Origin: Vitis vinifera
Taxonomy: Eukaryota; Streptophyta; Magnoliopsida; Vitales; Vitaceae
Length of the DNA: 64,000 bases
Assembly: GCF_030704535.1 (NCBI RefSeq)
Contig: NC_081822.1
Coordinates: 3,401,001-3,465,000 of the forward strand
Direction of reading: 5' to 3'
In this document: positions 1-64,000 of the stretch, in pieces
Position numbering within the stretch: the stretch's first letter is position 1
Layout of the letters: each line of letters opens with the position of its first letter
Made by a program: the position numbers and the translations under genes
The notes under the pieces: generated by a model
What the model saw: only the letters and a program-made list of their open reading frames with translations
What the model was told of the DNA's origin: nothing
Database searches by the model: none

Positions 1-1676
1 CATTGGAATGGTTAAGGAGCATATCCCCAAAAGCCCAATAAACAGCGGAAGCTGACGGCAGTGTTAGGGTCAGCACATAGAGAGTTGCTGTCAAGTATAT
101 TAGCTTGAACCTTTGGGGCTTCCACATCGCATGCATTATCTCCCTATAACATAAATCACCTCTAATCAGATTTCACATAACTGCAATACAGATTTATGCA
201 TATAGATTTAAACGTTTATATATATATGTTGCATAACAAAGATGCTTTTCTTACAACCCCAATTGAATGATTGAGACATTCCAAGATATTTTCTTTTCAT
301 CAAACCAGTAGAGGCTAAAGTTTGCAAAAATTTAGGTCCGTTTTCCCAGGAAACATGTTTCCTTTCCTTCAAAAAGGGTTGTACCTTTAGACATGCGAGA
401 ATGTACATACAAATGCATGTATAAATGCAGTTTTGATGAGTATTTAATTAAGTTCTCACACTGTGACAGCATGACCACCAAAGGTGTAGAGAATGTTGGT
501 AGCCCCAGTGAAGTAGAGAACCATTTTGGTTGGGCCAGAGTGCTTCACCCCCTCAACCTTCAAACAAGCAAATCAGCATGGGATTACTTAATAAATAAAT
601 CAATGTATCAAAGGGGGGATGGGATTATGGGAATTATTTGAAATTAAAACTAAGTGATGAATACAGCTAATTAAGGTAAATACATACCTGCCCATGGATA
701 AAGGAAGCAATGGTTAGATACCAAGAAGTGTAGGTGGTCATCATAAGGCCTAAGAATGACCAAATTCTGTAATTATGGAATGAAGGAATGAAAACGGTCG
801 TAGCACAGCAGGCGCCGAAGATGTACGTCCAAGTTCTCTTGTCGAAATTGTCATTTATGTAGTAGATGTTGCTGCAGCATATCAATGGAAATTGAGGAAA
901 AATTAACCAGTATGTATACATGATGTATTCGTCTGTCCAAACAGAAATATAATGTACATTGTAATGATTTTTCCTTTCCCCTTTTGGGTTTACCTTGCAC
1001 AGGCAATCAGCTGTATCACGGAGCCAAAGAGAAGGAAAGTGCAGTTGAAAAGTAGGCCTACATTCCTCCAGTGCTTCCCCAAAAGCCCATCAAGGACTTC
1101 AAACCACTGCATGCATGAATCACTTATGAATCAAGCCCATATGTCCCCTTTCCCCTCTTCTTTCTTCTCGTTTTAACAAAAATGGCTGAAGCACCTCAAA
1201 TTTCATGATTTCTAAAAGAAAGAACACGTACCTGAATTACATGATTTCTAAAATCAACCTTTTCTCTCTCCTTTCTAGTTCTGTACTCAACATAAAGTAC
1301 GCTTATGAGATAAGCAGTCCAACTCCCCATCAACCCATAAAACAGTTGAAAGAGAATTCCAGATAACATCCCCAGTTGTGAAAACGAGTAAGGCAGTGTG
1401 AGAAGCACTTGGGCAACCTACATTCCAAATGAATAAACACACAGCATACGTAAATCCGTTGTTTCCCATAACACATAATCTCAACGAAAAACAACTAAAT
1501 AAACACAAAAGCATAAGTGCCTGATTAGAAGCACAGCTGAACCAGGCATCATAGACCGAGCCGCCGTGCCAAAACAAGGCCGATAATCTGCTCTTAGTCG
1601 ACTTGGAATCGCCTTCTTCCCTTTCCATCTCCAAGTAGTTGCCGGCAACAATGGTCTCAACCTTCTCGGAAGCCAT
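1..1676 (-). CDS. LAX2-like: AUX1/LAX auxin influx carrier, LAX2-like (3' part outside window)
   Basis: Plasma-membrane proton/auxin symporter of the amino acid permease (AAAP) superfamily, which imports IAA. Six exons are visible on the minus strand: 1521-1676, 1232-1417, 994-1106, 688-871, 460-557 and 1-143, the last leaving the window. Phases join cleanly and give about 293 residues of a protein usually near 480. Recognisable blocks are FWHGGSVYDAWFSCASNQ, VAQVLLTLPYSFSQLGMLSG, WFEVLDGLLGKHWRN, NIYYINDNFDKRTWTYIFGA and SGPTKMVLYFTGATNILYTF, all near identical to known AUX1/LAX sequences. The N-terminus (VGNY-like AGNYLEME, then GDSKSTKSRLS) is closest in my memory to LAX2. The start at 1674-1676 is the first ATG before the conserved block. 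Intron 1 appears to begin with GC rather than GT (see findings). Family assignment is certain; the paralogue is inferred. Confidence 0.96.
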
Positions 1677-1734
1677 TGCTGCGGAGACTTATTGATATGT
1701 TGGATTAGTAGTTATGAAGGCATATAGCAGGAGT

Positions 1735-1742
1735 TTATAAAT
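1735..1742 (-). promoter_or_regulatory. Candidate TATA box of the LAX2-like gene
   Basis: On the minus strand a TTTATAAA-type box lies about 60 bases upstream of the LAX2-like ATG at 1676, a spacing that would leave a 5' leader of roughly 30 bases. It is the best TATA match just upstream of the gene. No transcript data support it. Confidence 0.45.
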
Positions 1743-1951
1743 AGAAATAGAGCAAGTGCCTCCTTTCTCACTTTCTGCTAGTGATAAGCCCCATTCACCC
1801 CCTTTTCCTCTATAAAATTTTCACACACAATGATTGAGTCACCCGCTCGAGAACCAACCCACTTCACCCTCACACCTATGATTGGACCCAAGTATGTAAA
1901 AAACGTGCATGTATGATTTGATATTTATGGTACTGCAGTATCTTGATTTGT

Positions 1952-1969
1952 GGGTGGGGTGGGGTGGGG
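1952..1969 (+). promoter_or_regulatory. G-quadruplex-forming G-tract in the LAX2-like upstream region
   Basis: Four G runs (GGG, then three GGGG) are separated by single T bases. This fits the classical G-quadruplex pattern with one-base loops, the most stable loop class. It lies about 275 bases upstream of the LAX2-like ATG, and the G-rich strand is the template strand of that gene. It can also be read as a short GGGGT tandem repeat. Confidence 0.6.
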
Positions 1970-2292
1970 TGATATAGTTGTGTCACCCACTGGTGAGAAA
2001 CGTACTTTTGTGGGCCGAATGATGGGCCCCGGCTAGCATGCACTGCACGAGCGGGGTGGCCCATGGGAGAAGGGCTTTTATTTTAACAAAGAGCCCATGT
2101 ACACTGATTGATGATGAACGCAGAAGGAGAAAAGCGACGGGAAGGAGAGATTTTATTAGCTTTCATGGAATTATAAAAGTTAGGTGTGGGTTGTGTGTGA
2201 ATGTGAGTGAGGGTGGGGGCGGGCTCATGGAATGGAGTGAATGATTGCTTGGGGAGGGGGAGAGGCCTTGGTGCTTGGCATGATTACCACCA

Positions 2293-2298
2293 CACGTG
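2293..2298. promoter_or_regulatory. G-box (CACGTG) upstream of the LAX2-like gene
   Basis: Palindromic CACGTG inside ACACGTGT, about 620 bases upstream of the LAX2-like start. This is the binding core for bHLH and bZIP factors. A second CACGTG occurs near 4274-4279. Function is not shown. Confidence 0.35.
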
Positions 2299-2760
2299 TG
2301 CCAACTGGCTTTACATCAAATTAATCTCAACCCCTTTCCTCTCCTCTCACTCCACTCATGGCATCTTAACTTTTAAGCGTATTTAAAAGGTCACACAACA
2401 AAAAGAAATGATAATTTATTTTGGTAAATATACGCTACTTGACTTATTTTTATGAAAATTCGAGGAAAACATGGGGATGGGGAAGCAGACAGTGAAAGAG
2501 GGAAGTGAAGGATGGATCCTGGATAGATGGTCGAAACACAATGATGAAATGTTTGGGGAGAGGATTGCAATGGATGGATCAGACGGGTGTAATCCTTCGA
2601 AGTAGGTCGGTTGATGTTGGATTATAGGGCAATAGTTACCTGTCAAAACAGTTGATGGAATCAGGGAACCCACCTTGCATGTGCTGATGCGAAAAGTAAT
2701 AATGGAAGGTATGTTGTAGGTAAGGAATGGGCATTTGAAAGCGTTGGAAAGGCAATGAAT

Positions 2761-4670
2761 TACCCAACTTTTGACTTCATTTACTAGTTAGGCATCAATC
2801 ATTTTCTCTACGTGTATCATTTGATTTCTCTCTCTCTCTCTTTTTCCTTTTTTGGTGGGTGGGATGCAAGAAATTTTACCTTGTATTGGAGATTACATAT
2901 GTGGTATCCCATAATGGGTGTCGAGCCCAATTGAGAGTCTTCAATCTCCATAATGCATCCATGGTCTAAGCAACCTGGAAAAAAAAAATAATAAATAAAA
3001 AGAAATTACACCGGCTAGCTGGGTGAAAATAAGCAAATAAAACTTGGTGTAAGCTTTTGTATGCCCCAGTATTCTGCTCTTCAATAAATATCACCTTCAC
3101 TCTATCAAGGACCAAAATAAGAAAAATTCTTAGAATATTGGTATTTTAAATTTACAAATATATATATATATATATATTAGATGGGAATTTTAAAAAAAAT
3201 TTGATGGGATGAAAAAATGATTAAAATTTACAAAAATATTGGAAAACACTCTAAAAATAATAATAAAACAACTTAATAATATTGCTTAAAAATATAACAT
3301 GTAATAATGATAAATTTGAGTTAAAAAAAGTAAATAATGAATATTAATAAGGAAATAAAAAATTTATTTTTAAAGTTGAAAATATTTTATATTTTCATAT
3401 ATGAAACACATTATATTTATAGAATAATTTAAATTTAAAAAAAATTATATATATAAATTTCCATTAGAAAATAATTATTTTATTTATTTTTGTTATTTAG
3501 TTTAAAGTTATATTTATAATTTAGCTTATCAAAAATAATTTTTATTTAAAACTTATATTATATAAAAAAAAAATTTCTATTATTTTTTAATATTTCAGTC
3601 CTTTGTCAGTAATTTTATCTTTATAAAATTTTTAAAATAAAAAATTAAAGCAATAAATACAATAAAAATATTAAAAATCAAGTGATCAATGATTTTTGGT
3701 TTAAAAAATAAATTAAAGTGATAAAACGAAAAAAAAAAAAAGTTGTATAAAAGAATAATATAAATAAATAGCCTTTCAAAAAAATTATGAAGAACTGATA
3801 ATATGTTCGATAGTGAATTTAAAAAGTATTTTTAACATTTCTAATACTTAAAAGATAAAAAAAAATTAAGTATTAGAAAAGTTAAAAATACTCTTTAAAA
3901 TCACTACTCAACGCACTCTAAAATGTATGTTGCCCAAATCCCGTCTCCGAAGTTGGATCTTCAAGATAACCATGACCCATCTTTTTGTGACCCTTTTCCA
4001 TGGCAGCAATGCCAGATTTTGCTTCAAGCTCCAACATACCAAAATTTCCTAAGAAAATTTAATCCTTGCTCTCTAACCAATGGAATTGTATTTGGGTTTT
4101 GAGATCATAGCTTGTATTCTAGGCTTTCCTCATATTTATAAAAAGTTTGATTTTATTTAGATATGAATTTTTGACCTTTACTTTATAAAAATCCAGATTT
4201 AGAATCATAAATTTATGATGTGAAGTTGTGTTAGTCTTGTTAGATAGAAAGTTAGGTTTCATTGATTAGCATCACGTGCAAAAAGCTAAGGAATGTCCAT
4301 TCATCCCTCCTTTCTTCGCTTTTTCCTTTTTAAGAAAAATAAAATTTTAATTTAAAATTTAAAAAAAAATATACTTTTTTATATAAGTATTAAATAATTT
4401 GAAATTATATTTGATTTTTTTTATTTCTTTGAATTCTTAAAAACAAAGTGGGCTTTAATAGCAATAGAATGTTTTCGTTTAAGAGTCAGTTGATAATTTA
4501 CTAATACCATAATATATTCTTTGTTTTTTTTATATGATCACTACTTAGATCCAACCGCGGCAATAAGGAATTAATGTACTTCTGACTTGATTTATTAGTT
4601 AGGCATCAATCATTTTCTCAGCTGAAATTTTATTTCCTTCGTGTGTTGATTGGATGCCAAGAAAATTTCA
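2761..4670. repeat. Direct repeat pair flanking an AT-rich block
   Basis: The segment at about 2761-2880 and the one at about 4571-4670 are diverged direct copies. Both contain the string TAGTTAGGCATCAATCATTT, and both are followed by a similar GGATGC(C)AAGAAA-TTT stretch. The 1.7 kb between them is extremely AT-rich and has no coding potential, with a TA dinucleotide run near 3158-3178. The arrangement suggests a local duplication or an insertion between the copies. Confidence 0.55.
3813..3904. mobile_element. Foldback MITE (hairpin with 39-base arms)
   Basis: Bases 3813-3851 and the reverse complement of 3866-3904 match with few differences (both arms contain AGTATTTTTAAC and CTAATACTTAA), leaving a loop of about 14 bases. 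The outer ends GTGA/TCAC and the size are those of a small non-autonomous foldback element. A similar hairpin is at 19908-19990. Confidence 0.6.
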
Positions 4671-4679
4671 TTGGGGGGT

Positions 4680-6456
4680 TGTAGTGCTTGTTCCTTTGGA
4701 AATCGACCAAGAACGGATTCGGTATATGTCTAGTTTGAAAAGACCGGTTCTGGGCCGAACTGAGCTGGGTCAACCCCAAGATGGGCAGTGATGGGCATGA
4801 GAGAACTCGAGTTGGGGGCAGAACAGGCCTTGTTTTGGCCCATTCTGGATTTTGCTTTGGTTTCAAGTCCCGGCCCGTATAAGCGAACAGAGTCGAATTT
4901 GAAATGGTCCCATTTGGATCCAATTGTAATTCGTGTGGGCCGGTTTGATAGCTGGCTATTTCAATTTCTAAGCAGTTCCTCCAACGCTAAAATTCACGGA
5001 TCGCGCTTTGCGACACATATCCTTTTCGAAAATCTTTTAAAGATAAAGCCCACGATCCGGCCCAGTTCAAGCCTGTTTATGTCCAGACCCATATGTTTAA
5101 TGGAATAACTTGAACCATAAATTTGAATTTTCAGCCAAAACTTGGAAAAGATTAACAGTTAAAAAGTTTGAATCAAAAGGTTGGCATGTTCTAGAGGGTA
5201 GCCCTCTTGAGTTAATCTTATAGAGGCTGTATTCACAAGAATATGACTATGTGACCGTGGACACGGCAGCATAGTTTCAAAGAATATTATTCTATGACAA
5301 ACAGTTATCATCACAAGCAATTAAGACCCGACACATAGACCTACAGTGAAGGATAAAAACCAATGAATGTTTTAGAAGAATTCAAGTGAAAATTTATTGT
5401 AGTAATACTAAGGTTACTAAAATTAATCTCAAGTTTAAAATAAAGAATTATGAAATATTTTATTAAAATAAATGAAATAATCCTCAAATTATGAATTTAA
5501 TAATTCCAATGTTTTTTCTTGAAAAGTAACTAATTTTTTTATATAAACTTCTTTTGTCATTTCAAGTATTTATATGTAAATTTAAAAAAAACTGTTCATT
5601 TTATAAGAAAATAATAAGGGTAATTTTGTCCAAATGAGACCAAAAAAATGGTACAAGGTTAGATTTCAAAAAATGGGTTTTCAAATACCCTTTAATCAAA
5701 TAACTCAAAAATTATTGAATTTAAACTTTATCTTCTACATACTTTTTTTTTCCGAGCTATATTTTCTTGCATTCTACTTTCTGCACTAAAGTCAGTGTAC
5801 CAAATGGTGTTGAAAAGAGGCAGAAGACTGAAAAGATTTGAGATACCAGAGAAGACATTCCAACTTTGCTTTGTTAGGAGGGCATCACTGAAATTAACAA
5901 GCATATACAAAGCTGTTTTGCAAAAATACCAAGGGCATGAAAAGATGTGGGGCAGGAGAATCAAGCTTTCAAAGGCTTCAACATTTCAACCATGGGGCTT
6001 CCCGTACAATCAATCAATTATGGTTGCCGCTTGCTTAATATCATTTTAAATTCCTTCCGGGCATTTAAAGAAAACAAAAATGGATAGCTTAAAAATTCCC
6101 ACTCTCAATTCACCTTGGAGGATGATGCAGACAAAAGAGAAACTCCTGCAGCCACCGTGCTAGCTATGGGGTTTTCCTCCTCGATTCTCAGCTACCCCAC
6201 AAGGCAGCGTCCTAATTAGCTTTCATATATTCAAATGAGAGCGGGAGACAGAACCTCAAGGAACTTGCAGGAAAGGACCAGGAAAGGAATCATATAATCT
6301 TTCAAACAAGCCTTCCGCATTTGGTCAGTGCTTTGATTCACTCTCCCTCCACACGTATTCTTCTCCGCCCTTTGCTTTATATTCATGCGTTACTCTGAGA
6401 CTCATACCCCTCCCTTCCATGCCTCTATTCTCTATCTGACACAAACTAAAAGACAG
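4680..6456. other. Intergenic stretch, no gene supported
   Basis: Short open frames at 4630-5108 and 5728-6049 have no recognisable domain or splice structure. The stretch 4700-5100 is more GC-rich than its surroundings. Bases 6100-6456 are the probable promoter and leader of the thaumatin-like gene, with a TATA-like TTTATATTC near 6375. Confidence 0.5.
5204..5430. repeat. Dispersed repeat, copy 1 (second copy at 30085-30395)
   Basis: The segment shares ordered blocks with 30085-30395 in the same orientation: GAGTTAATCTTAT(A/C)GAGGC, TTTCAAAGAATATT, then an AATGTTTTAGAA block followed by AAAATT-rich sequence. Divergence is high, so this is an old dispersed repeat. No coding region, LTR signature or target-site duplication was found, so the family is unknown. 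Confidence 0.5.
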
Positions 6457-7652
6457 ATGGCTCCACACCTTAGCTCGCCTCTATCATTTCTGCTGATTTT
6501 GATTGTAGTTTCATCAGGTAATATCTTCTCTTAATCATTTTTCTTTCATTCTGTCATCTGTTTGGTTCTCCAAAGATAGCATGTATTGTAGAACCAATCC
6601 TAATCATATGATGTTAGAAATTCCTGTGTGATTACCAAAACTTTAAGCCTCTATTTGTACATTTTTCTTGGATGGACAGTGCCACAAATGTCTGAATCGG
6701 CAAGAGTGTTCACTATAACAAACGACTGTAAAGAGACAATCTGGCCGGCGGTCTTCCCGGGCGAATACTTTGATGGTGGGGGCTTTGCCCTAAAAACAGG
6801 CCAATCAAGGGTTTTCACCGCTCCACTGAGCTGGTCTGGGCGTATATGGGGTCGATCAGGTTGCAACTTTGATAAAACTGGTAAGGGAAATTGCCAAACC
6901 GGGAGCTGCGGCGACAACATCAAGTGCTCGGCCTCAGGCAAAACACCTGCAACACTCGCAGAATTCACACTTGCAGCTCTTGATTTCTACGATGTTAGCC
7001 TTGTCGATGGCTTCAACCTACCATTAGTTGTAAAACCCATTAATGGTAAAGGAAATTGCAGCATTGCTGGCTGTGACAGCAACCTAAGGGACACTTGCCC
7101 GTCCGAGCTCGCCCTTAAATCCAGTGGGAAGACTGTAGGGTGCCGGAGTGCATGCGATGTGTTCAACACTGATGAATACTGTTGTAAAGGGCTTTATGGG
7201 AACGCCGCCACATGTGTACCTACCTCCTACTCCAAGAAGTTCAAGGAGGCTTGTCCAGCCGCATATAGTTACGCTTATGATGATCCCTCCAGCATTTTTA
7301 CCTGTTCCGGCACCACCGACTATGTCATCACATTCTGCGGATCAAGGTTGGTAATATTGTATGCATCATATATAATAAATCATCAAACACACGTAATTTA
7401 ATTTACAAATTACAAACCCACCACTTCACATCTTGAAGTCTATCTATGTTCGATCTTCTTAATTACTTGAATGATTACCATCTACTAACCATTAAACATA
7501 TATGAGTTTTTTTTTTATCTTTCAGGCGGCAGCCAGCGTGCACCTACCACAACAACAAACTCATCTGCAGTGGATCTAAGGGCTTAAGATCTTTGATTGG
7601 AGCATGGTGGGCTGTGATGCTCACATTTCTATTAACCATATCCGTCTCTTGA
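6457..7652 (+). CDS. Thaumatin-like protein (PR-5 family) with C-terminal hydrophobic tail
   Basis: Three exons, 6457-6517, 6680-7346 and 7526-7652, with GT-AG introns and matching phases, give 284 residues. The order is signal peptide (residues 1 to about 27, with LSFLLILIVVSS), thaumatin domain, then a tail. The domain has all 16 canonical cysteines, for example NDC, GNCQTGSC, the YCC pair and the final TFC. TLAEFTL and DVSLVDGFN supply the acidic cleft residues. Exon 3 adds two further cysteines and a terminal hydrophobic segment (WWAVMLTFLLTISVS) preceded by small residues, as in GPI-anchored thaumatin-like proteins. The family acts in the apoplast in defence and wall binding, some members on beta-1,3-glucan. 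The usual TGDCG of the signature reads TGSCG here. The start is the first ATG with a signal peptide. Confidence 0.93.
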
Positions 7653-8122
7653 TCGGAGGAAGTGTTTATATATATGGATGTAAATATGAGTTTGGCCCTT
7701 CATGAAAAATGACCAACTCAACTACATTTATTCATTTTCCCACGTCTTACAATTTGTCTGTTGACACTTTCTGATTTTCCCGCTATCACATGGGTTACCT
7801 ACCTACCCACTCTATGGTCTCCTAGCATGTAATGGATATGTAAATATCAATTCAATGAAAAGGCGATTAATGCTTTTTGATAAGCTCATTAATAAATTCT
7901 ATACAACTTAGTAAATTGGATTAAAAGCCCAAATCCGATTATTAGTATGGGTTGCAACTTGAGGCTTGGCCCAGCCCAATTCAATAAGGACAAAAGTGAG
8001 GTCATTATTGGAAATTCAATTAATTGCTTTACAGTAACTCAATGGCATACAGTATACAAGAATACGATATATATAAACATGGATACGCTTCCCACGATAC
8101 GAAGGCCGAAGAAGCTCAAAAA
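7653..8122. other. Spacer between the thaumatin-like gene and UFM1
   Basis: It holds the 3' flank of the thaumatin-like gene, with weak poly(A)-like AATGAA near 7853 and AATAAA near 7891, and the UFM1 promoter. A TATATATAAA box at about 8067-8077 is the likely UFM1 TATA element. If it is used, the out-of-frame ATG at 8079 would lie upstream of the transcript. Confidence 0.45.
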
Positions 8123-12331
<4,209 letters not shown>

Positions 12332-12466
12332 AGAGATTGGACTACATTCTCTAGTCCATTTGAATAGGTAATACATCCTGGATGTATTTTCTCGAGTTTT
12401 CTTGGCTTTCAATGAGTTGGAGGATTGTCATACTCTCCTGAGCATCATATTACTGTAATTGGCTCT

Positions 12467-12472
12467 AATAAA
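12467..12472 (+). terminator. UFM1 poly(A) signal candidate
   Basis: A canonical AATAAA hexamer lies 136 bases past the UFM1 stop codon, in a T-rich context expected for a plant 3' UTR. Confidence 0.45.
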
Positions 12473-15393
12473 AAAGATACTAATATAGTCAATACCATTA
12501 ACCTGTGAGGGATTGGAACGATGGCTGGTTTATATAGATGGACTTTGAGTGAAAATGAAAGGAAGAGAAGGGCAGTTCCATAAATATATTAGGCCTGGTA
12601 TTGCCCTTTTGGAGATGGGCCTGCGCCAATAACAATAGGCCGAGTCAGTGATTCTCAAACCTCCATAATACAATTATGCAAGTTGTCAGATGGTAGACAT
12701 CCATTATTTGTTGGGCTGAGTTAGAAATTCTAAACAGCTGAGCAAGGAAACATTGTGGTTCGAGTGCAGTGATAAATTATCCCAAGGGACAGTGTGAACC
12801 ACCCTGGAGTAGCAGGGTTCTAATCTTAGATTGTCAGAATCTGATTAGGGAGGCAATGCTATGGCTAATGATATTCAAGTAGCAGATTTGATTAACTAAA
12901 ATAGGGTATGGATTGAACACTTTCAAGCGTGAACAATCCTAGTGAGTTCATTATGATGGTAGGGATATTGTTTAATTTGGAAGGTTTCACTTTTCCTACT
13001 AAAGACAAAAAACGAAAGAAAAGAAAAAGCTTCCCATTCAAAACGTGATAATGCTTCTTTATCTCCCTTTAGTGAGAGAGCATTGTTGGAGGTGTAGCAT
13101 TAACGCATCTACGACCCATCGTGGGATCTTTTACTGAAAATAAAGTACAAAGATTTAAGCTATCTTTGCTTTTAGAAAATTTTGAAAAATAAATGTGAGA
13201 AATAGAAAATAGAGGAAAACAAGAAGGAAATAATTTATTTTAAAAAAAAAATTGAAAATTAAATTTAAAAATAATAAATTATTGTTATATGTTATTTTAA
13301 ATTCATTATATATATATATATATATAATAATTTTAAAATACATAAGTATTTAACTAATTTTAATTATATTTGATGTTTGTTATACAAAAAAATCACTGTA
13401 GAACCAGACATGAAAAACCTCTTTTCTTGACATTTCTATTCTTTTCTCAATAATTTTTTCGGAACCAAATCAAATATAAAGAAAATTATTTTATTTTTTG
13501 CATTTCTTTTTTTTTTTTTTCAATACTTTTCCGAACCAAACCAAACATAATCTCAGGAAATGCTGTGAGGGTGCATCTTGTATTAGATGCTTTTCCCAGT
13601 TAATGTTTTTTGAATTATGGCAACCCTGCAGTCGCGTTCGTAGTGTGGGTTGTACAGCAGTGTGCTTAAATGCTGTACCAACTGGGAGCACCCAGGAAAG
13701 GCAACCAATATGAAATTTGCTGTATTGGAAGTCGGCAAGGTTTGTTGATGTAATGAGGTGAAGGTCCACCATGAGCGTGGTCATTATTCCACGATTTTGG
13801 CGCCTTTGGATGATTACCACCTTTTGAGGAAGTGAGGACAGATCCATTTAGATCTGTATCTAACCCAAAGGATTTTGAAAGTGGCCCCAGTATCTAAGCA
13901 CTGACCCATCCCGACCATTTCATGTTCCCCAACTGCCTTCGCCTCTCCGTTGCTCGGAAGTGACCCAACGAACTTTACCCTAATGCTCCATCTATTCTCT
14001 CTTCTTCATCACCCATCCTAAAGAGGAGAGTTGATCCAGTACAACAAGTCTTTAAGGGAGGAGTTGTTTATTTTCTTGCGGTCATGGATCTCCACAATTG
14101 TTGCTTTCACGATTGTTACTTTGGTGATTGATTCTTTAAAAAAACTAAATTTGATTTTAAAAGTTGGGGTTGTTTGTCTTTTACCTTCTTTTTTTTCCTT
14201 AAATTTTTCATATTTGTTAGAGTAATTTGTTTTTTTAACTTCTTACGTTTTTTTTTTTAAGAATAATTTATCTTTTCATGAATTACTATCTTAACAAAAA
14301 AAAATTTTAATTTTTAACTTTATTATAATCCTTAAATTCAATTAAAATTCATAAAATCAATAAATTAATTTTCATAAATTCATAAATATGAATACAACCC
14401 ATTTGAAAACAAATGTTTATTTTGAAAATTTTTGATATTTTCTTAATAACCTAACAAATCCTAATTATTATCTCATCACTAATTTTCATTAGTCATATAA
14501 TTAATTATTCTAAATTTTTTATTATGATATTTTGGGATATTTAAAAATATATTAAGGGCTTATCACTTAACAGTACACTCATAAAAATACAAATAAATTT
14601 ATATTCACATTAAAAAAAACAAAACAAAAAATATACTAGAAATTAAAAAAAAAAAAATCGCATTAATTACTTCGATTTTTGGAATTGGGGCAGGATTATG
14701 CCATCCTTGTTTTTAAAATTTCTTGCAAAAAACCTCCTCATTTACCGTCGGGATAGCTGAATCAAATCCAAATGATTCTAGAAGAGCAAGGGGGCTCATC
14801 ACATCCTCAATTTTAGATTTTTCTTTTTCCCCCTTCATTCTCTCAACACCACATGTTCCCCGATTGCCTACCCGTCACGAAACTCCAATAAGAATGTAAG
14901 TGGATGGTGCGTCACTAAGCAATTTTTGTGGCTTAATTTTAATCGTACCATTTTTGCAGTGGTGCCCCAAAAATAAATAGTATGTGGTTAAAGGGCTCTA
15001 AAGCTTCATTATCCCAAATACATACACTTTTTCTCTATATACACCCATCTCTTTCTCTTTTTTATAGGACATTAAAGGCTACTAAAGCATAATTATCCTA
15101 GACATGTTCACTTTTCCTTTATATACCCATATGCGTTTTTGGTAGTGCAGAAAAATAAAAATGGTTTGTACTTCAAGTCGCCCAAGCAAATATTCTGCGC
15201 TAAAAGGTGTGTAGTGGCTGTTACACATATACCCCTGGTCATCTCGAAACAAGAGTCAACCAATGGGTAGTTCTGTAAATATGCATATCAATGTCTCTCC
15301 AAAGCTAATTTAGTGTGCGAGCCGATCCCGAGAAAGTGATGGGGGAGCGCATGTCTCGGCGTGTCTGAGGTCCTCCTTTGGACATGCGATTCT

Positions 15394-15405
15394 GATGACG
15401 TCATC
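15394..15405. promoter_or_regulatory. Perfect palindrome GATGACGTCATC (CRE/C-box core)
   Basis: A 12-base perfect palindrome contains TGACGTCA, the consensus site for bZIP factors of the TGA/CREB type. It lies in the GC-richer island at 15300-16130 but no nearby gene was found, so a regulatory role is speculative. Confidence 0.3.
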
Positions 15406-18400
15406 AACCGCATCATTATTTCTTTTTGCATGACCATTTTGCCCCTTCGCCGTGACTTTCAAGGGCAACCGTCCCTTTCATTACGTTCACTCACTCACTT
15501 GTGGCAGGGTGACCCCATATCCCCTCTGCCCCCAACCTTTCACTCTCTGACGGAGACTGGTCAATACATTAGAAACTGCCCTTGGATCTACACATAACTC
15601 GACAAAGGTTAGTTCGCGGTAATGAGAGTGGCTTGTTTAGGGACGTAGGCGTGGTGCATCCCAGCTCTCAACTGAAAACGTGGCCCATTGTGCCAACTGT
15701 ATTCCAGTTTCTTATATTTTCCACGTAAATCCTTGTATCGAAACTCCACATCGGAAATTCAATATGAAAGATTAACCTTCGGTCATTAATTTCCTCCAGC
15801 AATCAGCGGGCAGTATGATTATGGTTCAAGCCTTAAAAGTTAAAACTCACTTTCGGCCTATTGTCAAACTAGGTGAGCTGTTTTTCATTATCCTCGTTCC
15901 TGACCAGCTATGAGCCCTAGATGAAGTTCAGACATTAGTTCTCTTCGAATCTTCGTGCAACTAAATTTTCGGGAACTGTCTTTACGTAAGAATCGAGGTG
16001 GGAGATTTGATGCTAAATCGGATCCACCACAACTTGCGCATGTCTGCCCATCACATTCTAACCCGCTGTATTTAAGAAGATTGCCCCTTTTATTCATTAT
16101 TCTTAGCCCTGCAAATTGAGCAAACGGTTAATCGTAGACTCGAGATCATACCGAAATAAAAAATAATCAATCCAAACTCATTTCAGTCTAACTTTTAATA
16201 TGAAATATTTAATGCAAGTTCAATTCAATCTTGTTTTTATTAAAATTCAAGTTGATCGAAATCAAATTTAAATTAATTATATTAAATTTAAATTGATCAA
16301 ATTAAATTCATATTAATTAAATTGATTTAATTGCATGATTCAAAATCAATCCATGAAGATTTTTAAAAGCTTTATACATATATTCATATCAAAATTAAAA
16401 TAGTATATAAGACAAAACTTGATAATAACAATAAATAAAAAAGTAAAATAAACTTATTATTTTATAAAAATAAATAAATAAAAAGTATATGATATAATTA
16501 TAATCTGATTTTTTTTATAACCTAAAAAATAAAATAAACATTATAAAAATATAAATTAGGTTTGAATTAGACTTAGATAGTATGAATCTAGACCCAAACC
16601 CCATTCAAATTGAGTTCAAATTAAAAAAATTTAATTCAAATTCAATCAAAGTAATCAAAATATCTATCTAAACATTAAGTTGAGTTGAGCCAATCCACCT
16701 AAGTTGTAGTCGCTAATTATCCCTAAAACATTTGTATGATAGACTCCTCAAATATTTGGTATGAGTGATTTGTTTGATGGTTAAAGACGGAATGGATATA
16801 CATATATTTATAAATTAATAACATGAAACTTTGCTCCTCATTCATCCATTCATTCATTCATTTAAGTGGTTCATCTAAAAAATATGTCATAGTAATTGCA
16901 TATCTTGCAAGTGATCTCCCTTTTTCTTGATATGATATAAAAGAGTTGAGTAATTATGGGGTTAATTTTTGCCTCGTATTAAGAAAATATGAACCTTTTC
17001 TTAATAATTTTTAGTTTTATTAAGCATGTCATGATTGTAAATAACCATCATATAATTCAACCGTCACTCTGTTTTCATTTTTATTTTTCATATTATCTTT
17101 TTGTGTTTTTTTTTCCAATGACAATAGGAATGTAACCCTTGCCACGGGCTAGCCCATTTGCCTCATTTTCTCTATTCACCGGTGCCTTCATAGTTGATTA
17201 ATTATGTTAAAAAAATCGCATGAATTGGTGAACAGATCAAGAAAGTGAAAAAATAAATAAATAACAAATAATAAATAAAAAAAGAATAACAATATAGAAT
17301 AAATCTAATTTTTTCATTGCATATAAGTCTGATAATTGGGTGATTTTTTTTAGACTTGTAACATATTTAGAATTTAAATAAATAAGTTAGGAATGAGTTT
17401 GAATTTTTTCTTTTAACCCAGGATGGGTTACGGTATCGCCTTATTTATTCTCACCCTAATTATATATAAATTATTTTTAAAAATTATTTAATTTTAATTT
17501 ATTTTTTTAATAATAATAATAATAATAATATGTTATTTAATAAAATAAGTTATAAAAATGATAATATTTTAATTATTTATAAAATATATTTATTTTAATA
17601 TAATTAAAAAATAAATAAATTGGATGAGATGAGCGTAGAATTTCACGTACCCATCTAGTGTCGTTCTTTAATTTTTAGAATATAATAAAAATATGAATTA
17701 TTTTAAATAAATAGGAGGAGAGTGGGGACAACCCTTGCCGACCCGGCCCCTTTGCGTTCCGTAATTGCATCAACGTTATTTAGGTTTAAAAAAAATTGAA
17801 AAGATGGGTAGGTGTAACGTCTTACAATCGTCAACCTCAAAGTAGTTCCATGATTTCACCACATGGGGTATAAGATGAAGACAAAGCGAAGTTGTGAAGG
17901 GTATAAATGTCCAAAAGGAAAATTAAATGCTGGTCCACTGGGTGGGAATGATGTGGTCCAAATGTCTGAGTAGAAGCAACAAAACCAAAGGCTCTGCAAC
18001 CGCTGCTTGCTTCTTCTTTATTACATGCACATATTTATGAGGGTCCCTCACTCTCTTTACTGACCTTCAGAATACTCCTTTATGGATACACCGGCTCCTC
18101 TCTGTTTTAGCGCACGCTGTCATTAATGGGCACGTCCAAATTATATTTTATCTTCTCTCAAATCATACTACCACGACATGATTTTAAAAACCCTACTTCA
18201 AATTCTACTCTTATTTGACCAAACTATAGATCCAAAAGGTCAGTTGGAGAAGTTCACCCACTCCTGTAACGGGATTACGGTTTTGATATCATTTTTCCAA
18301 TTGTTGATGCCTTAGATGTAAGTAATACAATTAATACCAATTGTTTTAAAAAAATCGATCTTACGGTTAAAGTACTACCCTTTAGATTTTGATATTTCAA

Positions 18401-19907
18401 AACCTCAAAATTTAATTATTGAAAACAATCTTAAAGTTGTTGAAAGTCTCGTGAACTCATAATATTCTATCCAATAACTCAACCTTATTTTTGACCCACT
18501 TTCGATGGAAAGAGAAAATGATAATAAAAACTATGGTTTTCTCTCTTCCTATATAGTGGAATACAAAAGTTATGAAAACTCTAACATTTCCTAATTGGAC
18601 TTAAGTGACTTGAACCAATATAAGCTTAAGTTACTTAATCTAACATAAAATAAGTCATAATTAATTAACAATTTACATCCAATCATATAGTATTGTCCAT
18701 TTTGAGTCAAAATATGATATCGTGATTTTAAAATTCGTTTATAATATTAAAATAAATTCATACTTATATAATATCACAAAGCTTCTCCCTATCCCATATC
18801 ATAATTGATGACATAGAAAAATTAATATTCCTGTTGCTAAGCTTTTTAATGTTTATTTATTTATAAGTTTTTTAAATGAACTATATTAAATTAAAATATC
18901 AATTCAAATATAAAACAACGATGGATAATTATATTTCAATAAATGTATTTAAAAAATAACATGAATCACTGTACAGAAACGAAAAACCAAGTTACAATAT
19001 TATCAAAATTATTTGATTAATTATTTTATAAATATAAATTTATATTTTTTTAAACTCAAAAAAAGTCACCACACACATCTACTTGTTGATTGAGATGTAT
19101 ACTGAAAAATTTATGACTTAACATCAATTATTTAATTATCATTTTTTTTTATCAAAATAAATTTAATGATTATTTTTAATTTTTATCAACCCTCTAATAA
19201 AATAATTTTTTTTTGTAGATTTATTATATTAAAAATTAGTTTTGTAAATTTATTAGATTAAATAACTAAAATCATTGGATTTTATTTTGAAAGAAATTTA
19301 TTCGCAATATAAATCAATTAAAAAAAGTTTTATTTAATATAATTATCATAAACTATATATTTTTATTTTATTAGATTAAACAATTAATAATAAAAAGTTT
19401 GATTTAAAAGAAATACAATATAGTATAGTTTTTTTAATAAAAAAATTGAGTGTTTAATTAAATTTAATACTTAATGACTTATATTGACTTTAATTTAAAT
19501 CATATTTAAATTATTGAATTTAAACTTATCATTTAATTTTTACTTTAAATATTAAAATTGTTTGATAAAATTAACTTAAAATTTGTTATAAATCATCGTA
19601 TTAACATATTTATCCACATAAATTATATCCGAAGAAAGTCAATTAATAATGGAAGTTGTAAAGTAACAAAAGATATCATGGAGGTAATTAAAACAAATAA
19701 TGATAAATTATTTTTGTTTATTATTTAAAGTTATTTTTTATTTTAAGTCGTATTATTAATTTTTTTTATCAAATATACTTAATTTGTTTATTAAGTCATT
19801 TTAGATTAACTTAAATTATATAATTAATTTATTTTATTAAATATATTTAATTTATATAATGAATTAAATTAAATTAAATTATTAAGTCATTTAAAATCTA
19901 TTTGATA

Positions 19908-19990
19908 GTGATTTTATAAAATATTTTTAATATTTTTAATTTTTTATTATTTAAATATTAAAAATACTAAAACGTTTTCTAAAATTGCAC
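19908..19990. mobile_element. Foldback MITE related to the one at 3813-3904
   Basis: Imperfect inverted arms (GTGATTTTATAAAATATTTTTAAT and the complement of its right end at 19990) with GTG...CAC ends form an 83-base hairpin. The sequence resembles the hairpin at 3813-3904, so both probably belong to one small family. Confidence 0.45.
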
Positions 19991-20423
19991 TCTTTAAGTT
20001 ATCTTAAATGGTTAAACTAACCGCAAAGTTACCAACCATTTTCTTCCGTTACGAATGGGGTAGCTCTTTTTGTGAAATAAAAAAGACGATCGGAGAAGGT
20101 CAATACCTAACGAAATTACCTAATGAAATATTCGCACCGCCAAGCCGACTCTCACCACTCGGCGCTACAGTCCCTCCTCCTATCGTACTTGTCTCTGCAA
20201 CTCTATCTCTCTCTCCTACTTTTTCTCTGAAGAAGGAAAAAGAAAAGGATAAAGAAGTAAAGAACAATTCCATGAAAACAAAAACAGAGATACTTACCTC
20301 ATACACCCATAAAAATCAAAACCCAACTTTATCAGTTATCACTCTCCCACCGAAATATCTCTAACAAATTCTTCACTGTCTCTGTTTTCTTTCTCTAAGA
20401 TCTTTCTTCACCTTCTCTCTTGC

Positions 20424-20453
20424 ATGGCTTCAACCGTTCTACTTCAGCCATGA
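20424..20453 (+). other. Upstream ORF overlapping the O-fucosyltransferase start
   Basis: ATG at 20424 opens nine codons (MASTVLLQP) and stops at 20451-20453. The stop overlaps the main ATG at 20450-20452 in an ATGA arrangement. Whether the leader includes it depends on the unmapped transcript start. Confidence 0.5.
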
Positions 20454-23400
20454 AATCCAAGAACCATCATCAGCCAACCCCCGTCTGCAATGGCAACACT
20501 AGCGAAAGCAGCTCACCGAGTCCGCCACCCTCGCCTCGCCGGCACTCTGCTGTGCCCCATTGCCGCCGGCTGCTCCGCTCCAAGACTTTTTCTCAGTCCC
20601 GCCGTGAGAGCTCCGTCGCCGGCATTATTATTCGGCGTGGTCTTCGGTACTTCCTGCTTCTGCCTCTGTTCTACATCTCTGGACTGCTCATGTGCGTGGG
20701 TCCCTTCTCTGGTCTTGTGTGGCAGGCTCCTCTCCCTGGTTCAGTCTACCGTAGCCACGAGATCTTTGAGAAGCTTTGGCACGAAATTGAATCCGATAAT
20801 TCCTCAGCTATTGAGGTTGGGATAATGGGTTTCTTTCTTTTCCTTCTGGATCGTCATTTTCTTGTGTTTTTCTGTTAACTCGTGGGGATGGGGGGTGTGG
20901 TGGGGCGGAGAGAGAAACAAGATGAAAGTAAAATTCGGGACTCGAGAAAACCAAGGGAAAAGAAAACAAAAGGAAAAAGATCTTCACAAAGCATAGCTCA
21001 ACGCTTGGGAAAAAAACATGGTTCAAAATGCTATTTTCAATTCTTGCCCTCTGTTTTCTCAGAAACCAAACAGATGGTTCATCTTCTAAGAAAAGTGTTC
21101 GTTCGTTTTTGCATATGGGGCTAGGGAGAGTTCAATGAATTGCATGTTTATGATCATAATGTTTGAATCTTGCTATCAGTTCCTAACGTGCAGCTCAATA
21201 AAAATACCTGTAGAAATGCCCTGCTAATTTACCGATTCTGTATTAAAATTAACATTTGCATACTTTTCCTAACCACGTCTGGTTTGGTAGCTTAGAGTCA
21301 GTGTGAAAAGGACTAGAACGCAAAGACTTGAAAACATCCACTTCACCGTATCCCGATAAAATACATTAATTATTTCATTTTCCCTGATAATTTATTTGTA
21401 ATCAAATCAGGCACTCTGGGTTGTATTTGTTTTAATTGAAAACAACAGATATTGAAAAACGAAAGTTATGATGTTGTTGGATGAGGTTTATATTAGCATA
21501 ACTGTGTCCTTATTAGAACATGTTATATCATTAAATGGAATATGCTTTTTTGCTCTTATGTTCGAAAAATCGCCCAAATAATATATTGTGTGTGGCTACA
21601 ATTAGCCTATTTCCTAGAATGGTAAAGTCACAAAATAAAGGCAGGCAGGCTAGGAAGCCATTTTTTGTGGCACCAAGTGCTGGGTTTTTGGATCCATTAC
21701 AGAACTTTCCACTGGTACCAGTGGGGAGCCTAAGGAATTTAGATTATACACTGAGAAGACAACATAAGAGGAAAAGTTCTGGTTGTTCTGATAGTTTGAT
21801 TGATAACTAGACATAATTGACTCTAATCCCAAAGGGAGATTTTGTATTTGAGATACTTCTATCTAGCCAGGAAGATGGCGGTGGTAAAATTATCATGGAT
21901 TTTTGAAAGTAAGGTTTGATACCAAAAAGAGAGAATTCTCTCTGATGGGGGTGTTTTGTTTCTTTGTACTCATTTTAGTTGTATGACATATTTTATTGAT
22001 TGTGTATGATGTGTGATATCTCTATGATAGCTTGTGATGATAAGCTGTTTCTTGTTGCAGTTGTCTTCTGTATGGAGATACAATAGGAGGCTGAAAGAGC
22101 AGAAACCTTGTCCAAACACAAGCTATAGACACCATTTTGCTACAAAACGTGGTATATAACTAATTGTGACAGATATTGTAGTTTGATCACACAATTCTCC
22201 AAGTTTTCTTATATGAGATTATAGATTTGGGTTCTGGGAAGTGCTATTACACATCTTTTTATGTTAATGCACTAGAAGGAAAATAGCTTGGTCTTGTATG
22301 ATGAATTGACATTTCCCACTGAATCTCAGAGTCGCCTGACCCTAGTGGCTACTTGATTGTTGAGGCTAATGGCGGCCTTAATCAACAGCGCTCATCGGTA
22401 TGCATTTCTTTTAGGACTTGTAACAGCTTGTTCAAACTTGTTATTCTAATGCATCTGAGCATGATATGTTTGTTCATTTTTAGTCCATGTTTTCCTTAAA
22501 ATGCTTCATCATCTCTGTTTTTATTCTTCCTCATTTTGAATCACCAGATCTGAATTTCTGGGAAGTGGTGCTATGTTGCTAAATAGCTATGCACACTGTT
22601 GCATTCTTATGAATAAGGGGAATCTTTCCAGAATGGCAGACTCTCAAAATGGCGTTGCAACATTTTCATACAGTTGATGAGACAGATTTTAAATGTCAAT
22701 CAAACTTCCATCACTAGGGAACGTATGTCACTCATGGAGGCTTGTGGCCATCTAAGACCACAGATTAGACATTTGAATTATTCCTTAATTGTCAAAATCT
22801 TAAATATAAACAAAATACATTGACAGTAGAAAAAAGCAATACAGGAAATAATACAAATGATGGTTCATTAGTCCTATTAAAGTACTAAGAGCATCTCCAT
22901 ATAATCCCTTCCCTAAACTGTTTTGTGCAACTGTACTTGCAAATTTGTAACCTTAGTTATTTTTTTTTCTTTTTGCCTCACTATGTTTAAACTGAGAGAT
23001 GATGGAAAAAAAATGAGGAATTTTATGACTATATGTGTTTTCTTTCTATTATCTGTATACTTCGAAACTAAACAGAGCAATAATGCCTGCCTGAATGATA
23101 CCCACCTTTATTTTCAATACGTGAATATAGAACTTAATCTTAATGCTCAACAATTTTTTGCAGATCTGCAATGCAGTGGCTGTAGCTGGGCTTTTGAATG
23201 CAATACTAGTCATTCCTCACCTTGATTTTCACAGTGTTTGGGTGGATCCAAGGCAAGTTACTAAACTATTTTTCTCAGGTCCTAATTTTATTTCTCAACT
23301 CCAGTAGAAAGGTAATCTACTGATGACTAGTTTTAAGAGTCATGCTTATCTACAAAGGTATATTCAACATAAATAAATCATCTTCTTGCACTTAAGAAAC

Positions 23401-26400
23401 TTTTAAACAGGTGAAGCCAGGAAATATCCTAGATTATCTCAAGAACTGTAGATGAGGGCTTATACAGTATGTTTCTAGTTTATATTTGTATTTTTATGAA
23501 TGTTTTTGTTGTTTTTTCAATTGTTTATGATTGGGAAGATCCATCTGCAATGATAACGGTTACCCACTCATTTTGATTTATCAGAGACATGGCTGAACTT
23601 TCATAGTACATTTGCAGTTGTACTACATGATTTGAGAAGGCTATTATGAGAGGCTCAAAGCTGATTTGTACTACATGATCTCTTTTTTAGCTTATGTTTT
23701 TTATTTTATGGTTAAGGAGGACCAAATGCTGGTCCTGCTGCCAAATTTACAGAGCCAAATGTGATAACATTTGCATACTCGTGAATCAAAAAGTTTATAT
23801 TCTCTCTGTCCTTGTTATTTGCCTAACCTGCCTTAAAGTTTGGCCTGAAATAGAACAAAATATTATTGTGTTTGGAGCTAAAGCAAGGGTGGTTGGTAGA
23901 TGTGTAGTCCCAGATAAAATGGCCTAGCCTAGCACATCTATCCAAAAGATGCCAGAATGAACTGATGAAAGAAGTATTCATGGCAAGCATAATAAATTTG
24001 ATTCCTTTATCTCCTTACTCTGTATGATTTTATTTTTAAGTATACCTGTGTACTTTTCGCTCTCTAACTTCAACTATATTCATTTGTTTTACAGTGAGTT
24101 TGGGGATATTTATGATGAGGACCATTTCATAACCACCCTCAAAGGGTTTGTAGAAGTGGTCCAGGAGCTACCGGAGGTAGTGATGGAAAGATATGATTAC
24201 AACATTACTAATATACCAAACATTCGAATTGAAGCTTGGGCTCCTGTAAGTTATTACTTGGAAGAAGTTTATCCAGTCTTACGCAAGCAAGGGTACATAC
24301 TGAATCACGGTTTCTTCACTTACTTTATAACCTATCTTGTTCTCAATTGAATGGATATTGTGGAATACTTATATTGCCATAACCAATGATGTCAACAAAA
24401 CGAAAAAAATAAAAATAAAAATTGTTTATTAGTGACCAAGTAATCCCCTTTGTTTCAGTTGTTCATCCATGTTTCTATAGCTTAAAATTTGTTCAAGCCC
24501 TGCATTGGGCTGTTTCTGATTGGTTACTTAATTGATGCAGAGTTATTCGCATAGCCCCATTTGCTAATAGATTGGCAATGAATGTTCCTCCTCGTGTTCA
24601 ATTCCTGAGATGCTTAGCCAACAACGTAGCATTGAGGTTCTCTTTTCCTGTTTCAACTCTTGCTAGGAAATTAGTTAAACGAATGATTGAGAAGAGCTCA
24701 AGAACTGGTGGAAAGTATGTTTCTGTCCACCTTCGTTTTGAGGAGGTATTAATGGTTGTTTTCAATTTTTGTTCTTGGCAAGCTCTTGATATTTCTAATA
24801 TTTTTTTTATTATAGTTTTAATGAATGGAAATTTTTTTGAGCATCTCTCTTCAACTTGTAGGACATGGTGGCCTTCTCATGCTGTCTATATGATGGAGGA
24901 AAAGCTGAAAATTTTGAAATGGACTTAGTTCGAGAAAAAGGGTGGAGGGGAAAGTTTAGGCGTAAAGACCGTTTAATTCAACCTGGTCTCAATCGAATTA
25001 ATGGAAAATGCCCTCTAACTCCTTTGGAGGTATCCTAAATATCTACCTCTCATTGATTTTATATCTTTAAAATCTCAATTTTGTAGTATTTTTATGAATA
25101 TTTTAGTTCTTCCATTTAACTCTTCTTCCTCAGTTCAATGTAGTGCAGTTTCTTCCATTAAGCCATAGGCCATACTCTATCTCTTGTGCAGCCTCAACCC
25201 TAGTTCTTGCTAGCTTTCCCCTTATGGAGTGCCTTTAAAGGGGATTTAGTTCAAGTTTAAGGTGCTATGAGGGCAAGAGGGGCCTCAACAAATTTGGTTT
25301 AAGGCCCACCAGGAAAGAAATTATGGACTATCTTTTGCCAAAAGATATTGCCATAAATTGGCTAAATAGTGGAAAAGGATTCTGCAGCTGACACAAGCAG
25401 TTCAATAAGGCTTTATTGGGTTAATTTTTCATATTTATTTATAGTTTTTTTTCCTTTGGAATAAGCTCATGGTGTTGGTAGTTTTCCCTTGGATATTTTC
25501 CCTATTATGCAAGCCTATACCATGGGGCTATCTGCTTTTGGTTTCAATTCTTTTATTGTGCATTATTTGTCCAAAATGTTTGCATGTTAAAAACAAATGT
25601 GCTTGGGTTCCAAGCTTCCATCTTCCCAGACCCTCACTTTGTTTTCTTTTAATTCTTTTCATGTCCCAAGTACAACAGACTCAACTGAATTGGGTAGTAA
25701 CCTGGGAATTTCAGTTATCTAGGTTTTGGATTGTGTTAAACTGTTAGTATTGCATTTATATTTGCGCCTTTTGTTTTGTTCCAATGGGAGATATTTCCTT
25801 GCAGAAGACCCTACCTCTGTAATTAAGCTAATGTTTGATTTTGGTAGTTTAGAGCTTTGTTTATTTAATTAATAACTATTGAAGAATTTGTTGTTTTTGA
25901 TTTTGAGTTCAGTTATAAAGTTTCTTCTGTGTTGGGAACCTTGGATTGCTACATTCCCATGTCCTAGATCATAGGGAGCATGCAAATCTATCATAGGCTC
26001 TCTAAATCTATCACAGCGGATAATAGGTATTAAAAAACAATATGGATACCATAGAAAACATGGATCTAGAGAATAAATCCACATACCTTTGATCCGAATG
26101 TCCCCGGATCAATTCCAATCGATGTAGATAACTCCATAGTCATAATGGATCTCATAAACACCATGATATTATGCCCGATGACTCTTGCTTGTGTCTAGGC
26201 ATTGAGATGGTGGAGATCTCAAGGGTGGAGGCTAGAGTTCTCTCTCTAGACTGGATGGGAAAATGACAAGACTTGGAAAACCTAACCCCTAAAGGGGTAT
26301 TTATAGGTTTCTTATTGGGCTTAAGTGATTTAAGCCCACCATGGGTTTGGGTCACTTAATCTAGCCCCATAAGGTTGCTAATGGATTAATTAATCATACA

Positions 26401-29400
26401 AGGTCTTAATTAATCAATTAACCCAGTCTAGACATACCATTCACTTATTCTTGTGCAACTTTGCATAATTACCAAAATACCCTTATGCACAAAAGTGAAC
26501 TAATAACTCATCTAACCCTCGTAAACCATGCCATCAAGGAATATGAGCGGGACCACTGGGACCCATAAGTGTACTGGTTCCCTCATAATCAAATTCTGAA
26601 ATTGACTCAACATTCTACTATAGAGAGTCAACTGCACATTAGTACCCTATGTATATTACAACGAGACACCAAGTTCTCGAGTTCGTGACCTACTATCTAC
26701 TGCATACAGATTCTTTATGAATTGATATCCGTAATTTAATAAGGTAGTACTATCATCTATCAAGATTATCTCTCCAATCCTTAAGTTACAAATTTCACTC
26801 ATTATGTGATCAATTGACATACTCTAACTCCAAGAAGCATATGTCAAATTAAAATAAAGGAATTAGCGTGGCCATAGATTTCATAATCATATCTTTTGGA
26901 TCACCTAAGGGAATACATTGTTTCAATCCTATGAGTTGAATGCTCAAATTAATGTCAATACACCAAAATGATAGTAAGGGGATAGTTAAGTCCAACTTTG
27001 TTACATCATGTCTTACTTTAAGGGGCTCAATCCCAACATTTTGAACCTAGTAGAAGTTGTTTCAGCCATTTTTTCTTGCATGAGGAGAAATACATGCATC
27101 AGAATTATCTTTTATCTTTTTAACTCAATATTGCTGTCACTTTTCCTGTCATCATGGCAATAAAGGCTTTTAGGAAATTGGTTTCTGTTTTGTAGATTGA
27201 TGTAACTACCAATTATCATTACTTTAAAATCTCAAACTAAGTTGAAGATAAATAATAGAATTTGACAATTAAAATTATGCATTTCTATGGTGTAGTAAGA
27301 ATGTGATGCACCTTAATAGTCAATATTTGTTTACTTTTCTGGATGCAATTGGTTTCTTTGGATGTTTTTGTTCCAATTATGTCATGTGACTGTTCATATA
27401 TTTTTGGAGTCCTTGCACTTACTCATTTGTCAAGGCAAATGATAACTCTTTGTTGTATATGTTTTTTTCTGTCAGCATAGGTAGGAATGATGCTACGGGG
27501 TATGGGATTTGATAACAACACTTCAATTTATTTGGCCTCTGGGAAAATATACCAGGCGGAGCGACATTTGGATCCTCTACTAAAGATGTTTCCCCTTCTC
27601 TATACCAAGGAGTCCCTTGCAACCTCAGATGAGCTTGCACCTTTTAAGGTAAATACTGTTTCTGGCTCTCTTGGAAAATGTCTGTTAGTGCGTATGTTGG
27701 ATGGAGTTGACTCCATGAGCTGCCAAAGCAACTCATGTGACAAGAAACTAATCGTCATGATTGTTATGCCATATCCCCATTATTTGGGTCAGAAATATTA
27801 GTCAGTTTACTGTTCGTGTTGATAAAGAGCCTTTGTTTAAGCATAAGCCTGAAATCTTATAAATTTTCTTATTAATGCATCCACACCCTTCTCAACTATA
27901 TGGCTCCTTCCCCTCTTAGAGCCTTTAACTTGCACTCATCCCTCACCACAACGTTCTTCGTTAGATGCAGGAGTGAACTTTGTTAAGTTGGCAAATCGTT
28001 CCACTGAATGCTATCCACCCTGGGCTTGGTCAAACCAGAATTTCATCCATTGCTCACCTACCTTTTGAACCTGGACTGGACAACGTTGCCCATTTTTCAA
28101 ATTAGAAGTTCTGAAGTGTCCCTGCCATTGTCTTCTTTTGGCCAGACCTGTTCTTGGACTGTCTGACTAGAAGAATAAGTTTCACAAATTTGCCAGAGAT
28201 TTATATGTGGACTTGGGGCAATGGTTGTCAGGAGCAGATAACAAATCAACCTGAAATCTTGGATTTTTGTGGGAGTTAACCTGGCTATAATTTTGATTAA
28301 TTTTCTTTGGCATATAACAGCTTAATCCTTAAGCAACACAGGCATTTTGAAATTAGTATTTTAACTATCTTATGGCTTTTTTAAAAAAATAAAAAATAAA
28401 AAATCTCTATTTCTTTAACCTTTCATTTTTACAGAATCAGTAGAGCAATAGCATGTTACTTTAATCAGGAAAAACATGGTTTTTTTGTTGAACCAGGTTG
28501 AGGCAAATCTGGTCAGGCTGGTCTGCTCAATCATGTTTCTATTGCAATTATTTGATTTTCCTAGTTACTCTTCTGAGTGAACAGGTCAAATAATTATCAG
28601 AAAACAAGCAGAATCAAATTAGACTAAAACATTTAATCTAATCCCTTGCTTTAACTCCTATGTCCCTTTGGTTAATAGGGCTATTCTTCAAGGTTGGCTG
28701 CATTGGACTACACAGTATGTCTGTTTAGTGAAGTTTTTGTGACAACTCAGGGTGGAAACTTCCCCCATTTCCTGATGGGTCACAGGAGATTCCTCTTTGG
28801 TGGACATGCTAAGACCATTCAACCTGACAAGCGGAAGCTCGTTATTCTGCTGCAGGACATGGATATTAGGTAGTTTCCTTTCTCTCTGTCTTCACTCTAA
28901 ATTATCTGCCCACAGGCATGCATGATTGTGTCTGTTAGGACAATGCTATTTCTAGAATTGTTTTCGTCCAAATGATACATAAGACACCATGTCTTAACAC
29001 TTCAACAGAACATCTTGAAAGCAAAACTAAAACTAAAGTCAGAGAACCTTGAATAGAAGTCCATACTTTTTCCTATATCCATGACAGTAAATAAAAAATA
29101 AGCACTTGTATCGGTGAAAGCCTCAAGGAAGTGTGAAAAGGTCCTCGTTACATGCTACGAAACTAAAGAAGTTTGATTCTAAAATCCCTACTTATGCTCT
29201 ATCCTCCTGCAGTTGGAAAGCTTTCAAGAATGAGATGGAATCAATGCTTATCGAGAGTGATCGGAAGGGGATGAATGTACCCAGAATTAAAAAGTCCAGA
29301 AGAAAGTCTTCCATCTATACCTACCCTTTGCCAGAATGCAGGTGTCTCCTGGAATCACAAAACTCAACAATCAAATTTACTCATACTACCCACATGCTTG

Positions 29401-29426
29401 ATGATGAGGCTGAATCCGTGGTATAA
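20450..29426 (+). CDS. O-fucosyltransferase family protein (DUF246/PF10250)
   Basis: Type II Golgi membrane protein of the plant O-fucosyltransferase-like GT family; most members have no proven acceptor. Ten exons: 20450-20815, 22061-22151, 22330-22397, 23164-23252, 24095-24292, 24541-24745, 24862-25029, 27481-27648, 28679-28869 and 29213-29426. All phases agree, giving 585 residues. An N-terminal cytosolic Ser/Pro-rich part precedes one membrane segment (about 66-85, [18 protein letters not shown]). Family blocks follow: [33 protein letters not shown]-like [31 protein letters not shown], and [17 protein letters not shown]. Intron 4 starts with GC in the favoured AG|GCAAGT context. Intron 7 holds a solo LTR. 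The first in-frame ATG is 20450; the ATG at 20424 opens a short upstream ORF. Confidence 0.93.
25930..27038 (-). mobile_element. Solo LTR in O-fucosyltransferase intron 7
   Basis: The ends are a perfect short inverted repeat (TGTTGGGA ... TCCCAACA) 1109 bases apart, with flanking five-base direct repeats that match at four positions (TTCTG, TTTTG). No internal retroelement region is attached. A TATAAATA box in a typical LTR context on the minus strand (near 26293-26303) indicates the element is antisense to the host gene. It is a remnant left by LTR-LTR recombination; superfamily cannot be assigned from the LTR alone. Confidence 0.8.
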
Positions 29427-30891
29427 AGAACACACAGCATGCTTCAGCAGCTTTCTTCTGTGCAGAACCATAGACATTGTACTTTATCTGGCCTTGATCC
29501 CTCTTTGATTTTTCTTAAGCCCCTGTTAAGTGTGGAACCTGTGATGCAAAGGCAGGTAAGTCATTGCAGTTGTACAGGTGAGAGATGCGGGTTTCCAATT
29601 TTGGCCTAATGGGGAATTCTTGGGTTGCTGCCCTTGTGAAGGTTATGAAACTATTTTTCTACACCTACATATATGTATATATAAATGGTTTAAGTCATTA
29701 ATCTAAGTATCTGCTAGAGAATGAACACATTCAAAAAAATACTTAATGTAATGTCATTTGCACTCTAACCTCTTTTAACAGGAAAATAAGATTAAAATAA
29801 AATAAATTCAAAAAATCAAATTCCAGTTTTCAAAATAATAAGGGCATGATTGCCATTGTACTTGAAATATATATATATATATATATTATAAATTTGTTCT
29901 TAAAACATGCTTTTAGAACAAATTTGAGGTATTTTTAGAGAGATTTAAATAATAATAAAAGGATGGAGAATATTTTTAAAAATGCTATATTATATATAAA
30001 TATGCACCAATTGAATGGAGAATAAATCAAGAAAATTATTATTTTTTATTCGGAGCACCATACTGAGTATAACAAACCATAAGGTAGCCGTCTTAGGGCA
30101 GTAATATGAGTTAATCTTATCGAGGCCGTGCTCTTGAGAACATGCTCATATGGCCGTATTTACAAAAGCACGACTACATGACCATGCTCTCGATAACATG
30201 ATTATATGACTCTGCTCTGGATAACATGACAAGACAATTTCAAAGAATATTCTTATATTAGGTACAGTTATCTTCTTAAGTAATCACCCAGTAGAGAATA
30301 AAAATCAAGTAATGTTTTAGAAACAACTAAGTTAAAATTCAGAGTGAGAATACTAAATGAAATTTTATTCCTTAAAATAATCAAAAAGTGCTTTTAAGAA
30401 TTATCTTAAAAAATTATTTATTGTTTTCCAAATTTTAATTGATTTAGGTCATGGTTAAAAGAAGGTTTTCTCACTTGGAAGAATAAATTAATGTGGGTTT
30501 TTTACTTTTTCCTTCTTTTTTTTTTTTTTTTTTTTTTTTGAGGTTTAAAGAAATTTTATCAAATATTATTTTTACTTTTTTTATTTATTATTTCCGTTCA
30601 TTTTCCCTCTCATTTAACTTTAAAATAAAGGAGGCATATAGATCAATAAAATTAAGCCGATTATGCTTATTGAAGGGACAAGGATGTTTTATTCAAGAGA
30701 AGTGAAGCTGAAGCTGAAGCTTTGCCTTGAAGGAGAAATACGAGAGCCAGTGCGGATTAGCAGACATTAAAATCTTGCGTTTCAGGCTTATGCAGTTGGT
30801 GTCTTTCCATCTCAAGGCTTCGAGTTTTGAAGCCTTGAAAATTGTCATGCCGTTGAAGGTCTTGTACAGATCGATTTACTAGCTCGCCTCC
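29427..30891. other. Intergenic stretch between the O-fucosyltransferase and PPR genes
   Basis: It contains the 3' flank of the O-fucosyltransferase gene, a TA run at about 29869-29886, the second copy of the dispersed repeat (30085-30395) and a 24-base T run (30516-30539). No gene was seen. Confidence 0.6.
30085..30395. repeat. Dispersed repeat, copy 2 (first copy at 5204-5430)
   Basis: Same orientation and same order of blocks as 5204-5430. This copy also has an internal short tandem pattern, with repeated CATGCTC / GATAACATGA motifs between 30130 and 30230. Family unknown. Confidence 0.5.
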
Positions 30892-31011
30892 ATGGGCAAT
30901 CATGGACTTGCATCGAATAGTGAGTGTTATACGCCAGTGTGGCCGATTCCGAGCTTTTCGACATGGAAGATCACTTCATGCTCACATAATCAAACTCGGG
31001 GTTTTCAATGA
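30892..31011 (+). other. Upstream ORF overlapping the PPR gene start
   Basis: ATG at 30892 in a good context (CCTCCATGG) opens 39 codons in another frame and stops at 31009-31011, inside the PPR coding region. If the transcript includes it, ribosomes must leak past it to reach the ATG at 30902. Confidence 0.5.
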
Positions 31012-32974
31012 CGTGTTTTTTGCCAATAATTTGTTGGCCATGTACGTTGATATCTCTCTTTTGAAAGATGCTCGAAGACTGTTTGATGAAACGCTAGAAA
31101 GAAATGTTGCTACATGGACCACAATGATCTCTGCATATTCCAGTAGTGGGAGGCCCGATACTGCTCTCAAATTCTATGTGCAGATGTTAGAGTCCAAATC
31201 AGAGACACCAAATGGGTTCCTGTACTCTGCAGTTCTAAAAGCGTGTGGTCTCGTGGGTGATCTTGAATCGGGTAAATTGATCCATGGAAGAGTTTTTAGA
31301 GCTAATTTAGGGTTTGATACTGTTTTGATGAACACCCTTTTGGATATGTATGTGAAATGTGGGAGTTTGAGTAGTGCCCGGAAAGTTTTTGATGATATTT
31401 TGTGTCCTAGTTCAACTTCGTGGAATACTATGATTTCAGGGTATGGTAAAGAAGGTTTGATGGAGGAGGCTGTGAATTTATTTTATCAAATGCCAGAACC
31501 AGATACTGTGTCTTGGAATAGCATTATTGCTGGTTTTGGGTGTAAAGAAAGTTTGGGTGCTTTGAGATTTGTGTGTATGATGCACCGGAAAGGGCTTAAG
31601 TTGGATGGATTTACATTTTCTTGTGCTCTTAAGACCTGTGGTTGTTTCCAGTTGTTAGTTATGGTGAAACAGATTCATTGTTACGTCAATAAATCAGGTT
31701 TTGGATCCTGCTGTTTTACTGCATCTGCTCTGGTGGATTCATATTCCAACTGCAATGAATTGGATGAAGCAATAAAAATGTTTGATGAATATTCATGCTG
31801 CAGTGCCTCTATTCTTGATTGTTTGCCACTTTGGAATTCTATGCTTTCTGGGTATGTTGTTAATGAACAAAATAGCGCTGCTATCAATCTGGTCTCACAA
31901 ATTCATAGCTTGGGTGCACATGTTGACTCATTCACTTTTGGCAGTGCTTTAAAGGTCTGTATCAACTTGCAGAACTTTAGACTTGGGCTCCAAGTCCAAG
32001 GATTGGCTGTCACTAGTGGGTATGAGTTAGACTATGTTGTTGGAAGCATTCTTATTGATCTCTATGCAAACGATGGGAAAATTAAAGATGCATTAAGATT
32101 GTTTTACAGGCTTCCAGAGAAAGATATTGTGGTTTGGTCCAGTTTAATCTCTTGGTGCACTAAGATGGGACTAAACTCATTGGTTTTTTCACTGTTCAGG
32201 GATATGGTTAATTTGGATATTGAAGTTGATCAGTTTATTATCTCAAGTGTTCTGAAGGCTTGTTCAAGCCTAGTAGGGCTTGGGAGTGGTAAACAGGTCC
32301 ATTCCTTTTGTGTAAAGAGCGGGTATGAATCAGAGAGGATAACAGTAACATCTCTAATTGACCTGTATGCAAAATGTGGTGAAATTGAGGATGGATTAGC
32401 TTTGTTTTATTGTACTTCAGAAAGAGATACTGTGTGTTATACAGGGATCATTATGGGATGTGGGCAAAATGGGAGAGCAATGGAAGCAGTTGGGTTTTTC
32501 CAAGAGATGATAGAGTTGGGGCTAAAACCAAATGAAATAACTTTTCTAGGTGTTCTTTCTGCCTGTAGACATGCTGGTTTAGTGGAAGAAGCATGGACTA
32601 TTTTTAAGTACATGAAAACTGAATATAAAATGGAACCCCACATAGAGCATTACTATTGCATAGTTGAGCTTCTGAGTCAAGCTGGATGTTTCAAAGAGGC
32701 TGAAGAATTGATTGCTGAAATGCCTTTTGAGCCTGATCAGACCATATGGAACTCCTTGCTTGGGGCCTGTGGAACTCACAAGAAGACTGAACTGGTTAAT
32801 TTTATTGCTGAACGTCTTCTAACAACCTTACCTGAAGACCCGTCAATTCTCGTTACACTTTCGAATGTTTATGCTACTTTGGAAATGTGGGATGATTCAA
32901 GAAAAATGAGAGAAGTAATCAAGAAAGTGGGCATGAAAGAAGCTGGGAAAAGCTGGATTCAGATAAAAAGTTAA
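30902..32974 (+). CDS. PLS/E-class pentatricopeptide repeat protein, At4g08210-like
   Basis: Intronless, 690 residues. PPR proteins bind organellar RNA one base per repeat and act in editing, splicing or stability in mitochondria or chloroplasts. Repeats of P, L and S type run through the protein, for example NTLLDMYVKCGSLSSARKVFD, WNTMISGYGKEGLMEEAVNLF and SVLKACSSLVGLGSGKQVHS. An E-type end follows (IWNSLLGACGTHKKTELVN, then SNVYATLEMWDDSRKMREVIKKVG). The DYW deaminase domain is absent; the protein stops after SWIQIKS, which is normal for the E class. Length, repeat order and signature phrases (RPSSTSWNT-like, GLQV..SGYELDYVVGSIL) match Arabidopsis At4g08210 from memory. The N-terminus has no obvious strong transit peptide. 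The 3' end is partly duplicated downstream. Confidence 0.95.
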   Translation: MDLHRIVSVIRQCGRFRAFRHGRSLHAHIIKLGVFNDVFFANNLLAMYVDISLLKDARRLFDETLERNVATWTTMISAYSSSGRPDTALKFYVQMLESKSETPNGFLYSAVLKACGLVGDLESGKLIHGRVFRANLGFDTVLMNTLLDMYVKCGSLSSARKVFDDILCPSSTSWNTMISGYGKEGLMEEAVNLFYQMPEPDTVSWNSIIAGFGCKESLGALRFVCMMHRKGLKLDGFTFSCALKTCGCFQLLVMVKQIHCYVNKSGFGSCCFTASALVDSYSNCNELDEAIKMFDEYSCCSASILDCLPLWNSMLSGYVVNEQNSAAINLVSQIHSLGAHVDSFTFGSALKVCINLQNFRLGLQVQGLAVTSGYELDYVVGSILIDLYANDGKIKDALRLFYRLPEKDIVVWSSLISWCTKMGLNSLVFSLFRDMVNLDIEVDQFIISSVLKACSSLVGLGSGKQVHSFCVKSGYESERITVTSLIDLYAKCGEIEDGLALFYCTSERDTVCYTGIIMGCGQNGRAMEAVGFFQEMIELGLKPNEITFLGVLSACRHAGLVEEAWTIFKYMKTEYKMEPHIEHYYCIVELLSQAGCFKEAEELIAEMPFEPDQTIWNSLLGACGTHKKTELVNFIAERLLTTLPEDPSILVTLSNVYATLEMWDDSRKMREVIKKVGMKEAGKSWIQIKS

Positions 32975-33182
32975 GAAATCCTTTCGTTGCATGGTACAAT
33001 TGAAGATTCCATAAACTAAAGTTCAAATTACATAATTCAAGCAAACAGAGAGGAATGATAAAGGAAGTGGGCATGAAAGAAGCTGGGAAATGCTGGATTC
33101 AGATCAAAAGTTGAAAAATCTTTCTTCATTGCATTTCATGGCACAATTGGATATTGTATAAACTAAAGTTCAACAGTTGCAT
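32921..33182 (+). repeat. 140-bp tandem duplication of the PPR gene 3' end
   Basis: The unit from about 32921, covering the last 17 codons, the stop and some 3' UTR, recurs from 33061 with an offset of exactly 140 bases. Both hold GTGGGCATGAAAGAAGCTGG and later ATAAACTAAAGTTCAA. The second copy lies in the 3' flank, so it does not extend the protein. Confidence 0.85.
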
Positions 33183-33248
33183 AGTGTCTTGAGACATGTA
33201 AGTAACTGTTGTACTTGTGAAGCTAAGGCTCCACACATTATAAGGGAC

Positions 33249-33720
33249 TGGACCATCTAATTTCCATGCCTGAGATGCCAAAACATCATCATATATTTGG
33301 CAATCAGAGGGATCTCGAGAGGGATGTAGTCCTTGATGACAATGTTTGGAGCCATGTTGCTTTTACTTTATGGGGTTTCCAGAAAACTTCCTTTCTTTGG
33401 TTGAGCCTACTGCTCTATCTAATGCTGCGTTTGATTGCTGCCTCAAGGTTGAAGTTTGGATCCCAGCCAATATCACCAATCATCTTTTTTTTAAGAGACA
33501 GAAAAGAGGTGAAAGAAAAAAAGTGCCTTCCGACCCTACTCTTACTTTACCACTCAATGATTTCTTATATTTTTCTTCATTTTTCCCCTTCAGGGATGTA
33601 CTTGAACCAATAATTTTCTGTCCTCTTTTGTTACATGTTATTCTCATTTATTTTGCAGGTCACTGATACTATTTCTACATTGTTTGCAAAGATGGATGCT
33701 TTTGATGGTCCAGGTTTGTG
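33249..33720 (+). repeat. Duplicated segment with coding-like character, copy 1
   Basis: Bases from about 33249 to 33560 are a diverged copy of about 36685-36935: both have ATCTCGAG(A)GGG, TTGATGA(C/T)A...TTTGGAGC, AACTTCCTTTC and CCCAGCCAATA. A following stretch looks like an exon (AG at 33659, VTDTISTLFAKMDAFDGP, then GTTTGT at 33714). I do not recognise the source protein. It may be the other half of the decayed coding region at 36946-37526. Confidence 0.5.
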
Positions 33721-34287
33721 AAATTTCTTCAACCAGTTGGAACATCTTTGTGCCCAAACATGTTTTCCTGTAAAAACATTATGATTTTGGCTTGCTGACA
33801 ATTATGGCTTTTGTTAATACAAAAACAACTTGAAGTTCCTTCATAGAACCTTGAATTACAACTGAGAAGCTCTCATATTTTCCAGAGGAATGAAAATTTA
33901 CCTCATCAATAAGAAGAAGATAGAAAGCGCAGGCCACTGCATTGACAACTTAGGTATTCTACAGCTCCTCTTACGTAGAACCATTGGTAAACCCATTATT
34001 TTTGTGTAAAGTCAGAAATCTTATGATGATATAACTGACAAATATATACATAATATTCAGCACTGTACAGAGTTTATATGGACTTTTGGTGGGACAGAGA
34101 TGGAGTCAACATCTGGTGCTATGGTAAATAGTTTGGTGCTGTCAAGTGTGAAATGCAGAAGTTTGAGTCTCAAGGATTGCTAAGCAGGGTGAAGGCTAGG
34201 ACCATATCCAGCTCAGCTCAACCCTTCCAGGACCTTATATTGCCAGAACCTGCCCTGGTTAATAGTATTTTGATAAGGGGAGTAGAG

Positions 34288-34430
34288 GTTATTGGGTTTT
34301 CCTAAAGCATGATGAAATTGGGATTGAATCTGAGTGAAACAGCCTATCTAATTATTCTTTCTGCCTGAATTCATGCTGGTTGGTCAAAAAAGCATGGACC
34401 ATGTTAAGTCCTTGAAAAATCAGCATGGGC
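34288..34430 (+). pseudogene. PPR pseudogene fragment
   Basis: The translation in the frame starting at 34288 reads roughly VIGFS*SMMKLGLNLSETAY followed by LIILSA*IHAGW, with stops. It aligns with residues about 530-560 of the PPR protein upstream (GFFQEMIELGLKPNEITFLG and VLSACRHAGLVEEAW). The DNA also matches 32490-32610, including TTCTTTCTGCCTG and CATGCTGGTT. It is a short, disabled PPR relic, probably from an old copy of the neighbouring gene. Confidence 0.6.
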
Positions 34431-35429
34431 CAAAACCTTGGCGAAAGTTGTTATTTAATGATGGTATTCTTGGTCGAAACTGAAAGTTCATAGAGAAAAA
34501 TAAGATTTTAGACCACACAAATGTCTTAATGTTAAACTGATGAGGCATGTTATTAGACAATGGAAGAGAGTGATTGAGTAGTAATAAGACATGAAGCAAG
34601 GATATCAAACAACCAGTATCCTTATGAAAGCTATTTTACTTCTTGGCAATTGGTGAAAAGGTTTAGAGATAAGTAAGACCTTCATGTAGTAACTATTGTT
34701 TCATGATTAGACAACATTAGAGGGTGCTTAAAATAGTAATCTAGTGGCTTTTCATAAGGGAAAAAATGTTATCAGATTAATTGATTTCGATGAAGAACAT
34801 AAATGATGATGCAGTAATTTATGTGATTAAGAACACTTAGGTGGTGTTTGTTTTTTTACTTAATTCTAAATAGAACCTTAATGTTTAATAGCGTTAATAA
34901 TTAGGTTGTTTGTTTTTGTAGTATTTTATTTTTATTAAGTATTAAAAAGTAAAAAAAAAATCAATATATTATTTTTTCTATTTAGAAAAAACTATATATT
35001 TTGGTTTTTTTATTTAGTAATGGAAGAGAGTGATTGAATAGTAATAATCACTCTCTAATATTTTTTTTTTTATTTAGAAAATACAATCACTCTCTAATAA
35101 GACACAATTATCTTATTCTCTAATATTCGTTCGATCAAACTAGCTCGCATAGAAGTAAGCAAATCTCAATAGTAAGATGAAGTGAATGGAATTCAGCTTT
35201 TGTAAAACTAGAAAAGTAGAAAGAGAAACAAAGAAATACCGAAAATTGAAGTGTAAAGATACGCAAAAGTAAACTTTTTTATTGCCTTGTATTAATTACG
35301 TGAAGAAGGCTCAACCATGACAGGTAAAGATGATCTTTTTCTAATATTTTCTGAATTGATCATAGTCAAATTTGTTAAGGATTTTATAGAGGTCTCTGGT
35401 GTGTTGATTGATAATATTACCTAGTTCAG
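34431..35429. other. Spacer upstream of the U3 array
   Basis: AT-rich. A small hairpin has AGAGAGTGATT at 35025-35035 paired with AATCACTCTCT at 35046-35056; a related GGAAGAGAGTGATTGA string also occurs at 34561-34577. Bases 35195-35275 look like a very old unit of the following tandem array (AACTAGAAAAG...ATTGAAGTGTAAAGATACGCAAAAG). Confidence 0.4.
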
Positions 35430-36183
35430 AAGCCCGATAATTTCAGGACTAAGTGTATTTAATATTCGGAAAACTAGGAAGAGAAATGAAGACATTAAAA
35501 GAGATGTTGAAATAATAATAGTTGAAGTATGAAGATATGTAAAAATTCCTTTTTCTCAAACAGGCAAAGCTGGCTGGGAACGATCCTCTGCCATTTTAAG
35601 ATCCAAGGACCACCAAACTGTTCATTATTCTCTAATCACATGGTTATAATTCACCCAAACTGGGATGAGAAATGGAGAAATGATGACAATTGAAGTATGA
35701 AGAATGCAGAAGTATGTTTGCCTCAAGTGGAAAAAGGGAAGCATTGGGGGTCTGTCAGGTAACCATGTGACCATCCCATTCAGACAGAGCTGGCTGGGAA
35801 CGATCCTCTACCATTGTAGTGACCCAAGGACCACCAAACTGTTCATTATACTCTAATCACATGGTTATAATTCATCCAAACTGGGAAGAGAAATGGAGAA
35901 ATGATGACAATTGAAGTATGAAGAACGCAAAAGTATGTTTGCCTCAAGTGGAAAAAGGGAAGCATTGGGGTCTGTCAGATAACCATGTGACCATCCCATT
36001 CAGACAGAGCTGGCCGGGAACGATCCTCTACAGTTGTAGTGACCCCCAAGGACCACCGAACTGTTCATTATACTCTAATCACATGGTTATAATTCATCCA
36101 AACTGGGAAGAGAAATGGAGAAATGATGACAATTGAAGTATGAAGAACGCAAAAGTATGTTTGCCTCAAGTGGAAAAAGGGAG
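35430..36183 (-). repeat. Tandem array of about 220-bp units carrying the 3' half of U3 snoRNA
   Basis: The U3 stem sequence GCTGG(C/T)(C/T)GGGAACGATCC, read on the plus strand, recurs at 35569, 35789, 36009 and 36223, offsets 220, 220 and 214. Each unit holds, on the minus strand, U3-like sequence from the TGGATGAA box to the 3' end (GTCTGACAGAC-like; present from 35750 and 35970), then a T5 run. The 5' third of U3, which pairs with pre-rRNA, is replaced by about 70 bases of unrelated sequence. They are therefore 5'-truncated U3 copies. The leftmost unit is the most decayed, and fainter traces continue left. Confidence 0.8.
36174..36178 (-). terminator. Pol III T-run terminator after U3 copy D
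   Basis: Five T bases on the minus strand begin six bases beyond the U3 3' end at 36184, where a Pol III U3 gene in plants should terminate. Confidence 0.65.
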
Positions 36184-36378
36184 GTCTGTCAGACAACCAT
36201 GTGACCATCCCATTCAGACACAGCTGGCCGGGAACGATCCTCAAGGACCACCGAACTGTTAATCACGCTCTGATCACATGGTCACAATTCATCCACCAGA
36301 CGTAGGTTCCTGTCTCCTTAGAACTCAAGGATACAGAGGTACGAGCCTATAGAACAGATCCTGTTCAAGTAAGGTCGT
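36184..36378 (-). ncRNA. U3: U3 small nucleolar RNA, copy D (short body, own promoter and terminator)
   Basis: U3 is the C/D-class snoRNA of the small-subunit processome and guides early pre-rRNA cleavage. On the minus strand the RNA starts ACGACCTTACTTGAACAGG and continues GGATCTGTTCTATAGGCTCG, the box A region that pairs with pre-18S rRNA. TGGTGGATGAA (C' region), ATCAGAGCGTGATT (box B region), the GGATCGTTCCC stem and GTCTGACA (box D) follow in order. Compared with copy E it lacks about 16 bases between GGTGGTCC and GAGGATCG. The promoter (USE and TATA) is complete and a T5 terminator follows, so it could be transcribed. Ends are set by family comparison and may shift by a few bases. Confidence 0.88.
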
Positions 36379-36402
36379 GCTTTCTAACCGTAACTCAGTG
36401 TT

Positions 36403-36445
36403 CTAAAATACCTCTACTTTCTTTTGTACGCTCTCGATGTGGGAT
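36403..36445 (-). promoter_or_regulatory. Plant snRNA-type promoter (USE + TATA) of U3 copy D
   Basis: ATCCCACATCG at 36435-36445 (minus strand) is an exact match to the upstream sequence element RTCCCACATCG. After 24 bases comes TATTTTAG (36403-36410), and the RNA start is 32 bases from the TATA start. A USE-TATA distance of about 23-25 bases is the Pol III configuration in plants, as expected for U3. Confidence 0.85.
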
Positions 36446-36684
36446 TGTATCTATTCAGAAGCTTGTGCAGACTACAGAAGTAAGCTAGATATAAAGATGT
36501 TTTCTTATGTTTTTTTCTGTCATTTTATATATTCAAAACCAGACCAGAATGTTCTGAAAAGTCTGGCATACTTTAATTAATGTGTGGGTGGATGACAGAC
36601 TAGTTGCATGGGCTTCCTTATTTTCTAAAATATTGCAAGTGGTGTTATAAAGTCGGGATATTTAATTACAAGTTGATAGAGAGA

Positions 36685-36935
36685 CTGGATCATCTAACAC
36701 GATACCTGAGATGAAAAACTTTGACAATGCGAAGGATCTCGAGGGGTTAATTCTTGATGATAGTATTTGGAGCAGCGTTACATTTACTGAATAGGTTTGC
36801 CAGAACACTTCCTTTCCTTCGGTTGAAACTTGGAACCCAGCCAATACAACCAATCAATTTGAATTTCAGAGATGGAAAAGGTGAAAGACATTAGAGTCCC
36901 TTCCAAGTCTACCTTTACTACTCAAATGATTTCTT
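36685..36935 (+). repeat. Duplicated segment with coding-like character, copy 2
   Basis: Diverged copy of 33249-33560, in the same orientation and about 3.4 kb away. A possible peptide is PEMKNFDNAKDLEGLILDDS followed by IWSSVTFTE, matching PEMPKHHHIFGNQRDLERDV and VLDDNVWSHVAFT in copy 1. Conservation of the peptide between the copies hints at former coding sequence. Confidence 0.5.
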
Positions 36936-36945
36936 CTTTTATCTT

Positions 36946-37526
36946 GTAACCGGAAGAGGTACCAACAGAAGTGGTGCATGCATTAGAAGAAGATGAATTA
37001 AGGGTTAATGCTTCTGATGAAATTTTGCTGAATTCCAATACCGAAACAGGGATTGCAGCGTATCTAAGCATTCAGGAGGAGGGCTTTGATTTGAATGAGA
37101 GTTCCGGCAATTTCGGGTTCTTATGATGTTAAAGATCAGAATATTGCATCAGATAATGTGGAAGAAACTGCTTTCAATTCTACATTGTTGGATGCTGCAA
37201 ATTCTGCTGATGAGGATGAAAAGGTCAGGGAGGATTTGACAATTTTGAGATTGAAAACACAGGATCTTGAGCCAGTTGAGCCACCATCCACTAATGAGTG
37301 AAGTGAATATTGCCGGTGATGATTGGAGTCCAAAAAGTGATGTTGCTGAGCTTGTGGAAGAGAAATTGAGTCAGATGGAGAGCAAGATGGGTCGTAAAAG
37401 GACGGAGAAGAAACATCCGGGACTAAGACATGGAATAGGGATGTCAGAAAACCGGTATCCTTTCGTAAGGAAGATGAACTACGAAAGCTATTTCGTTGCT
37501 TGGGCGAAGTTGCAAAGTGTTTTTGT
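36946..37526 (+). pseudogene. Decayed coding segment of unknown family
   Basis: Acidic, coding-like sequence runs through three forward frames in turn: a frame with EEVPTEVVHALEEDELRVNA to about 37125; then SYDVKDQNIASDNVEETAFN to DLEPVEPPSTNE, ending at 37301; then SEVNIAGDDWSPKSDVAELV to NYESYFVAWAK by about 37510. The frame changes and the stop imply a pseudogene, or unrecognised splicing. It ends exactly where U3 copy E begins. I do not recognise the family. Together with 33660-33714 and the paired segments it may descend from one lost gene. Confidence 0.45.
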
Positions 37527-37527
37527 A

Positions 37528-37738
37528 GTCTGTCAGACAACCGCCTGATCATCCCAACCAGGGAAAGCTTGTTGGGAACGATCCTCTGCCGTTGCATGAT
37601 CCGTGGACCATCTAACTGCTAATCACGCTCTGATCAAACGGTCTTAGTTCATCCACCAGACTGAAGTTCCTGTCTCCTTTGAACTCAAGGATACAGAGGT
37701 ACGAGCCTATAGAACAGATCCTGTTCAAGTAAGGTCGT
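37528..37738 (-). ncRNA. U3: U3 small nucleolar RNA, copy E (full-length body)
   Basis: About 211 nt on the minus strand, close to the usual plant U3 length. It starts ACGACCTTACTTGAACAGG and has the box A region (GGATCTGTTCTATAGGCTCG), the GGTGGATGAACTAAG C' region, GATCAGAGCGTGATT (box B region), GGATCATGCAACGGCAGAGG, the hairpin with CCCAAC pairing to GTTGGG, TTGGGATGATCA, and GTCTGACAGAC at the end (box D). The hairpin arms differ from copy D yet still pair, suggesting selection for structure at some time. The promoter is complete. No T run of four or more directly follows the 3' end; the next is about 130 bases away, which is odd for a Pol III gene. Confidence 0.9.
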
Positions 37739-37762
37739 GCCCTTTGACACTATCCAACGCAT

Positions 37763-37804
37763 CAAAATAACCGTTCCATTTTTTGTGAAGTCCCGATGTG
37801 GGAC
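37763..37804 (-). promoter_or_regulatory. Plant snRNA-type promoter (USE + TATA) of U3 copy E
   Basis: GTCCCACATCG (37794-37804, minus strand) matches the USE consensus exactly. After 23 bases comes TTATTTTG (37763-37770), and the RNA start lies 32 bases from the TATA start, the same as in copy D. The spacing indicates Pol III. Confidence 0.85.
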
Positions 37805-37910
37805 GGTGTGATGCTTGTCAGCGTGGTATAATATATAAACGTGACCTCCACCTTTAAACAGGATCACTCCGAACCGAGGTTGGTTTATAAATGCAGTCTT
37901 TATGGCGTGT

Positions 37911-38266
37911 TTGATAATTATTTTTAATAATAATTTTCTATTTTTTAAAATAAAAAAAATTAGAAAACATATTTAATTATCAAAAGCTGTTTTTATTTTC
38001 ATAAAACAGAAAAAAAAATGTTTTCATATAACATTTTTTTTAGTTATTTTCACTTATTTTTTAGAGCTAATTTAAAGAATAATTATACAAACATATATAA
38101 AGATTGAAAATAAAATTATGAATATAACAATTATTTTTAAAATATACTTAAAAATATTAAAAATAATTTTATATTTACTTTTATTTTATAAAATATTATA
38201 AAACAGTTTTTAAAAATTATTCTTTAAAATTATTTTTTTATAATTATTTTCAAAAATAGTTATGAC
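37911..38266. mobile_element. AT-rich TIR element (MITE), about 356 bp
   Basis: The left end TTGATAATTATTTTTAATAA and the reverse complement of the right end (TGTCATAACTATTTTTGAAA) are similar over about 27 bases. The interior is extremely AT-rich and non-coding. The ends and interior resemble 44338-44762, so both appear to be members of one family. Confidence 0.5.
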
Positions 38267-40975
38267 ATATATTAATTTGGTTTCCTAAACATGTGGGTGA
38301 TGATATCAACAGCAATGAGAGCTGTTCTACCTGTTGATCTTCTGTTTTATAAGTATGGTAGTCAATACTTATGCCCGGTTAATATTCCATGTGTAGAACC
38401 AGATTTAAATTTACTGGCAAAATTTAAAATAATATAACTACAAAAGTAATATGACGAAGATATTTTATCAGACAAATAAAATAATAATATATTTCTCATT
38501 TTATTTTTTATTTTTTTAATTAATATTTTTATAACCTTATTATAATAAGCTAAAATTTAATATTTTGGAAAAGTTTCTTTTTACCATGCCTAATCCCAAA
38601 AGAATAAATAAATAAAAAATAGAAAATCTTTACAAATTTGAAAATATTTAGAAGTTTATCCATTTCCTGTGTAGTTCTCAAAATGCTCTCTTTAGCCTGT
38701 CATTCATTTGTTTAATATCCACCTAAGATTATAATTCTATGTTACAGAATTATCAAAGCTCTTCTTGCTTTTATTCATTAGTTGAAATACCAAATGGCCA
38801 AAGTCAAGATGCTGCCTTTTATAGGCCCAACCACCAAAGCCCGTTATAAAATGGGCTCCACTGTCAATCCAATGGAGCCTTTGATTCATGTTCTGAAGGC
38901 CAATAGTCAGATGTTATGGAGTTTAGCACTTTGAGCCTTCTATTCAATTTACTCGGAATTAATTGTTGCTAAAAAAATGGGTTCTACTTTCATAGTTTCC
39001 ATCACAGTTAGACGAGAGAAATTTAAACTTCATTATCTAGGTTTCATTTCCTCTTCCTTTTCAGAGAAATACATAGTCCCGGCAACCATCCATGTTCCCA
39101 GCGAATTGACCCTGACCCTGACCCTGACCCAACAGAGTGCACAAACATGGGTGGGTCCAACCAACTCTACTCATTGTCCCTGTTAATTGCAGCGCAAGAC
39201 CACACCCATGCTTCTGCCAGTTCGCTGCTCTCAAGCTACGTTGCTTTCTCCTGCATCCGCCATTTTCTTCCTCCATAGTCCACATTATCGACTGTGTATT
39301 GACCTTCTTTTTGAGCCCATGGTCCATGGCTCCACCCCCCTTTCCCTCCTTTCTATGGCTTCAAGTAAAGGTACTGCAGAAAAGCTATATAGTCAGATCA
39401 GATGAAACAAGTTGTTTTGGCCCCATTTATTTGGCGCCAAACTCAACTCCCTTCCCCAACCGACCGGGTCATGATTACATATGCACGTCTGTCCCCGCCA
39501 TTTTTAACTCAGGTAAGCTACTAGGGTAAAAGAAATTGTTGCGTACTTGTCATGAAAGGGTTCAACATGCTTTTGACGAGATGAATTTTTAGAATGATTT
39601 CAGAATGTTTAAAATTAAATTTGGAATCCTGACTCAAATTATTGGGCAATCAGTATCAAGACCTAATTCTATGGAGGAGAGATTTCATCCTGACTCAAAC
39701 CAGAATGCAGATTGCCCTGCAACATTGTGAAAAGTATTTCTTATTCAAATTAAAAACACTTACCAACCCACACGGGAAATGAATATGGACCGCATAAGCT
39801 TCTTGAAATGTGAGATATAAAGCCCATCCTGTAAGATAGGCTGAGAGCGTACAAGCCAATGGAACGGATTTGGAATGTCGAGGTATAAACATGGGCTGGG
39901 GAGTCATTATAGGGAAATGATGATGATGATTTATATTTATACATTTTACATGGTTAATGAAAGAACCGATATTACAACCAGCTGGTGAAGCACTTGGAGC
40001 ATTAATGGGGGTATTGGAGGATGGGAACTTTATATATTTTATATTACACAGTCTCCTTGGTGCGTTAACGCCATGCTGCATTGCTTAACTTTTGTAAACG
40101 CATCAGAAAGCAGAAATGATAAGACAATGAGTACAAAATAAGAGTCAGACACATCGTAAAACAAGGATGTAAGTTTAATGCAACATACCCACACATCAAC
40201 AACACGCGCGACTGTAAGTCCAGGCTACAGTACAAACAACATCAGAGAACAGTTGTTACCACACCCCGTATGGAAGGAATATACTGTTCTTCTCCCCGGT
40301 TCCCACTGCCCAGACCAGTCTCAGAATGCAGTATTGATCAGTTTAATCACTTCAGTAGAGACCGCCCACTCTGCCAAACCTGAACCAATCCCTGCTTTCC
40401 CTCTAAATCATCATGTCCTCATAACATTAGGATCCAAAACATGCTGCTAAGAACATATCTTGATTTCATTATCCGATTCTTTTGTCCATCAAAATTAATC
40501 CTAATATGTCCTTTTGGTCCGTTGAGTACAGGACAGAGTGGGTACAACAGTAGGTTATTTAACTGCCAGTCGGCATTCATAGCCATATATATATGCTCAT
40601 CAACCTAACTAAATTGAGGTAAAGGCAGGCAGGGCAGGGACTGCCATGCCATGTCAGATTTTGCATGACAACGAGAGGAAGTATCCTAATCATTATTTTA
40701 GTTTGAGAGACAAATGTTGGATGCGGATGATATGACTAAATCCATTCAAATGATCGAGTTGATTTCTTTTTGTGGTTTAAACTAGGAACTTCGAGAAAGA
40801 AGAAATTCAGGCCAGGAGAATTCACGCGCCCCACGTTGCGAATGTGGCTATCGCCCTCCACAAAAGATTACACAATCAACAACAAAATCGAAGGTTTTCG
40901 TTTCTTGGTCAATGAAAATGTAAAGCTAACCAAACAAAAGCAAGAGTCTGATAGTTGGGTCAAGGGTCAAACCCA
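38267..40975. other. Intergenic stretch, no gene supported
   Basis: It contains a hexanucleotide repeat GACCCT at 39108-39130. Open frames of up to 130 codons (39137-39529 plus, 39695-40081 minus) show no known domain and no consistent exon partner. The GC-moderate part, 39000-40450, could hold an untranslated or non-coding transcript, but nothing proves it. Confidence 0.45.
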
Positions 40976-42564
40976 CTAAGACTCTGTGTAGATAACAACA
41001 AAGCAAGGCAAAATAGCCTTAGGATTAGACACATATAGCTCATCCAAATTAGAGTAGACCCCACCAACCCCAGCCACTGAGTCAAACTCCTCCGTACAGA
41101 CTCCTCCCTCCAACTGAGTTGCACTCTTCTTCACCCTCCCAGCTATCACTCGGCAAACCAGCATGGCCCTCTTCTCATTATCATCCGGCAACGACATTCT
41201 AGAACTGTCATGGGCTTTTCCGCTGGTGGCTGTGGTCAGAATCCCTTTTCCGGGAACCCCTCCGGCCACCTTGAAACCGTTCTTGATGATACTGCAGATA
41301 CTGCAGCTTGGAATTGAGTTGCAGAGATTGGAGGAACCGTTGAGGCCGATGGAGCAGACGAAAGTGGTGCAGTGGAAGCGGAGGAGTTCATTGCCGTCTG
41401 CCACGCAGCGTGGGTGTTTCTTTTGGAGCTTGGTGGCTTTGGTTTTAATGGAGTCTCTGTATTCTTCGAATTTGGATATAGTTTTGGGGGTGTTGTGGAC
41501 TTTGAGAATGCGGTCGATTTTGCAGACTGGCGCTTGTTTCTTTAGCCAGCTCGATTGGAATATGATTTCCACTATGTTCTTGCTTGTGTCTTCTGGGCCC
41601 AGTTCGGACACTGTGAATTTTGACAGACCAAGAACAATGAGTGTAGTAACTAGGAAAAGCTAATTGAAATTGGCAAGATAAAGGATTACCCATAAGATTA
41701 CGTTCGGTCACTGAGTAAATAAAGCAAAAGAAATTAAAAAAAAATTACGAGTCCTGTTTTTTCATCATTGAGATTCCAGACCCTCCCTTCCATCGACTAT
41801 AAATACAATGGTGGTCCTGTATTGTTTTCTTTTACTCTATTTATCAGCCACCAAACTAAGGGTAAATGAGTAAAGATTTCTTTGGTAAAAAAAAAAAAAA
41901 CTCATCATTGCCTGAAACCTGGAAGTAGTTACTTACCGGCGTGTCTGACGGCCTGATGAAGCTCCAAATTTTCAGCTTTCATGAAGATTTCACCACAATC
42001 AGGACAAGAACAGATGGTGGTTCTCAATGAAGGGTCTCTAGTGATTCCAAGAACAGGGTCAACCACCATTCTGCACTCATAGCACCCAGATAGTCTCCTG
42101 AAAGGCATTCCTCTAAAGGACCCACCAACAGAAGAGTTAGAAGACGCAGAAATAGACAATGAGGAAGAAGTGGAAGAAACAACCCCATTGAGTTCACTTA
42201 GAGGAGCTTTCATGGATCTGCTGGAACCGTCATTGTTGGATGAAGCCATCGAAGGCCTTTTCTTGTGGTCTTCAGGGGAAGACATTTCAGGCCTGTGCAT
42301 GACCTTTGTGTTGCTACACAGTGAACCAGAACACTTCATTTTCTTGCACTTTTTGCCGCTTCCCTCCACGGTTTGTTCTCGCCGTTGCTTCTGTTGTTGC
42401 CCTTCTTCTTGCTTTTGCTGCTGTGGCTGAGTCTGGAGATGTTTGCAGGTCAAAAGGCTTCTCACAACCGCCCAAGAAGGAGGTTTCTCTGATTTTTGGG
42501 GTACCTGGTCTTGCTTTGTACGGATTTCCTTAATGACTTCTCTCGGGTTTCTGGTTTTAGCCAT
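40976..42564 (-). CDS. C2H2 zinc-finger protein with PARP-like C-terminal region
   Basis: Two exons, 41937-42564 and 40976-41610, with a 326-base GT-AG intron, give 420 residues. The N-terminal half is basic and rich in Gln and Ser (a QQQKQEEGQQQKQRREQ tract). A single C2H2 finger, CPDCGEIFMKAENLELHQAV then RH (C-x2-C-x12-H-x4-H), sits at the end of exon 1. Exon 2 holds the conserved region of this plant family, related to the PARP catalytic fold: WLKKQAPVCKIDRILKVHN, DGNELLRFHCTTFVCSIG, GKGILTTATSGKAHDSS, MLVCRVIAGRVKKS and PKAILPCFVVIYTES. It resembles Arabidopsis proteins such as At4g27240/At5g54630 by memory; I cannot name the orthologue. The biochemical role is unknown. The ATG at 42564 (MAKTRNPREVIKEI) is preferred; an in-frame ATG at 42771 would add 69 less conserved residues. 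Confidence 0.88.
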
Positions 42565-43014
42565 TGGAGGAGAGATCTGAAAATGAGGTTTCAGCTCAAA
42601 CAAACAAACAGGGAGTGTGGCTCTAAAGAGTTTTCGTTTCAGAATCCCATATGCGTTGCCACTTGAGAAAACCAAGAAGAAGAGGGAGGGGAGGGTTGCA
42701 GAGGAACTTCCTTGTGTTTGAAGTGATCTTGATTTGGAAATAGTGCGCTTCCCTGATTCATCTATACGCATATCCTAAAAAACTTCATATTTTACTCCCG
42801 ATTTCTCAATGATGGCAATCTGACCGTTCAATTATGCATTGGGCCCCTGATCCACCATGTTTTAATATAGCAACGGACCGTTTTTATGGCCCGTTACATT
42901 GTATCCAAAGAAATGGGGTTTCTGGAAAAAGGCATACACAAGGGTCCAGGCTTCCTACATTAATGCAAATGAATAATGGATAGAAGAAGAAGGGACCGTG
43001 CTCTCTCGTGTGGA

Positions 43015-43020
43015 CACGTG
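43015..43020. promoter_or_regulatory. ABRE/G-box upstream of the zinc-finger gene
   Basis: GACACGTGGG carries the ACGTG core of abscisic-acid response elements, about 450 bases upstream of the preferred ATG of the minus-strand zinc-finger gene. A single element is weak evidence of ABA control. Confidence 0.35.
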
Positions 43021-44337
43021 GGAAAATTATTACTCATCTACCTGTTCATATGATTCTTCATTTAAACAACCCACCGACTCACCCGAAACCCACCAGGGCG
43101 TTTCGGGTGACCCGATTATTTGGGGCGTTATCATCCCAAGGTGGATTTTTGGGGCTAAGTGATGTGCACCAACAACGAAGCACCACACTAATTACACCAT
43201 AATGGTTCCCCTTATCGGGAAAAGCTGATCCATTGATTCCTTTTGCCTCAGAATCATGCCAGAGCATATGGGATGGAATAAAGCTCTCTACTTTAATTTT
43301 CAGATAAACTCACATCAAACCTATGCCACGATGCTGGGTTTTTCAAATTTCTGACGTCGTCGGGGGCAGGAACATTCGTGTGTGGTTTTTGCCGGTTTCC
43401 AAGTAAATCACAGCAAAAGGGGAGCTGATTCCAGTAACTGCTGTTAAAGCGTGATTAAGCATGGAATTCAAATACTAAAGATAACTAATTAAGTCATTGT
43501 TTCAATGTCTTAATTGGTAGAGTTCCGCAAAAACTTTTTCTCCCAGTCCAATCCGTACAAGTTACTCATTCACATCTTTATCCAAAAAGAGTTTTTAAAT
43601 TCAAAACATCTTGTTGAGATATTAGGAATGTTTTCCGTACATCATTCTTTCCTTGTATCATTCCTTTCCAATCTTAGAATGGTAATTACCCTTTATATAT
43701 ACTCTGTACATGAATGAATGAAAGCATGAATGAAAAAAATTATCATTTATCAATTTGAAGACGTCTTACACCTTAAAAATATTTTATTCTGTCGTGGGTT
43801 TAAGTGTCAAATTTTATCTTATGTCTTAATATTCTGAAGTAAGTCATTGTAACTCTCGAGTTTATTGAATTTATTCTTCTTCGTGATATATAGATACACT
43901 GAGGGGGATAAAGAAAAAAGTCGTAAATAATAAATCATAGCTTGAATACTTCTCGGCTACGAGCCTAAAATGTTACTTTAATGGGTCAGTGCAGTCGGGT
44001 CAGTCAGGATTCGGAAAACTGGAACTCGACTTTAGTGCGAGGACGAGGACGACCTACCCCACTTGAATTTGGGCCTGTCCCGGCAATATGGGCCTTGAAC
44101 CGCTCGCCAACGTAGTTTAGGGAGAGGCTAGAGTGGGTCACCCTTGGCCCGCTCCATGTGCAGTCCGTCTGTTAGCCAGCAGACCACCAGACCAAGGCGA
44201 ACGGCCCAATGTCCAATCCAAAGACCCACAGTTGTTGGTTGTTGCATTGTGGGAAGACTAGCCCAGGATATCATGATTGTTACCATTTTTCTTTTCAAAT
44301 GAGGAAGTCACGTTATAGTTGGAATTATAATTTACTG

Positions 44338-44762
44338 TTTGGGACTATGTTTTAAAACAGTTTTATGTTGTTTGGAACAAAAAAAAAACATAGGAAATGC
44401 AAGCAAAAACTCTTTTCTATTTTTTGTTTTTTAAGTATAAAAATAGAATATATTCATAAAACATATTTTAATTATTTTTTTTCTTAAGTATAGAAAATAA
44501 TGTGTTTTTATATAATATCTTTTATTTATTTTCTATTGTTTTCCCTTATTGTCTTATGGTCATTTTAAGAAATAATTATATAAACATGTAAAATGATTAA
44601 AAAAATAAAATAATATATATATAAATTATTTTTAAAATTTATATAAAAATATTAAAAATATTTTAGGTTTTCAAACAGATTTTTATTCTATAAAAATCAA
44701 ATAACAAATTTCAAAAATACAAAAATTATTTTGTAAAGTTGTTTTCAAAAATAATTACCAAA
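44338..44762. mobile_element. AT-rich TIR element (MITE), about 425 bp
   Basis: The left end TTTGGGACTATGTTTTAAAA resembles the complement of the right end, TTTGGTAATTATTTTTGAAA. The internal order of AT-rich blocks (AAGAAATAATTATA(T/C)AAACAT, then TATTAAAAATA) parallels 37911-38266. Non-coding and non-autonomous. Confidence 0.45.
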
Positions 44763-46655
44763 TAAATCTTAAGTTTCTCTTTCAGTTTCGAAATTTAGAG
44801 CTTCAAGGAAAGTTTTGCCCATATCTCCACGAGGAAGCTTTATACACACCACCATTTTCATTACTATTGCTAACAGATATGGTATGCCATAAGAATAAAA
44901 AAATAGGATGGTTTTATTAAATGTTTTTTTTATAAAAAAAATTTGTAACATATAATCCTTCCATATTACATATATAATAATGAATTGAAATTGTTGGTAT
45001 TTAATGTTTCTATTCCTCGATAATGTCTTATGTGAAATTTGAGATTAAAAAAATGTTACGATATATTCAAATTTATTGTTTGAGTATAACAATTAACCTA
45101 TCACCATTCAATATTATATGTATTAAAATTTCAATTTTGTAATTTAAACATTAAGAATCTAAAAATAAAATAATTATATTGACATATTATCTTCGATTAT
45201 AATAGTACCATGATTTTCATTAAATCATGCCTCATTTTTTCTATTACATTCATTTAAAAAAACTAATTAAACAATACTAAAGGAGTAAAAAAAAAATTAC
45301 TTTTTTTTTAGGGATTTTCTTTGCTTTTAAGGAACGGTGATGTAGGATGAAAATTCCTTGAGCTTAAGGGTATGTGGGCTCGAAGTCACATGTGGAGCGG
45401 CACAATCAGAATTTGGATTAGACAAGTAAAATTTTGGAAGAAATGCAAATTATGAAAAGATGGCTCGAACATAACCTCCCGTGCTAATTGAGTTCTCATG
45501 CCATGTTAAACTACCAATTTTTTTAAAAGTTCAAACTTGTAAGATTTAAGTTTAATATGCATATTATGCTCCTTAACAAAATGTCTCAAAATAAATTATT
45601 AATTTTACTCAACTTGTCTCATGATTTGGCTAAATACACTTTACCTTCATTTCTTCCATTGATTAGAAGATATGAAAATTGCTCTCAAATTTATCAATCC
45701 AAACAAGAATCAATATACCTTGATGTTATTGACCATTTTTTTATTTTATTTAAAGAATTATCTTATCTCGATTTAAAAAGGCAAATACTTTTTTAGGAAT
45801 AAATTGAGTTTTGCTACGATGTGATTCTTGAATTGTTTCAAAATTTGATTTCGTACATTTGATCCAAGATCCACTTGTCATATAAATCTTATTTTGTATT
45901 GATTCCATTTTTTTTTTCTACCTTCACTAAGTGAAAATAACAAATGAAAATGATAAAGAATGTTTTTAATGAAATTTCAAACTAACCGGGTAAGGTGTTT
46001 AGTAAAAAAGAATGAAATTAACCTTAAATAAATAACTATTTCAAAATTAAAATTTTTGGACTAATTTTATTAAATGAATTTCAAAACTTATAAGTAATAT
46101 AAACTACTTCTAAAGTTAAAAAATAATAATAATAAATTATTTTTTATTAAATTCAATAGAAATATATAATTTCAAGTTAGCATTCAATCATTATAAACAA
46201 CAAAATAAGAACAAAAAATGCATATAATAAAAAAAAACTACAATATTGGATTTGAAAAACAATTATGAATTTTCAAAATTTAAATAGAAAATCATGTGAT
46301 ATATTAGGAATTATAAATTATTATAACCTTCGGACAAGATAAATAGGTTTGTAATTAATATTTTATCATCTATTATTTATTTTCTATGATATATAATGTT
46401 AAAATTGTGTGAAAATCAACCCAAATTGATTAGGTTTGAATCAAAGGTAGGAATGCCAAAAACTAAAGTTAGATCAAATGATGAAAACATTGGTACTTCG
46501 ATTTTACGAATATATAAGATATATAAAAGACATATTGATTGATATTTTGACACAAAATGTTGATGGATAAAAAAATGATCAAAACTCATGGAAATATAAG
46601 AAAAAAACCTTTATAAATGAAATTAAAAGTACAATAAACATTTTAAAGTTTTTTT

Positions 46656-47841
46656 TGTTAGCCCAAGGGTTCTCATAATCAAGTTTTGATGATAACAAAT
46701 CATGATTTAGTTACTAATTTATTTGAATTATAAAGAATTCCAGGTATTAATTTGGAATTTCATCAAATGACCTAATTGATGCAAAATCAAGACTTTTGGA
46801 AGACCGTTAATCATAGGAAACATATGTAAGATGAATGCATGAGTGCACTTAGAATTTACATATCATTTCATGCATATTTGAAAAACTCGATTTATTATTT
46901 AAAGTTACAGTTTCATCAAAACCCAAGTTTTATCAAATGAACCTTAGACGAATCACTTCAAAATTGGCATATTAAATTACCTAAAGACCTTGCCTAAGTG
47001 TTAGAAGAGAAAATAACATAAAAATATAGGTTTTCCGGCAAAAAATGGTGAATCGGTCAAGGCATTGTCCAAACCGACTCAACCAGCTAGGGTACTGATG
47101 ACCAATTCCCTTTTCTCAGGCGAGGTCCGGTCAAAATGAGCAAAAATACTATTTCTCTTCAAGTAGTCTTTCCTTCCCAGTCGAGGTATTTGTTTTCCCG
47201 GTCGAGGGTAACAGTCACCTACCAAGTATTAAATGTTCCAATGGCTAGTAAATCGATCAACCCCCAACTTGATTGGTTGAGTCTAATTTTTGGTTTTCTT
47301 GGCTCTCGAGGTTAGAAACCTATAAATAGAGAACTCCACTTTATTTATGAGAAAGAGAACACCTACATTTATTTGTCTACCCACTTGTTCTTACCTAAAA
47401 AACTCTCATTCTTTTCTTGGTGTATTAAATCTCAATTTGCATACTTTTTAGTGCACCTTTGTGATTCATCTTAGTTTTGAGTTATATTTGAGCCTTTGTT
47501 GAGCTAGGTTGAGAGATTCATACTTGTTAATTGTGTGTTAAAGCCTTCAAGTGAATTGAAACTTGAAAAGATTATATAAGAGCCCATTGGAGTTGGAATC
47601 AAAGTGTAAAGGTGATTAGAAGCCTGGTTGAAACTTCAACTTAGTGGAATCCTCACTCGATTATAAGCTTGAAGATAGTGGACGTAGGTAAGGAAGTGTT
47701 AAACCACTATGAAATCTAAGTTTGATTTCTCTAACCTTATCTCTTTATTTTTGCTTCTTTTGCGTTTAAATTTGTTGTGTTAAAAAAATAATAATTAAAA
47801 ACCCAATTCCTCTCCCCCCCCCCCCTCTATTGGGTGTTTTT
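46656..47841 (+). mobile_element. Solo-LTR-like retroelement fossil inside the hAT remnant
   Basis: It opens TGTTAGCCCAAGGGTTCTCA and AAGTTTTGATGATAACAAA, a typical start for SIRE/Maximus-type Copia LTRs. It has a TATAAATA box at 47321-47328 on the plus strand and ends near the CCCAATTCCTCTCCCC ... TATTGGGTG stretch common at the end of such LTRs. Five T bases flank both sides. No internal region is attached. The right end is uncertain. Confidence 0.5.
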
Positions 47842-48857
47842 CTCTTTTAAGATTAACCTTTATTTTCTCAGTTTTGTTTAATAAATTAATATATGTATGA
47901 TATGATTTGCGATATTAAATTTAATTATATTATGTTGGTCAATAAAAAATGTGAATTGTGTAAGTGTACACTCATTATGAAGTCATTAAATATCAATAAT
48001 TTGTACATATTGCATTGTAATGACCCTTTAATTAAAAAATGATGATTGATGTTGTTCGATGGAATTGGTAGATGAAAGAATCTCATCTTGTTGTTAGAGA
48101 CAATATTGGTACCAACCTATTAAGTCTCTATAATATTGATTAAAAATCCGAACATGTCATGCATAAATCTCTTAAATCCTGCCTACTGTCTTTATATGGA
48201 TGAAAGACTTAAGGTTCACCCATGTACTTGTGTCAAATCCTCCTTGCATCTGATATGGAACATGGTATGACATCTGTGTAGAAAGAGAATAGTTCAACAT
48301 ACCATATTTTTCATTAGTTGAACTCGAGTTAATCGCATAATTTTAAAAAGGTTGTCCATGACCCATCACATAAGAGATGATGAACGTTAGTCTCATTTGA
48401 TGAGTCACTAAATTGAGTCTCAATACTCATTGACTCAAAATTAGTTGAAAACAACTCTTCGTTAGATGGTGTCATAGTCCGTTCTTTTCCTTTTTACAAC
48501 TTCCCAATGGCTTTTATGCCTTGATTAGCTTTTCTAGAGTCATGGTCTTCATCCTGTGTGTAGTGTGTGAAATCATCTTCACAAATAGATAGACTAATTG
48601 GATATTGACTTTGCTACCCAATATTTTATCTAACATTTTTCGTATTATCATCTCTATCATCAGTTCTACCTCTTAAACCATCGTAATAAAAAATAGGAGT
48701 ACTAGTAGTGCTAGGTCTACTACTTTACCTAGTACTTATGGATTCAACCAAATGTTATAAATATCATTAGGACGTGACGACTTCCTATGCTTACTTCCCA
48801 AAAATGTTTCATGTTGTTATCGATCATTTTTATTGTTTTTGAGGCATAAACTATAGC

Positions 48858-49280
48858 TCAACAAGCATCCCGCTCATTGGGGTGCATATCTGTGGGATAC
48901 ATGCACACATCTTCATCATCATCATCGTCCTCGTTTATCACATGTGTATAATTGCTCCCCATTGTGCCACACAAGTGAGCACTAATCTCTTTAATATTTG
49001 TAGTTTTATTTGCTTTTGCTTTGATTTTTTGATGCAACATTTCTCATGTCTTTTCTTTCACTTCAAAAGACACTTTATGACACTTTTTGGTGTTGTTGTA
49101 ATGGTCTACGTGGGTTAAATGAAACTTAAATCAAATGATGCCTTCACTTTTCATCAATAGTCTACAATAGTTACAAATTGTCCCATTTTTGTTCTCCTTG
49201 ACCGATGAACAATGCTTCCAAGGTGGATCTCGCCTTGGCAAGCCACTCCCACTACCTCCACTTCCACTTCCACCGGCCAT
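48858..49280 (-). pseudogene. hAT transposase N-terminal relic with BED zinc finger
   Basis: Starts at 49280 with MAGGSGSGGSGSGLPRRDPP, then WKHCSSVKENKNGTICNYCR, the BED-type finger. After an in-frame stop comes FKFHLTHVDHYNNTKKCHKV, which supplies the histidine and cysteine ligands, and after a second stop LHQKIKAKANKTTNIKE and an acidic DDDDDED tract. The layout matches the BED-finger start of plant hAT transposases (DPAWKYC...CNFC...FKFHLAG...C). Two stops disable the frame, and no RNase-H-like catalytic part follows. Confidence 0.8.
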
Positions 49281-49529
49281 TATCTTCAACTTAAACCATG
49301 CATAACGTGAAATTGAAGTAATTTAAGTTCAATGCCCATTAATGATATAAAACACTAAAAATTAAATCATTAATTTTATTCACTTACTGCAAATGTATTA
49401 ATTATGTGATTCAAATGTATAACTATTCTAAGTTAATTTACTTAAGTCCATTGAAAATATATTAATTAATTGAAGAAATGTACTAATTTAAATTAATTGA
49501 TATACTGATTTAAAAGTGTGCTAAGTTAA

Positions 49530-50430
49530 TTTATTCTCAATAGACTATTATGTGATTTAATTTAAAATCAACTTATTGCAAATCCACTAATGATGTGAAT
49601 CAAATATATAACTATGCTAAGTTAATTTACTTAAATATATTGAAAATATATTAATTAATTACATTTGAATATCAAAATAAAATTAAATCATTAATTTAAA
49701 ATTAACTTATTACAAATCTACTAATTATGTGAATCGAATATATAACTATGCTAAGTTAATTTACTTAAATCTATTGAAAATATACTAATTAATTACAAAT
49801 TTACTAATCAATTACATTTGAATATCAAAATAAAATTAAATCATTAATTTAAAATTAACTTATTACAAATCTACTAATGATGTGAATCAAATATATAACT
49901 ATGCTAAGTTAATTTAATTAAATCTATTGAAAATATATTAATCGGTTGCAAATCTACTAATTAATAACACTTGAATATCAAAATAAAATTAAATCATTAA
50001 TTTAAAATTAACTTATTGCAAATCTACTAATTATATGAATCAAATATATAATTATCCTAAGTTAATTTGGTTAAATCTATTGAAAATATGCCAATTAATT
50101 GCAAATCTACTAATTAATTACAATTGAATATCAAAATAAAATTAAATCATTAATTTAAAATTATCTTATTGCAAATCTACTAATTATGTGAATTAAATAT
50201 ATAACTATGTTAAGTTAATTTACTTGCATCTATTAAAAATATACTAATTAATCACAAATCTACTAACTAATTACAATTGAATATCAAAATAAAATAAAAT
50301 CATTAATTTAAAATTAAATTATTGCAAATCTATTAATTATGTGAATCAAAATATTAAATGTATAACTATACTAAGTTAATTTACTTACATCTATTGAAAA
50401 TGTACTAATTTATTGAAAATTAACAATAAA
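49530..50430. repeat. 153-bp minisatellite, about six units
   Basis: The string ATTAAATCATTAATTTAAAA starts at 49682, 49835, 49988 and 50141 and, slightly changed, at 50294, always 153 bases apart. A partial or diverged unit lies to the left from about 49530. Each unit also holds TATAACTATGCTAAGTTAAT and TGAATATCAAAATAAAAT. It is AT-rich, non-coding and upstream of the BED-finger relic in the 5' part of the hAT remnant. Confidence 0.9.
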
Positions 50431-51290
50431 CTATTATTAAACTTAAACAAATAGCTTAAATTATATTGATTTGATAAATTAATTTTAATACAAAAATAAT
50501 TAAAATTTAAAACAAACATACCTTGCAATAATTGAGCAACTTTGGTTTGGAGTTAATTCACAAACTTGACTTATAAATTCCAAAATTTATAAAATTTTGA
50601 GAATAATAACAAAAATATATATGAGCAATAGGAGATCAATACACTTTGGAATGAAATGTGGATGAAATGAATTGAGAATAAATTATTTATAGAAAAAAAT
50701 TGGGCCAAAATAGGCGTTGGAAAGTGATTTTAATGTTGAAATCATTTATGGGTATTAGATCAAAATCTAGGTGAAATATAACCGTTAGATCATCTAGTAG
50801 TTGTTGGGATCACTTTCCAATCATTGGATCATCTCTCGGATTAAATTTGAGCCCTTGGATCACCCTTATGATCATTACATCATCTTTAAAGATGCGGACA
50901 TGATTTGGGTTATTGGATTAAAGTGTACGTGATCTAGGGCATCATATCAAGTCAATAGTAGACCATTTCATATTTGCATACACAAGTGTGATCTAGACCA
51001 TCTAATCAATGCAGGTGTGATATGGACTGTTAGATCATGCACAATGGGAGAAGATATTTATGTAAAAAAAATCAATGATTTATTGCTGATATATCATCGA
51101 AAAATCAATGATTTTTTATTGCCATAACAATTTATTACGTACGCCATCGATTTATCTCGTCAATATATCGACAATTTTTGATGATTTTTGCGATATTTTC
51201 ATGCCTTGATATATTACACTTATATATTATTTCCATGCCCATCGATATGGGACATATTGGTGATATATAGCGATATTTTCCTCCTTAGAT

Positions 51291-51657
51291 CCCGAGTCTT
51301 GGGCCTAAATTCCTAGAGTGGTCAGTCCACGAAGTATGTAAGAAGTGGGTTATCTTAGAGCCCAATTTCCAAATGAATATTTAAAGTTAAGTCTGGCCCA
51401 TTCGGGGCCTTAATTTCAAGCCGAATCAAAAGGGGCAATAACAAAACAGTAACCGGGGCGTTAGCAGCAAAATATGGAGCGCACGTAGCATTTTTCTATT
51501 CAAAAGCGCCAACGAGCCTTTTCAAAATTCACTCTCTCGTGCTCTCCCTCCCACCCCAGTGGGCAACGCATGGCCAAGACCAAACCCTAGTCTCCGGAAT
51601 TTGGATTGGTTCCGATTTTTATTTTTTCATTGTACGAAATGCCGTTGACGTCCGGCC
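51291..51657. promoter_or_regulatory. Upstream region and leader of the MPS1-like kinase gene
   Basis: The GC content rises toward 51658. A short upstream ORF (51570-51590, MAKTKP then stop) precedes the main ATG and may reduce translation if the transcript includes it. No convincing TATA box was found, in keeping with many cell-cycle genes. Confidence 0.4.
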
Positions 51658-54600
51658 ATGGACGGGGAGGCTAACCTTCCGGCCCCATCTGCGTCTGCCA
51701 ATAATCTCAGCCGTCCGATCCTGCCTGACTCCTATCAGAACCGTTCGATCACCTCGTCGTCATCGTCATCATCATCGTCATCATCGTTCTATTCATCTTC
51801 TCCGCCGGACTTTCTCCGGCATGTCCAGGCTGCCTTCAAGCGCCACCGTCCACTCGGTATCTCCCTCACTGGGTTTCGTTTCTATTCCTAGAGTGTGCTG
51901 TACCGTATCGGATGTAATTATAATAAAAAAAGCTAGGGTTTTGTTGGTCCTTTGGTATTTTCTCAAAATTTTCCGTCTTTGACGTTTTAACTACTTCTGT
52001 ACAGATCTCTTTATTCTTGAGTGAAAGTAGAAAATATAATAACTCAAATTCATGTTCCCTTCAAATTTTGATATGTCAAGACTAATTTTTTTTGGTTGGA
52101 CTAACCAGTCAAACTTGAGTTCCCTCAATTTTACTATTTTTGTTCTCTCCATTTCCATTTGCTCAGGCTTCCCTTCTCTTTCCTGGCCGCATATATGATT
52201 CGGGGATACTGGTTTTTTCAGTGGATTAACACCTCAATTTTGGGTTATTTTGACTTTTGTCATGTCTATTATGGTATTTTTCAGGTACAATGCAGTCTAA
52301 TAGTATTATGCCAAGGCGTATATTGGTTCCCCGGCGAGAAACCTCAAAGATCACTGCATCAAATGTGGTTCCCACAATAGATGCCAAAAAATCTCAGGAT
52401 GTGCGTCCTTCAATGCATCAGGGTAACACAGGGAAAGAGTTGGTTGTGGAGATAAGGAACAAGGTATCTGTTGTTGGGGAAACTGAAGAAGATGCACCAA
52501 TTACTCCACCTTCAATTTCAGGCAGTATCACTAATGAAGATCTATATGATGTGCAACGAGTGCAATGCAAACCCGTTGCTGGATGCAAAAATACTGATGG
52601 GGTTTCATTTTCACATGTAGAATCTCAGCATGTTCCAGTTGTTGATGGTCAGAAGAAGGTCCAGTTTTTGTTGGGGAAAAATGCTAGCTCACAGGGTAAT
52701 AAGTTGCTTTGTCTTTCCTCTGAATTGTTAGTTTAGAAATTATGTTACTGGTTTTGGTGCAAGTTTATATCACAGCGACACTGTGAAAAAAACACTCTGT
52801 TGTTCTAAAGATTGATAGTTTCATGAAATCACAAATATTGCAACTTATATGTGAGTTCTGCCACTATGTGATTGTCATTATGTTCTTCCATATACATTGC
52901 ATTCTCTGTCCATATGCAGGGGCCGATGATCGAATGGCCACTGGAACAGACGACCTATCATCTCATATGAGTTCACTTGCATTGACAGAAATGGAATGGG
53001 ATGTGAGCAATCAAGTAGAGGCACCAACTGATGTCAATCATGACTTGAAGCATGGGTATTTTCAGAACCTGGAATCAGATGTTACTTCGAGGTCTGATGG
53101 TGGGATTTCTTCTTTATTGGCAAAGAAACCTGTACTTGCTCAGGATCAGCTGCACCGATTCAGAAACTTCTTGCAGAGTGACATAAACCACCCCATGACT
53201 CAAGCTTCAGTGGCTGGATCATCATGTGCTACTACAATATCTGTTCATGCAACTTCTGCACCAGTGATCAATTCAACAACCTACTGCTCCTCTTCACATC
53301 AAGATATTAGTCCTCACCTGGCAGTAGAAACTCTGGGAGATGTTAATCTTAATTCTCAACCTATAAGTAAAGGAGATGTTATGCAGCCATCGCATCCTCC
53401 ATCTAAGTCCACCAGTGGAGTCATAGTTGACCGCACAGCAATTGCAGCCCAAGCTTCATCTTCTTCCATAGATACCCAGTCGAAAGTTAAGGAATATGGC
53501 TTTAGTGAGCAACAAGACAGAGTGCCAAATGAAAGGGACATTCCAAAGAATCCTTCTCCTCTTGATGATAATTCAACTAAAGGAAAAGGATTCACTGGTG
53601 ATGTTACTGATTTACAATCTCAGGTGCCCTTATCCAAAAGTTCATCATCAGATGTGAAATTGGAGACCTCTAAATCTGAAAAACAAGAAAAGGTTGTAAG
53701 TGGTAAAGGGTCATCAGTGCCTCGCAAAAAGAATTATGATCCTGACATGTTTTTGAAAGTTAATGGTAAGCTCTATCAAAGGCTTGGTAAGATAGGTAGT
53801 GGAGGAAGCAGTGAAGTCCACAAAGTTATATCATCAGATTGTTCTATCTATGCCCTTAAAAAAATCAGGCTTAAAGGTCGTGATTATGCTACTGCATATG
53901 GGTTCTGTCAAGAGATTCAATATTTAAACAAGTTGAAAGGGAAGAGCAACATCATACAACTTATTGACTATGAGGTACTCACCTCCAACCTAAAATCAAT
54001 TATTTAGTAATATTTTATTCTTATTTCTTCTGATAGTTATTGGTTTTACATGTGTTTTTCGTGCTGCATTCATTTTTTTTGGGAACCAAATCATGCTAAA
54101 TTGTCTGCGCCATAGTTAAGAAATTGAAATCACTTTGACTATCATAACATTGTAGCAACGTCTAGTTGGAAAACAAGGTGTGAATTCTATATGCTGTCAA
54201 CCAGATTTGGATGGCTAGGCTTCCTACTAAATGTTAGCTTTCCAAATAAGTGGTCTATATCAGCTGATCAAGTGGCTTTAAAGACCTGAATCTACTCCAA
54301 TTAGAGGATTTGATGGGCATGTGGTGCCTGTGGAATAGCCCAAGCAAACTGACCAACGAGAGGGGAATAGAACGACTATGCAGTAACTGAATAATGACCA
54401 GTTAGGCCAATTAAATTATCTGAGGATGGGCCTTAAATGATGCAATCATGGTTGTAGGGTCGCCAGGTTGCTGATTGGATTTAACCCACTTTGGTGACAG
54501 ATAATTTGTCCTTCATTTATTCTAAATTTGTGCAGACATTTATCTAATTAATTAGTTAGAAAGAGGAAGAAATTTGTCCTTAATTTATGTAGAATTCACC

Positions 54601-57600
54601 TTTGTTCGTAGGTGACAGATAAGACATTGCTCCAAGAAGTCATGAATGGCTCCATGAGTAATAAAGATAGCAGAGTCAAGGATGATGGATGCATATACAT
54701 GGTGCTTGAATATGGGGAAATTGATTTGGCTAACATGCTGTCCCAGAAATGGAAGGAAATGGATAGCTCTGATCGGACCATAGATGAGAATTGGCTTCGA
54801 TTTTACTGGCAGGTACTCAAGCAAAACTTTACCTTGATCAGTTTTCGATATTTGTAGTGCTCTCTATTTTTGTTTTAGGTTCTTAATTTTGTTAAGGTTT
54901 CCTTCTAAAACATATGGTCTAACAGTTTAATAGTCATATTTGCATTTAACTGGTAGGATGAACAAAAGTTGTAAGGATTATGGGCTCCTCAATAACAATT
55001 TTTTTTTTTTTTTGCATAAATGTTAGTAGAAGGGTTTATTCAAAGTTAATCTTGATTAATCTGAACAAATAAAAATCAAAATGAATACTGTTGAAATGCT
55101 TGTCAGCAAATACTTCAAGCTGTCAATACCATACATGAAGAGCGTATAGTGCATTCAGACTTGAAGCCAGCGAATTTTCTTCTTGTCAAAGGTTCCTTGA
55201 AGCTGATCGATTTTGGAATTGCTAAAGCTATAATGAGTGATACAACCAACATTCAAAGGGATTCACAGGTTATTTTCACGTATGCCCATTGTTTTTCATT
55301 TCTTATTGTTGTTGTTTTCTTAATTATATATATATAAATGAACAAAAGTAGGATGGTTAGCATATTCCTCTACCAAGATATCTCATTGTGATTGTGCTTC
55401 ATCAACTGCTCATATTGGGTGTGTGGGTGTGGATATTTGGGGAGGAAGAAATTTATTCATTTCGGGAAAATGCACAAATAATTGTGAAATTCTGAATTAA
55501 TCTTATTCACGAAAATCAAGAGATACACCAAAATATATATCTAGCCTTCCCTATTATAGGAAATGATAATTTTTTATATATGCGGCAATTCAAATCAATT
55601 CAAATTAGCTAGTAACTAATTTACAAATTAACAAGAAGAGTTCTCAAAGGAGAAAAGTCCTAACTAATTACTTTCAGCATTCCCCCTGAAGCTAGTCAAT
55701 AGAGTTTCTTTATTTTCAGCTTGCCTATAATTCCTTGAAACGTGGTATTAGCTAGCCCTTTAGTTTAAACATCTGCAAGTTGGCCACTTGTCCCAATATA
55801 TGGAGTGCAAATAAGATTGTTATCAAATGTTGATCTACCTCCACATGCTTTATTCAGTTATGTTGTACCAGATTATAAGCGATGTTGATTGTAGGCTTAT
55901 TACCTTAATAAAGTCTCATAGGGTGATAATTCACAAATTACATGAGTGCTCGCTCGAAATGTCAATTCGACACTTGATCTTGCAACCATTGGTTGCTCTA
56001 AGAAAAGTACAATACCCTGATGTTAATCTTTTATCTAAAACTAATCTGGCATAATCTGCATTCATGTAAGCTTCCTATCACAACTCATTGATAAAAAAAT
56101 GTAAGCTTCTTATCACAACTTTGTACCTCGTTTGAACAACAATCCTTTATTGGAAATTCCTTAAGTTAATGTATGATTAGATAGAAAGCTTGAAGATGAG
56201 TCTTTGGGATTCTACATAAATTGATTAACATTGCTTACTACATATGTAATGTCTGGTCTAGATGTGCTAAGTAAATGAGTTTGCCCATTAGTTGTCAATA
56301 TATGTCACAATCGACAATTCCCTTCCTCTAAAACCTTTCCTAATTTGTGGTTTGGTTCTATGGGGATGTCTACTGGCTTGCATCCAAGTTTCCTGGTTTC
56401 TTTGAGAAGATCAATCACATGTTTATGTTGTGAAACAAAGATACTCTCCTTGGAATGAGCCACTTCGATTCTCATGAAATAATTCAATCTGCCAAGCTCT
56501 TTAATCTCAAATTCTCTCGTTAAATACTGTCAAAGAGCCTTTTTTTCTCTAGGATCATTATCGGTAACAATGATTTCATCCATATATGCTAACAAAGTTG
56601 TCACTCTCTTTGAACCCCAACGCTTGATGAACAAAGTGTGATCACCCTAACTTTGTATATATTTCATTGCTAACGTTATTTTAGAAAATCTTTCAAACCA
56701 TGCTCTTAGAGATTCTTTTAAGCCATATAAGGTTTTTTTTTTAATTTGTAGTTTAGTTCTAGTAAGACTTTTGCCAAAACCTAGAGGAATTTCTATATAT
56801 ATAAATATATGTATGTATCTTCTTCTAAGTCCCCATGCAAAAATGCCTTTTTTACATCAAATTGTTGGAAGCCTTAACCAAAATTTGCTACCAATGACAA
56901 TAACACGCTCATGGTATTCATCTTAGCTACGGGAGCATAGGTTTCTTAATAATCAAACCCATAGGTTTATGTGTGGCACTGTGGCCTTTAGCTACCAACC
57001 TACCCTTATATTTTTCTAAAAACCCATCAACTTTGTACTTGACCATATATGCCTATTTACATCCAATTGGTTTCTTCCCCTTAGGTAGCTATACTATTTC
57101 ACATGTTCTCTTTTTCTCCAAGGCTTCCATCTCAACCCTCATGGCTTGTCTTTAACTTTCATTGTTAAGTGCCTCAACAAGGTTTTATAGAATGGTTATA
57201 GTGTACAAATGAGTGATAAAACTTCTATAGGGTTGGGAGAAGTTATCAAATGATACAAATAATGACAATGGATGCTGAGTGCATCGTCTTATACCTTTCC
57301 TAATGGCAATGGGTAAATGAAGATCATTGTCAGCATTTGAAGTATTAGGAGAGATGGAGCTATTAACTAGCCTTGGTTCAAACTCAAGTAGGCATTGGTT
57401 CAATGGTGGTTGTTCTTCTCCTTGAGTAAACTTGCAATGATTTTGTAGTAATAGTTTCTAGACTAGTGTTAGCAGAAGGATCCAATTCGTTGATGGGTCT
57501 AATTTAGACTCATTTGGAATATTAGGGACAAAATTATTGGTGATAACCATGGTTTGAAATATCGGTAAACACGGATATATCGGTATTTGGATTTTATGAA

Positions 57601-60600
57601 TATATAGGAAATATCGGTGGATATTTTGATAAAAATATCAGTGAGACGAAAATTATTTAAAATTCATGAAAACATTTAGAAAAACTTCAAAAAATGATAA
57701 AATAAGTAAAAATATACATATTAAAGTTATTAATTGACATAGATATGGTTAAGGAGGAAAATATCCGTAAGCAAGGATATATCGGTCTTAATATATAATT
57801 TATTATTCATTTTATCAAATTAATTTTAATTTTTAAAATATTATAACTTCATTAATTTTTTTTTATATTTTAGTATTTTTTTTTAGTAAATTTATATTTT
57901 TAATATTTTAAAATAAAGACATTCAAAATTAAAAGGATAAATATAAATAAATTTAAAAGTAAAGTGATAGTAATTTTTTAAAATAGGATTAGTGGGATAA
58001 ATGATGATACATTTAGTATTAAAACTATAATTTATTCAATTCAAATGCATTCAATAATGTAAAATAAATGATGATGCACATATGATTTTTAATATTTATA
58101 TTTTTTATATTTAATTATCATATAAATGATATAAAAAAGAGACTTATTAAGAAAATTATAATGTTAGTTTTTATTTTTTTATTAATCAATTAAATAAAAT
58201 TTAAAATAAAATAATAAGAATTTTTTTTTTTAACAATGAACTTTAACATATTTAAATTGAATATATATATATATATATATTAACAAATGAGGTTTTGGTC
58301 CAGTAGTAGCCTGGTCCAATCCAAGCCTTTTGGCCTGGGTTTGAATCCTCTCAGCTGTATAACGACTAAAAAAAATTGTGAAAGGGTTGATCGTCTTCGC
58401 GTTGACCAGATGGGCTGTACCAAAAAATTAGGAAATATCCCGAAAAAAGGGCGAGAAACCTGTCGGCCGATTATCAATGATGGATATCGTGTCGGCTCTT
58501 GCCCATAAGCGAAATTTCAGTGAAATATAACCGATATTTCGCGACATTTCAAACCATTACGATAACAAGGGCCATGTTTGGATTTGAAGGGACACAATTC
58601 ATGGGCAATATAGGAAGGTCAAGCCATGAGGATGAGGAATCTTTATCTTCCAAAGGTAATGCCTCCCCTTGAAGATAAGAACCTGAGAAATAAATTTCTT
58701 TTCTTGCAAAGGTTATATCCATAGATATATAAAACTTTTTAGAAGGAAAGTGATAGCATTTATTGTTTTTTTGTGTAGGTAAAAATTTGTCCTCACAATG
58801 ACATATCTCAATGCCCTTAGATCTAACTTCTCAAAGTTATGTGCATGAATATGAACAAATGACACATACCCAAAAACTGTCGGACTCGATTTATAGAAGG
58901 TATGACTATTAGGAAGGAATTTTGCAAGCACTTCCATGGGACTTTTGAATCTTAAGACCCTAGATGAGACCTAGTTAATAAGACTTTGGTACTTGTTTTT
59001 GGAACAATAATGCCCAAGTAATACCAAGAAGAAGACCATTTTTCCTTTTAGTGATCTCATTTTGTTAGGGTGTATCAACACAGGATGACTCATGAATCAT
59101 CCCTTTTTTTTGGAAGTGTGGTGACAAGACTTGATTGAAGTAGTCCCTTGCGTTATTAGTTTTAGCTCTTTTTATACGAATTGATTTTTAATCATAGAAA
59201 GAAAGATGGGAAATATATTGCTTATTTTAGATTTTTATTTTAACAAGAAAATCCATGTTATCCTTATATAGTCATCAATGAATGACAAACTATTTAGCAC
59301 CAAAAACCTTTAGAACTCAAGATGGACCCCAAATATCACTATGCATAGAAGTAAATGGAGGAAGTTTTTGTATTACTCAAGGGAAAAGAAACGTGTTGAT
59401 GCTCAACAAATTCACAAATGTTACAATGGAAACTATTTACATCAACTAATTTAAATAAAAAAGGAAACATAGTTTTGAGAATTCTATATGATATATGTCC
59501 AAGACGAAGGTGATGAAGTCAAATTTGCCTTTTATTGAAAGGTGTAGTTTTAGTTAAAAGACATAGAGAAGACTTTTTTTTTTTTGGGGGCTTAAACACC
59601 CATTGGTTTTTTCAAGCCCATCCTTTGCCTTAACACACTCAATCGTCATTCCTATAGGTTGGTCTTGAGACAATAATTTTGGAAAAAGCTTACACAACAA
59701 TTTAAATATTTGGTTAATTTACTGATTGGCATTTAGGTACATGTAACACATCTTGTAAAATAATAGATTGAGTGCATCAGTAAAAGAAAACATTTTGTTA
59801 TTGGGGCAAAAGTTTGTTGATCATATGGTCTATGGCTCTTGAGTTAATGATCGAAGAGTCAGTGAAGGACAAATCTAAGGCCCTTAAAGTATAAGAAACG
59901 AATGACTTACTTGTTTGTGCCAAAAAACATATACTCAATTGTTTATCAACAATACCCAAAATATTTCTCAGCCTATTTATATCTTCCTTGTTTAATTCTC
60001 CAAATTCTTTACTACTAGAACTAGGTTTTTCTTGAGGGCCACTTTCACAATTTGCCATATTTGCTTGACTTGTGTTGTCGCCATGCTTTATTTTCCCCAT
60101 TCCGATTTAGGTTTTAAGGTTTTCCATGAAGTTTCCAATACTTCTCTTTGGTGTTTTGGGTCTTCTTGCAACAAGTACACCAAAGTTCTTTAGGTTAGGG
60201 TTCTTTGACCCACTAGAATGCCTAGTTTCTCTAACAAGATTTGGACTAAATTTGTTCTACTTTGTATCAACCATGGTGGAACCATCAATAAAAAACAGTT
60301 TAAGCATCACATCTCTTTGTCTTTCTTGAGCACAAATAATGGAGATGACTTCATCCATAGATGGAGGCTTCTCTCTTCCTATAACTTGGACTCATGCTTG
60401 ATCAAACTCCACATTGAGCCTAACAAGAAATTCAAAAATCTGTTCTTTTTCTACCAATTTATGGGGCATTGTTGTATTTTCATTGCATTCCATTTGGATC
60501 TTTCGATAGTAGTCAATTTTCTATCACAAATTCTTCATGATATTGGCATATTCAATTACACATATGGTACCTTGTTTTGTGGTTGAAATCTTGACCTTGA

Positions 60601-63600
60601 TTTAAAAAATTTAATCAACATTGCATACCTTTGAATAGGTTTGTTGGATGGCTTCCCAAATCTTCCTAACTATTGTAAAAAACATACATGTTTTACTAAT
60701 TTCAAGGGTCATTGAAATCCATAACAAAGACATGATCATGGAATCCTTTTCATCCCAACTTTGAATTTTTGAATTTAAATGGCTCAATTTTTCCTTCACC
60801 TTTTATTAAGATTTGCACCAACTTAAGCCATTGAAGATAATTCTTCTCAACCAAGTAGTAAGGAGCTTGGAGGTTTTGCAGTTTCTCAGTTAGTTTGGGC
60901 TAGCATAAAAGATTTGGGATCCTTGGATTTCTTCTTCGCAATATGCGAGAGTGGCAGAAAGTGGGTCAACACGTGACAGGCGAATGACATGATTCTCGAG
61001 GAGTTAGATGACGACCATGTGATGATGCATCAAATAGATGCAAGGGTCCCTGGTGCCAGGGGAAGGAAGATAAGGAGGCTCGGGAAACGATTCATAATGA
61101 TCGGTTTGTCTTGGTGGCACTTAGAATTTTGACTCAATAGAATTAGTGGTAAGAGTGCCCTTGAGGCTTGGCTTAAGTGGTAAAGGGATGAGGAGGCTCT
61201 GTGAAAGGTTTCAGGTTCAAGCCCTAATGGGAACAAAAAATTATCTATAAAAAAAAGAAAAAAATAATTAGTGGCAGGAGTATGGTTCAACATCTCTAAC
61301 ATAGTAGTAATGATGACTGCAGATAGAACTATAACCAGAAAGAAATTGACGATGAAAGCTAATGAATCAAAACATGGTCAAAAAAGCAAAAAACAAATAA
61401 GGACAAATAGCACTCAAAGTTTTCGCCAATCACATCGAGAATCGAGAGTTGGCTCTAACACCATGTGAAATTCTAAATTATTCTTATTTACATAAATCAA
61501 GAGATACATCAGAATATGTATATAGCCTTCCCTATTCTAAGAAAGGATAATTCATGATATACATGATAATTCAAATTAATTAAAATCTCTTAGTAACTAA
61601 TTTTACATATGTACAAGAAGAGTCATAAAAGGAGAAAAGTCTTAACAAATTTACAGTTGTTCAAGAAGAGGCTTAAAAAGATAAAAATCCTTATTTATAG
61701 GACTCAAACTTGAACCATAACCCTATAAATTATCATGCTTTTAGACAAAAGCCAACTTTAATGTGTGATTTTAGTTTTTGGTAGATACAGGTCATATCAG
61801 GTCGATACATAATGGCATTAGTCTAAAATGATATTGATTGGGGTCAATTTAGTGAAGTTATACAAATTATCAGATCAAATACTTAATGTTGGACCTAAGA
61901 AGTTAGTGCCAGCCGTTGTTTCTTCTTCTATAAAGATAAGAGACTCAATCCCTAATTTGAATTAACAATGTTAAATGTTAAGATACTAGTGAGAATCTAG
62001 ATTTGATAAAACTTAATGAAGCATGATTCTATATAATCCTTTGTTTTCTCTTTAAAATTATTTTATTTAATTTATTCAGAATTCTGGATATTTGTAAACA
62101 AACTCATGAGAATAAACATGTTGCAAGTCATTTACAAATTTATGACCATGTGATTGTCTTGATCAATCATATTTTGTTCTATCCATAAATGTTCACATTT
62201 TATCGAGTTGGAACTAGAAACTTTTAATTTTAAGGTAAAACTTAAGAAGAAGAATGAGAAGAAAGTATAAAAAGATAATATAGACTAGCTATAGGTTTGT
62301 CCAACTAGACTTCCACTTAACCTCTCATCTATTTAACCAAATTACAAATTTGTGTTGCACCTCAAGGCCCCACCAAGCCTCCACATGATCACTAAGAAGC
62401 CTTAGTCATCACCTTGCCTTGCTCAATAGGCACTGCAAGGTGCCAACCATGGGGCCTTCGTGCTGCATTGTCTGAGTCAGTGTTGACGCTACAATAACCC
62501 TAGGTCCTTGAGGCCTGGCTTAAGTGGTTGGGGGTCAGGACAGTTGTGAGAGATTCCATGTTTAAGTCCTAATGGGGACAAAAATTTACCTATTAGAATA
62601 GAATGTGAAACTTAAATGTTAGGTTAAAGTCAAGAAGGAGAAGAAAAAAGCACTGAGGTTAAGTTTGCCTAACTAGACTTAATTGTAACTCCTAATTTTT
62701 TTATGTTATTAACTAAGATTACAATAATGCCTTGATAATCAATAAACAAAATCACTCCTAATATAGCATAATAAATAACCCGTTGACAAATTGAATTTCT
62801 TATCATTTTTATTTGGCTAAAATTTAGAACCATACTCTAAATATATATACTTTCAACATTTTTTATTGATCACTTGAAAAACAAGAGAGGTGCTGGACCC
62901 TATGAAAAAGTAATTTATGTTCTCCTAACCAGTTTTCGAATTATGTACAAGGCATGTTTTGTATGCTTTTGCAAATCAATGGCCTTTTCTTTATGTCAGA
63001 TAATTGGAGAGGAAACGCCATTTTTCACTATGCAGTGATGCTTTTGTAATCTTCTCACAGGTGGGTACACTGAGCTACATGTCTCCTGAAGCATTCATGT
63101 GCAATGAGAGTGATGCCAATGGAAACACTATAAAGTGTGGTCGGCCATCAGATATCTGGTCACTTGGTTGCATCCTTTACCAAATGGTGTATGGAAGAAC
63201 CCCCTTTTCAGAATTCAAGACATTCTGGGCCAAGTTCAAAGTCATTACAGATCGTAACCATGAAATAAAGTATGAGCCAGTCTCAAACCCATGGCTTCTT
63301 GATATTATGAAGAAGTGTCTTGCATGGGACCGTAATGAGAGGTGGAGGATTCCTGAGCTACTTCAACACCCTTTTCTTGTTCCCCCAGTCCCAGTCCTAG
63401 CCCAGTTATCATCCTCTCAAGACCAAAGCTGTAAACTGCTTCAACTGATTACTGAAGCTTGTGCCAATGACCCGAAGGCTTTGATTTTATGTCGTCAACT
63501 TCAACAACTACTAAGGGACCCAGTCACGGTGCCAACATCTCAAGTACTAACATCACGAGACCAACAGTGTAAGTTGCTCTCCTATGTGTCAAAGCTTTGC

Positions 63601-63639
63601 TGTCAACTTCAGGAATATTTATCAGACCCCGATACGTAA
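51658..63639 (+). CDS. MPS1: MPS1/TTK-type dual-specificity protein kinase
   Basis: Spindle-assembly-checkpoint kinase acting at kinetochores; plants have one MPS1 type. Six exons, 51658-51856, 52285-52695, 52920-53974, 54612-54812, 55107-55268 and 63061-63639, join in phase to 868 residues. The N-terminal 480 residues are low-complexity, with a run of 11-12 serines near residue 33 coded by a TCATCG-type microsatellite. The kinase domain covers about 485-790: IGSGGSSEV glycine loop, YALKKIRL lysine, [13 protein letters not shown] catalytic loop (HSD in place of HRD, the MPS1 hallmark), LIDFGIAK, then [15 protein letters not shown] across the exon 5/6 junction, as in human TTK. Intron 5 is 7792 bases and full of mobile elements. 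Confidence 0.95.
57549..58559. mobile_element. Non-autonomous TIR element (about 1 kb, hAT-like) inside the Copia fossil
   Basis: The left end ATGGTTTGAAATATCGGT and the complement of the right end (ATGGTTTGAAATGTCGCG) match. Flanking 8-base repeats TGATAACC and CGATAACA agree at six positions, fitting hAT-type target duplications. The interior is AT-rich, with recurring ATATCGG motifs and a TA run near 58261-58280, and has no transposase. Its left part is similar to the left margin of the larger element at 46470. Confidence 0.65.
58283..58370 (+). mobile_element. tRNA-derived SINE-like patch
   Basis: A box-A-like TGGTCCAGTAGTAG precedes, by a SINE-typical distance, a box-B-like GGTTTGAATCC, followed by an A-rich stretch. 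It does not fold as a complete tRNA. It lies inside the TIR element at 57549-58559. No target-site duplication was found. Confidence 0.4.
61156..61265 (+). mobile_element. tRNA-derived SINE, copy 1, with target-site duplications
   Basis: The body contains CTTGAGGCTTGGCTTAAGTGG (box A region), GGTTCAAGCCC (box B) and GGGAACAAAAAATTATCTAT, ending in an A-rich tail. It is flanked by 15-base direct repeats AATTAGTGGTAAGAG (61141-61155) and AATTAGTGGCAGGAG (61266-61280), 13 of 15 identical, the mark of LINE-mediated insertion. It lies in the right part of the Copia fossil. Confidence 0.8.
62507..62597 (+). mobile_element. tRNA-derived SINE, copy 2
   Basis: Same family as 61156-61265: CTTGAGGCCTGGCTTAAGTGG, GTGAGAGATTCCATGTTTAAG, TCCTAATGGGGACAAAAATT and TACCTATTA follow in the same order and orientation. 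Box B is more diverged and no clear target-site duplication was seen, so this copy is probably older. Confidence 0.7.
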
Positions 63640-64000
63640 ATCACTAATTTTGAGGGTAAAAACATTGGAGAATACCTTTTTAAGGTCTGAAAAGCAGTTG
63701 TGATTCCCTGTGCCTATTCTCTTCCATTCCTTTTGTTGTAATAACTTGTAACGGTCAATGCTTGTCGTGTTTTATTTTTTTTTAAAGGGAAAAATACTAT
63801 GCAGGAAAGCTTGGGGGGAGTTTGTGCCTTTCAGGTCACTGATTCTTTGTGGTTTCTGTTCAATTTTTAAAGAAAGATAATGACATTTATTTCATTGTCT
63901 TAGCCAAAAATAACATTTATGCATGTGCTACTCAAGCTGACTTTGTTTTCACAAGTGGGAGTCAGTGCATCCATCTGGAAAGATGGACCCTTCCATCTGT
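63640..64000. other. 3' flank of the MPS1-like gene
   Basis: Probable 3' UTR and downstream sequence, T-rich near 63770-63785. No further gene was seen up to the window edge. Confidence 0.5.

Follow-up and report, generated by a model that had tools for sequence, protein, structure and literature searches.

U3 RNA helps cut ribosomal RNA. Both the genes for it and the layout of their promoters, a USE followed by a TATA-like box, are already familiar from plants, grape included, as the available portions of PMC9845283 and PMC7917103 attest. For instance, grape U3 and U6 promoters with these two elements have been cloned and drive sgRNA, according to the excerpts of PMC7917103. The VvU3.1 and VvU3.2 promoters of that work place a USE and a TATA-like box before Vitis vinifera U3, like the two copies described here; they are given, in the same excerpts, as Ensembl identifiers without coordinates or letters, and the comparison concerns their layout. 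As stated in the accessible part of PMC9845283, the spacing between USE and TATA-like box is one helical turn shorter in Pol III genes than in Pol II snRNA genes. Within the text at hand of two other papers, U3 snoRNA occurs once, as the annotation term of a protein gene (PMC10939405), or only within a reference (PMC5122169), and our literature search found no paper locating either of the U3 loci analysed here.

We estimate, with a probability of about 0.9, that two genes of a small plant U3 snoRNA family, dispersed in the genome, lie in the window (the whole 64-kb stretch of Vitis vinifera DNA that was analysed), with promoters that are, as judged from their layout in the sequence, of Pol III type. 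An Rfam cmscan of the whole window with all families yielded two matches above the gathering score, which is 80 bits for RF01847, and both were to Plant_U3 (RF01847) on the minus strand. The preliminary description had proposed two minus-strand U3 bodies and a covariance search with Rfam U3 as the way to check them; both bodies proved significant and matched over the full model, and only their 3' ends were displaced, by one base further than the 36184 and 37528 originally given. The bodies and their promoter elements are as follows.

37527..37738, minus strand: U3 snoRNA body of copy 2 (WIN2; copy 37738), Plant_U3 188.1 bits, E 5.7e-52, model 1-221
37762..37769, minus strand: TATA-like box of copy 2, TATTTTGA, 24 nt past the USE and 31 nt before +1
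37794..37804, minus strand: USE of copy 2, GTCCCACATCG, exact RTCCCACATCG, start at -66
36183..36378, minus strand: U3 snoRNA body of copy 1 (WIN1; copy 36378), Plant_U3 173.7 bits, E 1.3e-47, model 1-221
36403..36410, minus strand: TATA-like box of copy 1, TATTTTAG, 24 nt past the USE and 32 nt before +1
36435..36445, minus strand: USE of copy 1, ATCCCACATCG, exact RTCCCACATCG, start at -67

Copy 37738 keeps the helices of the Rfam model, with 12 of 12, 9 of 10 and 39 of 43 pairs formed in its three domains. The full-model match and the helices of RF01847 are common to both window copies, but copy 36378 differs in lacking the apical helix between boxes B and C. Indeed, either window copy is without one feature that most other full-length copies retain, and the completeness first attributed to them holds for the promoters and not for the whole genes: copy 36378 has no apical B/C hairpin and copy 37738 no oligo-T near its 3' end. 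It is true, as had also been pointed out, that an annotation limited to proteins misses both U3 genes, but this is a general statement.

An exact USE does precede each body, as originally claimed, and the RNA of both window copies starts at ACGACC. The spacings reported at first, 23-24 bases for the TATA-like box and 32 for the start, are correct to within one base, the values measured being 24 and 24, and 31 and 32; the discrepancy in the TATA figure appears because the start of the first box was taken one base differently. Counting against our reading, a TATATAA box is found in the pair of copies on contig C6, and both window TATA boxes match TATATAA less well. Allowing up to one mismatch, RTCCCACATCG occurs three times in the window, against 0.56 expected, and three occurrences were reached in none of 100 shuffles. 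The third site (51243-51253, one mismatch) was discarded as a chance occurrence, with AT-rich surroundings and no Rfam match alongside. This extra site with no RNA match beside it is what favours the idea that all the USE and TATA matches are due to chance, the U3-like bodies being dispersed copies without promoters. Against it, the position of the USE is constant to one base across unlinked copies whose upstream sequence is largely dissimilar. Likewise, a search of the whole genome for the exact arrangement USE-N54..57-ACGACCTTACTTG reported five cases, two of them the window copies, versus none for the control pattern read backwards, and we consider an origin by chance extremely improbable.

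We compared the offsets of the USE with those of U6 (Pol III) and U2 (Pol II) promoters from the same genome, in a table that took in 6 of 15 Plant_U3, 17 of 25 U6 and 17 of 18 U2 matches. All six full-length U3 copies have their USE start at -66 or -67, and that of C8:21202354 carries two mismatches. Eight of the 17 U6 copies have a USE with at most one mismatch, which starts at -66 in seven of them and at -62 in the eighth, and the remaining nine show at least four mismatches. Upstream sequence is masked for 12 of the 17 U2 copies, leaving five readable; three of these five have a USE with at most two mismatches, starting at -76 or -77. In both the USE and its -66 offset, therefore, most of the eight U6 copies with such a USE resemble the window U3 copies, whereas U2 promoters have the same USE about 10 nt further upstream. 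Because the published spacing rule and the U3, U6 and U2 offsets of this genome agree, we assign both window promoters to the Pol III type by layout, in support of the plant Pol III U3 layout that the preliminary description had recognized. With these three sets of offsets, the plant Pol III rule is also calibrated within a single genome.

By analogy with known systems, the USE and the TATA-like box, lying one helical turn closer than in Pol II snRNA genes, would recruit RNA polymerase III, which would start at the A of ACGACC. The first ca. 72 nt of the U3 RNA would then pair with pre-rRNA (5' ETS, 18S), guiding 18S processing, and the 3' domain, with boxes C'/D and B/C, would bind C/D proteins and Rrp9. 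Transcription and function of the window copies are thus what we infer from their sequence and from this analogy.

Searching the genome (496 Mb, 21 contigs) with Plant_U3, for which 29 candidates were scored, retrieved at least 15 matches, at least eight of them above the cut-off. At least six are full-length copies located on three contigs: the two in the window, two on C6, with 956 bases between their starts, and two on C8. All six also figure among the 12 places listed in a genome search with the 72-nt 5' domain, and five of them show an exact USE and start at the right spacing. Two other matches above the cut-off, C18:6606976 (88.4 bits) and C14:28194273 (81.7 bits), have no recognisable USE and were classed as degenerate and kept out of the full-length six. 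Seven lower-scoring matches span the model. The promoter table covered 13 of the 15 Plant_U3 matches, all but L020 and L021, which the USE tally likewise leaves out; in this tally, the USE has at least three mismatches in the five of those seven that were checked, all degenerate (C18_6.6, C14, C3, C2 and C4). The sixth full-length copy, L012 (C8:21202354-21202563), is probably a pseudogene: its USE has two mismatches, a TTTT occurs internally, and its box D reads GTATGA for GTCTGA. The top U3 score among the matches listed, 203.7 bits, corresponds to C6b (L007, C6:7495585-7495800).

The 5' domain is nearly invariant among these copies. In the first 72 alignment columns, copy 36378 agrees with the two C6 copies throughout (72/72) and copy 37738 differs from them at one position; beyond column 72, differences from the C6 copies amount to 33-34 of 124 columns for copy 36378 and 41-44 of 140 for copy 37738. 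Compared with C8a, the 5' domains of the window copies show 1-2 differences in 71 positions plus one gap. The 3' domain, for its part, largely retains its helices, as 93.6% of 377 pair cells are standard (shuffle mean 88.9), and it displays paired changes. Both sides have changed in 15 of 65 pairs, versus a shuffle mean of 9.3 and at most 6 with slid partners; a value as high was seen in 2 of 500 shuffles, a significance that is overstated because the six copies are related. The covariation score is 0.264, compared with at most 0.076 with slid partners, for a structure taken from the Rfam model via copy 37738, a procedure that favours that structure somewhat. Two results count against: the further pair types, 33, are not above those of shuffles (mean 34.5), and free folding of the 3' domain of copy 37738 did not reproduce the helices of the model.

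Three copies outside the window, C6a, C6b and C8a, combine an exact USE, the apical segment and a near TTTT, C6b with one change in box B. It is conceivable, if unlikely, that U3 RNA is supplied by these two copies on C6 and one on C8, both window copies being pseudogenes that keep their promoter and 5' domain. The three possess both of the features missing from the window, the full-length apical B/C segment that copy 36378 lacks and the near oligo-T that copy 37738 lacks, and the locus contains truncated copies and an inserted exon-like fragment (see below), all of which would suit such an interpretation. Yet both window copies have an exact USE and keep the long stem, the 5' domain of copy 36378 matches those of the C6 copies at every position, and the copies that are degenerate have lost the USE. 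Besides, the presumed suppliers are imperfect too, since box B reads GAGCGAGA in C6b and GAGCGTGA in the other five full-length copies. We retain the interpretation of the two copies as members of the U3 gene family with Pol III-type promoters, each lacking one feature.

Copy 36378 has lost the apical B/C helix, with the junction at approximately 36242/36243, while the boxes themselves are kept; copy 37738 retains the B/C motif together with its helix. Of the 43 pairs in the 3' domain of copy 36378, 13 coincide with the gap and two more are unpaired. The 19-nt remnant of the apical segment folds with -0.7 kcal/mol, versus -7.1 to -17.0 in the other five full-length copies, the weakest of which, C6a, folds no better than shuffles (92/300). 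Because this helix is missing, we judge copy 36378 to be probably a damaged copy. According to the available text of PMC5354517, Rrp9 of yeast makes contact with Snu13 and with helix P4 close to the B/C kink-turn, and by analogy the missing helix would correspond to P4. Copy 36378 could alternatively be a functional short U3 variant that dispenses with the apical B/C helix, in favour of which its promoter and near oligo-T are intact, as are the 5' domain, the stem of box C'/D and the long central stem, and its 3' domain folds better than 198 of 200 shuffles. Nevertheless, the apical segment is longer in all five of the other full-length copies (with the reservation already made for C6a), Rrp9 touches both Snu13 and P4 in yeast, and the deletion adjoins a tract of near identity with a truncated repeat, as a recent recombination accident would leave; such a variant seems to us quite improbable. 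Slightly more remote still is the proposal that copy 36378 makes a stable and useful shortened U3, either a minimal U3 or a competitor for pre-rRNA pairing that would not assemble the full particle. A C3 paralogue (L015) was considered as a carrier of the same hairpin deletion, which, if true, would imply long survival of a hairpin-less U3; it was dropped, as the break in the MAFFT alignment falls after the apical segment and not inside it, and the fold of the C3 segment leaves the idea of a shared deletion unsettled.

The two window copies also differ downstream of the RNA, where the following oligo-T tracts were located.

36174..36178, minus strand: TTTTT, candidate Pol III terminator of copy 1, starting at +5 after the RNA end
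37448..37451, minus strand: first TTTT past copy 2, at +76 from the RNA 3' end; if it serves as a Pol III terminator at all, a weak or distant one

No TTTT occurs in the 75 nt that follow the 3' end of copy 37738, whereas each of the other five full-length copies carries one at +5 to +11. For positions chosen at random in these loci, a TTTT follows within 75 nt in 56% of cases and within 11 nt in 15.5%, and because of the former value the sequence downstream of copy 37738 resembles random sequence with regard to TTTT. A near TTTT in at least five of six copies would arise by chance with a probability of ca. 0.0005 if the copies were independent, but their independence is incomplete. The absence of an internal TTTT from the window copies supports them weakly, because the degenerate C14, C2, C4, t1 and t2 are also without it. 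From its sequence, we regard expression of copy 37738 as probable, perhaps as an RNA with an extended 3' trailer. The 3' flank of this copy (37424-37503) shows a short similarity to positions 34585-34646, ca. 2.8 kb apart, with a best piece of 31 of 39 bases, which may be what is left of a further U3 copy.

Downstream of copy 36378, truncated copies of U3 follow one another in steps of 221/222 bases.

35970..36110, minus strand: 5'-truncated U3 copy t1, without promoter or 5' domain, Plant_U3 63.3 bits (below 80), model 71-220
35750..35888, minus strand: 5'-truncated U3 copy t2, without promoter, Plant_U3 53.5 bits (below 80), model 71-220
35554..35680, minus strand: probable third remnant t3, truncated at both ends, limits approximate, from repeat families D1 and D4 and the sequence

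Both t1 and t2 lack the first ca. 70 nt, and t3 is absent from the Plant_U3 covariance-model matches listed. The repeat unit of this array (35554-36110 in all) comprises the 3' two thirds of U3 plus ca. 75 nt of 3' flank, and the truncated copies are most likely non-functional tandem debris. Ahead of box C, copy 36378 with its 3' flank and t1 differ at 9 of 60 positions; from box C through the last base of the flank, they differ at 2 of 132 plus an 8-base gap (the figure of the aligner from box C on is 3/191, of which 59 positions belong to the next repeat). Aligned with this adjoining truncated copy, copy 36378 shows a 19-nt gap at the lost helix, and the 18 bases directly before the deletion are identical to t1. 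This pattern suggests that copy 36378 and the repeat exchanged sequence recently, the deletion lying in the tract or adjoining it. The locus can thus be viewed as a local record of the decay of U3 copies through tandem duplication.

The spacer between the two U3 copies includes a segment, 36952-37417, with 89% identity to part of C15. The matching part of C15 falls within a long open frame, a 424-aa translation free of stops (L023:1481-2752:-), for which no Pfam family was found at E 0.001. Similarly, a Pfam scan of five translations from the window (four from 36668-37618 and one from 40979-41659) gave none at the cut-off. A protein gene in the spacer that would be part of the U3 genes was consequently rejected, given the lack of a Pfam match and the apparent derivation of 36952-37417 from C15; this stretch looks like a copied-in exon fragment.

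With a known gene family and a known promoter, the two genes have little significance beyond annotation. For genome editing, their promoters represent more natural candidates of a type already used. Elsewhere in the window, we observed a thaumatin-like frame (6604-7401) and a pentatricopeptide-repeat frame (30857-32974), as well as the two ends of a protein kinase domain at 52787-54007 and 63004-63639, perhaps one gene with introns.
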